Assembly (NCBI GenBank): GCA_036480375.1
Contig: JAZGGI010000024.1
Location: 1 to 64,000 of the forward strand
Length of the DNA stretch: 64,000 nucleotides
Direction: 5' to 3'
Source: Candidatus Zixiibacteriota bacterium
Lineage (GTDB): Bacteria > Zixibacteria > MSB-5A5 > GN15 > JAAZOE01
Of this stretch, positions 1 to 64,000 are shown in pieces. A program made the position numbers and the translations under genes. The notes beneath the pieces were generated by a model, which saw nothing but the letters and a program-made list of their open reading frames with translations, was not told the DNA's origin and made no database searches. The number at the start of each line of letters is the position of its first letter. Position 1 is the stretch's first letter.

Positions 1-1675
1 CCTTTTCCTGTGTGAAAAAATCAATGTAATCCTCGGTTATTTTTCCATTCCATCGTATTGTTACCTTATCGTGTTTGGGAATAGTGCGTACAATCGGAGC
101 CGGGGGGGGCGAAGCTATTCTAAAATCAGGAACACCGTCTCCGGTAAAATATCTTTTATAACAACAATCGCGGGTTGTATCTATCGGAAAATCACCTTCT
201 TCATAACAGGTATCGATGTCATCGCATTTACATTTCCACAAATACCTTCCGCGGTATCCGTCATTGTCAGTATCAACCCCGGGATTATCAAAAGTGAATT
301 TAGCCCAATATGAATTTTCAAAAAGATTCCTAAAGTCTAAGTATTTGAAATACGCTTCAGGACTCCAGGGATCGTGATACCAGAGATAACTCCAGGGTTT
401 CCAGTGAAATTTATCGCCAAATACCAAGGCCATTGTCATAAAAGTCGAATCACCTGGCGCCAGATCAACCGGCCCGGTTGATAGAACTCCCTCGGGCGAA
501 AAGCCATTGGATACGTCAACGGCAAATGCCATTCCAGGGGGCGGAAGAAATCCTTCACCTTGATGGTCAATAACCGTAAACATTTGATCATAATCAATTT
601 CGCCATTCGACATGAGGTAATATTTATTATTATCACCAGTGGGATACCCTGTTCCATAATGAAATTCACGATAGTTGTCTTTCAACTGAGGTCCAAAATT
701 AGCAGCCCAATGGTATCCGGAAACAAACCAATTAAAATTAATTTTGGCATTTTCGTTTGGACGGCGAAGAAATTGAAATGAGGCGGCCGCCCGTGGGGAA
801 CGATAATCATACCTGCAATTATTTACGGCTTCGCCCTCATTATCTGCCCACCACATTAAATTTATCGAATCAGGCGGTACACATTGCCCAGGAGAATATG
901 CAGATACACATTTAAAACCGATTAACTCGTCATTATTACTTTTGCCCGCACCCATATCGCCCTTATTACCAACGGCCGTTACGGTATAGATTCCCATATA
1001 AAAATCTTCAATAGTTTTCTTTCCTTCATTTTTAATCATATAATCAATAATAATGAAATCCTTAGTGTAATCAGTATCCCAGGTATAGCTTGTATGCTTA
1101 ATTACTATACCTAAAGGCTTGTGATAACGATTATCGTAAGGATCTTCCGGCATCATCCCATAAGACCAAGTACTGGGCATGGTGTCTGTCAATGTAAATT
1201 CAATATCCAAATCCGAATTGGCATTTAAATCATAGTTCACTCCAGTTTTATTTCTTGAGCGTATTTTGAGATCACCGTTGTTCCAATCAGGAAATATTTC
1301 TGTTCTGATCAAATCTGACCAGTCATCAGTATCCATTGAAGAGGAAGATACAAGGGTGTCGCCGTCAATAATTCCGCCGAACCATAATTCCGCGCCCCAT
1401 AAATATTCGTTATAGGAATTCTTCGGATATTCGCAACTGGCATGATTCATAAAATGCCTGCCTGCGCCTAAAACTCCAAAATTGGTAAGTGATAGCCTGA
1501 TTTTGTTGGCATCATTAAGGAAATAATCATAGCGCGGAAAATAACTACTATAATTTGCCCCTGATGAAGATGTTTCTTCACAGACTACCTCATTGATAAA
1601 ACCTACAAGAAGGATTATTAATAATATGTATACTGTTTTCAACGACTGGCCCCCAAGAAATTGCCAGCACTTCAT
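1..1675 (-). CDS. Secreted beta-rich surface/extracellular protein, 3' end cut by window
   Basis: I translated this frame by hand from an ATG at 1675 down to base 1 and met no stop, so at least 558 codons are present and the C-terminus lies outside the window. A GGGAG ribosome site lies 6 bases before the ATG. The N-terminus has a hydrophobic signal-peptide-like segment (about residues 14-31, core VYILLIILLVGF). The rest is rich in Trp, Tyr, Asp, Asn and Gly. A D/N-rich stretch (VDTDNDGYRG) sits near residues 480-490, and a cysteine-rich segment (CKCDD ... CYEE ... DCC) follows. Near the window edge a segment beginning 'PPAPIVRTIPKHDKVTIRWNG' in sense resembles the start of a fibronectin type III domain. 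No catalytic motif is visible. Large secreted proteins of this style are common in the FCB group and often end in a sorting or dockerin domain, but that end is not visible here. A TTG at about 1642 is an alternative start. Confidence 0.8.
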   Translation of the reverse strand, partial: MKCWQFLGGQSLKTVYILLIILLVGFINEVVCEETSSSGANYSSYFPRYDYFLNDANKIRLSLTNFGVLGAGRHFMNHASCEYPKNSYNEYLWGAELWFGGIIDGDTLVSSSSMDTDDWSDLIRTEIFPDWNNGDLKIRSRNKTGVNYDLNANSDLDIEFTLTDTMPSTWSYGMMPEDPYDNRYHKPLGIVIKHTSYTWDTDYTKDFIIIDYMIKNEGKKTIEDFYMGIYTVTAVGNKGDMGAGKSNNDELIGFKCVSAYSPGQCVPPDSINLMWWADNEGEAVNNCRYDYRSPRAAASFQFLRRPNENAKINFNWFVSGYHWAANFGPQLKDNYREFHYGTGYPTGDNNKYYLMSNGEIDYDQMFTVIDHQGEGFLPPPGMAFAVDVSNGFSPEGVLSTGPVDLAPGDSTFMTMALVFGDKFHWKPWSYLWYHDPWSPEAYFKYLDFRNLFENSYWAKFTFDNPGVDTDNDGYRGRYLWKCKCDDIDTCYEEGDFPIDTTRDCCYKRYFTGDGVPDFRIASPPPAPIVRTIPKHDKVTIRWNGKITEDYIDFFTQEK

Positions 1676-1790
1676 ATATTTCTCCCGTTTTGGGCGGTAT
1701 TGGCTGAGGGGGGAGTATTAGTCAAAGCGAATATATGAATATTTGCTTCATGTGTCAATATTTATCCGCAGATTTTTCTATTCCAATATA

Positions 1791-1821
1791 TTAAAAAAAG
1801 CCCCCGATTATTATCGAGGGC
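1791..1821 (-). terminator. Intrinsic terminator of the PDZ gene
   Basis: Read on the minus strand, a GCCC(T)CGAT/ATCG(G)GGGC hairpin is followed directly by seven Ts. It lies about 70 bases beyond the stop of the PDZ-protein gene and points in the same direction, so it probably ends that transcript before the next minus-strand gene. Confidence 0.8.
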
Positions 1822-1889
1822 ACAGGGTACAATTAAAAAAAAGGAAGGAGTGATCGTGATGTTCTTTCTTTACCTATCCGTAAAGATTT

Positions 1890-2843
1890 TTATTCAAGCT
1901 TTTCTTTGATCTTGCTTATCTCTTCCTGAAGTTTCTTTATTTCCTTGCGGAGTTTATCGATCTCCGATCGTTGATCATCAAAATGAATATCGAAGTCGTC
2001 GTCGCCAAACCAACGTAATCCATAGCTTTTTGAACCCGGTGAGGGGATCCTGATACGAGGCGCCGAAAACGTATGAATTTCAGGCTCATGCTCCGCGATC
2101 TCAACCGTCACCGTTCGTTCCCTTTTGTCCCGCAAATAACTAATCTCCGCCCGGTCACCTTCTTCCATAGCTCCGATAATTTCCCGCAGTTCATCGGTCG
2201 AATTGACATCTTCACCGTCAACTCCGGTAATCACATCCCCCGCCTTGATTCCCGCCACTTGCGCCGGAGAATCATCCTGGACTTCGGTAACCAACACTCC
2301 TTCACCGTCCTCAACTCCAAAATATTCCCCCAATTGATCATTGAGATCCATAATGCCGACGCCGATATAGCCGGACGGCTCAGAAATGAATGAATAGGCG
2401 TAATTGCCAGGACCCTTATATCCGATGATTGATTCTCCGGGAGCCGACGATTTGGGCCGATTCCCGATTTTAACAACGGCTGTTTTTTCCTTACCATTTC
2501 TCACATAAACGACGTCAACTTCATCTCCCGCTTCCGTATCCAACACAAAATCCCGAAGCGGAGTTGATCCATCAATATTCTTCCCATTAAAATTGACTAT
2601 AATGTCCCTTTTGCGTAGTCCTGCTTCTTCGGCCGGCGAACCGTCCAAAACATCGACTATAACAATTCCATCGCTGCGAGAAAGGTTAAATGCCTCCTCC
2701 ATATCTTCATCTATCTGCTGGACGTAAACGCCTATCCACGGGCCATATTTTGCCTTATCCCCGGCAAAAGATATGTTTGCGGTAAATAGAACTATTGAGA
2801 AGAAAGACAAAAGTATGAGGGCTTGAATTGACCTCCGCTTCAT
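1890..2843 (-). CDS. Periplasmic two-PDZ-domain protein with C-terminal coiled coil
   Basis: This is a 317-residue protein. I chose the ATG at 2843 over the upstream in-frame start at 3044 because AGGAGG lies 7 bases before it and a typical signal peptide (MKRRSIQALILLSFF..., cleaved near ISFA-GD) begins there. Two PDZ domains follow at about residues 30-125 and 140-235, with GIVIVDVLDGSPAEEAGL and GVLVTEVQDDSPAQVAGI as their carboxylate-loop regions. A Lys/Glu heptad coiled coil closes the protein (about 285-317). PDZ pairs of this type occur in HtrA/DegP proteases, but no trypsin-like domain or catalytic triad is present, so this is probably a periplasmic adaptor or chaperone-like protein rather than a protease. 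The gene is monocistronic, with its own terminator downstream. Confidence 0.85.
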   Translation of the reverse strand: MKRRSIQALILLSFFSIVLFTANISFAGDKAKYGPWIGVYVQQIDEDMEEAFNLSRSDGIVIVDVLDGSPAEEAGLRKRDIIVNFNGKNIDGSTPLRDFVLDTEAGDEVDVVYVRNGKEKTAVVKIGNRPKSSAPGESIIGYKGPGNYAYSFISEPSGYIGVGIMDLNDQLGEYFGVEDGEGVLVTEVQDDSPAQVAGIKAGDVITGVDGEDVNSTDELREIIGAMEEGDRAEISYLRDKRERTVTVEIAEHEPEIHTFSAPRIRIPSPGSKSYGLRWFGDDDFDIHFDDQRSEIDKLRKEIKKLQEEISKIKEKLE

Positions 2844-3228
2844 AATTTTCCTCCTGATGTTATTCACAATTTTGGGACCCGATGTCCCCATCCAATTGAT
2901 TTTACCATCTTTGACAATGGTGGTTCCATATTTTGGAGTTATAATTTTTGCGATATTAAGCTTGTGATATTTCCTCCAATTACCCCCCAAAGGCAGTAAA
3001 ATAAAGACTTTGGCCATTCCGACAGGTAATGGGAATCTGCCCATATAATTGGATGTATTGAAGTGTCAAAATTCCGGTAAATTAGCCAGTATGGGGTTGC
3101 GCCCGCACCATATCTCTTTAACATACAACAACTTATAACAATTACTCATTTCTCGTATTGGCTTGGCATTAGCCTTGCAAAAGGAACATCGAAACGGTGA
3201 ACCTATTGATAGCAAAGCGGGTGATTGC
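2844..3228. other. Divergent intergenic region, no gene seen
   Basis: About 385 bases lie between the minus-strand PDZ gene and a small plus-strand gene. Open frames here are short, overlap each other on both strands and lack ribosome sites. I see no RNA gene or clear promoter hexamers. Confidence 0.5.
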
Positions 3229-3441
3229 ATGAAGGTCAAATTTACTCTTACAATGGATGATGTCATTGTTGAAAACCAGCATCTTGATAATATCATCCTT
3301 GACTGGGAGGAAGAGTTAAATCAGGAAGAAATTCTGGAATTATCCCAAAAATGGATAACATCCAGGAATTTTCTGACCAGCCGAATGATCGGGTTGACCC
3401 AGGTAGGAGAATCCAGTCTAACAATTGAACCGGTGGACTAA
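3229..3441 (+). CDS. Small acidic hypothetical protein
   Basis: This 70-residue ORF starts at MKVKFTLTMDDV. The frame is open from an upstream TTG at 3163, but the ATG at 3229 (preceded by GCGGGTG) gives a more natural N-terminus. The protein is acidic (VENQHLDNIILDWEEELNQEE) and has no signal peptide, membrane segment or cysteine. I do not recognise the family. It is followed 45 bases later by a small membrane-protein gene on the same strand, so the two may be co-transcribed. The ORF is credible but short, and the function is unknown. Confidence 0.5.
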   Translation: MKVKFTLTMDDVIVENQHLDNIILDWEEELNQEEILELSQKWITSRNFLTSRMIGLTQVGESSLTIEPVD

Positions 3442-3486
3442 GGATTTACCGAAGTCGACCGAATATATTTATAGGACAGGAGATTA

Positions 3487-3825
3487 ATGAGTCTGCTATC
3501 GAGTATAAAAAACGATATTATTGCCTCGCAGGTTTCTCAGCATCAGGAGATGCTTGATCCGATTCGGCAATTTATCGTTGACCAGTTCGGGCAGAACGGG
3601 CTCTATGCGGCATATTTTTTGGTAGCCGCTTTGGTTGCGCTCATAATATACAAATTGGTAAAACTGGGTTTTGAGTTGATATTTTTCGTGGTTCTACCGG
3701 CGGCAGTTTCGGCATTTATTTTGGGGTTGTTTTTGCCGTATAGCTTTTTCTATCTCCTGCCGGTAACCGCCGCAGTGTTTACTTTGGGACTGATATTGAA
3801 AAACGTTGGATTTTCCAAAGGGTAG
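3487..3825 (+). CDS. Small integral membrane protein, unknown function
   Basis: This 112-residue protein starts with ATG after GGACAGGAG, 5 bases upstream, a good ribosome site. The first 40 residues are polar or amphipathic. Three hydrophobic segments follow (about 39-58, 61-82 and 84-105), with LAAYFLVAALVALII-like, LGFELIFFVVLPAAV and YLLPVTAAVFTLGLI character. The C-terminus is short and basic. No motif identifies a transporter or enzyme. A strong terminator follows within 35 bases, so it ends its transcription unit. Confidence 0.7.
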   Translation: MSLLSSIKNDIIASQVSQHQEMLDPIRQFIVDQFGQNGLYAAYFLVAALVALIIYKLVKLGFELIFFVVLPAAVSAFILGLFLPYSFFYLLPVTAAVFTLGLILKNVGFSKG

Positions 3826-3857
3826 CAAAGCCCCCTTCCCAACCCCCTGTGCGATAG

Positions 3858-3888
3858 AGGTCGGGATGCAATATCCCGGCCTTTTTTT
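3858..3888 (+). terminator. Intrinsic terminator
   Basis: A 9-base stem, GGTCGGGAT/ATCCCGGCC with one G-T type pair and loop GCAAT, is followed by seven Ts on the plus strand. It terminates the small membrane-protein gene. The opposite gene (birA) ends at 3887, inside the T-run. The minus strand has no T-run after the hairpin, so the signal is one-directional. Confidence 0.85.
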
Positions 3889-4885
3889 ATTCCTTAATTA
3901 CCGTAACTTCCCCGGCATTAAACGCTTTTCGGTTCCCATCAGGTAATTCCAGAATCAACCGCCCCTCAGTATCAATATCGCGAGCAATCCCTGAAATTAT
4001 TTCGTCCTTCTGACCCAGACTGACAAAGCTTCCAATCAGATTAGAATATTTAACAATTCGCTTCCGCAGATTTTTAAGACCCGACTTTTGATAGACACGG
4101 TAATCCTTCTCAAATTGGTATAAAAAATTTTGTAACAACTCTACCCGGGATAATTTCCGTTTCAATTCCGCTCCTACCGAAGTCGCTCTTTTCCTGATAT
4201 CTTCGGGGAAATCTTCGCGCTGCTGATTGACGTTGATCCCCACCCCGACGATAACATAATGCACCTTTCCAATCTCGGCCGAAAGTTCGGTCAGTATCCC
4301 CACCGTTTTGCGTCCGTTAATCAGGCAATCATTGGGCCATTTGATATTCACCGACGGCGCGCCGTAATCCGATATGGTATCAGCCAGAGCCAGCGCTGTC
4401 ATAATCGAAAGTCCGGGAGCCATCGTCGGCCTGATATCGGGATAGATTATTATCGAAAGATAAATACCTTTCCCGTTTGAAGAAAACCATTTTCTCCCCA
4501 GCCGTCCCCGGCCGCGAGTCTGCTCTTCAGCGACGACAATAGTTCCCTCGACCGCCCCGGTCTCGGCCATTTGACGCGCGATTATATTAGTCGATTGCAC
4601 CGATTGAAAAGCGTGAACATTACGGCCCATCTTCTTTGTCTTCAATCCATGCAGAATCTCCGCCCGGAGCAACAAATCGGGAGCCGATTTAAACGCGCAA
4701 TGCGTATCCTTGCGGGTTTCTATTCTATATCCCGTCTGCCGCAAAAGAGCGATAGCCTTTGCCAGTAAATCTTCATCAATTTCGAGCTTCCTTTTTAGAT
4801 AGGCAAACGTATAAAAATAATCCGGTCGGCGTCGAATAATATCTACCAAATTATCCGACACATCATTGAGATTTTGCTTATTCAT
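3887..4885 (-). CDS. birA: Bifunctional biotin-protein ligase / biotin operon repressor-like protein
   Basis: This 332-residue protein is of BirA type and attaches biotin to the carrier protein of biotin-dependent carboxylases through biotinyl-AMP. Residues 1-75 form a winged-helix-like N-terminus (DIIRRRPDYFYTFAYLKRKLEIDEDLL in two pieces), as in group II BirA repressors. The catalytic domain carries the adenylate-binding motif GRGRLGRKW at 125-133 and KWPNDCLING near 195. The SH3-like C-terminal domain runs from about 285 to 332. Its start overlaps the end of nadC by 8 bases, so the two are translationally coupled. The N-terminal region is a divergent HTH, so DNA binding is less certain than ligase activity. 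A subunit of acetyl-CoA carboxylase (accD) lies elsewhere in the window. Confidence 0.93.
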   Translation of the reverse strand: MNKQNLNDVSDNLVDIIRRRPDYFYTFAYLKRKLEIDEDLLAKAIALLRQTGYRIETRKDTHCAFKSAPDLLLRAEILHGLKTKKMGRNVHAFQSVQSTNIIARQMAETGAVEGTIVVAEEQTRGRGRLGRKWFSSNGKGIYLSIIIYPDIRPTMAPGLSIMTALALADTISDYGAPSVNIKWPNDCLINGRKTVGILTELSAEIGKVHYVIVGVGINVNQQREDFPEDIRKRATSVGAELKRKLSRVELLQNFLYQFEKDYRVYQKSGLKNLRKRIVKYSNLIGSFVSLGQKDEIISGIARDIDTEGRLILELPDGNRKAFNAGEVTVIKE

Positions 4886-5774
4886 CGATGATAATTTTTA
4901 GCGAAAAATCGGAAGCCGGAGCCGAATGGGTCAAAGCTCCGACTGAAATATAATCCACTCCCGTCGCCGCCACCTCGGCCACGTTGTCCAGCGTGATGTT
5001 GCCGGATGCCTCCAGCAAAACACCCGTACCGTTCTCATGCTCGCGGGCGAAAGCGGCCATCTCTTTCAAATGCTCCGGCGATTTATTATCCAGAAGAACT
5101 CGTTCGATTTTAGCGTCGAGAGCCTCGTTGAGCTGCTTGATACTTTCAACCTCGACCTCGATTTCAAAAGCCGATGGCTCGGTATGAAAAATCTTTATAA
5201 ATTTTTCCGAAGCCATAAATTCGCGGACCTTCGCTATCGCCTCTGTTACCGAACCGGCCGCGGCAATATGATTATCTTTTATCAAAACCATATCATAAAG
5301 GCCATAACGGTGATTTTCACCGCCGCCAGTCGCGACTGCGTATTTTTCAACATACCGCAACCCCGGCATGGTCTTACGGGTATCCAATATCCGCACCTTA
5401 TCCGGACCCGCAACCTCAACCATTTTGTTTGTAAGCGTGGCAACACCCGATAGATGCATCAGAAAATTCAGAGCCGTCCGTTCCCCGGTCAAAATCGAGC
5501 GCAGACGCCCCGACAACAACGCCGCCCGGTCGCCTTTTTTAAATTTCTGACCGTCTTCTATCAGCATCGTAAATTCTATCTGGGGATCGACTTTTAGAAA
5601 AGTCAGCTCACACAGAGGCAACCCCGCGATAACGCCATCGGACTTAGCGACAATTTCGGCTTCACCGGTCATCGATTCAGGCACTGTCGCCAAACTGGTA
5701 ATATCTCCGGCGCCGACGTCCTCCTGCAAAGCATTCATCACCTGTTGCAAAAGAATTTTCTCTCTGCTCGGCAT
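4878..5774 (-). CDS. nadC: Nicotinate-nucleotide pyrophosphorylase (quinolinate phosphoribosyltransferase)
   Basis: This 298-residue enzyme has the family's usual length. It converts quinolinate and PRPP to nicotinate mononucleotide in de novo NAD synthesis. Visible signatures are EDVGAGDITS (18-27), the RTALNFLMHLSGVAT helix (about 99-113), ILDTRKTMPGLR (129-140), GGGENHRYGLYDMVLIKDNH (150-169) and the beta-barrel strands ending in the VDYISVGALTHSA segment, all typical of NadC. The gene precedes birA with an 8-base overlap. nadA and nadB are not in the window. It is divergent from the reductoisomerase-like gene across only 47 bases. Confidence 0.95.
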   Translation of the reverse strand: MPSREKILLQQVMNALQEDVGAGDITSLATVPESMTGEAEIVAKSDGVIAGLPLCELTFLKVDPQIEFTMLIEDGQKFKKGDRAALLSGRLRSILTGERTALNFLMHLSGVATLTNKMVEVAGPDKVRILDTRKTMPGLRYVEKYAVATGGGENHRYGLYDMVLIKDNHIAAAGSVTEAIAKVREFMASEKFIKIFHTEPSAFEIEVEVESIKQLNEALDAKIERVLLDNKSPEHLKEMAAFAREHENGTGVLLEASGNITLDNVAEVAATGVDYISVGALTHSAPASDFSLKIIIDE

Positions 5775-5821
5775 AAATCCTTGATACGAGATGTTGACCG
5801 GTTTGTCAATTATAAACGATT

Positions 5822-6814
5822 ATGAAAAAATCGGTTTTGACAGGGCTAATTACTGACTATATTCCGGTCACGAAAGAGGATATTCAAATGAAAAGAAATC
5901 AAAACATAACCGTCCTGGGATACGGCTCACAAGGCCGAGCGATTGCCCTTAATCTGAAAGACTCGGGATTCAATGTTACCGTCGGACTGCGGGCACGTTC
6001 GAAATCCAAATCACTGGCCCAAAAAGATAAATTACACGCAATATCAATCTTATCCTCCTCGATCGAATCCGATTATATAATTGTTGCCCTGCCCGATCAC
6101 GCTCACAAAGAAATTCTAACCGATAATTTTTTTAACACGCTCCAAAAAAAAACGGCGCTGGTATTTCTGCATGGCTCCTCAATTCATTTCAAGCAGGTTG
6201 TTCCGCCCAAGAATTTTCCGGTTTACCTCCTCGCGCCCCACGCTCCGGGTTTGGCAGTTCGCGATAATTATCTGAATAAAATTTCTTACTCGGCTTTTAT
6301 TTCTGTGCATCAGGGATCAAAGCAAAAAGGATTTGAAAATCTCAGCCGCCTTGCCCGAGCCATCGGGATTCCCAAAACTCATCTGGTCAGAACCACCTTT
6401 GCCGATGAAGCTATAGGCGACCTGTTCGGCGAGCAGGCAGTACTTTGCGGAGGTTTGGCCCGGCTGTTAAAATTTGGATTCGAGACTCTCGTCGAAAATG
6501 GAATCCCTCCGCAAAATGCCTATCTCGAAGTCGCCTTCCAGATAGACCTCTTAGTTGAATTAATCAAAAAATACGGCCTCGAAGGAATGTTCGAACGCAT
6601 CTCGCCGATAGCCCGTTACGGCTCGGTCACAAACGGCCCCCGGGTCATCGACAAAAACGTCAAAACACAGATGAAAAAACTCTTCGGTGAAATAAAATCC
6701 GGCGAATTTCTAAAACAGGTTGACCGAAAAAGGCTAAAGCTTTCCAAAAAGCAACTATCCGAAGTGACCAACATTCAATTTGACAAACAGGCAAAAAAAT
6801 TCAGCAAATACTAA
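5822..6814 (+). CDS. Ketol-acid reductoisomerase-like protein with altered active site
   Basis: This 330-residue protein is clearly homologous to class I IlvC, the NADPH-dependent reductoisomerase of branched-chain amino acid synthesis. It has the Rossmann motif GYGSQGRAIALNL (33-45), the catalytic His of LHGSSIHFKQVVPPK (H117) and metal ligands D200 and E204 in DLFGEQAVLCGG. Two key residues differ: the Lys of the family's P-K-G-P-G motif is His (H140 in APHAPG), and the second glutamate of the E-x3-E metal pair is Gln (E236 ... Q240 in YLEVAFQ). No other ilv gene is nearby. It may be a paralogue with changed chemistry or a weakened IlvC. The downstream nth gene begins only 7 bases on. An internal ATG at 5888 with GAGG upstream is an alternative start. 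Confidence 0.85.
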   Translation: MKKSVLTGLITDYIPVTKEDIQMKRNQNITVLGYGSQGRAIALNLKDSGFNVTVGLRARSKSKSLAQKDKLHAISILSSSIESDYIIVALPDHAHKEILTDNFFNTLQKKTALVFLHGSSIHFKQVVPPKNFPVYLLAPHAPGLAVRDNYLNKISYSAFISVHQGSKQKGFENLSRLARAIGIPKTHLVRTTFADEAIGDLFGEQAVLCGGLARLLKFGFETLVENGIPPQNAYLEVAFQIDLLVELIKKYGLEGMFERISPIARYGSVTNGPRVIDKNVKTQMKKLFGEIKSGEFLKQVDRKRLKLSKKQLSEVTNIQFDKQAKKFSKY

Positions 6815-6820
6815 TCCATT

Positions 6821-7456
6821 ATGATAAAAGATGCCAGGCGCCGGGCCAAAAAAATAGTCGAACTTCTCAAAGCCGAATACCCCGATTCGGGATGTTCGCT
6901 CAAATTCAAAACCGCCCATCAGCTTCTCGTCTCGACGATACTCTCGGCTCAGACAACCGACGAGCAGGTCAACAAAATCACGCCCGGACTTTTCAAAAAA
7001 TATAAATCGATAAAAGATTTCGCCTCGGCCGATATTACACAACTCGAAAACGATATCAAATCAATCGGGCTGTATCGCCACAAAGCCAAATCAATCAAAA
7101 ATTCCGCCGCCGCCATCCTGCATGATTTTGGGGGTACGGTCCCCGATACGTTAGATGAGATTATCAAACTCCCCGGTGTCGGGCGCAAAACCGGATCGGT
7201 CATATTGGGGGCATGGTACGGCAAAGCCGAAGGCATCGTCGTCGATACTCACGTCAAACGAATCGCCAACTTGCTTGGTCTGACTGAAAACAAAGACCCG
7301 TACAGGATCGAACTTGATCTGATGCGATTGATCGCCAAAAAAGACTGGATTATCCTGACGCATTTACTAATCGACCACGGCCGCGCCGTCTGCGTCGCCC
7401 GCCGTCCCCGCTGTGAAGCCTGCACCCTCCGCCCCCAATGCCCGTCTGCGAAATAA
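6821..7456 (+). CDS. nth: Endonuclease III, DNA glycosylase/AP lyase
   Basis: This 211-residue Nth has the family's usual length. It removes oxidised pyrimidines and cleaves the resulting abasic site in base excision repair. The helix-hairpin-helix LPGVGRKTG carries the catalytic Lys (K123), the catalytic Asp is D142 in VDTHV, and a complete [4Fe-4S] loop C-x6-C-x2-C-x5-C is formed by C191, C198, C201 and C207. The start lies 7 bases after the preceding gene, suggesting an operon. A second, about 94% identical copy of the last 130 bases lies 693 bases downstream (see 8018-8152). Confidence 0.96.
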   Translation: MIKDARRRAKKIVELLKAEYPDSGCSLKFKTAHQLLVSTILSAQTTDEQVNKITPGLFKKYKSIKDFASADITQLENDIKSIGLYRHKAKSIKNSAAAILHDFGGTVPDTLDEIIKLPGVGRKTGSVILGAWYGKAEGIVVDTHVKRIANLLGLTENKDPYRIELDLMRLIAKKDWIILTHLLIDHGRAVCVARRPRCEACTLRPQCPSAK

Positions 7457-8017
7457 CCTGGATTTAGTAATATTTTTATCTACATTCGTTGTACCCCGCA
7501 CAACAGCTAAAAACAGGCCTTTACCTGTGTAGAGACAACTCTTGAGTTGTCGAACCAATTTGCCTGTCATTCCCGAGAGCGAAGCCCAGAGGGTAAAGCG
7601 AGTCGGGAATCCAGAGTTATCCACATTTTCATTTTTGAAAATCCCTTGTAATTGCATGTTTTATTTTTAGTTGCGGGGAATTGGGTTCGTTTTGTCCTTT
7701 TTCGTAGTCGTCCTTTTGGCTCCTTTTATTTTGTGGCATATATGATGCGTCTCCCGGTTAAGGATATACTTATTTTCAACTAAGGGGTTGGTTTAAGAAT
7801 CAATGGTGAATTTGTTGGGGAATTGAGAAATTTTGTAGGGCAAGAGCCCACAGGGCTCCTGCCAGAGATTAATCCATAAATCAATAAACTGATTGCCATT
7901 ATTATATAAATTTGGTATTATGAACCCGATTGTGGGCAATAATGTAAATACATTTAGATAATACTAAGTTGAGGAGTGATATATCTATCTCCACATCTGA
8001 AGATGTGGGGCACCGGG
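7457..8017. repeat. Non-coding patch with several palindromic repeats
   Basis: No convincing gene lies in these 560 bases. They contain a perfect GACAACTC-TT-GAGTTGTC palindrome (7534-7551), an element with TTCCCGA...TCGGGAA ends (about 7568-7612), an 11-base-arm imperfect palindrome around GAGCCC-ACA-GGGCTC (7839-7863) and a perfect CCACATCT-GA-AGATGTGG palindrome (7991-8008). The first type recurs at 8167 and 14108. The rest is AT-rich and featureless. The patch separates the two copies of the nth 3' end. Confidence 0.65.
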
Positions 8018-8152
8018 CGATTGATCGCCAAAAAGGACTGGATTATCCTGACGCATTTACTAATCGACCACGGCCGCGCCGTCTGCGTCGCCCGCCGTCC
8101 CCGCTGCGAAGCCTGCACCCTGCACCACCAATGCCCTTCTGCAAAGATATAA
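8018..8152 (+). pseudogene. Duplicated 3' fragment of nth
   Basis: These bases align without gaps to nth 7325-7456 at a fixed offset of 693, with only about 8-9 differences before the stop. The fragment keeps the frame through the whole Fe-S loop (RLIAKKDWIILTHLLIDHGR..., then CEACTLHHQC) and ends in a TAA two codons later than nth. Most differences are synonymous third-position changes (AAA/AAG, TGT/TGC, CTC/CTG, CCG/CCT, GCG/GCA), and only R-to-H and P-to-H change residues. That pattern indicates that the copy came from a functional nth allele. No start codon or N-terminal two-thirds is present, so it cannot encode a working enzyme. Confidence 0.85.
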
Positions 8153-8166
8153 ACTTATTTGCGTAG

Positions 8167-8186
8167 CGACAACCCTCGGGTTGTCG
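8167..8186. repeat. Perfect palindrome, GACAAC...GTTGTC family
   Basis: Nine-base arms CGACAACCC and GGGTTGTCG are separated by TC. It lies just after the nth fragment and before the TIR gene end. Related palindromes occur at 7534-7551 and 14108-14129. It has no T-run, so it is not a standard terminator. Confidence 0.7.
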
Positions 8187-8272
8187 TATGGTGAAATCAG
8201 GGAATTTGAAGCGATTGCATTTTGGGAAAGCCACCCGAAAACTTTACATTTTTTGGGATGAGCCATCCGTGC

Positions 8273-9328
8273 CTACAGACTGATTTGGGAGGATTTTAGA
8301 ATCTTGGTTGCTAGTTCCGAAATCCCTTTATCTGTTGATCCGGCTAATTTATCTGCCAAGGTCGGTGATTTGGAGACGACATAATCGTGATCCACTTTGT
8401 GCCATACAGGCAATATTACTTTGTTCCCCTTAATTTCCTTCTGAACCAATCCAGATAACTCTCTTTGGGGCCAAGGCTTACTAAAGAACGCTTTGCTTAT
8501 GATGACTATTCCATATTTCGAGTTTTTAAGACCATCATCAATCCTTTGGCTTAGACTATCACCTATAGATAATGTCCAATCATCATACCATACTTTTGCA
8601 CCTCTATTATTAAGTTCCATTGCAAGAGGTTCGACAACTTCCTTTTTATCTTCAGAAGCGTGACAAATGAAAAAATCCCATTCTTTAGATATCTGTTGTA
8701 TGTTTTTGGCGTTTTCCACATTAATCAAATTTTGAGGTTGATTGGTTAGATTGATATAATTATCCGCCGAAATACTGAAATCTTGCACAAACCACTCAGA
8801 TTCTGAGCCTAGTGTCATCCAAATATCAGATGGCCAAGAGAAACTTAGTAGTTTGTGTTTATGCATAAAGTGTAATTGTTTTTTCGTAGTGACCACCGAT
8901 AATTCACATGCAAGAATTATTTCTATAACTGTGAATGACTTTTCAAATTCTGCATCGTACCTTCTTTTAATGTAATTTGATATGTCACCTCTAATCATCT
9001 CATTAGTCATCTCTAAAGGAGTATTAAAAAGGTATGATTTAAAATTCCCTGTGTGTAATTCAATTTCATCGTTACCCGTTTCCATTTTTTTCTTCGCCAC
9101 ATTCAACATTGCGATTTCTAGAGAATTTTCAGGTTTGAGTTCTGCCAAAAGCGTTCCACTTACAAAAATATTTATATGCTTAGATTCGTTTTCGCAGGAA
9201 AATTGGAAGTTAAAAAATTCCCCATCGCGATTACATCTTTTGCCTTCTCTTGGACATGATACTGTATATACTTTATCCAATATTAAGATATGAAATTCAA
9301 ATGAACCTAATACGTTGCTAAATTTCAT
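8273..9328 (-). CDS. TIR-domain protein, probable NAD-cleaving defence effector
   Basis: This 351-residue protein has a C-terminal TIR domain (about 215-345). The first strand and loop are WDFFICHASEDK, the BB-loop region is VWYDDWTLSIGDSL, and WPQREL carries E290 at the position of the catalytic glutamate of NAD-hydrolysing TIR domains. The N-terminal 210 residues have no family I recognise. They look alpha/beta with a possible winged-helix stretch near 110-165, and may sense a trigger or mediate oligomerisation. There is no signal peptide or membrane segment. The gene is visibly more AT-rich than its neighbours, stands alone and lies beside a duplicated nth end and palindromic repeats, all consistent with horizontal acquisition. 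NADase activity is inferred from the family, not shown. Confidence 0.88.
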   Translation of the reverse strand: MKFSNVLGSFEFHILILDKVYTVSCPREGKRCNRDGEFFNFQFSCENESKHINIFVSGTLLAELKPENSLEIAMLNVAKKKMETGNDEIELHTGNFKSYLFNTPLEMTNEMIRGDISNYIKRRYDAEFEKSFTVIEIILACELSVVTTKKQLHFMHKHKLLSFSWPSDIWMTLGSESEWFVQDFSISADNYINLTNQPQNLINVENAKNIQQISKEWDFFICHASEDKKEVVEPLAMELNNRGAKVWYDDWTLSIGDSLSQRIDDGLKNSKYGIVIISKAFFSKPWPQRELSGLVQKEIKGNKVILPVWHKVDHDYVVSKSPTLADKLAGSTDKGISELATKILKSSQISL

Positions 9329-9424
9329 AAACCGTTCCTTTTTTAAAGAAAAACTTTGGTTATATTACTTAACCATTTTACGAATTATTATTAGTATTGT
9401 CAAATGTAGACCCGCCAGCCCCGT

Positions 9425-9466
9425 AACCCATCCGAAAAATAAGCGAAGTGTTTTTTCGAGTGGGTT
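9425..9466. repeat. Dispersed hairpin repeat, CCCATCCGAAAAA family
   Basis: An imperfect hairpin with arms AACCCATCCGAAAAA and TTTTTTCGAGTGGGTT has AAGCGAAG in the loop. Its reverse complement matches the hairpin at 14380-14418 over about 50 bases, including the flanking ATGCGGGA. It lies in the intergenic space between the TIR gene and the TPR lipoprotein gene. Confidence 0.65.
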
Positions 9467-9568
9467 CCCGCATAAAAAACCTCCAATTTTCACATCAATT
9501 CAACACATTTTCCGAAATTTCCTATTTAGTATGATGAAGTATATTTTAAATCGGCTGCTACCGGTAGG

Positions 9569-9588
9569 GGGCTCGTCGCGACGAGCCC
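9569..9588. repeat. Perfect 20-base palindrome near the lipoprotein gene end
   Basis: The arms GGGCTCGTCG and CGACGAGCCC meet without a loop. It sits 15 bases from the end of the minus-strand TPR lipoprotein gene. There is no T-run on either side, so I call it a repeat or protein-binding palindrome rather than a terminator. Confidence 0.65.
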
Positions 9589-9602
9589 GTATTTACTTTG
9601 TC

Positions 9603-10433
9603 TTAATCCGAACTCAATTCTCTTAAAATCGAATCAACCCCCAAAAATGTTGAATCGGAATTATAAACTCGCTGATAGGCTTCAATCGACTTTGCCGTAT
9701 CACCTAATTGTTTCAGAACCGTCCCGAGGCCGTGCCATCCGGCGAGATAATCCGGAAAGGTTTTAGTGATTAAAATGTATTGGGTTTCAGCTTCCTCATA
9801 TCTTTCGGCCTGAGTCAGAAAAAACGCCAGATTATTCATTAATTCCAGCTCTCCGGGATTCTGAGCCAGTAATTCCTCAATGACAACTACGGCACTGTCA
9901 AATTGACCGGTAGCGGCCAGGCTATAGGCGAAAGCGAATCGAATTTGATTGTTGGATGGATCGTCAACAAGCAAATCGCGATAGATCGATACCGCCATTC
10001 CCGGCATTCCGGTTTTAATATTCAATTCGGCGATTTTGGGCAGGTATTTTTTCCTATTGTTTTCCAGAGCGCCCAAACGACTGGCCGCTTTTAATTGCAT
10101 TTCAAAATCCTCGGCACGCTCACTTATCTCATACAGGAACTTCTGTCCCTCAAAATCGGTCGGATATAATGCGGAAAATTTGATGGCATACGATAAAGCG
10201 CTGTCAATTAGATTTAGTTTTTCATATAGACGCGCCCCCATAAAAAGCGTTGCTTTATCGGTGGGCATATCTTTTTTTAGAATTACGAAATGTTCGAGAG
10301 CCTCTTCGTAATTCCCCTCATCCATTAGATGCCGCATCCTGACGACTCTCTGCTCAGGCACTAAATCGTCTCCGCAGGAATTCAGAAGAAACGATAAAAT
10401 TAGAATGGCTGGGATATAAATTAATTTTCGCAT
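9603..10433 (-). CDS. TPR-repeat lipoprotein
   Basis: This 276-residue protein starts with a lipoprotein signal (MRKLIYIPAILILSFLLNSC) whose lipobox LLNSC places the acylated Cys at residue 20. The rest is a string of helix pairs typical of tetratricopeptide repeats (for example YEEALEHFVILKKDMPTD, FDSAVVVIEELLAQNPGEL, YEEAETQYILITKTFPDY and AKSIEAYQRVYNSD), covering about residues 36-265. Such lipoproteins act as scaffolds in outer-membrane complexes. No neighbour indicates which one. It is divergent from the dprA-like gene across 100 bases. Confidence 0.85.
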   Translation of the reverse strand: MRKLIYIPAILILSFLLNSCGDDLVPEQRVVRMRHLMDEGNYEEALEHFVILKKDMPTDKATLFMGARLYEKLNLIDSALSYAIKFSALYPTDFEGQKFLYEISERAEDFEMQLKAASRLGALENNRKKYLPKIAELNIKTGMPGMAVSIYRDLLVDDPSNNQIRFAFAYSLAATGQFDSAVVVIEELLAQNPGELELMNNLAFFLTQAERYEEAETQYILITKTFPDYLAGWHGLGTVLKQLGDTAKSIEAYQRVYNSDSTFLGVDSILRELSSD

Positions 10434-10533
10434 AGATTAAATATAAGAAAATGCCGTAAATGAGCAACATCCCTTTTATAATTTTCCGTTTTTGTGATTG
10501 GTTATTGCCAAACCCAAACCGCCGACGTAAATT

Positions 10534-11427
10534 ATGTTAATGTTGGATTTAAAGAAATACAGTCCCGCTTCCCAGATATTGGCGCTGAAAATGACCGGCA
10601 AAGTGGGCCCCCGCACTTTTGCTCTGCTTATTAATCAATATCAAACTGTTGAAGACATATTTCTAGCCGAAGTCGATGAACTCCAGCAATTGGAAGGTAT
10701 CGGACCGGGACGAGCTTCCGCTGTCGCCAAGGCTCCCGAATTTCTTGACCCGGCCCAGATTATAATCGAAAGCCTTGATGCCTTTGACTCCCGTTCGGTA
10801 ATCTACTCCGCTGATAATTATCCGCGACTTCTGGATGAATTAAATGATCCGCCGCCGCTCCTGTATTATCAGGGTAACCTGCCGTCTCAGGATGAAAAAA
10901 CGGTAGCTATTATCGGATCTCAGGACGTCTCGGCCGAAGGCATCGGAGATGCCGTGGAACTGGGATCTCTTTTGGCCAAAAACGGAGTATCTATTGTTGG
11001 CGGTCTGGCCCGAGGTATCGATACCGCCGGTCATGTTGGAGCGTTAAAAGAAAGGGGCAAGACCTACGCCGTCCTGCCCTGCGGAATAAACATTATCCAT
11101 CCTTTGGAAAACAGCGGTCTGGCCAAAGAAATTACTGAATCGGGAGGCCTTATTAGCGAATATATACCCGATAGCCCGGTCAGTACCGGACGGCTGATGA
11201 GTCGCAATCGCATTATTGTGGGACTCTCTCAGGTGGTCGTTATCGGGCAGGTTTCGGCGAATTCAGTGGGGACTCTCGATGCCGCCCTATGCTGTCATCA
11301 GCTGGGTAAATTGCTTTTTGTGATAGTCGGCGATGAAAATCCGCATCTTGAAAAATTCATCGAATACGGAGCCATCCCGCTAACTAATGTTAACGAATAT
11401 AAACTGATTCTCAAATCATTGGTTTAG
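10534..11427 (+). CDS. dprA: DprA/Smf-like DNA-processing protein, divergent and short
   Basis: This 297-residue protein has an N-terminal SAM/helix-hairpin-helix region (LEGIGPGRASAVAK, about 54-67) and the Rossmann-like DprA core (IIGSQDVSAEGIGDAVELGS, GGLARGIDTAGHVGAL, LPCGINIIHP and SRNRIIVGLS). DprA loads RecA on incoming single-stranded DNA during transformation. Differences from standard DprA are GSQ instead of the nucleic-acid-contacting GSR, loss of the conserved SG-x-L-x-TA segment (here NSVGTLDAAL), and no C-terminal winged-helix domain. It may therefore be a specialised or degenerate member. yigZ follows 8 bases later. Confidence 0.8.
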   Translation: MLMLDLKKYSPASQILALKMTGKVGPRTFALLINQYQTVEDIFLAEVDELQQLEGIGPGRASAVAKAPEFLDPAQIIIESLDAFDSRSVIYSADNYPRLLDELNDPPPLLYYQGNLPSQDEKTVAIIGSQDVSAEGIGDAVELGSLLAKNGVSIVGGLARGIDTAGHVGALKERGKTYAVLPCGINIIHPLENSGLAKEITESGGLISEYIPDSPVSTGRLMSRNRIIVGLSQVVVIGQVSANSVGTLDAALCCHQLGKLLFVIVGDENPHLEKFIEYGAIPLTNVNEYKLILKSLV

Positions 11428-11435
11428 CAAGTACC

Positions 11436-12056
11436 ATGTCTGGGAAAATTATCGATAGCTTTTTGACTCTGGCTGCTCCGGCCGAACATGAAATTAAAAT
11501 TAAGGGCTCTCGTTTTATCGCCAAAGGTTTCTCAATCGAAAGTGAATTGGACTGTCAAAATATCCTGGAGAAAATTCGTAAAGAAGAATATTCAGCGACG
11601 CATCACTGTTATGCCTATACGATTGGTATTGACGACGCAAAGTTCAAATATTCAGACGATGGGGAACCGTCCGGGACTGCCGGGCGGCCCATATTTCAGA
11701 CCATCACCGGGCATGAATTAAAAAATGTAATCATTATTGTCATTCGTTATTATGGCGGTACGAAATTGGGAACCGGAGGATTGATCCGGGCTTATTCAGG
11801 TGCCGCGTCAGAAATGCTTGACCAAGCGCGAATAGTCGAACGGTTAATCTGCGACCGCTTGAAATTTTCGATTGCGTTTAAATACTATGACCAGCTTATG
11901 CGAATTATAGACGCCGAGAAATTCAAAATCATAAATCAAAATTTCGCTGACGAAGTAACCATGGAACTTAAAATCAGGAAATCAAAAACCTCCGATTTTG
12001 AATCACGCTTGATCGAATTAACGGGAGGCCAGGTTAAAATTGAAAAAAACGGTTGA
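11436..12056 (+). CDS. YigZ/IMPACT family protein
   Basis: This 206-residue protein is of UPF0029/IMPACT type. The signature region is easy to see: HHCYAYTIG, then SDDGEPSGTAGRPI, and RYYGGTKLGTGGLIRAYS (about 55-125), followed by a C-terminal ferredoxin-like domain (about 140-200). The cellular role of bacterial YigZ proteins is not firmly established. The eukaryotic relative IMPACT regulates translation under stress. It follows the dprA-like gene and overlaps the PfkB-type kinase gene by 17 bases, so the three are likely one transcript. Confidence 0.9.
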   Translation: MSGKIIDSFLTLAAPAEHEIKIKGSRFIAKGFSIESELDCQNILEKIRKEEYSATHHCYAYTIGIDDAKFKYSDDGEPSGTAGRPIFQTITGHELKNVIIIVIRYYGGTKLGTGGLIRAYSGAASEMLDQARIVERLICDRLKFSIAFKYYDQLMRIIDAEKFKIINQNFADEVTMELKIRKSKTSDFESRLIELTGGQVKIEKNG

Positions 12057-12969
12057 CGCTCTGGGGCTGGGTATCGCTCCGGTCGATTTTTTTGTGACAA
12101 TGCGATCTTTTCCTCTCCCGGGAAAAAAAATCGACGGTATCCCTCAGAGCAGCCTGATCGCGGGAGGCGGGCCGATCCCCAATTCCCTTTGTACTTTTTC
12201 CAAATTAGGCGGACGGGCCAGCTTGATAGCGCCCTTTGGCGATGATCGGTGGGCAAAATTCGCCAGAGAAGAGCCCGATAAATTCGGCGTGCGTCATAAC
12301 CTGTGTGTCATCCGAAAAAACTGCTCGTCGGCCAGAGCCTTCGCCTGGATTGAACAACAATCGGGAAACAGGACAATTGTTTTGGATATGCCGCAGCGAA
12401 TTTTTATCCATCCGCGCGATTTTAAGCTATCCTGTTTGCCGATTCCCAAACTGATTCACCTCGATGGCCGTCATCTAAAAGCCGCCGTCAAGCTTGCCCA
12501 TTGGGGCAAAAAAGTCGACGCCCGAGTCATGCTCGATATCGGTTCGGTTCGCAACAAAGTCGATGAACTGTTTCCTTATCTTGATTTCTTAATTTGCGCC
12601 GATGATTACGCCCGGCATTATTTTAATACCCGCTCTATAAAAAAAGCCGCGTCCGGTTTCAAAAAAATCGGCATCCCCGAAGTTGTCGTCACATGCGGCA
12701 CCAATGGTTCATTTGGTATCGATTCGTTTAATAACCAGCATCGCCAAAAAGCATTTAAGATAAAAGCAGTTGATACTACCGGGGCCGGTGATGCCTTCCA
12801 CGGCGGGTATTTGTTTGGGTTACTCAAGGGATGGGATCTGGAAAGGAAAATGAAATTCGCCTCAGCCACGGCCGCTCTGAAATGTCTTAAGCCGGAAGCC
12901 CGCACGGGAATACCGTCTTACCGGCAGACAATAGCCTTCATTAAAAAACATCGGAAATTCCATGATTGA
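12040..12969 (+). CDS. PfkB-family carbohydrate/nucleoside kinase
   Basis: This 309-residue sugar kinase is of the ribokinase/PfkB fold. The N-terminal substrate region has IAGGGPIPNSLCTFSKLGG (about 40-58) and the C-terminal ATP-site signature is DTTGAGDAFHGGYLFGLLKG (about 246-265) with the catalytic Asp in GAGD. The start is a TTG at 12040 inside the end of the previous gene, with GGAGG and AGG upstream. An ATG alternative is not close. The substrate cannot be read from sequence; ribokinase-, fructokinase- and KDG-kinase-like members share these motifs. Its end overlaps the PAP2 gene by 8 bases. Confidence 0.88.
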   Translation: MKKTVDALGLGIAPVDFFVTMRSFPLPGKKIDGIPQSSLIAGGGPIPNSLCTFSKLGGRASLIAPFGDDRWAKFAREEPDKFGVRHNLCVIRKNCSSARAFAWIEQQSGNRTIVLDMPQRIFIHPRDFKLSCLPIPKLIHLDGRHLKAAVKLAHWGKKVDARVMLDIGSVRNKVDELFPYLDFLICADDYARHYFNTRSIKKAASGFKKIGIPEVVVTCGTNGSFGIDSFNNQHRQKAFKIKAVDTTGAGDAFHGGYLFGLLKGWDLERKMKFASATAALKCLKPEARTGIPSYRQTIAFIKKHRKFHD

Positions 12970-13528
12970 ACGAATACTCGAATATGATACGATGCTGTTT
13001 CAAATTATAAACAGTACCCTGGCCAACCCGGTCACCGATTTTATTATGCCGATTATCACCAACGACTGGCTGTTGCGCATTTTATACGCCTTGATAGTCA
13101 TTACCCTTTTGACCTTCGGCAAAAAGAAATTCGTCTGGGTGGTCGTTTTTTCCGCAATCACTGTGGCGATAACCGATTTATCATCGGCCGGGCTGATTAA
13201 GCCGCTGGTTGAAAGAATGCGGCCCTGTCGAGCATTGGATGTCCATCTTCTGGTAAGATGCGGTCCGGGATTTGCCTTTCCCTCGGCCCATACGGCCAAT
13301 CTTTTCGGTCAGGCACTTTTCTTCGGCCTGCTCTATAAAAAATACCGCTGGTATTTCATGATATTCGCGTTTCTGGTCGGTATCTCACGCGTTTTCGTCG
13401 GAGTCCATTATCCTCTCGATGTGCTGGGAGGCGCAGTGTTGGGATGTTTCGCGGGAGGATTCTGCGTCTCAATTCTGATATTTTTAGATAAACGGGAAAA
13501 ACTAAAACCTCGTCCTTACGTAGAATGA
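12962..13528 (+). CDS. PAP2-family membrane phosphatase
   Basis: This 188-residue membrane protein carries the three acid-phosphatase motifs of type 2 phosphatidic acid phosphatases: KPLVERMRP (about 80-88), PSAHT (about 108-112) and SRVFVGVHYPLD (about 141-152). These include the catalytic His residues. About five hydrophobic segments alternate with them. Members dephosphorylate phosphatidic acid, undecaprenyl diphosphate or lipid A. Undecaprenyl-PP recycling would suit a genome with a large polysaccharide locus, but the substrate is inferred. The gene overlaps the kinase gene by 8 bases. Confidence 0.9.
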   Translation: MIERILEYDTMLFQIINSTLANPVTDFIMPIITNDWLLRILYALIVITLLTFGKKKFVWVVVFSAITVAITDLSSAGLIKPLVERMRPCRALDVHLLVRCGPGFAFPSAHTANLFGQALFFGLLYKKYRWYFMIFAFLVGISRVFVGVHYPLDVLGGAVLGCFAGGFCVSILIFLDKREKLKPRPYVE

Positions 13529-13574
13529 AATATCCGGATGCAAATAAAAATTATTAGGAATTTTCAAAGCGGAC

Positions 13575-14069
13575 ATGAAAGTCAAAATCTATTCTGGCGA
13601 TATCACCGAAGCTAAGACCGACGCCATCGTCAATGCCGCCAATAATCATCTTTGGATGGGTTCCGGTGTGGCGGGAGCGATCAAACGTTTGGGCGGTCAA
13701 ATTATCGAAGACGAAGCGGTGGCATTAGGGCCGATTGAAATCGGGAATGCGGTCGCCACGACCGCGGGTGATTTGCCGCATATGTACGTCATTCACGCCG
13801 CCGGTATGGGTCAGGATTTGAAAACCGACGAAGAATACGTTTATAAATCCACTCTCAACAGCCTATACGTCGCCGATGATTTAAATCTGTCGTCGATTGC
13901 ATTTCCGGCTATCGGTACCGGTGTCGGAGGATTGTCGCTTGAGTCATGCGCCCATGCGATGCACGAAGCCCTGGATGAATTTGCCGATGACGCTCGATCA
14001 ATCACCGAAATTCATTTTGTATTGTTTAATAAATCCGACACTGAATTATTCAAGAAATCATTTGGATAG
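13575..14069 (+). CDS. Macro-domain protein (ADP-ribose binding or hydrolase)
   Basis: This 164-residue protein is a single macro domain. Motifs are GDITEAKTDAIVNAANNHL (about 8-26), GSGVAGAIKRLGG (28-40), HAAGMG (about 74-79), and AIGTGVGGLSLESCA (about 111-125). Macro domains bind ADP-ribose and often hydrolyse O-acetyl-ADP-ribose or ADP-ribosyl-protein esters. The Asn and Gly residues of the binding pocket are intact. The gene starts 47 bases after the PAP2 gene and is probably the last of this run. No partner ADP-ribosyltransferase is seen next to it. Confidence 0.93.
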   Translation: MKVKIYSGDITEAKTDAIVNAANNHLWMGSGVAGAIKRLGGQIIEDEAVALGPIEIGNAVATTAGDLPHMYVIHAAGMGQDLKTDEEYVYKSTLNSLYVADDLNLSSIAFPAIGTGVGGLSLESCAHAMHEALDEFADDARSITEIHFVLFNKSDTELFKKSFG

Positions 14070-14450
14070 AAATAATGGTAGGGCAGGATCCCTGCGGTTT
14101 CGACAATGCGACAACTCTAGAGTTGTCGCTACATATAAATAATCATAACATAGTCATTGCGAGCGAACGAAAAGAGCGTGGCAATCTGTAGTATTATAAT
14201 AACAGATCGCCACGTCGTCCCGCTTTTGCAGAACTCCTTGTGATGACCATTCAGTAATTTTTCAACGAGCCCTAAAGATTTGAGGCACCGGGGCGCAAAA
14301 AGTATTCATCCCGGTAATGAGGATGATTTCTGAAAATACATCGAATGGATTGAATATATGTAAATGCCCCATGCGGGATCCCATCCGAAAAAAGCGCTTC
14401 GCCTGTTTTTCGGATGGGGCATTAGTCTAAATCTGCCTCAAAAAAACAAC
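14070..14450. repeat. Cluster of dispersed intergenic repeats
   Basis: This stretch of about 380 bases has no gene. It holds GCAGG-ATC-CCTGC followed by GGTTTCGACAAT (14083-14107, related to the palindrome at 17358), a 22-base perfect palindrome with arms GCGACAACTC/GAGTTGTCGC (14108-14129), an element bounded by GTCATTGCGAGCG and TTGTGATGAC (14152-14244) whose left half recurs inverted at 16001-16038, and a hairpin with arms CCCATCCGAAAAA/TTTTTCGGATGGG (14380-14418) that recurs inverted at 9425-9466. Confidence 0.75.
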
Positions 14451-14479
14451 AAAAGGCGATATACGAGATATCGCCTTTT
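14451..14479 (-). terminator. Bidirectional-looking hairpin terminator
   Basis: A 12-base perfect stem AAAAGGCGATAT/ATATCGCCTTTT has a 5-base loop. T-runs form the end of the stem on both strands. It lies 20 bases past the stop of the minus-strand dockerin protein and is best read as its terminator. Confidence 0.8.
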
Positions 14480-14498
14480 CAATTAATGTAAGCTATAA

Positions 14499-15791
14499 TT
14501 ACGGACAACTGGCGCAGGGTTCGGGACCGTCTTTAAATACATGATTGATTAAATAAACGGCGTCACCGACATTACACGTGCCATCGCAATTGGCATCGCC
14601 CGCTTTGGGATGCGATGGCGGCGGACCACCCTTAAATACGGCATTGACAATGTAAACGGCATCTCCGACATTTATGTTTTTATCTCCATTGGCGTCGCCA
14701 TTAATGTACTCATCGCAAACATCACCGATGCCGTTTCTATTTCTATCTATCTGATCAGCGTTTGGTATTAATGGGCAATTATCAACACTGTCGGTAATAC
14801 CATCACCGTCGGCGTCATCTATTATGACAATCGGCAACCAATCTATATAATAGTAGCCACTGTAAAATTCATGGGGTACGTCACCTAATCCATCACCATT
14901 ATCATCACTGCCAGTATAATTGGACCAAAAATTCCCAACGTTATCATCGGGAGAATTCCAATATTCAGGATAATTAAACATCTCTAAGTAGTATCTTAAA
15001 TCCTCACCATCTCGGGCTTTGAAGATATTATGATGAAAATAATTACGGCCACCTCCGCCCATACACTGAACAATGCCAAATCCAGATGAATTATCAATGC
15101 ATTGATTAAAACAGAAAATATTGTCATACGACATAATAATTGAAAAGGCTGTTCCGTTATTTGAGATTAAATTCCCTCGAACTTCATTGAATCTGTGGTG
15201 AGAATACCCGGTATGCTCAAATTTGATGCCTGTTCTTTCGTTGCCAATTATCTGATTCTTCAGAATCTTATTTTCCACAATATCAACATCACGCATATCC
15301 TCAGGGAAAAAGAAATATATACCCGTGTAATTATTCGAAATGTAATTATTCTGTATCATACAATATGAGGATGATCGCAACGTGATTCCGGCGGCCAGAT
15401 TGTCAATTATATTGCATCCTTCAATTACGCAACTATCGGAATTATAAATTTTAACACCGGCATCATGAGGATATTCATCGCCATATACTGGGCCAGCATT
15501 GGTTAAGGTTAAAGATTTTATAAGAACTTTCGGGGATGTAATAAAAATTTCGTCATCTGTGCCTCCGGCGTCAATAATCGAGCAATTTACCGATTCACCA
15601 ATGAGGCTGATAGTTTTATCAATTGTCAGATGCTCGTTATAGTTTTCGATTCCCACGAAAATAGTATCGCCCGTTAAGGCATTATCAATACACTCCTGGA
15701 TAGTGCCAAAGTCATCGGGAATATGAATAATGTTTGCGAAAACAGCTACAGGCCAAGCCAATGCCAATAGACTAATGATAAATTTTCTCAT
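14499..15791 (-). CDS. Secreted parallel beta-helix protein with thrombospondin-3 repeat and dockerin domain
   Basis: This 430-residue protein starts with a signal peptide (MRKFIISLLALAWPVAVFA, cleaved near residue 19). A right-handed beta-helix of the NosD/pectate-lyase-like type spans about 20-310, opening with IHIPDDFGTIQECIDNALTGDTIFV and recurring NxI/NxF turns. A thrombospondin type 3 calcium repeat (DADGDGITDSVDNCP, then DRNRNGIGDVCD) follows at about 327-360. The protein ends in a type I dockerin with two calcium loops, GDANGDKNINVGDAVY and GDANCDGTCNVGDAVY. Dockerins bind cohesins, so the protein may be held in a surface complex. No polysaccharide-lyase active site can be assigned. 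The gene stands alone between repeat-rich spacers. Confidence 0.9.
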   Translation of the reverse strand: MRKFIISLLALAWPVAVFANIIHIPDDFGTIQECIDNALTGDTIFVGIENYNEHLTIDKTISLIGESVNCSIIDAGGTDDEIFITSPKVLIKSLTLTNAGPVYGDEYPHDAGVKIYNSDSCVIEGCNIIDNLAAGITLRSSSYCMIQNNYISNNYTGIYFFFPEDMRDVDIVENKILKNQIIGNERTGIKFEHTGYSHHRFNEVRGNLISNNGTAFSIIMSYDNIFCFNQCIDNSSGFGIVQCMGGGGRNYFHHNIFKARDGEDLRYYLEMFNYPEYWNSPDDNVGNFWSNYTGSDDNGDGLGDVPHEFYSGYYYIDWLPIVIIDDADGDGITDSVDNCPLIPNADQIDRNRNGIGDVCDEYINGDANGDKNINVGDAVYIVNAVFKGGPPPSHPKAGDANCDGTCNVGDAVYLINHVFKDGPEPCASCP

Positions 15792-16140
15792 TATTCCCCT
15801 TCCCTGTAATCGATCACGATAGAATAAATAAACAATATTCCTATTAGATGACTAAATATCCTGAAGTGTCAAGAAAGAATATTATCTTTGCGGCAGGTCC
15901 TGATTTTGAGAAGAAAAATTGTGACCCGCCGCTGAAACCGTCAGTTCACACACGGCTAATTCCGGGCAGGAACTGACGGAACTTCCGAGTTTTTTAAGCC
16001 ACAGATTGCCGCGCTCGTTTCACTCGCTCGTAATGACTATTTGGAGGTTCTTAAAAAAAGGCTCTTGCATGGCTCTGGCCGGAAATTCTTGACATTAATG
16101 CTATCTCACCGTAGATTGGCCGACAATTGGAACCAAAAAC
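15792..16140. other. Intergenic region with an inverted repeat copy
   Basis: This region of about 350 bases between divergent genes holds no gene. It contains a GTCAGTTC...GAACTGAC type inverted pair (about 15949-15977) and, at 16001-16038, the reverse complement of the left half of the repeat at 14152-14190 (ACAGATTGCC ... CTCGTAATGACT). An open frame on the plus strand (16041-16577) overlaps the exchanger gene in another frame and is not real. Confidence 0.55.
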
Positions 16141-17346
16141 ATGAGCGAATATCAAAGTACGGCCATAACCAACTCGCCTGGGAAATTCAGCAAAATCGTG
16201 ATGATCGTCACGCCGCTGATAACAATTCCCGGCATACTGATGCGCCTCGGCGTTTTCCACAACGGCCCCGGAACCGAAGCGTTGATTTTTGGATTCAGTC
16301 TTCTCGGCGCGGCGTTTATACTATCCTGGGCGGCCGAAGTCGTCCAGATGGATATATCGCAGGGTTTCGCACTGGCGATTTTGGCTCTTATCGCTGTTCT
16401 TCCCGAATACGCCGTCGATATGGTATTTGCCTGGGACGCCGGCAAAGATATTGCGCTATCGGAGTTGGCCCTGGCCAATATGACCGGCGCCAATCGTCTT
16501 TTGATCGGTCTCGGCTGGCCAATGGTGCTTCTCATATTTTTCCTGCGCTCCAAAAAGAAGGCTTTACAGCTCCATAAAGGCCATTCCACCGAAGTTTTCT
16601 ATATGGCCTGTGCCACCGTCTATGCTTTTTCGATTCCGTTCAAAGGCAGCCTTTCGCTGGTTGACGCCGCCGTTTTGATCTCTATTTTTATTGTCTATAT
16701 CATCCGCACGGCCCGAGCGGAAGTCGAGGAACCGGATCTGGTCGGCCCGGCCGCGATAATTGGAAAACTGCAAAATAAACCGCGCCGAATGGTAACCTAC
16801 GCGCTGTTTTTGTACGCCGGATTTATAATATTCATATCCGCTGAACCGTTCGCGCACTCGCTGAAAAATTTCGCGACTCAAGCCGGGATGGATGAATTCC
16901 TTGTTGTTCAATGGCTGGCGCCGCTGGCATCGGAAGCCCCTGAATTTATGGTGGCGGGCATCTGGGCTTTTCGTCTACAGGCACAGGCGGCTATCGGAGC
17001 TTTGATTTCTTCCAAAGTCAATCAATGGACATTATTGGTGGGGACTTTGCCTATCGTCTTTTCGATATCGGCCGGGAAAATCGGAGCGCTGCCTCTGGAT
17101 TTGCGTCAGGATCATGAAATCTGGCTGACCGCGGGACAGTCAATATTCGCCGTGGCGATATTGACGAATTTGAGAATGTCCTGGTATGGAGCGATAATTC
17201 TGGCGGTTTTATTTCTTGCTCAACTCATATTCGCAGAGATTAGGATGGAAGTGTTTTATATATATCTGGCTTTTGCCGCATTGATTCTGATCCGCGACCG
17301 AAAAAGAATCCCCTCACTGTTCAAAATCGGACTGAAATTTAAATAG
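16141..17346 (+). CDS. Sodium/calcium exchanger (CaCA) family membrane protein
   Basis: This 401-residue membrane protein has about 10-11 hydrophobic segments and two inverted alpha-repeats typical of the cation/Ca2+ antiporter superfamily. The first is AVLPEYAVDMVFAWDAGKD ... ALANMTGANRLLIGLGW (about 82-125) and the second is APLASEAPEFMVAGIWAF ... ALISSKVNQWTLLVGTLP (about 259-303). The glutamates in LPEY and APEF are the likely cation-binding acids, and the Asn of MTGAN and SKVNQ match conserved repeat positions. It probably exports Ca2+ in exchange for Na+ or H+. The ion specificity is not readable. Confidence 0.88.
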   Translation: MSEYQSTAITNSPGKFSKIVMIVTPLITIPGILMRLGVFHNGPGTEALIFGFSLLGAAFILSWAAEVVQMDISQGFALAILALIAVLPEYAVDMVFAWDAGKDIALSELALANMTGANRLLIGLGWPMVLLIFFLRSKKKALQLHKGHSTEVFYMACATVYAFSIPFKGSLSLVDAAVLISIFIVYIIRTARAEVEEPDLVGPAAIIGKLQNKPRRMVTYALFLYAGFIIFISAEPFAHSLKNFATQAGMDEFLVVQWLAPLASEAPEFMVAGIWAFRLQAQAAIGALISSKVNQWTLLVGTLPIVFSISAGKIGALPLDLRQDHEIWLTAGQSIFAVAILTNLRMSWYGAIILAVLFLAQLIFAEIRMEVFYIYLAFAALILIRDRKRIPSLFKIGLKFK

Positions 17347-17357
17347 GGTAAAGCCGC

Positions 17358-17386
17358 AATGTCGAAACCGCAGGGGTTTCGACATT
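17358..17386. repeat. Palindrome AATGTCGAAACC ... GGTTTCGACATT
   Basis: Twelve-base perfect arms surround GCAGG. It lies 12 bases after the exchanger stop. There is no T-run, so it is unlikely to be a classical terminator. The half CCTGCGGTTTCGACAAT also occurs at about 14091-14107, marking this as a dispersed unit. Confidence 0.7.
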
Positions 17387-17429
17387 CTAAGATGATTTAA
17401 ACACGCCCAAACTAAAAATCAATTTAGTC

Positions 17430-17460
17430 TTGACAATTGTATTCTGTGTATTAAGTATAG
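17430..17460 (+). promoter_or_regulatory. Possible sigma-70 promoter for the CXXCH lipoprotein gene
   Basis: A consensus TTGACA at 17430-17435 is followed by an AT-rich stretch with TAAGTATAGT. The best -10 is not clear: TATAGT is 20 bases away and TAAGTA 16. It lies 40-70 bases before the start codon. Confidence 0.35.
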
Positions 17461-17499
17461 TCCAAAGTCACCTTTGAATGAAAGTTTGAAAGGCAATAA

Positions 17500-18825
17500 A
17501 TGAAATATACCAGATACTCCCTTCTTATTGTATGCGCCATAATCTTTACCATCTCATGCAGTAAAAAATCAATTCCGTCGCCCGAAAAGCCGGATTTACA
17601 CAAATCTCTCGAATTGCTTTCGACCAATAATCGAGCTGTCGAAGCCGGGACCTTTATGTCCGATTCGGTCAGGGTCAGAGTCGTCGATGAAAACAATGCG
17701 CTGGTACCTGGAATTGAAGTTTCCTTTGAGCAAATCACTTCCCATGATGGATCGGTAATATTTCCGGCGATAGATTCGACCGATGAGGGTGGTTATGCCT
17801 CGGCCGCATATTTGGTGGATACATTAATCGGAGTGGACACCATTAAGATTATTGCTTCGGATGTCGATGATTCGGTTGTTTATCTCTCGATTTTAGTCAC
17901 CGCATCTAATCCCGAAAGAATGGAGTTAATTGGACCTACTATAAATCCAGTAACCGGGATTGCCGGGGAATTTATTGCTGATACGATTAAGGTTCGCGTG
18001 GTTGACAAGTATTCCAATCCGGTAGCATCTCAACGGGTTTTATTTAGAGCCCTTGATCGTAGTATAGTGGTTTCTGATTCAACGGCCCTGCTTCCGGTCG
18101 AAAACGACTCGATAGTAACCAGAACGGACGCATCCGGGATCGCCTGGACAACCTGGCGTTTAACGGCGAACCCCACCCCATTTATAGAATACCCCACTTC
18201 CAGTAATTTGGAAATTTACAGGGTATTAGACATGATATTGACCGATAAAATAGAATTGAGGGGCAACGGCAACGACCCAGGATCATATAATTATTACAGC
18301 GACATTCGGCCGATATTTGAAGATAATTGTTTTCCCTGCCATCCCGGAATCAGAACTGATTATTCTATGAATTTTTATTATACAACTGTATTGCCGGGCA
18401 TTGTCGAGCCGGGCGACTCCGCTAATTCGGCTCTTTTGGATTCCGCCAATCGTTCCCATGAAGCGAACATGATAAATGTTGTCGAAGAGGATCTGGTTAT
18501 TCAATGGGTCGTCTCCGATAGCGCCGCTCCCGGTTCTTCGGGATTAAATAGTTATAACAGCGGCATGAAAGATATTTTTGATCTTAAATGCGTTTCCTGC
18601 CATGGCGCCCTGCCCTATGGTAATTACTCCCTGGATTCTTTTGAAGGCATTCTCGGAAATGGAACCGATGGAATACCCAACGCTATCGCCGGAGATTCAC
18701 TGTCGATGTTGATTCAGAGAATTTTACCGGTTGGCAACATGAGGCAATACCTGGCTCCGGACAACATACTATTCTCTGATTCAATAATAAACTGGATTAT
18801 TATTGATTCTTTACGGCAATATTAA
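17500..18825 (+). CDS. Lipoprotein with Ig-like (Big_1-type) repeats and two CXXCH motifs
   Basis: This 441-residue protein has a lipoprotein signal with the acylated Cys at residue 20 (FTISC). Two invasin/Big-1-like beta-sandwich repeats follow (about 50-130 and 150-240), marked by DSVRVRVVDENNALVPG and DTIKVRVVDKYSNPVAS. The C-terminal 180 residues hold two haem-c-type motifs, CFPCH (C277-C280-H281) and CVSCH (C364-C367-H368), in a context (IRPIFEDNC; MKDIFDLKC) resembling the small cytochrome-like domains of Planctomycetes/FCB surface proteins. Whether haem is attached is unknown. The gene has its own upstream spacer and precedes the polysaccharide locus. Confidence 0.85.
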   Translation: MKYTRYSLLIVCAIIFTISCSKKSIPSPEKPDLHKSLELLSTNNRAVEAGTFMSDSVRVRVVDENNALVPGIEVSFEQITSHDGSVIFPAIDSTDEGGYASAAYLVDTLIGVDTIKIIASDVDDSVVYLSILVTASNPERMELIGPTINPVTGIAGEFIADTIKVRVVDKYSNPVASQRVLFRALDRSIVVSDSTALLPVENDSIVTRTDASGIAWTTWRLTANPTPFIEYPTSSNLEIYRVLDMILTDKIELRGNGNDPGSYNYYSDIRPIFEDNCFPCHPGIRTDYSMNFYYTTVLPGIVEPGDSANSALLDSANRSHEANMINVVEEDLVIQWVVSDSAAPGSSGLNSYNSGMKDIFDLKCVSCHGALPYGNYSLDSFEGILGNGTDGIPNAIAGDSLSMLIQRILPVGNMRQYLAPDNILFSDSIINWIIIDSLRQY

Positions 18826-18882
18826 CATCGGGAAAATCTTTATTCCCCGGGCGGGTTTCCTATAATCTAAAATAAATGTTTG

Positions 18883-18891
18883 TGGTATAAT
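18883..18891 (+). promoter_or_regulatory. Extended -10 promoter of the polysaccharide locus
   Basis: TGGTATAAT matches an extended -10 element (TGN-TATAAT). No good -35 is seen, as expected for this type. A second TATAAT lies at 18861-18866. The next gene starts at 18990, giving a leader of about 90 bases. Confidence 0.5.
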
Positions 18892-18989
18892 CAGTTATTT
18901 GATGCGATGTCCGCTTTAACGAGAGGAACAGCTTGACAATAATACGAGGGTTTGATATAATTCAAGGCTTAACCGTAGGTGGGATGCTA

Positions 18990-20504
18990 ATGAAAATATC
19001 GACTATTGCGATATTTATTCTTATTTCGTTTTTTCTTTTTGGTGGGCTTTGCTTGGCCCAAAATCCCGATAACAATAGCGATTTGGCAACCAGGATTGGT
19101 GAATCAATAGTAAATGCTCAATCAAAAAGCGTTTCTTTCACCGAAATGGCCTTACAGATGATTTATAACAGTAGCCAAAATAAATTTCTTGGCAATTATG
19201 TTGATCCCGAAGATTATATTGTTGGTCCGGGTGATAGATTTACGATTTTTTTTATATCCGACCAGCTGGCTAATATTTCATGCGAAATAAAATCAGACGG
19301 CCACCTGTTTATTAAATCGGTCGGGCAGATTTATATTGGCCCGATAACGATGAATGAAGCGGTTGAGAAAATAAAATCATCCGCCGGAGAATTATTCGCG
19401 GGTTCGCCTTTTACAATACAATTGACTGAATTTCGCTTCGTAAAAGTAAACGTATCCGGCCAGGTCAAAAATCCGGGGACGTATTACGCCCCGGCAACGT
19501 GGCGGATTTCGGAAATAATTGAATTGGCCGGAGGAATCACTCCGGACGCATCAATTCGTAATATAGTTTTTCGGGGGAACAAGGGCGATTGGCGTACCGA
19601 TCTTCTTAGATACAACGCGATCGGAGATAACTCTACCAATCCCTTATTATGCAAAGGTGATTTTGTATTTGTCCCTTCCAGGCATACTATTAACCGTTTT
19701 GTGTCGCTTTCCGGAAACGTAAATCAGCCGGGCATTATTGAGATTATTGAGGGCGATAAATTATCCGATTTGATCGCTTATGCCGGAGGATTAATCGGAA
19801 ATTCCGAGGATTTGGAAATTGTAATTACATCAACCGATGGGGAAGAGAAAAATCGAGTTGATTTGGCAAGTTCAAATGCATCTTCATATATCCCTGCCGC
19901 GGGAGATAATCTGAATATAACATGGAAACAGGGGCATCAAAGACAAGGCTTTGTTGTAATTTTTGGGGAGGTTGCCAGGCCCGGGCGTTATGGACTTAGC
20001 GGTGACATATTTAATCTGGCGGAGCTATTTAATTTATGCGGTGGGGTAACTCCCAAAGGCATTCGCGAGCTTACTCAAATATATCGGTTATCGTGGTTGG
20101 ACCGCGAACAGAGCATAAACATCGCATCCGTGGATAACTACAATCCAAATTCACCACAAAATGATTTGAAGAATATTACACGTTTGAGTCTCAATCCGCG
20201 TGACATAATGGATCCGATCCGGATTATTCTTATGGATCGGGATTCGGTTTATGTTCCTGAAATAACGGGAATGATCTCCGTATTGGGAGCGGTAGCGTCA
20301 CCGGGATTAATTCCGCATATAAATGGAAAGGACGTTGATTATTATATAGTTCAAGCCGGCGGCTTCGGCAGTAACGCCAACCGGGATAAAATAATCATTA
20401 TCAATCCGTCCACTGGCGGACGCATAAGCATCGAAGATACAAACGAATTATTTGACGGCGAGATTATCTATATACCGGAAAAAGAAAGCCAGGATAAACG
20501 ATGA
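18990..20504 (+). CDS. Polysaccharide export outer-membrane protein (Wza-like, SLBB domains)
   Basis: This 504-residue protein is counted from the ATG at 18990, which has AGGTGGG six bases upstream and begins the signal peptide (MKISTIAIFILISFFLFGG...). An upstream TTG at 18933 is less likely. The poly-export domain starts around DYIVGPGDRFTIFF (about 57-70), and several SLBB domains follow (VNVSGQVKNPGTYYAP, VSLSGNVNQPGIIEI, VVIFGEVARPGRYGLS, ISVLGAVASPGLIPHI). Wza-type proteins form the outer-membrane channel for polysaccharide. It is the first gene of the locus and overlaps the Wzz-like gene by 4 bases (ATGA). Confidence 0.92.
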   Translation: MKISTIAIFILISFFLFGGLCLAQNPDNNSDLATRIGESIVNAQSKSVSFTEMALQMIYNSSQNKFLGNYVDPEDYIVGPGDRFTIFFISDQLANISCEIKSDGHLFIKSVGQIYIGPITMNEAVEKIKSSAGELFAGSPFTIQLTEFRFVKVNVSGQVKNPGTYYAPATWRISEIIELAGGITPDASIRNIVFRGNKGDWRTDLLRYNAIGDNSTNPLLCKGDFVFVPSRHTINRFVSLSGNVNQPGIIEIIEGDKLSDLIAYAGGLIGNSEDLEIVITSTDGEEKNRVDLASSNASSYIPAAGDNLNITWKQGHQRQGFVVIFGEVARPGRYGLSGDIFNLAELFNLCGGVTPKGIRELTQIYRLSWLDREQSINIASVDNYNPNSPQNDLKNITRLSLNPRDIMDPIRIILMDRDSVYVPEITGMISVLGAVASPGLIPHINGKDVDYYIVQAGGFGSNANRDKIIIINPSTGGRISIEDTNELFDGEIIYIPEKESQDKR

Positions 20505-21694
20505 ACGACAATTCATATTCTAATTTTAATCTGTGGAAAATGCTTGTTGTCCTGGCCTGCCGAAAGAAATTCATTATCAGTTTGGTTTTGGTCTGTACCA
20601 TCGGGGCGGTTATTATCGCCTTACTTTTGCCGAAATGGTACCGAGCCAAAACATCGATTCTTCCGTCCCAACACGACCAGATGGTTAGTATGTCCGGGAG
20701 TTTTGCCCAGTACACTATCAGTTCGGCCGGATTTGATTTGCCTATCATGGCAACGCCCTCAGATGTATATGCAACTATGCTCAAATCGACGACTATCGCG
20801 CGAGCGGTTATTGAGGTTTTTGATTTGCAGAATCACTATCAACTGGGCTCCTTTCAGGAATGTCATTCTTACTTAAAAGATAAATCATCCATATCGGTAT
20901 CTCCCGAGGGAATCGTCGAGCTGTATTATGAGGACAAGGATCCCGAAATGGCGGCTAAAATTGCCAATCAATTTGTCAAAGAACTGGATGATTTAAACCG
21001 CAGTGTCAAAGCGGCAAAGGCAAGATCCGATCGCGAATTTATCTATCACCGGCTGGACTCAACGAAAACCATGTTGGACAGCGCCCGGGCGAAATTATTG
21101 GCATTTCAGAAAGAGAATAAGGCAGTAGATTTGGCAAGTCAGAAGGAGTTGGCCATTTCGGCGGCATCGGAACTTAAATCGCAATTAGCTTTAACCCGGG
21201 TCTCGATTGATGTCCAGAAAAAGATGTACTCAGCCAATCATCCTTCGATAAAAAACCTCGAAAACAGAGCTCAGGAGTACGAAAAACAGCTGAGAAAAAT
21301 TGAGTTGGGAGATGGAAGCAAATCGTATCTTGATTTGCCTCTTGAAGATATTCCTCGGTTGTCAATCAAGTTGGCCGAGTTCTCATCGGCCGTCGAGGTT
21401 CAGGAAAAAGTATATCTTCTCCTGACTGAACTTTATGAAGACGCGCGAATAAAGGAACAAAAGGATACACCGACAATTTCGGTTCTGGAAGAGGCCTACC
21501 CTCCGGAATTAAAATATAAACCAAAACGCTCAATTATTGTCGCGGTGACGTTTTGTACGTCGTTGATGCTGGCGGTTTTTCTTTCTTTGTTTGCCGACTA
21601 TCTCGAGAATCTAAGGCGCCTTTCACCGACTGACTATGAATTGTTAAATCAGGCCCGGAAGGAAATCTCTGGCAAATCGGGAATTCCGGATTGA
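20501..21694 (+). CDS. Wzz/GumC-type polysaccharide chain-length or co-polymerase protein
   Basis: This 397-residue inner-membrane protein has a transmembrane segment at each end (about 22-42 and 345-367) around a periplasmic domain with a long coiled coil (about 175-290, e.g. SAASELKSQLALTRV and NRAQEYEKQLRKIEL). The proline-rich EEAYPPELKYKPKRS before the second segment is characteristic of Wzz/polysaccharide co-polymerases. No cytoplasmic BY-kinase domain is present. The protein sets polymer chain length together with the Wzy-like protein. Its ATGA overlap with the Wza-like gene shows translational coupling. Confidence 0.9.
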   Translation: MNDNSYSNFNLWKMLVVLACRKKFIISLVLVCTIGAVIIALLLPKWYRAKTSILPSQHDQMVSMSGSFAQYTISSAGFDLPIMATPSDVYATMLKSTTIARAVIEVFDLQNHYQLGSFQECHSYLKDKSSISVSPEGIVELYYEDKDPEMAAKIANQFVKELDDLNRSVKAAKARSDREFIYHRLDSTKTMLDSARAKLLAFQKENKAVDLASQKELAISAASELKSQLALTRVSIDVQKKMYSANHPSIKNLENRAQEYEKQLRKIELGDGSKSYLDLPLEDIPRLSIKLAEFSSAVEVQEKVYLLLTELYEDARIKEQKDTPTISVLEEAYPPELKYKPKRSIIVAVTFCTSLMLAVFLSLFADYLENLRRLSPTDYELLNQARKEISGKSGIPD

Positions 21695-21783
21695 TTAATC
21701 AGGGGCGAGGTCTGAACTGAATGGTTTTTATTCGGGAAAATTTAATTAATCCGGTGCTCAATTAGACGATTCGGAGAATTATA

Positions 21784-22542
21784 ATGGACAATAATTTTAT
21801 TGATAAATCGGCAGATATCGGAGCCGAAATGACCCTTGGCGTCAATTGTATCATCGGTCGGAACGTTTCTATCGGAAAAGGTTGTGTTCTTGGAAATAAT
21901 ATTGTCATTCATGCCGATTCGGTAATTGGCGATAATGTTCGCATTGATGATAATACCGTGATCGGCAAAGAACCGATGAAAGCGGCTAATTCGGCGACCA
22001 CCTCCGTTCAGGAGCTGCCGCCCTGTAATATTGGAGATGATTGCATTATCGGGACCGGGGCGATCATGTATCGCGACTCACATATCGGAAATAGAGTTTT
22101 GATTGCCGACCTGGCCACAATTCGGGAAAACGTTACGATCGGAGATTTCACGATTGTCGGTCGAGGCGTAGCCATAGAAAATTTCTGCGAAATCGGACGC
22201 TATTGCAAGCTGGAAACCAATGTGTATATTACCGCCTATAGCCGTCTTAGTGATCGCGTTTTTATAGCTCCCTGTGTCGCGACTTCAAATGATAATTTTG
22301 TCGGACGAACCGAAAAACGATTTAAATTCTATAAGGGGATTATTGCCGAAAAAGGCGCTCGTATCGGCGTAAACGCTACTATTCTTCCGGGTAAAACAAT
22401 TGGAGCCGACGCCCTGGTTGCCGCGGGCGCGTTAGTGACCAAAGATGTTCCTCCCCAGAGGATATTTGCGGGAGTTCCGGCCAAAGACTTCGGTCCCGTT
22501 CCCGAAGAAGAATTGCTTGAAAATCAAAACTGGCCGGAATAA
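21784..22542 (+). CDS. Left-handed beta-helix acyltransferase, WbpD/WlbB-like
   Basis: This 252-residue protein is made almost entirely of hexapeptide repeats (I/V-G-x-x-x-x), for example IGRNVSIGKGCVLGNN, IGDNVRIDDNTVIG, IGNRVLIADLATI and IGVNATILPGKTIG. This is the left-handed beta-helix of trimeric O/N-acyltransferases. The C-terminal VPPQRIFAGVPAKDFG is typical of sugar N-acetyltransferases such as WbpD/WlbB, which acetylate the 3-amino group of UDP-GlcNAc(3NH2)A. The next two genes (aminotransferase, 2-epimerase) match WbpE and WbpI, which supports that role. Other sugar acetyltransferase roles remain possible. Confidence 0.82.
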   Translation: MDNNFIDKSADIGAEMTLGVNCIIGRNVSIGKGCVLGNNIVIHADSVIGDNVRIDDNTVIGKEPMKAANSATTSVQELPPCNIGDDCIIGTGAIMYRDSHIGNRVLIADLATIRENVTIGDFTIVGRGVAIENFCEIGRYCKLETNVYITAYSRLSDRVFIAPCVATSNDNFVGRTEKRFKFYKGIIAEKGARIGVNATILPGKTIGADALVAAGALVTKDVPPQRIFAGVPAKDFGPVPEEELLENQNWPE

Positions 22543-22551
22543 GGAATAAAC

Positions 22552-23652
22552 ATGGCCGTACCATTACTTGATATAAAAAGAGAAACCGAACCGATTCGCA
22601 AAGAGATAGACCAGGCCATTGCCCGCGTTATTGACCATGGACGATATATTCTCGGACCGGAAGTAAAACAGATTGAAGAAGAAGTATCGGAGTTTTGCGG
22701 CGTCAAACACGCAATTGGAGTGGCTTCGGGTACCGACGCAATCTTGCTGGCATTGCAGGCTTGTGGCGTCGGGCCGGGGGATGAAGTTATCACTTCCGCA
22801 TTCTCATTTTTCGCCTCGGCCGGAGTTATAAGCCGTCTGGGAGCGACCCCGGTTTTTGTTGATATAGATATTGATACCTATAATATCGATCCCGATTGCG
22901 TTGAAAAGGTCATCACTCCCAAAACCAAAGCAATTCTACCGATTCATCTTTTCGGACAATGCGCCCGGATGGATGCGATTATGGACATCGCCGGCAAGCT
23001 AAATATAAAAGTCGTTGAAGACGCGGCGCAGGCTATCGGCAGCGTATATAAAGAGCGTAAAGCCGGAAATTGGGGAGACGCCGGATGTTTTTCGTTTTTC
23101 CCGACTAAAAATTTGGGCTGCGCCGGAGACGGCGGAATGGTCGTCACCAACGATGACGAGATCGCCGACATGGTTCGTCTGCTCAGAGTGCACGGGGGCA
23201 AATTCGAATATCATCATGAAATTATCGGATATAACTCTCGCCTGGATACTCTGCAGGCGGCAATTTTGCTGGTTAAACTGCCGTATCTTACGGGTTGGTC
23301 GGAATCGCGCCGACAAAACGCCTCAAAATACGATGAAATGCTCAGCGGTCTTCCGGTAAGAACACCAAAAGTCGAAGACGGCAACTGGCACATATATAAT
23401 CAATACACAATCGCGTGTGATAGACGGGATGAATTGGTTGCCTGGCTGAAAGACAAGAAAATAGGCTGCAAAATTTATTATCCGGTTCCGTTTCATCTCC
23501 AAAAATGTTTTTCGGATTTAAACTACAAGCGGGGCGATATTCCCAATTGCGAAGAAGCCGCCCTGACGGTAATTTCGATACCTATCTTCGGTGAGATGAC
23601 ATCGGATGAACAAAAAGAAGTAGTCGATACCATAAAAGGCTTTTTCAATTAG
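22552..23652 (+). CDS. DegT/DnrJ/EryC1-type sugar aminotransferase, WbpE/WlbC-like
   Basis: This 366-residue PLP-dependent sugar aminotransferase has the substrate/PLP pocket motifs SGTDAILLAL (about 60-69), the EDAAQAIGS segment with the PLP-contacting Asp (about 160-168) and the Schiff-base Lys in FFPTKNLGCAGDGGM (about 182-196). The LDIKRETEPIRKEID N-terminus and the overall length fit the WbpE/WlbC group that transaminates UDP-3-keto-GlcNAcA. It lies 9 bases after the acyltransferase gene and 33 bases before the epimerase gene, as expected for one biosynthetic unit. The exact sugar is inferred. Confidence 0.9.
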   Translation: MAVPLLDIKRETEPIRKEIDQAIARVIDHGRYILGPEVKQIEEEVSEFCGVKHAIGVASGTDAILLALQACGVGPGDEVITSAFSFFASAGVISRLGATPVFVDIDIDTYNIDPDCVEKVITPKTKAILPIHLFGQCARMDAIMDIAGKLNIKVVEDAAQAIGSVYKERKAGNWGDAGCFSFFPTKNLGCAGDGGMVVTNDDEIADMVRLLRVHGGKFEYHHEIIGYNSRLDTLQAAILLVKLPYLTGWSESRRQNASKYDEMLSGLPVRTPKVEDGNWHIYNQYTIACDRRDELVAWLKDKKIGCKIYYPVPFHLQKCFSDLNYKRGDIPNCEEAALTVISIPIFGEMTSDEQKEVVDTIKGFFN

Positions 23653-23685
23653 CTCAAGATTGGATATTCGCGATTTTGACATTGC

Positions 23686-24783
23686 ATGAATAAAAAAAAA
23701 GCAAAAATAATGTCGCTCGTCGGCGCTCGTCCACAGTTTGTAAAGCTGGCGCCGCTGGCGGTTCGTCTGCAAAAAGCTTATCAGCATCAGATTATTCATT
23801 CCGGTCAACATTACAATTATAATCTATCCGGAGCCTTTTTTGACCAACTGCAAATTTCCAAACCGGATAAAAATCTCAATATCGGATCGGGCAATCATGG
23901 CTGGCAGACCGGACAAATCCTTGAGAAATTTGAAAAGATACTCCTTCATGACCGCCCCGATATGGTTTTGATCTATGGCGACACCAATACAACTTTAGCC
24001 GGGGCGTTGACGGCGTCGAAACTTCATATTCCCATTGGTCATGTCGAAGCGGGGCTGCGGTCGTTTGTTCCGACTATGCCGGAAGAAATCAATCGCCGCG
24101 TTGCCGATCATCTTTCGGATTTGCTTTTTTACCCGACGCCGACAGCTCGAAAAAACCTGTTACGGGAAGGTCTGACCAAAGGTTTGATTCGTTCCGGAGA
24201 TTTGATGTATGAAATCCTTGACGCGCATTTGAAATATATCAAAGGCAATCGTGAAGTTTTCGCTAAATACAATATTGAAGAAAGCCGGTATTTCCTTATT
24301 ACATTGCACCGCGCGGAAAACGCCGACGATCCGGAGCGGCTAAGGGCGTTTATAAAAATTCTGAACTCTCTGAAAGGCGCGAAGCTTTTTCCGGCTCATC
24401 CTCGTACGATTAAAAATCTCAAGAAATTCAGGCTTTATCAGGATTTGAAAAAAGTTAATAATCTTCTCGTAGTTGAGCCGGTACCATATAATGAGCTATT
24501 GACTTTGATGGCATTCGCCCAAGCAGTATTAACCGATTCGGGCGGAATGCAGAAAGAGGCGTACTTCCTCGGATGTCCCTGTTTGACATTGCGCCATGAA
24601 ACCGAATGGGTGGAGACGGTTGAAAAGGGAGCCAATGTCCTGGTTGATATGTCGCCGGGTAAAGTGTCCAAAGCATTGAAGAAAATCAAGAAATCGCGCC
24701 GCCGCCTCAATTATTTAATCAACGGTAAAAAACCATCGCAGGTGATTCGTACGGCCATTGATAATTATCTTCAAAGATCCTGA
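23686..24783 (+). CDS. UDP-N-acetylglucosamine 2-epimerase family, WbpI/WecB-like
   Basis: This 365-residue protein is a non-hydrolysing UDP-HexNAc 2-epimerase. The N-terminal GARPQFVKLAPLAVRL, HSGQHYNYNLSG, YGDTNTTLAGAL, HVEAGLRSF and PEEINRRVADHLSD, and the C-terminal LTDSGGMQKEAYFLGCPCLT and TEWVETVEKGANVLV, are the family's conserved blocks, including the catalytic Asp, Glu and His positions. Next to WbpD- and WbpE-like genes, the WbpI-like role (UDP-GlcNAc(3NAc)A to UDP-ManNAc(3NAc)A) is the best guess. Simple WecB activity is the alternative. Its stop overlaps the flippase start by 1 base. Confidence 0.93.
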   Translation: MNKKKAKIMSLVGARPQFVKLAPLAVRLQKAYQHQIIHSGQHYNYNLSGAFFDQLQISKPDKNLNIGSGNHGWQTGQILEKFEKILLHDRPDMVLIYGDTNTTLAGALTASKLHIPIGHVEAGLRSFVPTMPEEINRRVADHLSDLLFYPTPTARKNLLREGLTKGLIRSGDLMYEILDAHLKYIKGNREVFAKYNIEESRYFLITLHRAENADDPERLRAFIKILNSLKGAKLFPAHPRTIKNLKKFRLYQDLKKVNNLLVVEPVPYNELLTLMAFAQAVLTDSGGMQKEAYFLGCPCLTLRHETEWVETVEKGANVLVDMSPGKVSKALKKIKKSRRRLNYLINGKKPSQVIRTAIDNYLQRS

Positions 24784-26327
24784 TGAATAATCCCGCTCAT
24801 ACAATTAAACAGGCCACCCTGGGCATTATTATTCTTGTTCTGGTTTCAAAGGTGATCGGATTTGGGCGGGAGATGATAATCGCCTACCGCTTCGGCACCA
24901 GCTTAGAATACGATGTTTATCTGGTCGCGGCCTCAATTCCCCTCGCGATATATACATTGGTGGCCGGATTATCCAATTATTTTATTCCGCAAATGAGTAG
25001 GGCGACTACGAAAAGAACAGGTATTGCCCCAATATCAACCATCTGGCCCGAATTTTTTTATTCATTAATCGGATGTATTGCTATTTCCCTAAGTGTCTTT
25101 ACTTTTGCTTCGGTACTTGTAGAAATAATCGCGCCAGGTTTTAACGAAGAAACAATCGCCAAAGCGGTTTATTTAACCCGAATTATGACAATCATAATTG
25201 TTTTTTCGTACCTGGAAACATTTTTCCGTTCAGCGCTAAATAATGAAAAGAAATTTATTATTCCCGCATCGGGGCCGCTTATAGCCAATATAATCCTGAT
25301 CGGTTCGATTATTCTTTTTGCCGCCGCATACTCGACCAGGGCCATAGTATATGGCGTGATTGTAGGATATCTTGTCCAGATTATTGTTTTGTACTTCCCT
25401 TTTCGCAGTCTAAAGTTTCTTCAGGGGATAAAAAAGTTTTCATTGAGTTTTACTGGTAATGGGAAATTTCTGACAGCGATTCTGTTCATTCTTATAATTG
25501 AGGGATCGGCTCAGGTTAATGCTGTTGTTGACAGGTTTTTTGCCTCATCAATGGAAACCGGAATTATTTCGGCGCTGGGTTATTCTTACGTTCTGTATAA
25601 TGTCCCGATATCCATTTTTGCCTTCGCGCTGGCAACCGCAATCTTCCCTTATTTTTCCGAGTCACTTGAATTGAAACAATATGACACCGCCCGCTACATT
25701 TTTCATCGCGCCGTAACCTTAAGCATGCTGATTGCGGTTCCGATAATGATAGTTTTCTGGATTTTCCTTGAGGACATCATTGTTATTGCTTTTCACCGGG
25801 GTGCCTTCGACAGCCGCTCGATTGACCAGACCGCTTACGTCATGAGGTATTTTATTCCGGGAATGGCCGGACAATTTTTGTTCTGGATTATAACGCGGGT
25901 TTATTATGCCGGTAGAGAATATAAGGTTTTGATGATAAATGTCGCGCTCGTAGTTTTTTTGAAATTATTTTTTGCGTATTATTTGATTGAGAATATGGGC
26001 GCTGCCGGACTTGCCCTTTCAACCAGTATAAGTTATAGTGCCGGGGCCTTATTCCTCATGGCTCTGTCGAAACGAGTGTTGCCGGGGATTGGCTGGAAAA
26101 AAATACTGACTTATTTTTTCAAATTGATCGCTATCTCTGTTGTTGTTTTTTGGGTGGCGTCGGTCATATCGAATTGGGATATATTATCTTTTGGCGGAAT
26201 GGCAGAAAGGATAGCGAATACAGTCATAAAATTGTCAATTACTGCTGTGACTTTTTTCTTGTGCGGGCTTATATTTAACATACCTGAATTAAGAGCGATA
26301 TTTGCAAGAATAACCGGAAAAGGGTAA
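24783..26327 (+). CDS. MurJ/MviN-type lipid II or polysaccharide flippase
   Basis: This 514-residue protein has about 13-14 membrane segments and belongs to the MOP superfamily. The start TLGIIILVLVSKVIGFGREMIIAYRFGTS matches the first helix and loop of MurJ-type proteins, including the conserved GxxRE. The segment PISIFAFALATAIFPYFSE and the EDIIVIAFHRGAFD region are also typical. In a polysaccharide locus it most likely moves the undecaprenyl-linked repeat unit across the membrane, taking the place of Wzx. A second role in peptidoglycan synthesis cannot be excluded. Confidence 0.87.
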   Translation: MNNPAHTIKQATLGIIILVLVSKVIGFGREMIIAYRFGTSLEYDVYLVAASIPLAIYTLVAGLSNYFIPQMSRATTKRTGIAPISTIWPEFFYSLIGCIAISLSVFTFASVLVEIIAPGFNEETIAKAVYLTRIMTIIIVFSYLETFFRSALNNEKKFIIPASGPLIANIILIGSIILFAAAYSTRAIVYGVIVGYLVQIIVLYFPFRSLKFLQGIKKFSLSFTGNGKFLTAILFILIIEGSAQVNAVVDRFFASSMETGIISALGYSYVLYNVPISIFAFALATAIFPYFSESLELKQYDTARYIFHRAVTLSMLIAVPIMIVFWIFLEDIIVIAFHRGAFDSRSIDQTAYVMRYFIPGMAGQFLFWIITRVYYAGREYKVLMINVALVVFLKLFFAYYLIENMGAAGLALSTSISYSAGALFLMALSKRVLPGIGWKKILTYFFKLIAISVVVFWVASVISNWDILSFGGMAERIANTVIKLSITAVTFFLCGLIFNIPELRAIFARITGKG

Positions 26328-26332
26328 TTGGT

Positions 26333-27736
26333 TTGATATCCAAATTTGATTATTTGCCATTGCATGGAAAAATCGACATATCCAATTGGGTGTTATTTCA
26401 GGCTGGTATGGTATATATTATACCACTGAGCGCGTTATTAATCTGGAAACCGGTACTCGGGATCGCATTTGGTTGTTTGCCAATACTTATATTGCTGCTG
26501 GTTAATGGAGTTTTTGCCGTATATTTATTAATCATCGGCACCTTTTTGTTTCTTCCTATGCAATTTACAGTGACTTTCCTCCCGGCCGATGTCTGCGCTA
26601 TGATTCTGGTTCTGGCTTATTTTATCGATATCTTTCTGGGACGTCGAACAATAATACAAAATCATCTGTTTAAACCATATCTGATTTATCTTTTGATTGT
26701 GGTTCTCTCGGCCTTGCTCAACGGAGCGACGGCCCTATCCATAAAATTCATTATGCGCCAGATACTTCTTTTTATGACATTTATGGCTGTGTGTCATTAT
26801 TCGCCCCGGCTAAATATAAAACACGTATTTATCTCATTTGCAATAGTAGCGGCGGCAAACTCTCTATTATCTACTATGCAATTTCTTGTCGCAGGCGGAG
26901 GCATACGAACTTTCGGTTTGGCGGGAAGAGGTTATGGGGATCATGTAATGCTTGGAATGTTGATTTGCCTCGTTTATTATTTATGGTCATCTGATATCCG
27001 GGAGCGAGTGTTTTGGACGATCTGTGGAATAATAATTTCAGGGGCACTGGCCGCCACTCAAACTCGCGCGTCGGCAATAACGGCTGGAATTGGAATTGTC
27101 TTAATTATTTCATTTTCTTTGCGTTACAGCTTTAAAAAAAACCTGGCCATTTCACGCAATAATCTAATTCATGCGGCGATATTGGTAGCCGCCGTTATAC
27201 CCATAATATTAATTTATACGCCTTTACTTGACGGCATATTATATCGATTTGGCCGGATTGGACTTCAAGCCAGTGGTACGATTTTACTCCGCTTCACATT
27301 GTGGACGGCTGCCCTCAAAGCGTTTTGGGCCAATCCCATTTGGGGAATCGGTCCAGGGAATTTTGCCCAGATATATTTATGGTTGCCGGAGGTGAAATTT
27401 GATCCGATTTTTTATATGGTTTCGGGTTTATCAACTCACGCTATTGTTATGACAGTGTTATCTGAAACCGGCATTTTTGGATTCTTATCTCTGGGATACT
27501 TTTTTTTCAAGGCGATACGAGTATCTTATGGGAATTTCATTTCGGTTTCAGATACGTGCAGATCGGCTGACACGCTAATATTGTTTGTTATTGCCAGTGT
27601 TATAACGATATCATCCATTTATTCCGGTTCCTGGTTTTGGGGTAACAATAGCTACCACATGGCGATTGTCTTTGGGGTGATTGCCGCTTCAGAAGGTGAG
27701 CGTATCAAATTCAAAACGCGGGGATGTTTAAATTGA
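26333..27736 (+). CDS. O-antigen ligase/polymerase family (Wzy/WaaL-like) membrane protein
   Basis: This 467-residue protein has about 10-12 hydrophobic segments. A large periplasmic loop before the last helices holds FRLTLWTAALKAFWANPIWGIGPGNF-like sequence (about 320-345), which resembles the Wzy_C/O-antigen ligase motif with the G-x-G-x-x-F turn. The start is a TTG at 26333, five bases after the previous stop. The frame upstream of a later ATG is needed for the first helix. Such proteins polymerise or ligate undecaprenyl-linked oligosaccharide. Polymerase is more likely, given the Wza/Wzz genes. The gene overlaps the next by 13 bases. Confidence 0.85.
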   Translation: MISKFDYLPLHGKIDISNWVLFQAGMVYIIPLSALLIWKPVLGIAFGCLPILILLLVNGVFAVYLLIIGTFLFLPMQFTVTFLPADVCAMILVLAYFIDIFLGRRTIIQNHLFKPYLIYLLIVVLSALLNGATALSIKFIMRQILLFMTFMAVCHYSPRLNIKHVFISFAIVAAANSLLSTMQFLVAGGGIRTFGLAGRGYGDHVMLGMLICLVYYLWSSDIRERVFWTICGIIISGALAATQTRASAITAGIGIVLIISFSLRYSFKKNLAISRNNLIHAAILVAAVIPIILIYTPLLDGILYRFGRIGLQASGTILLRFTLWTAALKAFWANPIWGIGPGNFAQIYLWLPEVKFDPIFYMVSGLSTHAIVMTVLSETGIFGFLSLGYFFFKAIRVSYGNFISVSDTCRSADTLILFVIASVITISSIYSGSWFWGNNSYHMAIVFGVIAASEGERIKFKTRGCLN

Positions 27737-28791
27737 AAATTGCCATGCTGGCGCAGGCGGGTTCGGTGCATACCGAACGATGGTGCGAAGCGCTGACGGT
27801 GCGAGGACATCATATTCGTTTAATAAGCAATAGCCGCTCAACCTCTTCCAATGATGAATACGAAACGGTCACGTTGCCCGGGAAGTCATCGATATCATAT
27901 ATTTTGAATATCTTGACGGCGCGAAAGGAAATTTCGAACTTCAATCCCGATATTGTTCACGTTCATTACGCCACCGGTTTCGCACTCTGGGGGATCTTAC
28001 AAAATAACGCTCCGTTGGTTGTATCCGTATGGGGAACTGACATAGTTGACGCCGCCAATAAGAGATTCACAATTGGACCAATTACGCGCAAGGCATTGAA
28101 AAGGGCAGCGTTTGTTACAGCGACCAGCCGGTATCTGGTAAATAAAACCATACAATTTGAACCGTCTGTAGCAAATAAAATAGAACAGATACCATTCAGC
28201 CTGCCATTTTCAAAGAATATTGAAAAACTTGAAAAGAAAAAATCATCTGAAATTGAATTTATTTTTGCCAAAAGCTTTTGGCCTAATTATGCGCCGGACC
28301 TGGTTTTGAGGGCTTATGCCTCAGCTTATACTAAAATAGTTCCTTCACATCTTCGTTTGATAGGCGGGGGGCCAATGCAGGATGACCTTGAAAAATTGGC
28401 GGAAGATTTTGGGATAAAGAACAAGGTAACAATTGAAGGATGGATTGAAAAGACAAAGGCCGCGTCATACATTGCGCATGCTGATGTTTTGCTGATGCCG
28501 TCATATCAGGAATCATTTGGCGTTGCAGCATTAGAGGCCGCTGCTTACGGCTTACCTATCATAGCCACCAATGTTGGAGGCGTTCCCGAAATAGTAAAGG
28601 ATGGGATCAGTGGAATCTTAATTGAACCGGGAGATGAGAGCGCATTGGCAGGAGCAATGGTTCATCTTGGAAATGATTTTCATGTGCGCAAAAAAATGGG
28701 AGCGGCAGGAAGGGAGTATGTTAGAAGACATTACGCATGGGATGAATGTCTGGATAAAATGGAAAAGGTATATCAGAAAATACTGGAGTAA
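27724..28791 (+). CDS. GT4-family glycosyltransferase
   Basis: This 355-residue protein is a GT-B glycosyltransferase. N-terminal acceptor-domain features are HTERWCEALTVRGH and VHVHYATGFALWG. The C-terminal donor site shows LIGGGPMQDDLEKLAEDFG, VTIEGWI, MPSYQESFGVAALEAAAYGLPIIA with the E-x7-E motif (about 258-281) and TNVGGVPEIV. It adds a sugar to the lipid-linked repeat unit in the cytoplasm. The donor and linkage cannot be read. The gene overlaps the Wzy-like gene by 13 bases and is followed by another GT4 gene after 2 bases. Confidence 0.92.
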   Translation: MFKLKIAMLAQAGSVHTERWCEALTVRGHHIRLISNSRSTSSNDEYETVTLPGKSSISYILNILTARKEISNFNPDIVHVHYATGFALWGILQNNAPLVVSVWGTDIVDAANKRFTIGPITRKALKRAAFVTATSRYLVNKTIQFEPSVANKIEQIPFSLPFSKNIEKLEKKKSSEIEFIFAKSFWPNYAPDLVLRAYASAYTKIVPSHLRLIGGGPMQDDLEKLAEDFGIKNKVTIEGWIEKTKAASYIAHADVLLMPSYQESFGVAALEAAAYGLPIIATNVGGVPEIVKDGISGILIEPGDESALAGAMVHLGNDFHVRKKMGAAGREYVRRHYAWDECLDKMEKVYQKILE

Positions 28792-28793
28792 AA

Positions 28794-30023
28794 ATGAGAA
28801 TACGGTTTGTAACTCTATATTTCCCGCCTGAAATGGGAGCAGCGCAGCGGCGCATATCGGAAATGGCTCGGCGACTGGCAAATAAGGGACATAAAGTGAC
28901 TGTCGTAACCGGTTTTCCCAATTATCCCACGGGATTAAAGCCGAAAGAATATCACCGCAAATTCTTCATGAGAGAGAAAGTTAATGGATATGGAATAATC
29001 CGACTTTATCATTATACCGCGCCGAATAAAGGATTTCTGAAAAGGATTATGATTCATTTGACATTCGCGCTCTCGGCCTCCATTTATAATATATTCATGA
29101 AGCGCGACGATATCGTATATATCGAATCTCCTCCTCTTTTTAACGGCTTTATCGGTCTATCCTCGAAATTATTTCGACGTATTCCATACCTGTTTAATGT
29201 GGCCGACCTATGGCCACAAACGGCGATTGAACTTAAGGCCTTAAGAAACAAACAGATAATTTTTTTAGCCAGGTTACTTGAGAGAGTATTCTATGCGCAA
29301 TCTTCCGGCATTATTGCTAATACTAAAGGAGCGCGGAAATTCATAATGGATTTGGGATTTGATGATAAAAAGGCATTATTTATAACCAATGGAGTTGATC
29401 TTCAAGAATTCCACGATCAAGTAGTTCCGTCAACAAAGATACTGAAATACAAGAAGGAAGGAAGATTACTGGCGATTTATGCAGGTATATTGGGCATGGC
29501 ACAGGGGCTGAAAATCATTCTTGAAGCCGCAAAAGAACTGGAACGTGAACCGATAGATTTTCTTTTTGTAGGCGATGGCCACGATAAGGAAATGATGCTT
29601 GAATACAGTAAACAACAAGGGCTAAAGAATGTTACTTTTCTGGATCCGGTCCCTCAACAGGAAATGCCATCGGTTCTCAAGGCTGCGGATATTGCCATTA
29701 TATCTTTGAGAAATTTAAAACTCTTTAATTTCGTAATTCCGTCAAAATGTTTTGAATCAATGGCGTCGGAATTGCCAATCATGTTATCTGTCCCTGGCGA
29801 AATGGCAGAATATGTAAATGCAGCATCGTGCGGGTTTACCGCCGAACCCGAAAACTTGGAGCAAATAGTTGGCGCTTTTAGGAAATTTATCGCTCTGCCT
29901 GATGAAGAAAGAATTGAAATGGGGCGTCGAGGACGAACCTATGCGATTCGGCATTTTTCGCGCGAAGATATTACCAATAAATTGGAATCGGCGATGCGGA
30001 ACGTTTTAAGTCATGGCAAATAA
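28794..30023 (+). CDS. GT4-family glycosyltransferase, WbuB-like
   Basis: This 409-residue GT-B transferase is of the WbuB/Cap-type group. The N-terminus is RIRFVTLYFPPEMGAAQRRISEMARRL, then VVTGFPNYPTG. NVADLWPQTAIEL (about 130-142) is typical of WbuB-like enzymes that act on aminosugars. The donor domain has YAGILGMAQGL, FLFVGDGHDKE, and PSKCFESMASELPIMLS with the conserved Glu. It works in repeat-unit assembly. The gene overlaps the methyltransferase gene by 11 bases. Confidence 0.92.
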   Translation: MRIRFVTLYFPPEMGAAQRRISEMARRLANKGHKVTVVTGFPNYPTGLKPKEYHRKFFMREKVNGYGIIRLYHYTAPNKGFLKRIMIHLTFALSASIYNIFMKRDDIVYIESPPLFNGFIGLSSKLFRRIPYLFNVADLWPQTAIELKALRNKQIIFLARLLERVFYAQSSGIIANTKGARKFIMDLGFDDKKALFITNGVDLQEFHDQVVPSTKILKYKKEGRLLAIYAGILGMAQGLKIILEAAKELEREPIDFLFVGDGHDKEMMLEYSKQQGLKNVTFLDPVPQQEMPSVLKAADIAIISLRNLKLFNFVIPSKCFESMASELPIMLSVPGEMAEYVNAASCGFTAEPENLEQIVGAFRKFIALPDEERIEMGRRGRTYAIRHFSREDITNKLESAMRNVLSHGK

Positions 30024-30699
30024 TCGCGAGAAGGCAGCCAATATATATAATTCGAGGAAAGATATCGATGACCGCTATTCACTCACTAAACCGGGTAATA
30101 AATACAACTATAAGAATCTTTATAATGGCATCGAAGATCTTCTATTATCCGCCTTTTCTGATTTGTCTGAGGTTAAATTTCTTGAGGTTGGATGTGGAGA
30201 ATTATTTTGGCCGGAAGTGTTTATGGAAATAGGCTGCCGGTCGGAAAATTGTTTTGGAACCGATATCCTCCACCAACGAATGGTCAAAGGACGAGAAAAG
30301 GGACGGCACACCGCCGCGGTAACATCATCTGTACTCGAATTGCCGTTTAAGTCAGACAGTTTTGATTTAATCTGTCAGCTTACCTTGATGACCTCGATCT
30401 CTGAAGATGCAGATCGTGATATGGCAGTAGAAGAAATGCTGAGAGTCCTCAAGCCGGGGGGATATATTCTCTGGTATGATTTCAGATACAATAATCCAAA
30501 AAATCCTTATACTCGCGCGATAGGCAAAAACGAGCTGCATGAGCTATTTGCCCCCTTACCGGTCCAATTAAAAACAATTACGGTATTTCCACCGCTGGCA
30601 AGAAAAATGCCTGCCGCCGGCGTTCCTTTATTGAAATTTATCAATCTATTTTCTATGTTACGAACACATTACCTGGCTTTGATTGGACCGAAAGGATGA
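30013..30699 (+). CDS. Class I SAM-dependent methyltransferase
   Basis: This 228-residue methyltransferase has motif I as FLEVGCGELFWPEVF (about 56-70), the acidic motif-II residue in CFGTDILHQRM (about 79-89), and motif IV as LPFKSDSFDLICQLTLMTSI with EEMLRVLKPGGYILWYDF further on. In this locus it may methylate a sugar of the polymer or a lipid-linked intermediate. The acceptor is unknown. It overlaps the previous GT gene by 11 bases and is followed after 6 bases by an aminotransferase gene. Confidence 0.88.
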   Translation: MANNREKAANIYNSRKDIDDRYSLTKPGNKYNYKNLYNGIEDLLLSAFSDLSEVKFLEVGCGELFWPEVFMEIGCRSENCFGTDILHQRMVKGREKGRHTAAVTSSVLELPFKSDSFDLICQLTLMTSISEDADRDMAVEEMLRVLKPGGYILWYDFRYNNPKNPYTRAIGKNELHELFAPLPVQLKTITVFPPLARKMPAAGVPLLKFINLFSMLRTHYLALIGPKG

Positions 30700-30705
30700 T
30701 TTTAG

Positions 30706-31866
30706 ATGGCAATTAAAAACGTGCCCTTTTATCGGCAGTCATTCGATAAAACCGAAATCGCGGAAGTCACCGATACTATAAAAAGCGGATGGGTAACGAC
30801 CGGAACGAAAGCGCACAAGCTCGAAGAATTGATATCCGGGTACGTGGGGGCGAAATACGCCGCGGCGGTAAATTCCTGCACGGCCGGGATGCACCTTCTG
30901 CTTAAAGCGTCGGGGATAGGCCCCGGCGACGAAGTAGTTACGACTCCCTACACGTTCGCCTCAACGAGTGAAGCAATTTTATATACCGGAGCCAAGCCGG
31001 TTTATTGCGATATCAATTATAAAACGTTAAATATAGAAGCAAATGCGGCATCCTGTAAAGTAGGCAAAAAAACCCGAGCGTTATTACCGGTCCATATCGC
31101 CGGTTTGCCGGTCAATATGAAGAAATATGTATCGCTTGCCAAAATCAAAAAAATCAAATTTTTCGATGACGCGGCTCACGCTATCGGGGCGGAATATAAC
31201 GGTCAAAAAATAGGTTCTATCGGCGATGGAAGCGCCTTCAGTTTTTATGCCACCAAAAATTTGACAACCGGCGAGGGCGGTATGATTACCACCCGGCATA
31301 AACGACTCGCTGAAAAGGTAAAACTCTTATCCTTGCATGCGATGAGCAGAGGCGCCTGGAAAAGATATACCAAAGGCGGCAGCTGGCGGTATGATCTTCT
31401 TGATCTGGGATATAAATACAACATGTCCGACCTGGCGGCATCGCTGGGCCTGGCGCAATTTAAAAAGTTCGAATCATTTCAAACCAAAAGACGGCGAGCG
31501 GCACAAAGATATATTTCGAATTTATCTCAAATCGATGCGATTCGATTGCCTTTTGTCGATAGCAATTCGGTTCATGCCTGGCACCTGTTTCTGCTCCGCC
31601 TGAAATTGAATAAATTGAAAATAAATCGCGACCGATTTATTGTTGAGCTGAATCAGCGAGGGATCGGCACCTCGGTTCATTTTATCCCATTGTTCCTGCA
31701 GACTTTTTATCGCCGTCATTTGGGTTTGGACAAAAAAGATTTTCCCAACGCTTATAAGGCTTACCGGGAAGTCATAACCCTGCCTTTGTTTCCCGATATT
31801 AAACCGGGCGAAATCGATTATGTCTGCGACACCATCGGAACAATCGTGAAAAAATATCGTCGATGA
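30706..31866 (+). CDS. DegT/DnrJ/EryC1-type sugar aminotransferase, second copy
   Basis: This 386-residue PLP sugar aminotransferase has NSCTAGMHLLLKASGIGPGD (about 64-83), FFDDAAHAIGAEY (about 153-165) and the Schiff-base Lys in SFYATKNLTTGEGGM (about 178-192). It differs from the copy at 22552 in sequence and is closer to the PseC/ArnB/PglE-like group that makes 4-aminosugars. It may supply the sugar primed by the next gene. The start of that gene overlaps the end by 4 bases (ATGA). Confidence 0.9.
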   Translation: MAIKNVPFYRQSFDKTEIAEVTDTIKSGWVTTGTKAHKLEELISGYVGAKYAAAVNSCTAGMHLLLKASGIGPGDEVVTTPYTFASTSEAILYTGAKPVYCDINYKTLNIEANAASCKVGKKTRALLPVHIAGLPVNMKKYVSLAKIKKIKFFDDAAHAIGAEYNGQKIGSIGDGSAFSFYATKNLTTGEGGMITTRHKRLAEKVKLLSLHAMSRGAWKRYTKGGSWRYDLLDLGYKYNMSDLAASLGLAQFKKFESFQTKRRRAAQRYISNLSQIDAIRLPFVDSNSVHAWHLFLLRLKLNKLKINRDRFIVELNQRGIGTSVHFIPLFLQTFYRRHLGLDKKDFPNAYKAYREVITLPLFPDIKPGEIDYVCDTIGTIVKKYRR

Positions 31867-32453
31867 AACGGTTTTTTGATTTTGTTGTATCGCTGTCGGG
31901 ATTGCTTGTCCTGTCTCCGCTCCTGATTTTAATTAGCCTGGCAATCCTGTTTTCTATGGGCTGGCCGATTTTTTACAGGCAGGTCAGGGTGGGAAAAAAC
32001 GGCCGGAAATTTAAGATTATCAAATTCCGCAGTATGGTTAAAAACGCGGAAAAACGGGGTCCCGAATTCACAACCGGGGGAGATTCACGGATTACTCCTT
32101 TGGGTGGAATCCTGCGAAAAACCAAACTGGATGAATTGCCGCAGTTTATGAACGTATTAATCGGAGACATGTCTTTGGTCGGGCCGCGGCCCGAAGTCCC
32201 GCGCTATGTCGCGCTGTATAATGAGGAGCAAAAACAGGTTTTGTCCGTTCGTCCCGGGTTGACCGATCCGGCTTCAATCGCCTATCGTAATGAGGAAGAA
32301 ATTCTGGCCGGATACGAAGACAGCGAAAAAGCGTATATTGAAGAAATAATGCCGGCCAAACTGGAATTGAATCTGGAGTATATCAATCGGGTTTGTTTTA
32401 CGACCGACATATCTTTAATATTTAAAACCATCAGCAAAATATTTTCCCGCTAA
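31863..32453 (+). CDS. Small phosphoglycosyltransferase (PglC/WcaJ-type priming enzyme)
   Basis: This 196-residue monotopic phosphoglycosyltransferase has an N-terminal membrane helix (FFDFVVSLSGLLVLSPLLIL), then KFRSMVKNAE, the catalytic Asp-Glu pair in TKLDELPQFMNVLIGDMSLVGPRPE (about 94-118, two pieces) and RPGLTDPASI. These enzymes move a phospho-sugar from UDP-sugar to undecaprenyl phosphate, starting repeat-unit synthesis. The size is that of the minimal PglC form, without the four-helix N-terminal bundle of WcaJ. A bundle of that kind appears instead in the next gene. Confidence 0.93.
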   Translation: MKRFFDFVVSLSGLLVLSPLLILISLAILFSMGWPIFYRQVRVGKNGRKFKIIKFRSMVKNAEKRGPEFTTGGDSRITPLGGILRKTKLDELPQFMNVLIGDMSLVGPRPEVPRYVALYNEEQKQVLSVRPGLTDPASIAYRNEEEILAGYEDSEKAYIEEIMPAKLELNLEYINRVCFTTDISLIFKTISKIFSR

Positions 32454-32460
32454 TGAGCCC

Positions 32461-32488
32461 TTGCCAGCCATAATAATTTATGTATATT
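32461..32488 (+). promoter_or_regulatory. Probable sigma-70 promoter for the membrane-CBS-SDR gene
   Basis: TTGCCA (32461-32466) and TATATT (32483-32488) are separated by 16 bases and lie 28 bases before the ATG at 32516. The last locus gene could therefore have its own promoter in addition to read-through. Confidence 0.5.
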
Positions 32489-32515
32489 ATCATGCTTTAT
32501 TGGGATTGAGAGATT

Positions 32516-34321
32516 ATGCGGAAGAGACTGTATTCATACTTACTGGCAGCTTTTGATTTTATTTTATTCAATATTGTTGTCTGGATTCAGATATTATTAA
32601 GGCCCTCTATAAGTGAAATTTATGGAGGCGGAGTCATACAATTTTTACTGCCGACTTTTACCGCTTTGGTAATGGTTGGACTTTTGGCTTTATTCAAGCA
32701 GTATCGGTTCAAGAAAAAAGACCGTTTCCTCCGTCAATTTACCAGCGCGTTCAATGTTGTCACCCTCGGATTTTTATTGATAGTAATTATCAGTGTTGAT
32801 CTGGGCGCCATGCGGGAATTTGAGCGGGGGTATCTTCTGATATTGCTCGTCGGCTTACTGGTGGCAACGGCCCTTTCTCGAATCATCACTTATTTATGGT
32901 TCGGAGGTAAACCTGATTTTTCGCTCAAGGAACCGGTTGTTTTGAAGCAGGGTAATTCGCATCAAAACGGAAATAATAAGCCCTTGATAATTCATAATAA
33001 TGTTGCAGTCAGCGAAATAAAAAAGCGTATCGATAGTTCTCCCTTTGATTTTGCCGTGATTACCGACGAAAGCGGGTATTTCAAAGGGGTCATAAATGAC
33101 GGCGATATCATTGAAGCCACAATGCAAAACGGCCATGAGTTGAAGATAAAGGATATTCTTAATCACTCCTATCCGGTCGCGAGGGAAGATATATCCGCGG
33201 GTCGGATGCGGCAAATAATGCTGGAGCGCAATCTTAGGTTCTTGCCTTTACTCAGCGGCGAAGGCAAACCATCGCGAGTCGTCTTACTTTCCAATCTCAA
33301 CGCCAAATATCAGGACCTGATGCAATCTCGGGGCACAGGCCAGGTTCTCATAATCGGCGGCGCCGGATATATCGGTTCAGTGATGACCCGTTATCTGCTC
33401 AAACGCGGTTATCGGGTAGCCGTTCTGGATAATCTGATGTTCGGTTACGACGCCCTCAAAGATTTGGATAATCATCCGGCTTATCGATTTTATAAAGGCG
33501 ACGCGCGTAATATTCAGGATTTATTGACGGCCATAGAAGATGTCGATAGCGTTATTCACCTGGCGGCTATCGTGGGCGATCCGGCCTGCGCTCTTGACCC
33601 CCGGGCTACTATCGACATAAATTATGAAGCTTCCAAAATCCTGGTCGATACCTGCCTGAACAAAAATGTCAAACGGCTTCTCTTCGCTTCGAGTTGTTCT
33701 GTATATGGGGCGAGTGAAAACGATGAATTGCTCACCGAAGAATCGCCACTTAATCCGATCTCACTATACGCCGAAACACGCATCCGTTCCGAGGAAGCGA
33801 TATTAAATCAAGCCGAGTCGCCTCTGGTGGTGACTATGTTCCGCCTCGCGACGGTCTTTGGTTTTTCGTACCGACCTCGTTTTGATCTGGTCGTAAATAT
33901 CCTTACCGCTCGCGCTTTGCAGGAAGGAGAGATATCGATCTTTGGCGGTTCGCAATGGCGGCCTAATATTCACGTTCGGGACGTTGTCGGGGGTTTTGTA
34001 GCCGGGATGGAAGCACCCATTGAAGTTGTCGATCGGCAGGTATATAACCTCGGTTCAGAGAAAGAAAATTACCGAATCGCCCGAATCGGCGATATGGTCA
34101 AAGAAGCTCTGCCGGATACGATTGTCAAAACCGTTGATGCGGAGATAGACAGTCGTGATTATAAGGTCAATTTCGATAAGATCGAAAAGGCTCTCAACTG
34201 GCAGGCCGAGGTGAGCGTCCCCGAGGGAATACAGGAAATCATAAGAGCATATCATCAAAACAAATTCGGACATTATTCCGAGAAACGATATTCAAATCTG
34301 AAAATCCTGCAAGAAGCATAG
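32516..34321 (+). CDS. Fusion protein: four-helix membrane bundle, CBS pair and NAD-dependent epimerase/dehydratase
   Basis: This 601-residue protein has three parts. Residues 1-135 have four hydrophobic helices, like the N-terminal bundle of WbaP/CapD-type proteins. Residues about 155-275 read as a CBS pair (FAVITDESGYFKGVINDGDII; LRFLPLLSGEGKPSRVVLLS in sense). Residues about 278-590 are an extended short-chain dehydrogenase with the NAD motif GGAGYIGS, VIHLAAIVGDP, SSCSVYG and a C-terminal sugar-binding segment. The SDR catalytic pair is Y418 ... R422 (YAETR), where the family has YxxxK. It probably modifies or senses a nucleotide sugar at the membrane. The Arg may weaken or alter catalysis. 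The gene closes the polysaccharide locus. Confidence 0.85.
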   Translation: MRKRLYSYLLAAFDFILFNIVVWIQILLRPSISEIYGGGVIQFLLPTFTALVMVGLLALFKQYRFKKKDRFLRQFTSAFNVVTLGFLLIVIISVDLGAMREFERGYLLILLVGLLVATALSRIITYLWFGGKPDFSLKEPVVLKQGNSHQNGNNKPLIIHNNVAVSEIKKRIDSSPFDFAVITDESGYFKGVINDGDIIEATMQNGHELKIKDILNHSYPVAREDISAGRMRQIMLERNLRFLPLLSGEGKPSRVVLLSNLNAKYQDLMQSRGTGQVLIIGGAGYIGSVMTRYLLKRGYRVAVLDNLMFGYDALKDLDNHPAYRFYKGDARNIQDLLTAIEDVDSVIHLAAIVGDPACALDPRATIDINYEASKILVDTCLNKNVKRLLFASSCSVYGASENDELLTEESPLNPISLYAETRIRSEEAILNQAESPLVVTMFRLATVFGFSYRPRFDLVVNILTARALQEGEISIFGGSQWRPNIHVRDVVGGFVAGMEAPIEVVDRQVYNLGSEKENYRIARIGDMVKEALPDTIVKTVDAEIDSRDYKVNFDKIEKALNWQAEVSVPEGIQEIIRAYHQNKFGHYSEKRYSNLKILQEA

Positions 34322-34358
34322 AGAATACCAATGGGTAAATCGGTTTAGATTTCCTTTA

Positions 34359-34387
34359 TTGACCTTGGCTTTGGATTTATCTACATT
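34359..34387 (+). promoter_or_regulatory. Probable promoter of serS
   Basis: TTGACC (34359-34364) and TACATT (34382-34387) are separated by 17 bases, 38 bases before the serS start. I see no T-box or leader structure. Confidence 0.45.
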
Positions 34388-34424
34388 AATTACCTTGTTA
34401 TCCGTGTAAATACTGGAAGGAAAA

Positions 34425-35693
34425 ATGCTTGATATTAAATTAATTCGAGAAAATCCGGAGCTTGTTAAAAAGGCTTGCGCCGACAAGAATGACATGGTCG
34501 ATATAGATGAGATATTAAATCTCGATAATCAGCGAAAAAAATTACTAACCGAAACCGAATCGCTGAGGGCGAAACAAAATCAAGCCTCTCAGGAAATCGC
34601 TCGTCTCAAAAAATCCGGTGAAGATACTTCCCCAGTCATCGCTGAGATGAAAGAAGTCTCCGCTCGGGTAGGAGAGATGAACGGGAAGGTTCGGGAAGTC
34701 GAAGTCAAACTTCAAACGGCCATGCTCAAAGTTCCTAATATGCCCGATAAAGACGTCCCTGTCGGTCCGGACGAAGAGCATAACGTTACTATTCGCGAAT
34801 GGGGCGATAAACCGAAATTTGATTTTACACCCGCCCCTCATTGGGAATTGGCCGAAAAACTCGGGATTCTTGATTTGGCGGGAGGCGCTAAAATTAGCGG
34901 CTCCGGTTTTTATACATTAAAGGGATCAGGGGCCCGACTGGAACGGGCGTTAATATCATTCATGCTCGATCACCATACCCAAAAATATGGTTTTATTGAA
35001 ATAATGCCGCCGTTTTTGGTTCGCGGCGATTCGATGAGAGGCACGGGACAATTACCCAAATTGACCGATGATATGTACCGCGTTGAAAACGAAGATTTGT
35101 ATTTGATTCCCACTGGCGAAGTTCCGGTGACTAATCTGCATCGCGACGAGATATTGAAAGAATCCGATATGCCGATTTATTACGCCGCCTACACTCCCTG
35201 TTTCCGCCGCGAAGCAGGCGCAGCGGGAAAAGATACGCGGGGAATACTGCGAGTTCATCAATTCAATAAAGTTGAGCTGGTAAAAATAGTAAAACCGGAA
35301 ACATCCCATAACGAGCACGAAAAACTCCTTGAGCAGGCTGAATCTATCTTGCAGTTATTGAATATTCCTTATAGGGTGCGGATTCTGGCTACCGGGGACC
35401 TGTCATTTGCCGCCGCAAAATGCTATGATATTGAAATCTGGTCGGCTGGAGTAGAAAAATATCTTGAAGTCTCATCGGTTTCGAATTTCACCGATTTTCA
35501 AGCCCGGCGAATGAATTGCCGCTACCGTGATGAAAACAACAAGGTCCGATTTGTTCACACTCTTAACGGCTCCGGTACCGCGTTACCGCGACTTATGATT
35601 GCTCTTTTGGAAAATAATCAAACAAAAAATGGCCAGGTTCTTATCCCCGAAGTAATGAGACCGTATCTGGATGGCCTGGAGAAAATCGAGTAA
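34425..35693 (+). CDS. serS: Seryl-tRNA synthetase
   Basis: This 422-residue class II synthetase has the usual length. The N-terminal coiled-coil arm that contacts the tRNA long variable loop spans about 25-105 (KKLLTETESLRAKQNQASQE). The catalytic domain has motif 1 near FIEIMPPFLVRGDSMRGTG, motif 2 in YTPCFRREAGAAGKDTRGI (about 258-276) and motif 3 near NGSGTALPRLMIALLENNQ (about 381-399). It charges tRNA-Ser. GGAAGG lies 6-7 bases before the ATG. The kinase gene at 35700 follows directly, so serS may share a transcript with the PorY/PorX pair. Confidence 0.97.
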   Translation: MLDIKLIRENPELVKKACADKNDMVDIDEILNLDNQRKKLLTETESLRAKQNQASQEIARLKKSGEDTSPVIAEMKEVSARVGEMNGKVREVEVKLQTAMLKVPNMPDKDVPVGPDEEHNVTIREWGDKPKFDFTPAPHWELAEKLGILDLAGGAKISGSGFYTLKGSGARLERALISFMLDHHTQKYGFIEIMPPFLVRGDSMRGTGQLPKLTDDMYRVENEDLYLIPTGEVPVTNLHRDEILKESDMPIYYAAYTPCFRREAGAAGKDTRGILRVHQFNKVELVKIVKPETSHNEHEKLLEQAESILQLLNIPYRVRILATGDLSFAAAKCYDIEIWSAGVEKYLEVSSVSNFTDFQARRMNCRYRDENNKVRFVHTLNGSGTALPRLMIALLENNQTKNGQVLIPEVMRPYLDGLEKIE

Positions 35694-35699
35694 TTGACC

Positions 35700-36920
35700 A
35701 TGCCCGCCGACCGACCGAAATATTCGCTTTTGGCCTCGGGGCGTTTTAACGCCCTTTTTAAGGGCTTTATATTGTTCGGCGTCTGCGCCATCGGGGCTGT
35801 CTTTGTTTACTACACTAACGATATCATTCAGGATATCCGGGAAAACGAAGCCCAGACAGTTGAAACTTATACTCAAATAATGCAACTGGTCGCATCCGAT
35901 TCGGTTAGCAGTCAGGTAACCTCGGTACTATTTGATGAGATTATCCTGAAATCAAATTTCCCCATCATAGTCACCGATACACTCGAAAACCCTCTCTTCT
36001 GGAAAGCCGTCCCGGGAATGCCTGCAACCAGTGATGATCCCCAGGTCCTTGACAAAATTCGCGAAAAAATAGCGGATATGAAAATCCGCAAGGGTGAAGT
36101 ACTTATATATGTCGATTCCTTGCCGATTTCAAAGATATTTTACGATGATCCGGCACTGGTCGGCAAACTCCGCTTGATTCCGATCGTAGAGATGGCAATG
36201 GTAGTCGCTTTTGTTTTTCTGGCTCTAATGGGATTTCAGCAGATTCGCTTGTCCGAACAGAGAAGTATCTGGGTCGGGATGGCCAAAGAAACTGCGCATC
36301 AGTTGGGGACGCCGATTACATCAATGATGGGCTGGATCGATTTGCTAAAATCCGGTGATTCTTCGTTCTCTGACGAGGAAATCTATAGACGGATTGGCAT
36401 TGATTTGAAACGGCTCGAAACCATCGCCAATCGTTTTGGAAAAATCGGATCCCAGCCGGTTCTAAAAAAAGCCGATATCAATACCCTGACTGGCGAGGTA
36501 TTAGAGTATTACAGGGAGAGACTGCCTCACGGTGGCAAAGGCGTAATTATAGATTTTTCGCCGGGGGAAATCCCCGAGGTTAACGTCAACAAGGAGCTAT
36601 ATAACTGGGTCATAGAAAATCTGATTAAAAACGCACTGGAATCGGTTGACGCCCAAAAAGGAACAATTTTTGTGGAAACTTCTCAGGCTTCATCCGGTAA
36701 ACAGATTTGCGTCGTTGTTTCCGATAACGGCCGAGGGATTAACCGGCGCGATGCCCGACGCATTTTTCGCCCCGGATTTACGACCAAGAAGCGGGGTTGG
36801 GGGTTGGGTTTATCGCTATCGAAACGAATTATTCGGGAATACCACCACGGTAGCATAACCCTTGTAAAAAACGATACCGCTAATGGAGCGACTTTTGAAA
36901 TTAAATTACCGATATCATGA
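35700..36920 (+). CDS. porY: Sensor histidine kinase, PorY-like
   Basis: This 406-residue membrane kinase is counted from the ATG at 35700; a TTG at 35694 is possible. There are two transmembrane helices (about 20-40 and 158-178) around a periplasmic sensor of about 115 residues. The H-box MAKETAHQLGTPITSMMGW contains the phosphorylated His (H200) and is the form typical of FCB-group kinases related to PorY. The ATPase part has the N-box (VIENLIKNALES), G1 (SDNGRGI) and G2 (KKRGWGLGLSLSKRII). It lies 25 bases before the PorX-like gene and is its probable partner. In Bacteroidetes, PorY/PorX control type IX secretion genes. Confidence 0.87.
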   Translation: MPADRPKYSLLASGRFNALFKGFILFGVCAIGAVFVYYTNDIIQDIRENEAQTVETYTQIMQLVASDSVSSQVTSVLFDEIILKSNFPIIVTDTLENPLFWKAVPGMPATSDDPQVLDKIREKIADMKIRKGEVLIYVDSLPISKIFYDDPALVGKLRLIPIVEMAMVVAFVFLALMGFQQIRLSEQRSIWVGMAKETAHQLGTPITSMMGWIDLLKSGDSSFSDEEIYRRIGIDLKRLETIANRFGKIGSQPVLKKADINTLTGEVLEYYRERLPHGGKGVIIDFSPGEIPEVNVNKELYNWVIENLIKNALESVDAQKGTIFVETSQASSGKQICVVVSDNGRGINRRDARRIFRPGFTTKKRGWGLGLSLSKRIIREYHHGSITLVKNDTANGATFEIKLPIS

Positions 36921-36945
36921 CGTTAGACTTTAGATTGGAAAGATT

Positions 36946-38511
36946 ATGATGGCCGTACCAAGCAATAAAATATTATGGGTTGATGATGAAATAGATATGC
37001 TTGAAGCTCATATCAGTTTTCTAACACAGCGCGGGTTTGAAGTGACGCCCTGTTCATCCGGCGATGACGCTATTGACGCGATTTCCAAAGACGAATATGA
37101 CCTGGTTCTTCTCGACGAAATGATGCCGGGAAAGGACGGCCTTCAGACGCTGGTGGAAATAAAAGATATTCGTCCGCATTTACCCGTCGTCATGGTCACC
37201 AAATCGGAAGAAGAGTCCCTGATGGAAGAAGCATTGGGGCAAAAGATCGACGATTATTTAACTAAGCCGGTCAATCCTTCACAGGTTTTAATGGCAATTA
37301 AAAAACATGTCCAGAGCAAAAAAATCGTAACCGGAAAACTGGGCCAGCGCTACATTACCGATATTAATCGCATTAATATGAACCTGGCTGGAGCTGCCGA
37401 ATGGTCGGATTGGGCCGAAGCGTACATAACCTTATGCGAGTGGTATTTGGAACTGGATAAATACCCCGACGAGGGCCTGGCCGAAATTCAAAAAGGCACT
37501 TACAAAGAGTGGAACAATCAATTCGCTCGGTATTACGAAAAGAATTATGAGAACTGGGTCAACGACAAAAATCGCCCTCCCCTATCTCCGGATGTCGTCG
37601 ATGAAAATGTTATTCCTCGATTGGAAAGCGGCGAACGAGTGGTCTTTATCGTCATCGACTGCATGCGTATGGATTTATGGCTGAAGCTCGAACAACTTCT
37701 GGCGGATTTGTATCATATTGAACATAAACACTATTTTTCCATCATTCCTTCAGCGACGCCGTTCGCTCGCAACGCGATTTTTTCAGGTAAATTTCCCATC
37801 AAGGTGGCCAAAATGTATCCCGACGACTGGAAAGCCTATCCCGATGACGAAGTTTCTCGAAATAAACGTGAGGGCGAATTACTCGAAAATCAATTAAAAG
37901 AAAAAAATGTTTCCGTTCAAAACGGTTCCAAATACATAAAAGTTTTGAACGTTTATGAAGGTGAAGGGTTGGCCAAAAGAGTCGAGAGTTGTCTGGCATC
38001 GCAACTGGTCGCGCTGGTAGTGAATTTTGTCGATGTCCTGACTCACGGACGATCCAGCAATGTTCTTCTAAAGGAAATCGTACCGGATGAAGCCGCTTTC
38101 AGATCGCTTATGACAACCTGGTTTGAGCATTCAACTCTTTTTGAAACCCTGAAGATGCTCGCGCGAAAAAACGTAACCGTTGTTATTACCTCAGATCATG
38201 GCTCGACCCTGTGCTCACGGGGGACAATCGCTCACGGCAAGCGTGACACCTCGACTAATCTGAGATATAAATACGGCGATAATCTGAATTGCAATCCCAG
38301 GGAAGCGCTTTTGATAAAAAATCCCGACCGTTATCAACTGCCTTCGTTTACCCTGGCGACGACTTATATTATTACGCGGGAAGATTTTTATTTTGTCTAT
38401 CCCAATAAATATAATGAGTATCAAAAGCATTTCCAGAACAGTTTCCAGCACGGCGGGATCACAATGGATGAAATTATTCTTCCGGTTTCGATATTAAAGC
38501 CTAAAGGATGA
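36946..38511 (+). CDS. porX: PorX-type response regulator with PglZ phosphatase-like domain
   Basis: This 521-residue protein has an N-terminal receiver domain (D13/D14, phospho-acceptor D57 in LLDEMMPG, K107), a helical linker (about 125-225) and a C-terminal alkaline-phosphatase-superfamily PglZ domain. The PglZ part shows IVIDCMRMDLW (D238), SATPFARNAIFSG with T271, and TSDHGSTLCSRGTIAHGKRD near residue 415, matching the metal-site regions of PorX. PorX in Bacteroidetes is a two-component regulator with nucleotide/oligonucleotide phosphodiesterase activity and is needed for type IX secretion. The receiver plus PglZ layout identifies it strongly. The T9SS genes themselves are not in this window. 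Confidence 0.93.
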   Translation: MMAVPSNKILWVDDEIDMLEAHISFLTQRGFEVTPCSSGDDAIDAISKDEYDLVLLDEMMPGKDGLQTLVEIKDIRPHLPVVMVTKSEEESLMEEALGQKIDDYLTKPVNPSQVLMAIKKHVQSKKIVTGKLGQRYITDINRINMNLAGAAEWSDWAEAYITLCEWYLELDKYPDEGLAEIQKGTYKEWNNQFARYYEKNYENWVNDKNRPPLSPDVVDENVIPRLESGERVVFIVIDCMRMDLWLKLEQLLADLYHIEHKHYFSIIPSATPFARNAIFSGKFPIKVAKMYPDDWKAYPDDEVSRNKREGELLENQLKEKNVSVQNGSKYIKVLNVYEGEGLAKRVESCLASQLVALVVNFVDVLTHGRSSNVLLKEIVPDEAAFRSLMTTWFEHSTLFETLKMLARKNVTVVITSDHGSTLCSRGTIAHGKRDTSTNLRYKYGDNLNCNPREALLIKNPDRYQLPSFTLATTYIITREDFYFVYPNKYNEYQKHFQNSFQHGGITMDEIILPVSILKPKG

Positions 38512-38512
38512 G

Positions 38513-38959
38513 TTGGGGTTGATTGAGTTCGACACAATAATAATCAGCCGTTCCCCCGCCCATACTGAAAAGCTGGCCGCCGGATTTTATGAAATTGTAG
38601 GCAATAGCGGAGTTATTGCTCTCTACGGTCCACTGGGGGCGGGCAAAACGGTATTCGTACGAGGTTTTGCCGCTGCTGCCGGGGTCGATCCTGATAAGGT
38701 AAACTCGCCTTCGTTCACTCTGGTTAACGAGTATCCGGGCGGGCAAACGCCGATATTCCATTTTGACCTATATCGATTCAAGAAGGCATCTGAATTTCAT
38801 GATATCGGCGGGGATGATTATTTAAGCCGCGAAGGAATTGCCCTGATAGAATGGGCTGAAAACGGAGTTGGATTTATACCTGAAAACCGGTTTGAGATAG
38901 AAATTGATATCATTGATGAAACCAGCCGTTCTCTGATATTCAGGAAAATTGAGAAATGA
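38513..38959 (+). CDS. tsaE: tRNA threonylcarbamoyladenosine biosynthesis ATPase TsaE
   Basis: This 148-residue P-loop ATPase has YGPLGAGKTVFVRGFA (about 39-54) as Walker A, PSFTLVNEYPG (about 69-79), FHFDLYR (about 84-90) and a late IEWAENG, all TsaE signatures. It works with TsaB, TsaD and TsaC to make t6A37 in ANN-reading tRNAs. The start is TTG at 38513 or 38519; no ATG is near. It overlaps tsaB by 4 bases. Confidence 0.94.
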   Translation: MGLIEFDTIIISRSPAHTEKLAAGFYEIVGNSGVIALYGPLGAGKTVFVRGFAAAAGVDPDKVNSPSFTLVNEYPGGQTPIFHFDLYRFKKASEFHDIGGDDYLSREGIALIEWAENGVGFIPENRFEIEIDIIDETSRSLIFRKIEK

Positions 38960-39624
38960 AAATTCTGGGCATCGATAGTTCCACCGATCGACTAAGCGTT
39001 GGGCTTTGCCGTGACGGAAAAATTATTTCTGACAGGTCCATCGATTCTTTACGCGAGCATGGTTCCCGTATCATGGGATTGATTGATTCTACTCTCAAGG
39101 GAAGCAAAATAGAAGTTATAGCTCTGGACGGCGTCGCCGTCGCCGTCGGCCCGGGATCGTTTACGGGTTTGAGAGTCGGGATGGCGGCCGCCAAAGGTTT
39201 GGCTCAGGCTTTGAATATTCCAATTGTTGGAATCTCGACTTTTGAAGTTGTGGCCCACAGATTACTCAACGAAGTGGATGAATTTGTTCTCGTTGAACAA
39301 GCCCGCAAAGGTGAGTTTTACTTTTGCCACATGGATATCGAGTCCGACATATTATCGAATATGAAATTAGTGGCGTTAGAAAATCTCGGAGTGAAAGTGG
39401 AAAATTTGCCTGTCGGTTTGATTGGGGTTGCAGCCGATTGGCCAATTGAATCCAATCAAACAATACATTCTGAAAAAACTAAGGTATCCGGAGCAGAACT
39501 GGCGATTTTGGGTGAGGAGAAAATTCTAAACGGTCGGGCTGATGATTTGGCTCAATTGGAACCTTTATATATCGCGCCTTCTCAGGCAGAGATCAAATAT
39601 GGAAGAACTAAATCCTCAAATTAA
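38956..39624 (+). CDS. tsaB: tRNA threonylcarbamoyladenosine biosynthesis protein TsaB
   Basis: This 222-residue ASKHA-fold protein starts MKILGIDSSTDRLSVGL and has the hallmark AVAVGPGSFTGLRVGMAAAKGLA (about 55-77, two pieces), then VGISTFEVVAHRL. TsaB is the non-catalytic partner that holds TsaD and TsaE in the t6A synthesis complex. The order tsaE-tsaB-rimI is widely conserved in bacteria. The start overlaps the tsaE stop by 4 bases, and the end overlaps the rimI start by 26 bases. Confidence 0.95.
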   Translation: MKILGIDSSTDRLSVGLCRDGKIISDRSIDSLREHGSRIMGLIDSTLKGSKIEVIALDGVAVAVGPGSFTGLRVGMAAAKGLAQALNIPIVGISTFEVVAHRLLNEVDEFVLVEQARKGEFYFCHMDIESDILSNMKLVALENLGVKVENLPVGLIGVAADWPIESNQTIHSEKTKVSGAELAILGEEKILNGRADDLAQLEPLYIAPSQAEIKYGRTKSSN

Positions 39625-40054
39625 AGAGATGGTTCTTGAGGATCTCCCGGAAATACTGCGTTTAGAGCGGGAGCTGTTTTCTGATCCGTGGCCGGAGTTG
39701 GCTTTTATTGAGGATATTGAATCCAATTTTAGTTATCCTTTTGTCGCGCATATTGATAATGAAATTATCGGGTACGCGATTTTGTGGATTGGGGTCGAGG
39801 AAGGCCACCTGACCAATATTGCCGTTGACAAAAAGTATCAGCGAAAATCGGTTGCGAAAAAGTTATTATCATTTATCTTAAGGTTTGCTTGGGAAAATGA
39901 ACTGAAACAGATTTTTCTGGAAGTCCGTCCGTCGAATACGGCGGCCGTGACTCTATATGAATCGTATGGATTTAAGAATCTGGCAATCCAGAGGAGCTAT
40001 TATAATAATCCTTCCGAAGATTGCCTGATGATGAAAAAGGATTTAACCGATTAA
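39599..40054 (+). CDS. rimI: Ribosomal-protein-alanine N-acetyltransferase
   Basis: This 151-residue GNAT acetyltransferase is counted from the ATG at 39599; the frame is open further upstream inside tsaB, but that would add a non-homologous N-terminus. Features are LPEILRLERELFSDPWPE (about 17-34), LTNIAVDKKYQRKSVAKKLL (the acetyl-CoA loop, normally Q/R-x-x-G-x-G/A, here QRKSVA) and LEVRPSNTAAVTLYESYGF. RimI acetylates the N-terminus of ribosomal protein S18. Replacement of the loop glycine by Ser is unusual. The tsaB-rimI order supports the assignment. Confidence 0.88.
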   Translation: MEELNPQIKEMVLEDLPEILRLERELFSDPWPELAFIEDIESNFSYPFVAHIDNEIIGYAILWIGVEEGHLTNIAVDKKYQRKSVAKKLLSFILRFAWENELKQIFLEVRPSNTAAVTLYESYGFKNLAIQRSYYNNPSEDCLMMKKDLTD

Positions 40055-40077
40055 TTTGGCGGGGATTTGGGATTGAT

Positions 40078-40932
40078 ATGGATTGGTTTCGTAAATCAAA
40101 ACATGGCTTGGTATCGCAACAAAAGAAAGAAATCCCGGATGGCCTGTGGACCAAGTGCAAAGGATGCGGAGAAGTAATTTACACCAAAGTCCTTGAGGAA
40201 AACCTCTGGGTTTGTCCGAATTGCAATTATCATTTTCGCATAAATGCCAAAAAAATTATAGATCTTTTATTGGATAACGGCGAGATCGAAAAATACGATG
40301 AAAACCTGGTTTCGCTTGACCCCTTATCATTTCGGGATTCGAAAAAATATACCGATCGGATAAAAGATTCTCAAAGGAAAACGGGACTCAAGGACGGTAT
40401 TGTCAGCGGTTTTGGAACCGTAGACGGCATTAAAGTATCTTTCGCGGTCATGGATTTCTCATTCATGGGCGGTTCCATGGGTTCGGTTGTAGGTGAAATT
40501 GTCGCCCGCACAATTGAACGCGCGACAGAAAAAGAAATTCCGCTGGTAATAGTCTCCTGCAGCGGTGGGGCCCGGATGCAGGAAGGAATCTTGTCTTTGA
40601 TGCAAATGGCCAAAACTTCAGCGCTTCTGGCGCTTCTGGCCAAAAAGAAAATCCCGTTTATTTCGATATTGACCAATCCTACCACGGCCGGGGTGATGGC
40701 ATCGTACGCCTCATTGGGCGATATTATCATCGCCGAGCCGAAAGCTCTTCTGGGGTTTGCCGGGCCGCGTGTGATTCAACAAACTATCGGTCAGGATTTA
40801 CCGGAAGGATTTCAATCATCGGAATTTTTCCTTGAGCACGGTTTTTTGGATATTATTTCGGAGCGCAAAGATTTGCGCCGCAATCTCAGTCTCTGCTTAA
40901 TTTATACCTATAATCAACCCGCGCAGGGTTAA
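40078..40932 (+). CDS. accD: Acetyl-CoA carboxylase carboxyltransferase beta subunit
   Basis: This 284-residue protein is counted from ATG 40078 (MDWFRKSK), the normal AccD N-terminus. An earlier in-frame ATG at 40021 lies inside rimI. The zinc ribbon is CKGC ... CPNC (about 26-48). The crotonase-fold carboxyltransferase core has GSMGSVVGE, CSGGARMQEGILSLMQMAKT and NPTTAGVMASYA. With AccA it transfers carboxyl from biotin to acetyl-CoA, the first step of fatty acid synthesis. accA is not adjacent. The biotin ligase birA is at 3887. folC follows 11 bases later, a common bacterial order. Confidence 0.96.
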   Translation: MDWFRKSKHGLVSQQKKEIPDGLWTKCKGCGEVIYTKVLEENLWVCPNCNYHFRINAKKIIDLLLDNGEIEKYDENLVSLDPLSFRDSKKYTDRIKDSQRKTGLKDGIVSGFGTVDGIKVSFAVMDFSFMGGSMGSVVGEIVARTIERATEKEIPLVIVSCSGGARMQEGILSLMQMAKTSALLALLAKKKIPFISILTNPTTAGVMASYASLGDIIIAEPKALLGFAGPRVIQQTIGQDLPEGFQSSEFFLEHGFLDIISERKDLRRNLSLCLIYTYNQPAQG

Positions 40933-40943
40933 TATTTTCGTTT

Positions 40944-42233
40944 ATGAGCCAGGATAATTATCAAAAGGCGCTCGACTTTATATATAATCGCCAGCATTTT
41001 GGGATTAAACTGGGATTGCACAATATTACCCGTCTTTCCGAATGGCTGGATAATCCTCAGGACAAATACAATATCGTTCACGTCGCGGGCACTAACGGTA
41101 AAGGTTCGACATCGAGCTTTATTGCGTCAATCCTTCAGGAGGCCGGATATAAAGTAGGTTTGTTGACCTCTCCCCATCTGGTTGATTACCGGGAAAGAAT
41201 CAGGTTGGACGGGCGGAAAATTGAAAAAACCGCAATTGCCGAATTCATTGAGAAATATAAAAAACTGATTGTTAAATCCGATGTGACATTTTTTGAAGTT
41301 ACGACTGCCCTGGCCTTCTGGTATTTTTATAAGAAAAAGGCTGATTGGGTTGTTTTGGAAACCGGGCTGGGCGGTCGCCTTGACGCAACTAATATTGTCA
41401 TGCCCAGGGTATCGGTGATCACCAATATTTCTCTGGAGCATACCAATCTGCTCGGAAAATCTATTTATAAAATTGCCGGGGAAAAGGGCGGAATTATAAA
41501 ATCCCATATTCCTCTGGTAGCAGGCATTTCTGATAATGGAAATGAAGCCTCTCAAAGATTCAAAGAAATATGCGCTGAGAAAAACTCGCCTGTCTATTTT
41601 CATGATGACAAACAGTACCGATACGCATTTGAAAACGGGTATGATATCTTAAATATTTTTTCAGGAGAATACAGGGGGTTAAAGGCAAGGGTCTCCCTGT
41701 GGGGAAAACATCAGGTTCAAAACAGTTATCTGGCAGTTCGAACGATTGACGTTTTAAACAAGCAGGGTTTTGATATTTCAAAAAAGGCGGTCAAAAATGG
41801 CCTGGCGAAAAATTACTGGCCCGGCCGCTGCATGACCGTCAGGAAACGTCCGCGGGTCATCATTGACGCAGCTCACAATCAGGAAGGATTCGCGGCCCTG
41901 TCAGATACTCTTAGAATGCATTTCCCCGGACAAAAATTCCATTTTTTAATCGGTATGGTTGAGAAGAAGCACGGCGATGCTTGTTTGAGGATGATCGAAC
42001 CGCTGGCAAAATCGATTTCGACTGCTCGCATAAAAAACCCCCGGCGCGACGATCCGTATTTCCTGACGTCGCGATTAAATTATCAAAAATCTCATGTGCG
42101 GATATATCCCGATATTCCGTATGCTTTTCAGGACCTATATAAAAACTGCTCTCAGACCGATATATTGATAATAGCTGGCTCTCATTTTATTATGGGTGAA
42201 TTGGCTCTATTTATCAAACGAGACGGATTTTGA
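40944..42233 (+). CDS. folC: Dihydrofolate synthase / folylpolyglutamate synthase
   Basis: This 429-residue Mur-ligase-type enzyme has the ATP-binding loop VAGTNGKGSTSSFIA (about 47-61), TSPHLVDYRERIR (about 74-86), LETGLGGRLDATN (about 142-154) and SLEHTNLLGKS (about 166-176), then IIDAAHNQEGF in the C-terminal domain. It adds glutamate to dihydropteroate and to folates. Its last 4 bases overlap the start of the kinase gene (TTGA), so the signalling genes may be co-transcribed with accD-folC. Confidence 0.95.
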   Translation: MSQDNYQKALDFIYNRQHFGIKLGLHNITRLSEWLDNPQDKYNIVHVAGTNGKGSTSSFIASILQEAGYKVGLLTSPHLVDYRERIRLDGRKIEKTAIAEFIEKYKKLIVKSDVTFFEVTTALAFWYFYKKKADWVVLETGLGGRLDATNIVMPRVSVITNISLEHTNLLGKSIYKIAGEKGGIIKSHIPLVAGISDNGNEASQRFKEICAEKNSPVYFHDDKQYRYAFENGYDILNIFSGEYRGLKARVSLWGKHQVQNSYLAVRTIDVLNKQGFDISKKAVKNGLAKNYWPGRCMTVRKRPRVIIDAAHNQEGFAALSDTLRMHFPGQKFHFLIGMVEKKHGDACLRMIEPLAKSISTARIKNPRRDDPYFLTSRLNYQKSHVRIYPDIPYAFQDLYKNCSQTDILIIAGSHFIMGELALFIKRDGF

Positions 42234-43573
42234 ATAAAGAAGATAAGGCAAAAAACAGATCACGGCAGGCTGTGGAGATGCTCGGCTCGGCCATTGATAT
42301 AAAAATCAATGAGCTAACCGAAAGCAATCGCCGGTTGAAGCGTAAAATTTTTGACCTCTATACTATTTTTGAAATCAGCCGTAATTTTAATGCCGTCCTT
42401 AATTATCAAACACTGGTAGATTCTTTTCTGCTGACATCATTGGGACAGGTTGGAGCCGCGTCGGCGGCGCTGTTTCTTCCCGATGAAAATGATTCCCAAA
42501 GTTTCAATCTCGTTAAGTCCAAAGGATTGATGCGCGATGTCCGTTTTGAAGATAATGGTAATATTGTCGGAGACCATGCCAAAAATCTATTTGAGATTAA
42601 TAAACCGATAATGATCGATGAATTTCTGGATGAAAACTCTGGCAAGGGCTCTGGCAAGTTACTCCGCCGTTTCAAGAGAGGTATTGCCATGCCCCTTATT
42701 TTCAAATCGAATCTCAAGGGTCTTTTGATTTTGGGTGGTAAAGTTTCCAATGAAGATTTCGCTCCCGATGATATTGAGTTTTTATCTATCCTCGCCAATC
42801 ATTTCGTTGTAGCTCTGGAAAACGCGCGTCTGTATGAGTCGGAAAAAACGGCTCTAAAAGAGCTTCGCCAGGCTCAAAAACAGCTTGTCCTGTCCGAGCG
42901 AGCGGCCGCGATGGGCGATTTGTCGGCCAAAATCGCCCATGAGGTCAATAATCCGTTAAGCATTATCTCTAATTATCTTCATTTGGCCGGGCGATCAATG
43001 GACTCGCCTGAAACCGCTCAGGAGCATCTGGGTGTGATAAGACAGGAGCTGGATCGAATCGCGGGAATTGTCCGGCAGCTTCTTGATTTTCATCGTCCGC
43101 AAAAGGCCAAAATACAGGAGACGGATCTTAAGGAGATTATTGACGCGACCCTATCGCTCATGAAATGGCAGCTTAAAGAAAATCAAATTGAACTGAAGTG
43201 TATTTATGCCAAAGATATTCCCCCGCTAATGGCCGATCATGAGCAATTGAAACAGGTATTTTTGAACTTGATTATAAACGCCAAAGATTTTATGCCGGAC
43301 GGTGGCACCCTGACGATTGACGTTTCATATCGGAATGATAAATTACACATAGTCCTCTCCGATACGGGATGCGGTATTCCAACAGAGAATCTGTCTCGAA
43401 TATTCGAGCCGTTTTTTACGACCAAGGAAGGAAAATCAGGAACCGGGCTGGGGCTCTCGGTTTGTTACGGAATTGTAAAAGAGCACGGAGGTAATATTAT
43501 CGCGACCAATAATGATGGGGACGGATCGCGCTTTGATATAATATTGCCTGCCTTAAAAAACCGGGGAGGATGA
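42230..43573 (+). CDS. Cytoplasmic GAF-domain sensor histidine kinase
   Basis: This 447-residue soluble kinase has a TTG start. An N-terminal coiled-coil linker (about 22-45) leads to a GAF domain (about 52-205, ASAALFLPDENDSQ ... FLSILANHFVVALENARLYE). Dimerisation/phospho-acceptor region: MGDLSAKIAHEVNNPLSII with H237. ATPase region: NLIINAKDFMPDGG, SDTGCGIP, and TKEGKSGTGLGLSVCYGIV. There is no membrane segment, so the signal is internal. It overlaps folC by 4 bases and the next kinase gene by 4 bases. It is probably one of two kinases feeding the NtrC-like regulator downstream. Confidence 0.92.
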   Translation: MNKEDKAKNRSRQAVEMLGSAIDIKINELTESNRRLKRKIFDLYTIFEISRNFNAVLNYQTLVDSFLLTSLGQVGAASAALFLPDENDSQSFNLVKSKGLMRDVRFEDNGNIVGDHAKNLFEINKPIMIDEFLDENSGKGSGKLLRRFKRGIAMPLIFKSNLKGLLILGGKVSNEDFAPDDIEFLSILANHFVVALENARLYESEKTALKELRQAQKQLVLSERAAAMGDLSAKIAHEVNNPLSIISNYLHLAGRSMDSPETAQEHLGVIRQELDRIAGIVRQLLDFHRPQKAKIQETDLKEIIDATLSLMKWQLKENQIELKCIYAKDIPPLMADHEQLKQVFLNLIINAKDFMPDGGTLTIDVSYRNDKLHIVLSDTGCGIPTENLSRIFEPFFTTKEGKSGTGLGLSVCYGIVKEHGGNIIATNNDGDGSRFDIILPALKNRGG

Positions 43574-45702
43574 CGGTCGTGGCAACCAAAAGTAAATTAC
43601 GAGGCATCACACCGGGTGATAAAAGTATCAGGGAGTTAATCCTTGTTATCGATGATGAAAAGCGCATGTGTGATTCTCTCTCATCTCTCTTGACCGATTC
43701 GGGGTATGAAGTCAAGGCTTTTCAGGATAGCGATGAGGCGGCCCGGGAAATCAATAATGCCAATTTTGATTTGATTGTCTCCGACATACGCATGTCGGAA
43801 ATCACCGGATTGGAGATTCTCAAGCTGGCTCGCCAGGTCGATCCTCAAGCTCTCGTCGTTTTAATGACAGGTTTTGGGTCACTCGATTCTGCAATTGAAG
43901 CTATAAACCAGGGTGCCTATGATTATTTATTGAAGCCGGTGGAATACCCACAATTGGAATTAGTTATCAAGCGGGGTCTCGAACGAAGACGTTTGGGGCG
44001 GGCCAAGTCGTTTTTATTAACCGAACTTCAAGAGAAAAATCTTGAGCTGTCGGCCCGGCTCGAAGAAATCAACGCGCTTTATAAATCCGCGAAATCGTTA
44101 AGCTCAACCATAGATTTGGATGAATTGCTCGACAACGTCATCGGACTGGCGACCGAGGTGCTCCATGCCCGTATTGGTTCAATAATGCTAATCGATGAAA
44201 ATCATGAATATTTGACTATCGCCGCCTCAACCGGACTTAGTAAAGACATCGTACGTGACACGAGTATTCCCATCGGTTCTTCAATCTCAGGTTATGTCGC
44301 CAAATCCGGGGAGCCGCTGTTCGTCGCCAACGTTGAGGAAGACCCCCGGTTCAAAAGAGAAAATAAGGAAGAACGATACGGCAAAGCCTCGCTTTTATCG
44401 GTTCCTCTGATTATAAAAGACCGAGTAATAGGTGTAATCAATATGGCCAATCGAACCGATGGAGGGGGATTCGGAGAACTTGACCTAAAATTGCTGAGTA
44501 CATTTGCCACCCAGGCGGCGGTCGCGATTGACAACGCTTCCAATTTTCATCTCTTGAAACGGAGAGTCGAGGAACTTTCTACCCTGCAGGATATCACCGA
44601 TGCCATGTCCCGGGCCGGCAGTGTGACTCATTTACAGGAGATAATATTCTGGGGCATACGTAATCTCATGCCCGCTGATGTGTCGCTCTGGTTTCGCTGG
44701 CGGCATAAGGATAATTCACTGAAATTTGTAGGTGGAGCCGGCAATATCAAGGTTGATTTTGAATTGACAATTGAAACCTCACCGGACGAGATAAAAACTG
44801 AGAAAAGAGCCCGGAAACTTATTCTGAAGCATCTCCCTCCCTTCGAAGAAGTATCGATTCCCAGCGAAAATTTCTGCACCTTTTTTATAAAAAACGAGTC
44901 AGGTCTGGCCTATGTTTTCTGTTTGAGTTCTTCAAGCCCGGAGAAAATGAGCGAGGAAAATAAAAAAATCGCCGGTTTGATTGCCAGTCAAGCGACGACA
45001 ATGTACGAGAGGGAAAAAGCGATTCTTAACGCTACCCGACTTCTGACAATGGGCAACATGATCTCGGAAATATCTCATGATATGCGAAAACCTCTGACTA
45101 ATATCAGGGGCGGGCTGCAAATCATGCGGCAAAGGTGGCCGGAGCTGGCCGTAGAGTCGGATATGTTCAAAATGGCTGAAGAGGAAGTTCGAAGGCTTAA
45201 CGAACTTGTCCGGGAATTAGTCGATTTTTCAAATCCTAAAAAATATCAAACTGAGAGAATTAATATTGAGTCGATTCTGGAACGCGCTACGCAGCTGGTC
45301 AGCCGGGATATGGAGATGAAGGAAATAAAACTGGAAACAAGATACGTTGAGAACATCCCGGAAATTTTCGCGAATAAAAATCAAATTATGGAAGTATTTT
45401 TAAACCTGATTATTAACGCAATTGACGCTCTTGATAATAAGGGAACGATTACTATTCTAACTTCGCATGCCCGAATTAACGACCGTGATATGGCGAAGAT
45501 TGATATTATCGATACCGGATGCGGAATTGACAGCAAAGATAAGGTGATAATTTTTGATAGATATTATACTTCGAAAGAAACTGGCACCGGGCTTGGATTG
45601 GCCGTTGTCGAGAGAATAGTATCGGCCCATAGCGGAAAAATCGAGGTGGATAGTAAAAAAGGCAAGGGAACGACATTTTCAATATTTCTGCCGATTAACT
45701 AA
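43570..45702 (+). CDS. Hybrid protein: receiver, GAF domains and histidine kinase
   Basis: This 710-residue protein has an N-terminal receiver (phospho-acceptor D72 in VSDIRMSE; K122 in LKPVEYP), a coiled linker (about 145-175), a GAF domain (about 178-325, RIGSIMLIDENHEYL ... AVAIDNASNF), a second GAF-like region (about 340-485) and a kinase core with H503 in SEISHDMRKPLTNI, N-box NLIINAIDALDN, and G-box FDRYYTSKETGTGLGLAVV. A receiver at the N-terminus lets it take phosphate from another kinase and act in turn, so it may relay signals from the kinase gene upstream. It is soluble. The start overlaps the previous gene by 4 bases (ATGA). Confidence 0.9.
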   Translation: MTVVATKSKLRGITPGDKSIRELILVIDDEKRMCDSLSSLLTDSGYEVKAFQDSDEAAREINNANFDLIVSDIRMSEITGLEILKLARQVDPQALVVLMTGFGSLDSAIEAINQGAYDYLLKPVEYPQLELVIKRGLERRRLGRAKSFLLTELQEKNLELSARLEEINALYKSAKSLSSTIDLDELLDNVIGLATEVLHARIGSIMLIDENHEYLTIAASTGLSKDIVRDTSIPIGSSISGYVAKSGEPLFVANVEEDPRFKRENKEERYGKASLLSVPLIIKDRVIGVINMANRTDGGGFGELDLKLLSTFATQAAVAIDNASNFHLLKRRVEELSTLQDITDAMSRAGSVTHLQEIIFWGIRNLMPADVSLWFRWRHKDNSLKFVGGAGNIKVDFELTIETSPDEIKTEKRARKLILKHLPPFEEVSIPSENFCTFFIKNESGLAYVFCLSSSSPEKMSEENKKIAGLIASQATTMYEREKAILNATRLLTMGNMISEISHDMRKPLTNIRGGLQIMRQRWPELAVESDMFKMAEEEVRRLNELVRELVDFSNPKKYQTERINIESILERATQLVSRDMEMKEIKLETRYVENIPEIFANKNQIMEVFLNLIINAIDALDNKGTITILTSHARINDRDMAKIDIIDTGCGIDSKDKVIIFDRYYTSKETGTGLGLAVVERIVSAHSGKIEVDSKKGKGTTFSIFLPIN

Positions 45703-45798
45703 TTTCCCTGCAAAAAATTGCAAATAATTGATAAATATTACGTAAAATGGCTTGATTTTTCCAAATTGCTGACGATTAATTAATTAACCGGATTAATA

Positions 45799-47211
45799 AT
45801 GGCAAAAGAACGAATAAAAATACTGGTAATTGACGACGACCCAAAGGTTGGCTGGATTCTTTCCGAAGGACTTTCAGGTAGTTTTGATTTTGTCGCGGCT
45901 CGCAACGGCAGTGAAGGTCTCCAGATGATAACTACCGAAAAACCGAATCTGATTCTCCTTGACATAAAAATGCCCGATATCTCCGGCATTGATATTTTGA
46001 AAAAGCTGAATAAAGTCGAGGGTCGGCCTGAGGTTGTAATGCTATCGGGGCATGATGATACCCATTACGTTGTAGAGTCAATTCAAAACGGCGCGGCCGA
46101 ATTTATCAAAAAACCGTTCGACGTTAAAGAAGTCGAAATTCATATCAATAATATTCTCGAAAAGAGCAAACTTAAAAAAGAAGTTTCGAGCCTTAAAACC
46201 GAATTAAAAGCTCGTTCGCAGTATGAGAGTTTCGTCGGGGATTCTCCCAAGGTAATACAGGTCAAAGAGTTGATCGAGCAAATCGCCGGGTCGGAATTAA
46301 CGGTTTTAATTCGCGGTGAATCCGGAACGGGTAAGGAAATTGTGGCTCGCATGGTACACAATATATCCGATCGCAGCGACGAATCATTTACGAAAGTCAA
46401 TTGTGCCGCAATCCCTCGAGATTTGCTTGAATCTGAGCTTTTTGGATATGAAAAGGGCGCCTTTACCGGGGCTCATAAAACAAAGCCGGGACGATTCGAA
46501 GTAGCCAACAAGGGCACGATCTTTTTGGACGAAATCGGCGATATGCCGCTGGAGCTTCAATCCAAGCTGCTACAGGTTTTAGAACAGCAGGAATTCGTTA
46601 GAGTGGGCGGAATCAACAATATTCATGTTGATGTCCGAATAATCTGCGCCACAAACCATAATCTCGAAGAAGCTATTGCCCAGAGCGCTTTCCGTGATGA
46701 TCTTTTTTATCGGCTAAATGAAATTACTGTTTTCCTGCCGCCCTTGAGAGACAGGGCTAATGACGTTTCCTTATTGGCAGAGCATTTTATTGAAAAATAT
46801 AATAAGCTCTACCAGCGCGAAGCCCCCCCTTTATCTCAGGAAGCAAACAATCAATTGCTGGCATTTATGTGGCCGGGAAATGTCAGACAGCTTGAAAATC
46901 TTATTAAACAGGTCGTGGTCAGAGGCGGCGAATCAATAATTTCAGAGCTGTTATCGGCTCACGGAAGCAATTTACCCGTTCAACCTCAACATATTGCAGC
47001 AGTCAATTCTACGGCAGCCTCAGCAGATAATAAATCTTTGTCCTTAAAAAAGCGCGTGGCCGCAACCGTCAGCCGGGAAGAAAAAGCGTTGATTTTGGAA
47101 GTTCTGAACCGCACCAACTGGAACCGGAGAAAGGCTTCCGAAATTCTCGAAATCAGTTATCGTTCGCTTTTATATAAAATTAAAGAATATAAGCTCAACG
47201 AAATCAAGTAA
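45799..47211 (+). CDS. NtrC-family sigma-54-dependent response regulator
   Basis: This 470-residue activator has a receiver (D55 in LLDIKMPD), an AAA+ domain with Walker A GESGTGKE (173-180), the sigma-54 contact loop GAFTGA (220-225), Walker B FLDEIGDM and R-finger region, and a C-terminal Fis-type HTH (about 431-468, NWNRRKASEILEISYRSLLYKIKEYKL in sense). All sigma-54 activation residues are intact. It is preceded by two kinases and probably receives phosphate from one or both. Possible targets are the gene at 47517, which has a GG-N10-GC element, and the transport operon at 49235 (see the TGTC-N9-GACA sites). Confidence 0.95.
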   Translation: MAKERIKILVIDDDPKVGWILSEGLSGSFDFVAARNGSEGLQMITTEKPNLILLDIKMPDISGIDILKKLNKVEGRPEVVMLSGHDDTHYVVESIQNGAAEFIKKPFDVKEVEIHINNILEKSKLKKEVSSLKTELKARSQYESFVGDSPKVIQVKELIEQIAGSELTVLIRGESGTGKEIVARMVHNISDRSDESFTKVNCAAIPRDLLESELFGYEKGAFTGAHKTKPGRFEVANKGTIFLDEIGDMPLELQSKLLQVLEQQEFVRVGGINNIHVDVRIICATNHNLEEAIAQSAFRDDLFYRLNEITVFLPPLRDRANDVSLLAEHFIEKYNKLYQREAPPLSQEANNQLLAFMWPGNVRQLENLIKQVVVRGGESIISELLSAHGSNLPVQPQHIAAVNSTAASADNKSLSLKKRVAATVSREEKALILEVLNRTNWNRRKASEILEISYRSLLYKIKEYKLNEIK

Positions 47212-47239
47212 GTTCTCCACAAATGCCGTTATAGGAAAG

Positions 47240-47256
47240 TGTCGGATTTCCTGACA
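47240..47256. promoter_or_regulatory. TGTC-N9-GACA palindrome, possible operator
   Basis: TGTC (47240-47243) and GACA (47253-47256) form the core of 8-base arms AAAGTGTC/GACACTTT around nine bases. It lies 29 bases after the NtrC-type gene and about 205 bases upstream of the sigma-54-like element at 47462. Similar sites occur at 48996 and 49074. No T-run of terminator type follows. Confidence 0.4.
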
Positions 47257-47461
47257 CTTTGTGTCATAAGTAACAATTCTCAGTCAGATTTTACAGGGTA
47301 TTTGCCTAAAATATGCTCAAAATATACACTTATATAGATTTTGGGGAATTCTATCATAATTTCTTTGAATGAGTTTATGCCCTTCTATTGCCATAAGAAA
47401 TTGATAATCAAGTTCTTATGCCAGACAACCAGTCGGTGTTGAAATTGAAATAGCAAATAAC

Positions 47462-47475
47462 GGAATAGAAATTGC
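47462..47475 (+). promoter_or_regulatory. Possible sigma-54 promoter (GG-N10-GC)
   Basis: GG at 47462-47463 and GC at 47474-47475 are exactly 10 bases apart, and the -12 part reads TTGCT as in the consensus. The -24 part is only CGGAAT. It lies 42 bases before the ATG of the degenerate GGDEF gene and just after the NtrC-type activator gene. Confidence 0.4.
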
Positions 47476-47516
47476 TTATATAAAATCGGGAATTTGTTTT
47501 TAAAAACAGGTGAATT

Positions 47517-47993
47517 ATGAGTTATGGTGGGAGAAAGAAACAAGGCATGGAAGCCAAATCACTTACTGAATTCAGGGATCAGGTTTTGCTCGAATTAAAG
47601 AGAGCTGAACGCTACCGAAATTTTCTCTCAATGTTAATCCTCAATCTATCCGAATTTCTGTCCAGCGCCGGGCACAGGAAAATCAAATCGGATAAGGACG
47701 CCGATGAGTTTATAAGGGATCTTCTCTATCGCCTCCGGCTTGTCTCCAGGGAAACCGATACAATTTCGCCGATCGATAGTTCTCGTTTGGTAATGCTGCT
47801 TCCGGAAACAGATATAAAAGGGGCGCATGTTACCGGCAATCGAATGCGTGACCAGCTTTCTGATTATTTGTCAGAATTTATGGAACTCGATTACAAATTT
47901 GAGATACCGGTAGAGATTGCCTCTTTTCCCGAAAACAGCGGAGACGATATCTCGTTCAGGAGTAGATTGAATTCTCTTTTCGGCACAAATTGA
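47517..47993 (+). CDS. Degenerate GGDEF-like domain protein
   Basis: This 158-residue protein aligns in outline with a diguanylate cyclase domain. FRDQVLLELKRAERYRNFLS matches the start helix, FLSMLILNLSEF the first strand, and RLVMLLPETDIKGAHVTGNRMRDQL the strand and helix that follow the active-site loop. The GG(D/E)EF signature itself is replaced by the segment SPIDSSR, so it cannot be a normal cyclase. There is no N-terminal sensor or receiver. It may be a protein-interaction or nucleotide-binding relic. It lies between an NtrC-type activator and an ECF sigma factor, with a possible sigma-54 promoter. Confidence 0.65.
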   Translation: MSYGGRKKQGMEAKSLTEFRDQVLLELKRAERYRNFLSMLILNLSEFLSSAGHRKIKSDKDADEFIRDLLYRLRLVSRETDTISPIDSSRLVMLLPETDIKGAHVTGNRMRDQLSDYLSEFMELDYKFEIPVEIASFPENSGDDISFRSRLNSLFGTN

Positions 47994-48110
47994 GATATTG
48001 GAAAATTATCTTTCCGGGCCGATTATCAAATTAGCCTTTTTTATTGCTGAATCCAGAGAAATTGGTTTCTTTGCATTGCTTAGCGAAATCTCAATAAAAA
48101 ATAAATAATT

Positions 48111-48731
48111 ATGAATCAAAATCATAAGAACGCAATCCAAAGAGATGAACAAGAATTAATCAGACTGGCCCAATTCGGGGATTTCGGAGCTTTTAATGCG
48201 CTGATAAAAGAATATCAGTCAAAAATTTACGGGCTTGCTTTGAAATTGTCAAAAAACCGGGAAGATGCCGAGGATATTTTTCAGGAGACCTTTTTGAAGG
48301 CAATAGATAACATAAAGAGATTTCGCGGTGAATCGGTCTTCGGTACCTGGCTTTATGCCATTGCCGTTAATGTGGTCCGCGCCAAATATGGGAAAGAAAG
48401 TAAGGCCGATCTTTTGTCCATTGAAGAGTATCTCCCCGCCCAAAAAAGTCACCATAACGAAGATATTCCGGAACTTTTTGACTGGAACGATCCCTTATCG
48501 AAAATGACCGATCTCGAAATAAAAGAGAAAATTGAAAATGGATTGCGTGAATTACCCCTCAAGTACAGGATTCCTTTTCTTTTGAGATATACTCAGGAGC
48601 TGAGTCTTCAGGAGGTGGCGGATACCCTCAATCTTTCTCTGGCGGCTGCCAAATCCCGCGTTTTGCGCGCGCGGCTGGCCATGCGGCAATACTTAAACGA
48701 CTATTTTATGGAGGAATTAAAACATGGGTGA
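48111..48731 (+). CDS. ECF-type RNA polymerase sigma factor
   Basis: This 206-residue sigma-70-family factor is of the ECF (RpoE-like) group. Region 2 reads LIRLAQFGDFGAFNALIKEYQ, LSKNREDAEDIFQETFLKAI, then GTWLYAIAVNVVRAK. Region 4 reads LPLKYRIPFLLRYTQELS, LQEVADTLNLSLAAAKSRVLRAR. It directs core polymerase to envelope or stress promoters in most relatives. The next gene, overlapping by 8 bases, encodes its likely anti-sigma factor. Confidence 0.94.
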   Translation: MNQNHKNAIQRDEQELIRLAQFGDFGAFNALIKEYQSKIYGLALKLSKNREDAEDIFQETFLKAIDNIKRFRGESVFGTWLYAIAVNVVRAKYGKESKADLLSIEEYLPAQKSHHNEDIPELFDWNDPLSKMTDLEIKEKIENGLRELPLKYRIPFLLRYTQELSLQEVADTLNLSLAAAKSRVLRARLAMRQYLNDYFMEELKHG

Positions 48732-48972
48732 TTGCCGCGAATTAGCCGAAATGCTTTCCGATTATATCGACGGCGAGCTGGACAAAGAACTCTGCTCGGA
48801 GCTGGAAGCTCATTTGAAAGGGTGTAAAAACTGCCGCCTGGTTTTTGACTCAATGAAAATGACCGTACGTCTGTGTCGTAACGGCGTGTGCGAGGATTTG
48901 CCTGCCCAATTCCAGGAAAAATTCCAGCAAAAGATGGCAAAGCGATGGAAAAAGAACTTCGGAAAAACTTAA
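48724..48972 (+). CDS. Soluble zinc-finger anti-sigma factor
   Basis: This 82-residue protein has the zf-HC2/anti-sigma layout: C4, then LSDYIDGELDKELCSELEAH (H at about 31), LKGCKNC (Cx2C at about 35-38). The pattern places a zinc site that often responds to redox stress. The C-terminal half is basic and helical (QEKFQQKMAKRWKKNFGKT) without any transmembrane segment, so it is a cytoplasmic anti-sigma rather than a membrane-anchored one. It overlaps the sigma gene by 8 bases. Confidence 0.87.
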   Translation: MGDCRELAEMLSDYIDGELDKELCSELEAHLKGCKNCRLVFDSMKMTVRLCRNGVCEDLPAQFQEKFQQKMAKRWKKNFGKT

Positions 48973-48995
48973 TATTATTTATATAGTAAGCAATT

Positions 48996-49012
48996 TGTCA
49001 GTTTTCTGAACA
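48996..49012. promoter_or_regulatory. TGTC-N9-AACA near-palindrome, possible operator
   Basis: TGTCAG...CTGAACA is one base short of the TGTC-N9-GACA form at 49074 and 47240. It lies 223 bases before the RND gene start, with its partner site 78 bases further on. Confidence 0.35.
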
Positions 49013-49073
49013 CTCCCTAAAATTGATTCTTTCCAGCAACTAAAGTCAATTTTGGGTTATTATTACATGCGCC

Positions 49074-49090
49074 TGTCCAGAAACTGGACA
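49074..49090. promoter_or_regulatory. TGTC-N9-GACA perfect palindrome, possible operator
   Basis: TGTCCAG-AAA-CTGGACA is a perfect 7-base-arm palindrome 144 bases before the RND transporter start. It may be a binding site for the NtrC-like regulator or another dimeric regulator of the operon. I found no GG-N10-GC element between it and the gene. Confidence 0.4.
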
Positions 49091-49234
49091 AATTCGAATT
49101 GTTCTAATCTAACAGTTCTCACCAATATTAATTAAGCTCATTTAAAAATTATCCGTAAAAACTGAAAATTTTTGAATCGTTTTTCTCAAAAATCTATCCA
49201 AATCGGCAATTGACAAAAAAGAAAGGAAGTTGAC

Positions 49235-51568
49235 GTGAAAGAAGGAATAATACGATTTTCGACCGGACATCCTCTTATAGTCATTGGAATAATAGTGGTA
49301 ATCACGGCTCTTTTTGCCTATCAACTGACCGGCGTTAAAATAGATACCGACCCCGAAAATATGCTTCCCGACGACGAGCCGGTGCGGATATTCCACAGCA
49401 AGGTTAAAGAAGAGTTTGGGATGCACGATTTTATAGCCCTGGGAGTTGTTCGTGAAGATGGTGCCTTTACCGCCGATCAACTGGGGAGAATTTATCAAAT
49501 GTCGGAGGAAATCGCCGAGATTGAAGGCGTTATTCCCGAAGACATTATGGCTCCCTCAATGGTTGACGATATTCGCCAGGGTGGAGATAACTCAATTGTT
49601 ATTGGGCCGTTGATGTCTGAGGCTCCAGAAGATGACGAGCAAGCTCAATATATCTTAGAAAGAATTAAATCCAACCCGATTTTGAGAGGTAAACTCGCAT
49701 CTGATAACGGCAAAGCGATGGCGCTCTTTATTCCGATTGAAGCCAAAGATATGTCTTATCGCATTGCCGGGGAAATTCAGGAAATTGCCGACAAATACGG
49801 CGACGGTGGAGAATATTTTATTGCAGGATTACCGGTGGCGCAGGATAGTTTTGGCAATGAAATGTTTGCCCAGATGATATATTCGGCCCCGATGGCCGGG
49901 CTTATAATTTTCATCCTGATGTATATATTTTTCCGCAATTTCCGAGTGATTTTGCCGCCCATGATTGTTGCCGTTACTTCGATTATATGGACGATGGGAG
50001 CTCTGGTTTGGACCGGAAATGCGGTTCATATTATGAGTTCAATGATACCGATATTTTTATTCCCGATCGCGGTTCTAAATTCAATTCACATTATATCGGA
50101 ATTCCATGACCGCTATAAAAAATACAAACATAAAGAGACGACTATCCGCCATACAATTAACGAGCTGTTCATGCCGATGTTATTCACGTCGGCTACGACT
50201 GTCGTGGGTTTCCTGTCGCTTCTAACCAACAATATTCCTCCCGTGCAGGTATTTGGAACCTTTGTCGCCTTTGGGGTAGCGGTGTCCTGGCTGATGTCGA
50301 TAACGCTCAATCCCGCATTTGCGATGCTTTTGCCCGATAAGGCCCTGAGGAATTTCGGCGCTTCCGATGACAGGAAAACGATTCTGGCGACTGTGGTCAG
50401 CCGAACCGGTCGGTTTGCGTCAAGGCGGTACCGCCCGATTTTACTGGGCACGTCGCTGGTGATTATCGTGGCCGCGATTGGATTGTCGATGATTGATGTG
50501 AATGATAATCCGGTAAAATGGTTCAAAAAATCTCATCCCCTGCGCGTCGCCGATACGGAATTGAATAAGCATCTGGCGGGAACATACATGAACTTCCTCG
50601 TCATTGACGGCGGCGAAGAGGATGCTATAAAAAATCCGGAACTGATGACTTATATTGAAAATCTTCAACGCCATGTCGAGCAGAACGAAATTGTCGGCGC
50701 CACCGCAGGAATCACCGATATCGTCAAGAAAATCCGATTTGAATTATACGGCGGGACCGACAGTTCCAGGTATGCACTCCCCGATAACGCGGTTGAGATT
50801 GGACAGGACCTGTTTATATACGAAATGTCAGGTGGGGACCCCGATGACCTGTTCAAACTCGTTACCGACGATTATTCCAAGGCCAATGTCTGGGTTCAGC
50901 TTACCGATGGCGATAATCAGTCGGTCGCTTCGGTCATTGAAGACGTTGAACAATATATCAATGAAAATCCGGCTCCGGTGGAGGCTGAAATCAACTGGGC
51001 CGGACTACCATATGTCAATATTATCTGGCAGGATAAAATGGTCAGCGGCATGCGCCTGTCGCTTCTGATTTCATTCGGGATTGTTTTCCTGATGATGGCG
51101 TTTTTGTTCCGCTCGCCCATCTGGGGATTTATTTCAATGCTGCCGCTGTCGATTACGATTATGGCCATTTACGCCAGCATCGGCTACCTGGGAAAACCTT
51201 ACGACATGCCCATTGCCGTTCTTTCCTCTTTGACTTTGGGACTATCAATTGATTTCGCCATACATTTTATCCAGAGGTCGAGGACAATACATAAAAGAAC
51301 CGGCAATTTCAGGGAGACTTACAAACAGATTTTTGAAGGTCCGGGACGGGCCATTAGTCGCAATGTTCTGGTTATCGCTATTGGATTTGTTCCGATGTTC
51401 TTCTCCAGCCTGGTTCCTTATATAACAGTTGGAACCTTTTTCTTCGCAATTATGACGGTATCGGGAGCTGTGACATTACTATTGCTGCCGGCAATTGTTA
51501 CCATGTTGAAAAATAAATTATTTCCCAATGTAAGCAGGGAAGAAAATTCCGCGGTTAAGGCCGCTTAG
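49235..51568 (+). CDS. RND superfamily exporter, MMPL/HAE3-like
   Basis: This 777-residue membrane protein has the two-fold RND layout: one N-terminal helix (about 13-31), a large periplasmic loop, a six-helix block (about 205-375), then a second helix-loop-block copy (about 395-770). Features are DTDPENMLPDDEPVR, typical of MMPL/HAE3 proteins, and TTVVGFLSLLTNNIPPV, SLTLGLSIDFAIHFIQRSR (conserved acidic residue of the second half). Members move lipids, hopanoids or other hydrophobic molecules out of the inner membrane. The start is GTG at 49235 with AAAGGAAG upstream. It is the first gene of an operon with LolA-like and beta-barrel genes. Confidence 0.93.
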   Translation: MKEGIIRFSTGHPLIVIGIIVVITALFAYQLTGVKIDTDPENMLPDDEPVRIFHSKVKEEFGMHDFIALGVVREDGAFTADQLGRIYQMSEEIAEIEGVIPEDIMAPSMVDDIRQGGDNSIVIGPLMSEAPEDDEQAQYILERIKSNPILRGKLASDNGKAMALFIPIEAKDMSYRIAGEIQEIADKYGDGGEYFIAGLPVAQDSFGNEMFAQMIYSAPMAGLIIFILMYIFFRNFRVILPPMIVAVTSIIWTMGALVWTGNAVHIMSSMIPIFLFPIAVLNSIHIISEFHDRYKKYKHKETTIRHTINELFMPMLFTSATTVVGFLSLLTNNIPPVQVFGTFVAFGVAVSWLMSITLNPAFAMLLPDKALRNFGASDDRKTILATVVSRTGRFASRRYRPILLGTSLVIIVAAIGLSMIDVNDNPVKWFKKSHPLRVADTELNKHLAGTYMNFLVIDGGEEDAIKNPELMTYIENLQRHVEQNEIVGATAGITDIVKKIRFELYGGTDSSRYALPDNAVEIGQDLFIYEMSGGDPDDLFKLVTDDYSKANVWVQLTDGDNQSVASVIEDVEQYINENPAPVEAEINWAGLPYVNIIWQDKMVSGMRLSLLISFGIVFLMMAFLFRSPIWGFISMLPLSITIMAIYASIGYLGKPYDMPIAVLSSLTLGLSIDFAIHFIQRSRTIHKRTGNFRETYKQIFEGPGRAISRNVLVIAIGFVPMFFSSLVPYITVGTFFFAIMTVSGAVTLLLLPAIVTMLKNKLFPNVSREENSAVKAA

Positions 51569-51578
51569 GAGGTCCAAA

Positions 51579-52379
51579 ATGAAAAAGTATGCTTCGATAT
51601 TAACGATTATAATTCTGGTATCGATTTCGGCGGGGATGGTTCGCGCCGAGGATGCCATGGATATAATGAAAAAATCTCATCTGGCCTATTATTACGCCGG
51701 TGATGACGGCGTCACCAAAGTTACCATGAAAATTATCAACAAGAAAGGCAGAGAGAGGCTCCGGGAATTTACAATGATTCGCCTTGATCTGGAAGAAGGC
51801 GGGAAACAGAAATACTATACTTATTTTAATAAGCCGTCCGACGTATCCCGCATGACCTTTATGGTCTGGAAAAATACCGAAAGTAATGATGACCGCTGGT
51901 TATATGTCCCCGCCATTGATCTGGTCAAACGTATTTCGGCCGACGACAAAAACTCATCATTTGTCGGTTCCGATTTTTCTTATGAAGATGTATCGGGCAG
52001 ATTATGGACCGAGGACGATCATACTCTCGTTTCCGAATTGGAAACCATAAACGACAAGCCGGTTTATCTGATTAGTTCCAGGTCCAAAAAGGAAAAAGAC
52101 AGCTTTGGTGAAAAGAAAAGCTGGATTGACAAGGAAACCTATTTGCCCCTTCGTGAAGAATATTATGACGATAAAGGCAAATTACTCAGGGTTTTTACAG
52201 CCGACAAAATCGAGATCATTAAAGATATCGTAACCATTACTCAGCGGACAATGGAAAACGTCAAAAAGAACCAAAAGACCGTGATTTATTTTGACGGCAT
52301 CGACTATAATATTGGGATTACCGACGATATATTCACCGAACGTTTCTTAAAATCACCCCCGCGGAAATTTTTGAATTAG
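51579..52379 (+). CDS. LolA-fold outer-membrane lipoprotein-sorting-like periplasmic protein
   Basis: This 266-residue protein has a signal peptide (about 1-23, ending SAGMVRAED). The remainder is a half-barrel LolA/LppX-like domain of the 'outer membrane lipoprotein-sorting protein' family: DAMDIMKKSHLAYYY, REFTMIRLDLEEGGKQKYYTYF, VWKNTESNDDRWLYVPAIDLVKRI (in two pieces) and a C-terminal VIYFDGIDYN. Such proteins carry lipid or lipoprotein through the periplasm. It has AGGAGG before its ATG and lies 11 bases after the RND gene, so it is a likely shuttle between the RND pump and the barrel protein downstream. Confidence 0.88.
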   Translation: MKKYASILTIIILVSISAGMVRAEDAMDIMKKSHLAYYYAGDDGVTKVTMKIINKKGRERLREFTMIRLDLEEGGKQKYYTYFNKPSDVSRMTFMVWKNTESNDDRWLYVPAIDLVKRISADDKNSSFVGSDFSYEDVSGRLWTEDDHTLVSELETINDKPVYLISSRSKKEKDSFGEKKSWIDKETYLPLREEYYDDKGKLLRVFTADKIEIIKDIVTITQRTMENVKKNQKTVIYFDGIDYNIGITDDIFTERFLKSPPRKFLN

Positions 52380-52401
52380 TCCGGATTGGAGCGCAGCAGA
52401 T

Positions 52402-53679
52402 ATGAAAAAGATTTTACTTACTATCATGTTTTTATCGATTGTATCCGGTTTCTCGTTTGGCCAGGATTTATACTGGGGTGGGTTTGTCGAGGGGCTCTGG
52501 ACGGGAGGATTCAACGATAACAATCCAACCGGAAATGATTACATGGCCGCGGAAGCCCGACTCCAGTTACGTCTCGAATCCTTTGGAGATAACAGTGAAG
52601 CCTTCGCGCGCCTTGATTTTGTTCAGGATGGTTTTAATTCCGAACAATATTACTTTGACGTCCGGGAAGCGTATGCCAAATTTACCATGTCGATAGGGAT
52701 TGATTTCAAAGTCGGACGGCAGGTGTTGACCTGGGGAACGGGTGATTTGATTTTCATAAATGATGTTTTCGGCAAAGATTATCAATCGTTTTTTATCGGG
52801 CGGCAGGACCAATATCTAAAAGCTCCCCAGACGGCTCTCCGAGCCGAATGGTACGGCAATCTTGGCTCATTGGCACTCGTCGCCATCCCGGATTTTGAGC
52901 CGAACATCCTCCCCACCGGCGAACGAATAAGTTTTTATAATCCGCAAAGCGACGCCATCGTTGGCCCTGAAGGATATATATTACCGATCGAACCTGAAAA
53001 TAGTTTTGACAATGTCGAGATCGCCGTTCGCTATTCGAAAATGATAGGTGGAGTTAATTTCTCTGGATATGGGTATCGGGGATTTTATAAAGACCCCATG
53101 GGATTTGACCCAATGGCCGGTGAAATATTCTTCCCTCGACTAAATGTTTACGGCGCCTCATTGCGGGGCCAGGCCGGTGGCGGAGTCTATTGGCTGGAAG
53201 GCGGTTATTATGACTCTCGTCAGGATTCGAAGGGCAATAATTTTTTTATCATAAATTCATCGCTGAAGGCAATGGCCGGGTTTGAAAGGCAGGTTGCCAC
53301 AGATTTAACGGCTAATCTGCAATTTCAATTTGAGCAAATGGGAGAGTATGACGATTATGAAAAGTCGCATAATTTGGCGTCAATTCAGGCGGCCATGATG
53401 AGTATGCCTCAACCGGTCAAAGCTGAGAAAAACCGGACGCTGGTAACTTCCCGCTGGAGCAAACAATTGTATTCGCAGACCGTATTAATTTCGTTATTCG
53501 GTTTTTATTCACCCAGCGATGAAGACGCCTATGTCAGGTTTTCGACAGAATATAAATATTCGGATGAACTGAGTATAATGATTGGGGGAAATATTTTTGA
53601 CGGTAAGCATCACCACACCCCTTTTGGACAGTTTGATTTGAACGACAATGCTTATTTGAAATTTAACTACGGATTTTAG
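52402..53679 (+). CDS. Outer-membrane beta-barrel (DUF1302/porin-like) protein
   Basis: This 425-residue protein starts with a signal peptide (MKKILLTIMFLSIVSGFSFG, about 1-20). It then alternates amphipathic strands with aromatic girdles (e.g. AEARLQLRLESF, FDVREAYAKFTMS, KVGRQVLTWGTGDLIFI, LRGQAGGGVYWLEGGYYD) and ends in the terminal Phe (FNYGF), the signature of BAM-assembled barrels. VGRQVLTWGTGD is characteristic of DUF1302-type barrels. It probably forms the outer-membrane station of the transport operon. The product of the RND export path may end here. Confidence 0.88.
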   Translation: MKKILLTIMFLSIVSGFSFGQDLYWGGFVEGLWTGGFNDNNPTGNDYMAAEARLQLRLESFGDNSEAFARLDFVQDGFNSEQYYFDVREAYAKFTMSIGIDFKVGRQVLTWGTGDLIFINDVFGKDYQSFFIGRQDQYLKAPQTALRAEWYGNLGSLALVAIPDFEPNILPTGERISFYNPQSDAIVGPEGYILPIEPENSFDNVEIAVRYSKMIGGVNFSGYGYRGFYKDPMGFDPMAGEIFFPRLNVYGASLRGQAGGGVYWLEGGYYDSRQDSKGNNFFIINSSLKAMAGFERQVATDLTANLQFQFEQMGEYDDYEKSHNLASIQAAMMSMPQPVKAEKNRTLVTSRWSKQLYSQTVLISLFGFYSPSDEDAYVRFSTEYKYSDELSIMIGGNIFDGKHHHTPFGQFDLNDNAYLKFNYGF

Positions 53680-53690
53680 GAGATGATAAA

Positions 53691-53894
53691 ATGTCAGTAG
53701 AAGGAATGGTCAGGATTATGGCCGGTACACTCGTTATGATTTCGGTCGTTCTGGGACTTTTGGTTTCACCCTACTGGTTCATTTTAACCGGATTTGTAGG
53801 ATTAAACCTGTTTCAGTCGGCTTTTACCGGATTTTGTCCGGCCGAAACGTTTTTTAAGGGACTGAAAAAATCAGGTAAGGCCCCAACGCAATAG
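53691..53894 (+). CDS. Small DUF2892/YgaP-type inner-membrane protein
   Basis: This 67-residue protein has two hydrophobic segments (about 7-25 and 28-47), which resemble the membrane part of YgaP. The FCPAETFFKGL motif after the second helix keeps the conserved Cys (C49). AGGAG lies 8 bases before the ATG. It is the last gene of the RND operon, with a terminator 12 bases later. The function is unknown. Confidence 0.82.
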   Translation: MSVEGMVRIMAGTLVMISVVLGLLVSPYWFILTGFVGLNLFQSAFTGFCPAETFFKGLKKSGKAPTQ

Positions 53895-53905
53895 TTCATA
53901 TTGCC

Positions 53906-53932
53906 AGCCCGATCAAAAGCGACCGGGCTTTT
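53906..53932 (+). terminator. Intrinsic terminator of the RND operon
   Basis: A 9-base stem AGCCCGATC/GACCGGGCT (one mismatch) is followed by TTTT. It lies 12 bases after the last gene of the operon. Confidence 0.75.
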
Positions 53933-53940
53933 CTATCGCC

Positions 53941-53982
53941 CAAAATAAAACCGGGAGATTTCTTTCCCAAAAAATCTCCCGG
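53941..53982 (-). terminator. Intrinsic terminator of the minor pilin genes
   Basis: An 11-base perfect stem CCGGGAGATTT/AAATCTCCCGG spans 53951-53982. On the minus strand it is followed by TTTTATTTTG (53941-53950). It lies 36 bases beyond the PilX-type gene stop. Confidence 0.85.
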
Positions 53983-54017
53983 CCGATGGTAACTGCGTAG
54001 GTGTCGTATGTTTTTTC

Positions 54018-55712
54018 CTAAATTGTAGGCGCCGGATCGGTTATTTCCTCCAGAGTATGATATATTATCGGATCGACATGATCCTGCCGCCAGCCGACGC
54101 GCTGGAAAACCCGCAAAGATGGAGTTCCCGGCGGAAGGTTGCCGGGGTCAGTCAGATCGGTATCAAAGGCCCAATCACGGTTGGGCGGAGTATAGTATGT
54201 TCCGTCCCAGTTTCCAATTGCTTCCTGAGAAACCCAGAGACATATCATTGATCCGCGATAAGTCAAAGTTCTGTCCGACCAATTTTCCAGAAAACGAGGA
54301 AGGTTTTCCAACCCTCCGTTATATCCCGCTCCGTCTTCACCGGAATTTTTATTGCCGGTTATGAACGAAAAATTCGCCGTGGTCGATAGGGCCGTTCTGT
54401 TATTTTTATCATCCGAACCGGAAACCAGGGGATCATCTAGCCAATTGCCGGATAGAATCGTCAGGGCATCGGCAATAATTGCCATCGGTTTTTTATTATT
54501 AGAATTGATATCGCCCATGGTATAAACCGGATTTTCAGAAGCAATTGTCAGCGACGCACCGATATCTTCAGCATTGTAAATACGAGTGCCTCTCAATCCG
54601 GTCCTGTTATCGGCCGTATAAATGTTTCCATTCGACGGGAAATAAGCGGAATTTTTGAATATGTTCATATCTATATCGTAAACGACAGCGTCTTTATTTT
54701 CCCGTTTATCATGGAAAGTTGATTCCTTCAACGAACCGTCGGCAAGAAGATTTGCCGTAACATTAACCCAGGATCCTCCACCAACGTCATATAAGGCTTG
54801 CCCGTCAATGATTTTGAAAGCTGCGTTATGCTCGAAAGATTCGTTGTTCCCTCCGTCAAAAGAGGCTCTATTGATAATCTTATGCGCGTCTTCGTCCGGA
54901 TTATCGAAGGGCAGTCTCAATTTTTCCTGTCCAAAATCGGAGTCTTTTACCCGCCCTCCCCAGCGGGTCGAAGCGGTGTCAAACCAGTGATCGTCATTGG
55001 CATCCAGCCAGTCGCTTCCGTCGCGCATGGAATAATAATTCCCATCCATACCCAGTATATTTACTTCGCCATTGGCCTCGCCGGCGCCGGAGCCTGGTTT
55101 GCGGCCATGATAAATACTACCGTATGATGTCAAATAAGAGTTAATGTCCAAGCTGTTTCCGGATTGAAGATAGATGTTTTTATTTGAATGAATTCGTCCG
55201 TTAATCACCATTGTTGGTCCGGGGGCGATTTCAAGATCATTTTCGTAAAAAACCGCGAATTGAAAAATCGGCACCAGGGCGCATTCAAACTCCTGATAAA
55301 GTCTAACCTGGCTCCCATCGACCAACGATGTCCCGATTGATTCAATCGTGTAAGTTTTAACGCTAGCGTGCAGACCTGCAAAATCTCCCTGAGCCAGCTT
55401 TTTATTTTCAAAGGCGCCGTTGTCGGTAGTCACATACGCTACATTCGCCGAGGGGAGACCTTCACTGCCGGATGGCATTGTTTCCGGCGGAGCGCCATGT
55501 TCTTCATAATATGTTTGCAATGCGGCCGCGGCTTTTTCCAGCCCCGCTTCAGCCGTATAAAAGGCGACCATCTCATTCATTTCGTTACCGGCAATTGAAA
55601 TTTCGTCATTGGAGGTCTTTATAATTCCAATGCCAATAATGGTAAGCATCAGGGTCAACATCAGGGCAATAAATAATGCCATTCCTTTTTCATTTTTTAT
55701 GACGCGAAACAT
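54018..55712 (-). CDS. Type IV pilus assembly protein, PilX-like
   Basis: This 564-residue protein is counted from the ATG at 55712, which has AAGGAG 7 bases upstream; a TTG at 55730 is weaker. The N-terminus KNEKGMALFIALMLTLMLTIIGIG has a short basic leader ending in G and a hydrophobic helix, as in PilX-type minor pilins. The next region (SNDEISIAGNEMNEMVAFYTAEAGLEKAAAAL) has the conserved ExAF/AEAGLE segment. The large remaining C-terminal domain holds a stretch of repeated GxxN/DxN loops, much longer than the usual 200 residues, so it may have an added adhesive domain. It is the third gene of the pilin operon. Confidence 0.85.
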   Translation of the reverse strand: MFRVIKNEKGMALFIALMLTLMLTIIGIGIIKTSNDEISIAGNEMNEMVAFYTAEAGLEKAAAALQTYYEEHGAPPETMPSGSEGLPSANVAYVTTDNGAFENKKLAQGDFAGLHASVKTYTIESIGTSLVDGSQVRLYQEFECALVPIFQFAVFYENDLEIAPGPTMVINGRIHSNKNIYLQSGNSLDINSYLTSYGSIYHGRKPGSGAGEANGEVNILGMDGNYYSMRDGSDWLDANDDHWFDTASTRWGGRVKDSDFGQEKLRLPFDNPDEDAHKIINRASFDGGNNESFEHNAAFKIIDGQALYDVGGGSWVNVTANLLADGSLKESTFHDKRENKDAVVYDIDMNIFKNSAYFPSNGNIYTADNRTGLRGTRIYNAEDIGASLTIASENPVYTMGDINSNNKKPMAIIADALTILSGNWLDDPLVSGSDDKNNRTALSTTANFSFITGNKNSGEDGAGYNGGLENLPRFLENWSDRTLTYRGSMICLWVSQEAIGNWDGTYYTPPNRDWAFDTDLTDPGNLPPGTPSLRVFQRVGWRQDHVDPIIYHTLEEITDPAPTI

Positions 55713-55735
55713 TAGTCCGCTCCTTGGCAACGAGA

Positions 55736-56548
55736 TTAAGTTCCCAGGTTTCTAAGGTAAACCTGCGATTGATAAGTTTCGAATCGATACGGCTCTTCCT
55801 CAAATTCAATATCGGATCTTTCGGTACGGGCGGTCACGGCGATACTGATTCGCCGGACATCATTAACTAAAGTCGGGCTATCCATGGTGATACCGTTTCT
55901 AAGTGTATAGGTGAATTGCAAATCGGCTATGTCTTCGGCATAAATTTGCGGTAGGGCGTTTCCGAACTGAACCATTAACCGAGGGTGAAGGGTATCGCTA
56001 TAATCGATATAATACTTTACTTTTTCTATGGTATACAAATTCGAACCGGACGGATAGGCTTTGGACAACACGGATGTATTATGCTGGATATGCGATGATC
56101 CGGTTTGAACTTCTGTAATTGTAAAGAATTCCCCGCTTTCGGTGTTAGGATCATGTATGTAGGCAATCTGTCCTTCCTCAAAACAGCTAACGTCATACCC
56201 GTCGCAACTCAATTCAGATGATGGATTGGGCATAGAATTTACAATCGGAGCGTCACAGGATGACGTCCGGTAGTGAAGCATTATCGTATCCGGATCAGTG
56301 TTTGAAGCCTCAAAAGCGTTTAGGCCATTTGGCAGATCGTATCCGGCCATTCTGATTTGACGGGTCAACTCATCTATTGAGGCTCTGGCATTTTGCTGCA
56401 TTTCGATAACAGAATCCTGGATATTCCAGGCATGGTGTTGATTAATATAAACCCTGAACATCACCGCCGATATTATCCCGGTCAAAAGAACCGCCAATAG
56501 TATTTCAACCAGAGTCACGCCCTTATTCGATTTTAATATTTTCATCAT
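55736..56548 (-). CDS. Prepilin-type protein, PilW-like
   Basis: This 270-residue protein begins with a class III signal sequence: SNKGVTLVEILLAVLLTGIIS, with cleavage after G and the conserved Glu at position 5 of the mature protein. Residues NARASIDELTRQIRMAGYD are the PilW-type helix-loop. The C-terminal part is beta-rich, with a Cys-containing loop (CDGYDVSCFEE). It is a minor pilin that primes pilus assembly. It lies 10 bases from the next gene in a pilV-pilW-pilX-like order. Confidence 0.88.
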   Translation of the reverse strand: MMKILKSNKGVTLVEILLAVLLTGIISAVMFRVYINQHHAWNIQDSVIEMQQNARASIDELTRQIRMAGYDLPNGLNAFEASNTDPDTIMLHYRTSSCDAPIVNSMPNPSSELSCDGYDVSCFEEGQIAYIHDPNTESGEFFTITEVQTGSSHIQHNTSVLSKAYPSGSNLYTIEKVKYYIDYSDTLHPRLMVQFGNALPQIYAEDIADLQFTYTLRNGITMDSPTLVNDVRRISIAVTARTERSDIEFEEEPYRFETYQSQVYLRNLGT

Positions 56549-56558
56549 GTCATCCTCC

Positions 56559-56921
56559 TTAAGGCGCGTCGGTCTTAATCAAAGAATTAATGGCGTAAGA
56601 CCTGACGGTTGAATCGGGGGAGACCCAGGTGGCGGAGATGGATACTTCTCGGAGGTGAGATCCGGCGTCGCTTACAACCCATTCTCGAAGTATACCATCT
56701 ACCGTATCTTCTCCTGAAACCGGTTCATTTTCAGCCCGTAATTCCTCAAGTTTTTGCTGAAGTAGTTGAGTGCAGGTGGTTGTGCTTGATGCCCAGCTGT
56801 TCCCGTCAACGGCGACCATAGCCATATGCAAAAGAAGCATTAAGGAAAAAGCCATGATAAACATTGATGTCAAAACTTCGAGGAGGGAAAAGCCATCTTC
56901 GTTAAATAGTTTTATTTTCAT
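56559..56921 (-). CDS. Prepilin-type protein, PilV-like
   Basis: This 120-residue protein starts with NEDGFSLLEVLTSMFIMAFSL, with prepilin peptidase cleavage after G and the conserved Glu at +5, then TCTQLLQQKLEELRAE and a short beta-domain. PilV/PulI-type minor pilins have this size. It is the first gene of the minus-strand pilin operon. No major pilin, FimT/GspH or secretion ATPase is in the window. Confidence 0.87.
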   Translation of the reverse strand: MKIKLFNEDGFSLLEVLTSMFIMAFSLMLLLHMAMVAVDGNSWASSTTTCTQLLQQKLEELRAENEPVSGEDTVDGILREWVVSDAGSHLREVSISATWVSPDSTVRSYAINSLIKTDAP

Positions 56922-57411
56922 CTTAACAACCCTTTTTTAGTTGTCCGGGTGAATATGTACAAGAAATGTGCCGGATAGGCAGGTTCACCAAAAGGGGCAA
57001 TAATAAATATAATGTTTCGAGTTGAAACCGTAAACGATGCTCTGGTAATATGCTATTGCATAATCGATTACAGGAAATTATAGATTGAACATCTTTTGGT
57101 TTACCGATATCAATCGAAAAAAAATGGAGATAATAATCAGACTTAAACCGAAAAAAGCCTGGAGATTTGTTGATTTGAAACAATAAATATTGGAGATGTC
57201 CCATATATGGGATAGGCTTATTTGGTAAATCGTGAAATTTCGGTATAAGATAGTTGCCTTTAACAGGTTGAGCGCATATTTTGTGCGCCGATAATGTTAA
57301 TAAGTCAGAATAACGGAAAAGCACAAAAATATTGTGTAATTATTCTGGACTGGCTCTATCGGTATGGCATATATTAGCAGAACTACGGTTGAGGAAACGT
57401 AAGGTATTCCG
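56922..57411. other. Divergent intergenic region between pilin and potassium channel genes
   Basis: This AT-rich spacer of about 490 bases contains an imperfect palindrome GCGCA-N6-GTGCGC (about 57270-57287). A minus-strand open frame of 133 codons overlaps it but lacks a ribosome site and homologous features, so I do not call it. Promoters for both flanking units should lie here, but no confident hexamers were seen. Confidence 0.5.
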
Positions 57412-58410
57412 ATGAATTATGAAGCTAAATTCCGATTGGCAATTGGATTCGGATTATTGATAATCTTTATCGGAACCACGGGTTATTCATTTTTGGAAGA
57501 CTGGGGAATTCTCGACTCCTTATATATGACGATAATTACTCTTTCTACGGTTGGATTTATGGAGGTTCGTCATCTATCCGAAGCCGGTCGTGTCTTTACC
57601 ATATTCCTAATTGTCTTTGGAGCATTTAATGCGGCCTTTATATTAACGGCTGCCGTACAATTTGTTTTACAGGGACAATTGGAATTGATACTGGGAAAAC
57701 GAAAAATGGAAAAAAAACTCCAAAAACTCGAAAACCATATTATCCTGTGCGGCCTTGGCCGAGTCGGCCGACAAATCGCCAGTGAATTTGAGCGGCGCAA
57801 GGAAAAATTCGTCGTAATCGAGCAGGACGTCGACATGGTTGAAGATGCTCGCAAGCAGGGATTTTACGTTCTGGAAGGCAATGCCGCCGATGATGAGGTC
57901 CTCGAACACGCCGGAATAGGCAAAGCCAGAGCAATTGTTTCGACCTTGCCCGATGACGCCGATAATGTTTACCTGGCCCTGACCGCCCGACAAATAAACT
58001 CGGATTTGCTGATAATCGCTCGCGCCGAAACACTGTTGGCCAAGAAAAAACTCCGTCGAGCCGGAGCGGACAAAGTGATATGCCCTCATGAATTAGGCGG
58101 CGTGCAGATGGCTATGGCGACCTTAAGACCCAATGTCGTCGATTTTCTGCAATTGGCCACGGTTGTTCCGGGAGGCGAACGATTGGGGATCGAAGAAATC
58201 ACGATTAGAGATGGCGGTATTTTGACAGGAAAAAGCATTATTGAGGCCGCCATAAAATCAAAATATGACGCCATCGTCGTTGGATTACGAAAAGGAACAG
58301 GTCAGATTTTATTTAATCCTTCGGGTGAAACAACTATGGAAAATGGAGATATTTTAATTGTTTTGGGAGAGAACGGCACCCTTGAAAGATTGTCGGCTGA
58401 TTTAGCATAA
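57412..58410 (+). CDS. Potassium-channel/RCK (TrkA-N, TrkA-C) protein with unusual pore motif
   Basis: This 332-residue protein has two membrane helices (about 8-26 and 60-82) around a pore loop TIITLSTVGFMEV (T46-V47-G48-F49-M50-E51). It is followed by a TrkA-N Rossmann domain beginning HIILCGLGRVGRQIASEF (about 108-125) and a TrkA-C domain (about 245-330). This MthK-like layout makes a ligand-gated K+ channel. The filter reads TVGFM rather than TVGYG, so the second glycine of the selectivity filter is missing. The ion selectivity is thus uncertain. The channel gate would respond to nucleotide or Ca2+ binding to RCK. Confidence 0.85.
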   Translation: MNYEAKFRLAIGFGLLIIFIGTTGYSFLEDWGILDSLYMTIITLSTVGFMEVRHLSEAGRVFTIFLIVFGAFNAAFILTAAVQFVLQGQLELILGKRKMEKKLQKLENHIILCGLGRVGRQIASEFERRKEKFVVIEQDVDMVEDARKQGFYVLEGNAADDEVLEHAGIGKARAIVSTLPDDADNVYLALTARQINSDLLIIARAETLLAKKKLRRAGADKVICPHELGGVQMAMATLRPNVVDFLQLATVVPGGERLGIEEITIRDGGILTGKSIIEAAIKSKYDAIVVGLRKGTGQILFNPSGETTMENGDILIVLGENGTLERLSADLA

Positions 58411-58472
58411 AATCATCGATTTATGACATAAATTAATCTTTGGGCTAAGTTTCCCAAATATTTAGAAAGACC

Positions 58473-58501
58473 TTGCAAACTAAGCTATTTTTTTGTAATA
58501 T
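58473..58501 (+). promoter_or_regulatory. Possible promoter for the symporter gene
   Basis: TTGCAA (58473-58478) and TAATAT (58496-58501) are separated by 17 bases, 36 bases before the ATG at 58537. Confidence 0.4.
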
Positions 58502-58536
58502 AACAGCTTAACTTAACTGGATGGAACGGATAAACT

Positions 58537-61014
58537 ATGTTTGATCGTACTGGAAACTACCTGATCTACGCCATTTTGCTTAGTATGATCTTGGGTGTTG
58601 CCTTTGTAGGTATCTTCGGGGATGCCGGACTTCATGTCAAATTCCTCGGCGATATGTTCCTGGCGGCATTGAAGATGGTTGTCATTCCGCTTCTGTTCTT
58701 TTCCATGGTGGTTGGTATATCCAACCTCGGAGATGTCCGCAAGCTCGGCCGGACCGGAGCCAAAACAATCGGGTATTTTTTGGCTACCAGCACTATCGCG
58801 GTAGTCATTGGCTTAATACTGGTCAATTTGATTCAACCGGGCAGCGGATTTACCTTTTCCGGAGCGGCCGCTCCGGAAACAATCGGCCATCAGGATTCAT
58901 ATTCCTTTTTCACATGGCTGACGGATCAAATACCCTCTAACATCCTTAAGGCCGCGGCCGAGACGAAAGTTTTGCCAGTAATCGTCTTTGCCTTGATTTT
59001 CGGCGGCGTGTTGACCACAATCGGCAGTAAAGGAAGAACTGTGATTTCCTTTTGCGATGCCGTGAACGATGTCTTTATGAAAATCGTGCATCTGATTATG
59101 TGGTTCGCTCCGATCGGAATTTTCGGTCTTGTTGCCGGTCAATTGGCGGCTGAAGGAGGCCTCAGTCAATTTACCTCAATTTTATCCGCTTTGGGCAAAT
59201 ACAGCGCTGTCGTGATTATCGGACTATTGATCCACGGCATTTTCATTCTCCCGCTGGCCCTTAAGTTTATGGCCGGGAAATCACCGATTGAGTATTTTGT
59301 CGGGATGTCTCAGGCGTTAATGACCGCATTTGCGACAGCTTCTTCTTCGGCGACTCTGCCGGTGACGATGGACTGCGTCGCGGAAAAAAATGACATTGAC
59401 AAACGGGCATCGTCGTTCGTTTTGCCTTTGGGCGCGACCATTAATATGGACGGAACGGCTCTTTATGAAGCCGTCGCCGCGCTCTTTATCGCGCAGGCTT
59501 ATGGGATTTCCCTCGGGATTGTCGGGCAAATTACTATCTGCCTGACGGCGGTACTCGCTTCGATTGGAGCGGCAGGAATTCCTCAGGCCGGTTTGATTAC
59601 GATGGTGCTTGTTTTGCAGGCGGTTGGCCTGCCTCTGGAAGGAATCGGGTTGATTTTGTCGATCGACTGGTTCCTTGACCGCTGTCGCACTACCGTAAAC
59701 GTCTGGGGCGATTCAATCGGCGCCGCCGTAATCGCCACTACAGCCGAGATCGGTCTCGTTGATCGGCGAAGACGAAAACCCGAGAAATCAACCTGGATGA
59801 AATCGACCGCGCGTCGTAAAGATACGCCCAGAAAACGGCAGAAACCAGATTCGACGCGTAAGGTAAAGGGTAAACCGATCTCGACGGTTTCGAAACGGAG
59901 CAGCGTACCCGACAAAACGGCCACTAAACCCGCCGAAAAAAGAGGGCGCAAATCAAGTCGCGTGGCGCAGAAACCCATCAAGAGGATTCATAAAGTTGAT
60001 TCGTCTCCTCTTAAAGGTGGTCGTGAGGAATATGGTCCGCAAGACATTCGGAAATCAATTTCAGGCGATGAACCGATTAAGAAAAAACCAATTCGGGGAT
60101 CTGAAAAGTCCCGAAAAACAGGTTCGTCTAAATCACTGGTTGAACCGAAGGTGGAACCGACTGCAAAAGCAAAACCGCGGGTTTCCAAATCAAATGGGGA
60201 AGCGCGTGAGAAATCTGCCGACGACAAGCCAATCTTTGGCAGGCGACAAAAATCATCTCCGGTGAAGAAAAAGCCTGATTCCAAATTTGAAAATGATGAT
60301 TCCGCTTTAAAAAAATCGGAACCGATTTCGAATTCAGGCAACACTTTTGATGTCCCGAAGTTTCCTTCAAGCATTCTCGATGATCTAAAAGTACCCGATT
60401 TATCGGGTGATCATGGAGAGGAAGAGAAGGCTACTGAAGATGCCCATAATTTGGGCAATTTCGATTTAGAATCGAAACCGATGGAAATTTCTTCTGATGC
60501 AACAATTGAAGAAACAAGCCCTTCCGTTGAGACTGAATCCGAATCGATACCGGAAAGTTCGAAGAAAGAATTCGAACGATTGGATAGAGCTGTCCTGGGT
60601 AATGACACCGCTGAAAAATCTGATTCATCAAACGATTCTGATTCTCATGAAGTTCAACAGGAATCAAGCGATAATGGTGATATGATTTCAATGTCGGATA
60701 ATGACCCGTCTTTACCCGAAGCTGACAGACCGATTGAAACCGAAATGCCTGATACTCCGGGTAAGATTGTTTCGGAAGTATCGCCAATGGAATCTGATAG
60801 TCAGGAGTCTGTTGATGATGTAACGACTTCGGAAGACAAAATTACGGTAAAGTTATCAGAAATTTCTGATGCTCCGCCCGAACCGGTAGAGGAATCTTTA
60901 CCTGAGGATTCTCGGATCGACTCAACTTCGGAGGATATCGCTCCGCTCAAAGATGAGGATACTGAAGAGCCTCTTGAATGGGGCAGAACAAAAAGGAAGC
61001 GTAATCGAAAATAA
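58537..61014 (+). CDS. Dicarboxylate/amino acid:cation symporter (SDF/GltP) with long charged C-terminal tail
   Basis: This 825-residue protein has an N-terminal transporter of about 408 residues with about eight membrane helices and the SDF hallmarks FATASSSATLPVTMDC (serine-rich re-entrant loop, about 268-283), NMDGTALYEA (about 308-317) and the final TTVNVWGDSIGAAVIA helix. It takes up dicarboxylates or glutamate-like amino acids with H+ or Na+. The other half is a non-membrane tail. Residues about 410-600 are rich in Lys, Arg, Pro and Ser. Residues about 600-815 are rich in Asp, Glu, Ser and Thr. A basic RTKRKRNRK end closes the protein. The tail has no globular motif and is much longer than the 10-40 residues usual in the family. 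It is probably intrinsically disordered. Confidence 0.92.
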   Translation: MFDRTGNYLIYAILLSMILGVAFVGIFGDAGLHVKFLGDMFLAALKMVVIPLLFFSMVVGISNLGDVRKLGRTGAKTIGYFLATSTIAVVIGLILVNLIQPGSGFTFSGAAAPETIGHQDSYSFFTWLTDQIPSNILKAAAETKVLPVIVFALIFGGVLTTIGSKGRTVISFCDAVNDVFMKIVHLIMWFAPIGIFGLVAGQLAAEGGLSQFTSILSALGKYSAVVIIGLLIHGIFILPLALKFMAGKSPIEYFVGMSQALMTAFATASSSATLPVTMDCVAEKNDIDKRASSFVLPLGATINMDGTALYEAVAALFIAQAYGISLGIVGQITICLTAVLASIGAAGIPQAGLITMVLVLQAVGLPLEGIGLILSIDWFLDRCRTTVNVWGDSIGAAVIATTAEIGLVDRRRRKPEKSTWMKSTARRKDTPRKRQKPDSTRKVKGKPISTVSKRSSVPDKTATKPAEKRGRKSSRVAQKPIKRIHKVDSSPLKGGREEYGPQDIRKSISGDEPIKKKPIRGSEKSRKTGSSKSLVEPKVEPTAKAKPRVSKSNGEAREKSADDKPIFGRRQKSSPVKKKPDSKFENDDSALKKSEPISNSGNTFDVPKFPSSILDDLKVPDLSGDHGEEEKATEDAHNLGNFDLESKPMEISSDATIEETSPSVETESESIPESSKKEFERLDRAVLGNDTAEKSDSSNDSDSHEVQQESSDNGDMISMSDNDPSLPEADRPIETEMPDTPGKIVSEVSPMESDSQESVDDVTTSEDKITVKLSEISDAPPEPVEESLPEDSRIDSTSEDIAPLKDEDTEEPLEWGRTKRKRNRK

Positions 61015-61034
61015 GCAAAATGGCTACGTTTATG

Positions 61035-61068
61035 ACCGGCTGAAACACTTGTTTTAGCCGGTTTTTTT
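61035..61068 (+). terminator. Intrinsic terminator of the symporter gene
   Basis: A 12-base stem ACCGGCTGAAAC/GTTTTAGCCGGT (one G-T pair) with loop ACTT is followed by seven Ts. It lies 21 bases after the symporter stop. Confidence 0.88.
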
Positions 61069-61221
61069 ATTATTATATTCCTGTAAAATGTTAATTTGTG
61101 AAATGCGAATTTATTAAGTGGCGAGATGGAAACTTTTTGAAACCGCAACGGTTTTTTGGGTGTATAGATAGATGTACTCAATAATATTTTATGCCATTAA
61201 CGTATTGATAACTGGGTAATT

Positions 61222-62076
61222 ATGAATAATCTAAAAGTAACTTTTTTGTTGCTCCTCCTGACGATCTTGTTCGTCGCCGTCGGATTCATGCTCGGCGGCC
61301 AGCGGGGGATGGTCATCGCTTTTGGTCTGGCCGTCCTGATGAACTTTTTCTCGTATTGGTTCTCGGACAAAATTGTCTTGAGAATGTATCGCGCTCGTCC
61401 AACCGACGAGAATGCCGATTCCAAATTAATCAGCATTGTCAGAAACGCCGCCCAGATGGCCCAATTGCCGATGCCCAAAGTTTATGTCATTCCCACCCGA
61501 GCGCCCAATGCTTTTGCCACCGGCCGCAATAAAGATCATGCCGCCGTTGCCGTCACTGAAGGTCTGATGCAGCTTCTCGGGCGGGATGAACTGGCCGGTG
61601 TTATTAGTCATGAACTGGCGCATGTCAAGAATAGAGATATATTGATTGGCTCTATCGTGGCCACAATCGCAGGAGCAATTGCAATTCTCGCCTCAATCGC
61701 TCGCTGGGGAGCCATATTCGGCGGATACGGCCGGAGCAGTGATCGCAATGGGGGAATCTTTGAATTGTTAGCTATCGCTATCGTTGCCCCGATAGTGGCC
61801 ATGCTGATTCAAATGGCCATTTCGCGCTCGCGTGAATATAAAGCCGATCGCGTCGGCAGTCAAATATCGGGAAATCCCCTCGCCCTTGCCTCGGCTCTCG
61901 AAAAATTACATCGCGCTCCGGTACAATTGAACCTTGACAAAAAACCGGCCACAGCCCATCTTTTCATTGCCAGCCCCTTATCGGGCAAAGGAATCACTAA
62001 TCTTTTCTCAACCCATCCGCCGGTGGCTGAGAGAGTCAAACGGTTGGAAGCGATGGCAATGGGAACACTAAATTAA
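61222..62076 (+). CDS. htpX: Protease HtpX homologue
   Basis: This 284-residue membrane zinc metalloprotease has two N-terminal helices (about 7-24 and 29-47), the zinc motif HELAH (H130, E131, H134), the third ligand in SREYKADRVG (about residues 207-216) and two helices between them. HtpX works with FtsH in membrane-protein quality control at the inner membrane. The size, helices and FATGRNKDHAAVAVTEGL segment match the family closely. Confidence 0.95.
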   Translation: MNNLKVTFLLLLLTILFVAVGFMLGGQRGMVIAFGLAVLMNFFSYWFSDKIVLRMYRARPTDENADSKLISIVRNAAQMAQLPMPKVYVIPTRAPNAFATGRNKDHAAVAVTEGLMQLLGRDELAGVISHELAHVKNRDILIGSIVATIAGAIAILASIARWGAIFGGYGRSSDRNGGIFELLAIAIVAPIVAMLIQMAISRSREYKADRVGSQISGNPLALASALEKLHRAPVQLNLDKKPATAHLFIASPLSGKGITNLFSTHPPVAERVKRLEAMAMGTLN

Positions 62077-62109
62077 GGAGATTCTAAGCGGCTATTTATC
62101 GGCCCGCCT

Positions 62110-63402
62110 ATGGACAGATCGATTTTAGAGCTTAGCGCCATATTGGTTTTAATCTTGGCCAACGGTTTTTTCGCGGCTTCTGAGTTTGCCCTTATAGCCT
62201 CGCGCAAAAGTCTCCTGAAAAACTGGGCTAGGAAAGGCGATACCCGAGCCGCTCGTACTCGGGATTTTATAGCGCGCCCGGATAAATTTCTGGCCACCAT
62301 CCAGGTCGGTATAACATTTGTTGCTACTCTGGCGGGTGTCTTCAGCGGCGCGACACTGGTTCAGTATCTTGTTCCGTCTCTTCAAAAAATCCCAATAGAG
62401 ATCATTCAAAACGCCGCCGGGCCGATTGCGATTGGGATTGTCGTTATTGTAATTTCGTTTTTGTCCATTGTCATCGGCGAACTGATTCCCAAGTATATCG
62501 CTCTGGCCGCTCCCGAAAAAATCGCCATCTTAGTTACCCGACCGATTTCAATATTTTCAAAACTGAGTTTCTTCGTCGTTACTTTTCTCACCGGTTCGGC
62601 GAGATTTATCCTGAGGATTTTCGGATTTTCAAAAACTCAGGAGAGGACCGGCATTACCGAAGAAGAAATCAATATCCTGATTTCCGAGGGCATCGAAAAA
62701 GGTGTCTTCGATAAAACCGAACAGAAACTCATTAAATCTGTTTTTGATTTTTCGGATATCACCGTTCGGCAATCGATGACGCCCCGCGTCGATTTTATCA
62801 GCATCAGGCTGGATTGGCCCAGAGAAAAAATCGTCAAGGTTATGACCACTCACGGATATTCCCGCTACCCCGTGTTTCGGGAATCTTTGGATCGCATAGA
62901 GGGCATTATCTATACTAAAGATTTGATATCTTTCATGGTTCATGATGAAATGATTATCCTGAAAGATATCATCCGCAAACCTCTATTCGTGCCCGATTCA
63001 ATGCCTCTAACCGTTCTACTCCGGAAATTCCAAAAAAAGAAAATACATATCGCGATCGTGCTTGATGAATTCGGGGGTACCGCCGGTCTGATTACGCTCG
63101 AAGATATTCTTGAAGAAATCGTCGGCGAAATACAGGATGAGCATGATACCGCCCAGCCGGAATTTGTTGCCCATTCCGATAAAATGGCCTGTGTTGCGGC
63201 TTCTCTCCGACCGGATGAACTGAACGAATCATTTGATCTCCAAATGCCGGAAGAGATTTCAGATACGATCGGCGGTTTTATTATTGAGAATCTGAACCAT
63301 CGGCCGCAATTGGGAGATGAAGTAATATACGATAAAATCCAATTTAAAATTCTTGAAATGGACAGCGGGCGAATAAAGCGAGTTCAGGTGAGGAAACTTT
63401 AA
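62110..63402 (+). CDS. CNNM/CorC-HlyC family membrane protein with CBS pair
   Basis: This 430-residue protein has an N-terminal DUF21 (CNNM) membrane domain with about four helices (1-180; NGFFAASEFALIASRKS and SIVIGELIPKYIAL are typical), two CBS domains (about 215-335; TPRVDFISI ... GYSRYPVFRESLDRIEGIIY) and a CorC_HlyC domain (about 350-430; AASLRPDELNESFD). Relatives are linked to Mg2+ or Co2+ efflux, and the CBS pair binds adenine nucleotide. It starts 33 bases after htpX, so the two may be co-transcribed. Confidence 0.93.
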   Translation: MDRSILELSAILVLILANGFFAASEFALIASRKSLLKNWARKGDTRAARTRDFIARPDKFLATIQVGITFVATLAGVFSGATLVQYLVPSLQKIPIEIIQNAAGPIAIGIVVIVISFLSIVIGELIPKYIALAAPEKIAILVTRPISIFSKLSFFVVTFLTGSARFILRIFGFSKTQERTGITEEEINILISEGIEKGVFDKTEQKLIKSVFDFSDITVRQSMTPRVDFISIRLDWPREKIVKVMTTHGYSRYPVFRESLDRIEGIIYTKDLISFMVHDEMIILKDIIRKPLFVPDSMPLTVLLRKFQKKKIHIAIVLDEFGGTAGLITLEDILEEIVGEIQDEHDTAQPEFVAHSDKMACVAASLRPDELNESFDLQMPEEISDTIGGFIIENLNHRPQLGDEVIYDKIQFKILEMDSGRIKRVQVRKL

Positions 63403-63429
63403 TTTTGATTATCAGGCGATTGAAATAAA

Positions 63430-64000
63430 ATGATAGAAAATCTGCTCGAGATATTTTTGCTCCTTGGATATACCGGTATCGTGGTTCTGATGCTCCTCGA
63501 AAGTTCCTTTTTCCCATTTCCCAGTGAAATCGTTATGATCCCTGCCGGAGTTCTGGCGGCCCAGGGACAAATGGATCCCTGGCTTGCTATCTTTATGGGT
63601 ATTTTGGGAAGCTGGCTGGGAGCGCTTCTGAATTATTATCTGGCGGTCTGGCTGGGACGGCCTTTTATCAACAGGTACGGGAAATTTATATTTTTACCGC
63701 CTCAGCGTTTTATTAAAGTCGAAACCTTTTTCAGGGAACATGGAGAAATTTCTACTTTTACGGGACGACTGATTCCGGCGGTCAGACAATATATTTCTTT
63801 CCCGGCGGGATTGGCTCGCATGGATATCGGAAGGTTTTTGTTATTTACCGGCCTCGGCGCCGGTATCTGGGTTGCCATACTTGTTTGGATTGGATATGTA
63901 GCGGGCAAGCAATTGGAAAATATCAACGAGGAATCGATAAAAGCCCTGTGGCATCAGTATTCTTCTGAAATTACTTTCGGTTTGATCGGCTTCTGCGTTA
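63430..64000 (+). CDS. DedA-family membrane protein, 3' end cut by window
   Basis: I read this frame by hand from the ATG at 63430 to the window end; it is open for about 190 codons with no stop. The start MIENLLEIFLLLGYTGIVVL and the segment LLESSFFPFPSEIVMIPAG are DedA hallmarks, as are GSWLGALLNYYLAVWLG and the conserved GRLIPAVRQYISFPAG (about 111-126). DedA proteins recycle undecaprenyl phosphate or other lipids across the inner membrane. It follows the CNNM gene by 27 bases. Confidence 0.92.
   Translation, partial: MIENLLEIFLLLGYTGIVVLMLLESSFFPFPSEIVMIPAGVLAAQGQMDPWLAIFMGILGSWLGALLNYYLAVWLGRPFINRYGKFIFLPPQRFIKVETFFREHGEISTFTGRLIPAVRQYISFPAGLARMDIGRFLLFTGLGAGIWVAILVWIGYVAGKQLENINEESIKALWHQYSSEITFGLIGFCV

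Follow-up and report, generated by a model that had tools for sequence, protein, structure and literature searches.

The stretch of DNA analysed here, hereafter the window, spans 64 kb. On its plus strand, the open reading frame at 58537–61014 encodes 825 residues with zero internal stops and combines a sodium:dicarboxylate symporter (SDF) core with a long C-terminal tail. Such tails are present in all four families (f1–f4) of one Zixibacteria order and were not seen in the other orders or phyla examined. The features of the gene and its surroundings are collected in Table 1; no RNA family or tRNA was found within the window.

Table 1. Position of the SDF gene, the segments of its product and the flanking elements, in window coordinates.
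Feature	Positions	Strand	Basis or detail
TrkA-type potassium channel gene, upstream; neighbour in part of the order	57412..58410	+	
SDF core (PF00375), residues 1–405	58537..59751	+	Pfam, structure alignment, site residues
Basic half of tail, about residues 406–615, predicted disordered	59752..60381	+	Net charge; pLDDT mostly <50
REEYGPQ motif, residues 496–502, conserved in own family	60022..60042	+	Alignment, motif counts
Internal FGRR, residues 567–570, earlier copy of terminal motif	60235..60246	+	Alignment
VPKFPSSILDDL motif, residues 606–617, short predicted helix	60352..60387	+	Motif counts; helix 612–617
Acidic Asp/Glu/Ser-rich half of tail	60382..60978	+	Net charge per residue
FERLDRAVLG motif, residues 679–688, predicted helix	60571..60600	+	Alignment; helix 673–687
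C-terminal motif WGRTKRKRNRK	60979..61011	+	[WFY]GRx at end of 54/54 complete tails
Intrinsic-terminator-like hairpin just past stop codon	61034..61063	+	13-pair stem and T run
HtpX-like M48 membrane protease gene, conserved downstream neighbour	61222..62076	+	
CNNM/CorC-like gene, conserved downstream neighbour	62110..63402	+	

The SDF core was assigned through Pfam, with PF00375 matching residues 9–401 (E 2.8e-125; 418.8 bits against a cut-off of 27.9; profile positions 1–386 of 387). It could be aligned to solved aspartate transporters and human EAATs, and superposition of the predicted core onto the solved structures was only moderate. The substrate and sodium residues are intact (NMDGT at 303–307, D381, R384 and N388), and the equivalents of the NMD loop, T314, D394, R397 and N401 of GltPh are all present. 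In transporters of the GltPh type, the binding of both sodium and substrate involves the NMD loop, the substrate is held by the latter four residues, and the family forms trimers (PMC12668577, partial text). The curated NCBIfam cut-offs were not reached for DctA (261.5 of 513 and 227.2 of 570 bits), GltP (228.1 of 638 bits) or SstT (109.2 of 308 bits), and domains other than the SDF type were absent from the 825-residue protein in Pfam and NCBIfam searches at E ≤ 0.001.

Downstream of the gene, the hairpin has the longest stem of the eight terminator-like sites in the region, where 4.5 were expected. As it lies directly 3' of the stop codon, the SDF gene probably ends its own transcript, and a common transcript with htpX in the window is doubtful. 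The htpX gene follows in the same orientation at 49 of 60 loci holding an SDF gene, with the CNNM gene often behind it; the gap between the SDF gene and htpX measures 44–277 bp in 43 of these 49 loci and is larger in six. The tailed genes of f4 occupy the same locus as those of f1–f3. Upstream of the TrkA gene, the minus strand carries prepilin-like genes (54018–56921), whose products we take from their N-termini to be of the type IV pilin kind; neighbour clusters c9, c11 and c13 recur at the locus in the other f1 genomes of L051, L052 and L054, and partly in that of L055.

The tail and its reading frame

The initial annotation had described a symporter with a long extra tail that passes from basic to acidic and closes with a basic patch, and had proposed disorder and charge-patterning predictions as a check. 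This description was borne out. The accompanying interpretation, in which the tail might self-associate, bind ribosomes, nucleoid or phospholipid, or form condensates, finds support in part, through the kept fusion, the predicted disorder and the charge polarity of conserved sign. The SDF match stops at residue 401 and the same frame runs on to residue 825, giving a tail of about 420 residues that starts near residue 406. Net charge per residue in its successive sixths is +0.30, +0.13, +0.07, −0.20, −0.23 and −0.14, followed by the basic end, and none of 500 shuffles reached this polarity (z 5.9). Among 61 sequences, 54 complete tails of 199–478 residues were obtained (window included), in all of which the first half is the more positive; polarity lay beyond 99% of the tail's own shuffles in 34 of the 54 and within that range in the other 20. 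The polar-stretch score of the window tail (0.68) compares with 0.43 for the next best among the predicted proteins of the window. An AlphaFold prediction based on 22 sequences yielded tail pLDDT values mostly between 30 and 48, with helices at residues 612–617 and 673–687 on conserved motifs, and a short helix at residues 403–409 after the core, followed by disorder; confidence in the model as a whole is low (mean pLDDT 58.3, pTM 0.48). The tail is thus predicted to be intrinsically disordered except for the two short helices at conserved motifs. A search for a tandem-repeat origin revealed no large array.

Relatives were likewise found to keep the fusion: the 54 complete tails are continuous in frame with their cores, which excludes the missed stop or frameshift considered in the initial annotation, and inspection by eye of an alignment of five own-family members revealed no start codon in common from which the tail could be translated on its own. 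Exceptions to the continuous frame were an in-frame stop within the tail of L041 and frames running into masked bases in L058 and L242. Tail dN/dS was 0.30, 0.12 and 0.29 in three pairs of relatives, dS being saturated or not computable in four others, including window/L051; values this far below 1 argue for a translated protein instead of read-through of a missed stop. An artefact, or a neutral low-complexity extension, would accord with the speed at which most of the tail diverges (33% identity to L051, as opposed to 80% in the core), but is extremely improbable given these dN/dS ratios, the presence of the tail across the order and the universal end motif described below. Tails thus evolve faster than the core, yet under constraint. 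Separately, in-frame stops within SDF matches were recorded in genome searches for L013, L019, L022 and L041; in the first three, which are tailless f4 copies, the matched frame stops soon after the core.

Seven sequences were left out of the 54 tails: L041 (in-frame stop), L058 (masked bases), L064 (a different, tailless SDF protein), and L049, L178, L187 and L188 (contig end). L009 and L084, which are the same gene at a contig edge, were not among the 61 sequences. Counts of core residues include the rows left out of the 54, except L064 and L009/L084. Loci L238–L245 stand outside both the tail and the NMD counts, with L239, L243 and L245 cut by contig ends.

An SDF match was obtained in 56 of 60 genomes (own genome included) and in 102 of 132 genomes of the phylum. 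Among the best 80 loci of the genome collection, 69 had 1–17 residues after the core and nine had tails of 249–478 residues; of the remaining two, L084 is cut at the contig edge, and the tail of L086 continues into masked bases. The ten tailed loci among these 80 comprise nine titled Zixiibacteriota and one titled "FCB group bacterium" (compare G003, family f1). Twenty loci from families of other orders, several of which sit on short contigs, showed at most about 25 residues after the core and neither HtpX nor CNNM neighbours. No tail was present in L238, from another order, where the genome survey had listed a long frame, or in L244, an f4 protein of 36% identity, and 10 of 54 f4 genomes (completeness 69–93%) had no long tailed frame. 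Three further loci that bear other titles, L111 (titled Ignavibacteria), L120 and L140, group in trees with tailless Zixibacteria copies, as either mis-titled MAGs or products of gene transfer.

Conserved motifs of the tail

Outside the end motif, most of the tail aligns poorly between relatives. The end motif itself, [WFY]GRx followed by basic residues in the final 18 positions, occurs in all 54 complete tails and in 0.06% of shuffles, and 46 of the 54 carry the stricter form [WF]GRx[KR][KR]. Two f4 proteins outside this set, L240 and L241, have complete tails that also bear the motif; in L242, likewise from f4, the tail is closed at 100 residues, lacks the motif and contains masked bases. 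Four internal motifs were recognised in the window tail by comparison with its own family. In a five-sequence alignment, E497, Y499 and P501 of the REEYGPQ motif, G568 and R569 of the FGRR motif, and F679, L682, D683 and G688 of the FERLDRAVLG motif are invariant. The E.Y.P pattern recurs in all six f1 tails and in 1 of 36 f4 tails (2.7% of shuffles), and [VI]PKFP in all six f1 tails, being absent from the tails of the other families. Predicted confidence rises to pLDDT 51–65 in the VPKFPSSILDDL block and 66–68 in the FERLDRAVLG block. A second [WFY]GR lies 33–49 residues upstream of the terminal copy in 35 of 36 f4 tails, scanned within 60 residues. A TIERERxKIxAQL-like motif, presumably helical, was detected in 4 of 10 f3 and 16 of 36 f4 tails and in none from f1 or f2 (shuffle rate 0.000).

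The end motif was then sought elsewhere. At the C-terminus of another convincing gene it was not found in 12 genomes (own and 11 others), at a sensitivity of about one half: the patterns are blind to the arginine codons CGC and CGT, and the tailed SDF end was recovered in only 6 of the 12 genomes (in G029 it is masked). F-type end patterns gave 18 in-frame matches, namely three tailed SDF genes, two that read FGS and 13 others, one of which lies in a frame of 122 codons and the rest in frames of 7–39. With Y- and W-type patterns there were 24, comprising two tailed SDF genes and 22 others, of which two lie in frames of about 120 codons and the rest in frames of 9–34. A profile built from the tail ends of f4 (A4) matched once per genome in six f4 genomes, each time the SDF gene itself and nothing else, some of these genes being themselves rows of the profile. 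In four f1/f3 genomes it matched nothing, tailed SDF genes included, and its reach is therefore short. A generic sorting tag was rejected on these grounds, within the limits set by a sensitivity of about half, as the matches elsewhere were mostly very short frames. Two resemblances were recorded besides. In the own genome, L075 (G000:C28 near 194978) contains FGRRKRK inside, not at the end of, a 746-residue frame that we take to be a radical-SAM-like protein. Within the window, a 222-residue protein (38956–39624), presumably TsaB-like by its N-terminus, ends in YGRTKSSN, a likeness that appears due to chance.

Charge and motifs together could also indicate, in line with the initial annotation, a membrane tether for RNA, ribosomes or the nucleoid, acting through the Arg/Lys block and the [FYW]GR-basic motifs, perhaps with formation of condensates. 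A positive block beside the membrane, the conserved sign of the polarity and the arginine share among basic tail residues (0.48–0.74 by family) are consistent with this, and the internal [FY]GRxRxRRG copies look similar to RG-rich RNA-binding peptides. The conserved aromatic residue and the exact position at the end, however, resemble a protein-docking peptide more than unspecific charge, and we regard a nucleic acid tether as unlikely.

Fate of the transporter core in family f4

The NMD motif is kept in none of 40 f4 tailed cores, as against all 15 f4 tailless paralogues; it is kept in 16 of 20 tailed cores from f1–f3 (window included) and in 15 of 17 other tailless proteins, counts that are not independent of descent. 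The losses differ by species, with NASG, NVGA, NATG and QLAP among the variants at this position. The D394 equivalent is retained in 26 of the 40 f4 tailed cores and the residue corresponding to R384 (R397 of GltPh) in 34. A specific loss of ligand residues was not supported, as the kept fraction was 0.67 for ligand residues versus 0.59 for other invariant positions (20 cores). Judged from these sequences, the f4 tailed core is relaxed as a whole, ligand residues being lost no faster than other invariants, and it is therefore not necessarily dead: a changed substrate or coupling is possible in some or milder cases.

Continued transport by the f4 tailed copy in general, be it of a different substrate or with a changed ion coupling, together with a tail that regulates both kinds of protein, would agree with retention of the arginine that binds the side-chain carboxylate, and some f4 variants (NLD, R-A) presumably resemble proton- or dicarboxylate-type members. 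The heterogeneity of the losses, the limited retention of the D394 equivalent, the relaxation of the entire core and the long tree branches on which the f4 tailed cores lie all speak against it, which makes this explanation rather improbable. Autoregulation, in which the charged blocks and the terminal motif would bend back onto the transporter and gate it, would fit opposite blocks of conserved sign and the NMD motif intact in most f1–f3 copies, but f4 keeps its tail in all 40 cases in which the usual transport site was lost; this reading thus appears quite improbable.

A second SDF match of at least 50% identity was counted by hand in 31 of 40 f4 genomes, some being contig-end fragments. A close tailless copy was absent from the other nine, four of which had no second SDF match of any kind. 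The NMD motif was also lost in four f1/f3 tailed copies, those of G005 (L055), G008 (L047), G021 (L048) and G040 (L049), and none of the four genomes showed a second SDF match. In phylogenetic analysis, tailless f4 copies were found nested with tailed ones from f3, so that the 16 slower-evolving tailed cores are rejected as a single clade (AU test, p-AU 4e-5). This nesting can be read, though it is not proven, as loss of the tail in a duplicated or acquired copy; one gain of the tail with later losses would fit the trees as well.

The core might instead sense amino acid availability and pass a conformational change to the tail, as a transceptor of the Rgt2/Snf3 or CbrA kind. The architecture parallels Rgt2/Snf3 (tails of 213 and 337 residues there, 199–478 here), and many f4 genomes hold a tailless relative. 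A sensor of one ligand would nevertheless be expected to keep its site, whereas the f4 NMD loop and adjacent positions decayed differently in each species; an anchor or scaffold is therefore favoured over a sensor in f4. The neighbours that recur most widely in the order included no recognisable kinase or regulator, part of the neighbour clusters being identified. A sensory role is accordingly doubtful.

Proposed function and known counterparts

The best clues to function, both beyond the initial annotation, are that the tails end in an aromatic-Gly-Arg-x-basic motif and that the tailed copies of f4 have lost transport-site residues. Our preferred reading, to which we assign a probability of roughly 55%, is that of an SDF symporter with a disordered tail that docks a dedicated cytosolic partner, with transport separable from docking and the f4 core serving mainly as an anchor. 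The role of the tail seems separable from transport and is most likely that of a membrane-anchored docking platform. Specifically, a sodium-coupled symporter for acidic amino acids (or dicarboxylates) may have had its C-terminus extended early in one Zixibacteria order, the extension acting as an intrinsically disordered interaction platform in the cytosol. From known SDF topology, the C-terminus lies on the cytosolic side. Because the SDF core is trimeric, three tails would project from each membrane complex. Each would combine a basic brush next to the membrane with one or two short motifs able to form a helix, a run of acidic residues and, at its end, the motif that would dock the partner. 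We infer the cytosolic side of the tail, the trimer, the docking and the separation of functions.

With its intact transport site, the window protein probably both transports and docks. In f4, site residues are lost, tail and end motif are kept, and most genomes hold a tailless intact relative, so that the core would be mainly an anchor; retention of the end motif where the usual site is gone, together with constraint on the tail where transport residues are intact, makes separability of docking from transport the simplest reading. In a more specific version, tentative and at less than even odds, the f4 protein would throughout that family be a non-transporting trimeric scaffold or receptor acting through its disordered tail and a docking motif particular to the lineage, a prokaryotic counterpart of Rgt2/Snf3, and the window protein would represent the still bifunctional state. 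One order thus displays a probably bifunctional state and a state with the site lost and the tail kept, which makes it possible to trace and test how a transporter turns into a different kind of protein, and the conserved end motif offers a direct handle for finding the partner.

To our knowledge, yeast and a few bacterial cases (DctA–DcuS, CbrA) provide the best-known examples of transporters with a second role in signalling or as scaffolds, and we regard the present protein as a version of that design, the bifunctional transporter with a cytosolic interaction part. A paper on an SDF transporter with such a tail was not found in the open literature searched, part of which was represented by title and the start of the abstract. 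GltPh and the EAATs share the core fold and site residues, but the listed solved chains (409–581 residues, some from trimmed constructs) have no comparable long tail. Within the same SDF/DAACS family, DctA of E. coli is a structural co-regulator of the sensor kinase DcuS, which it binds via its C-terminal cytosolic helix H8b; this role depends neither on transport nor on the substrate site (PMC8307970, partial text). As proposed for the tails here, the segment of DctA past the last transmembrane helix binds the partner, although it is one short amphipathic helix, in contrast to the predicted disordered tail of 200–480 residues with a terminal motif. CbrA-type bacterial transceptors, as far as the source text available describes them, likewise unite a transporter and a cytosolic output part in one polypeptide, but the output of CbrA is a histidine kinase, which is absent from the window protein. 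In yeast, Rgt2 and Snf3 have a transporter-like core that does not transport glucose and cytosolic tails of 213 and 337 residues (PMC10876965, partial text). They resemble the tailed proteins in joining such a core to a long cytosolic C-terminal tail, which in the yeast receptors serves signalling, and in existing beside intact transporters. They differ in being eukaryotic, with a 12-transmembrane hexose-transporter (MFS) fold instead of an SDF core and with ligand recognition kept for sensing, and the window protein, unlike them, still has an intact transport site; the likeness is one of logic only.
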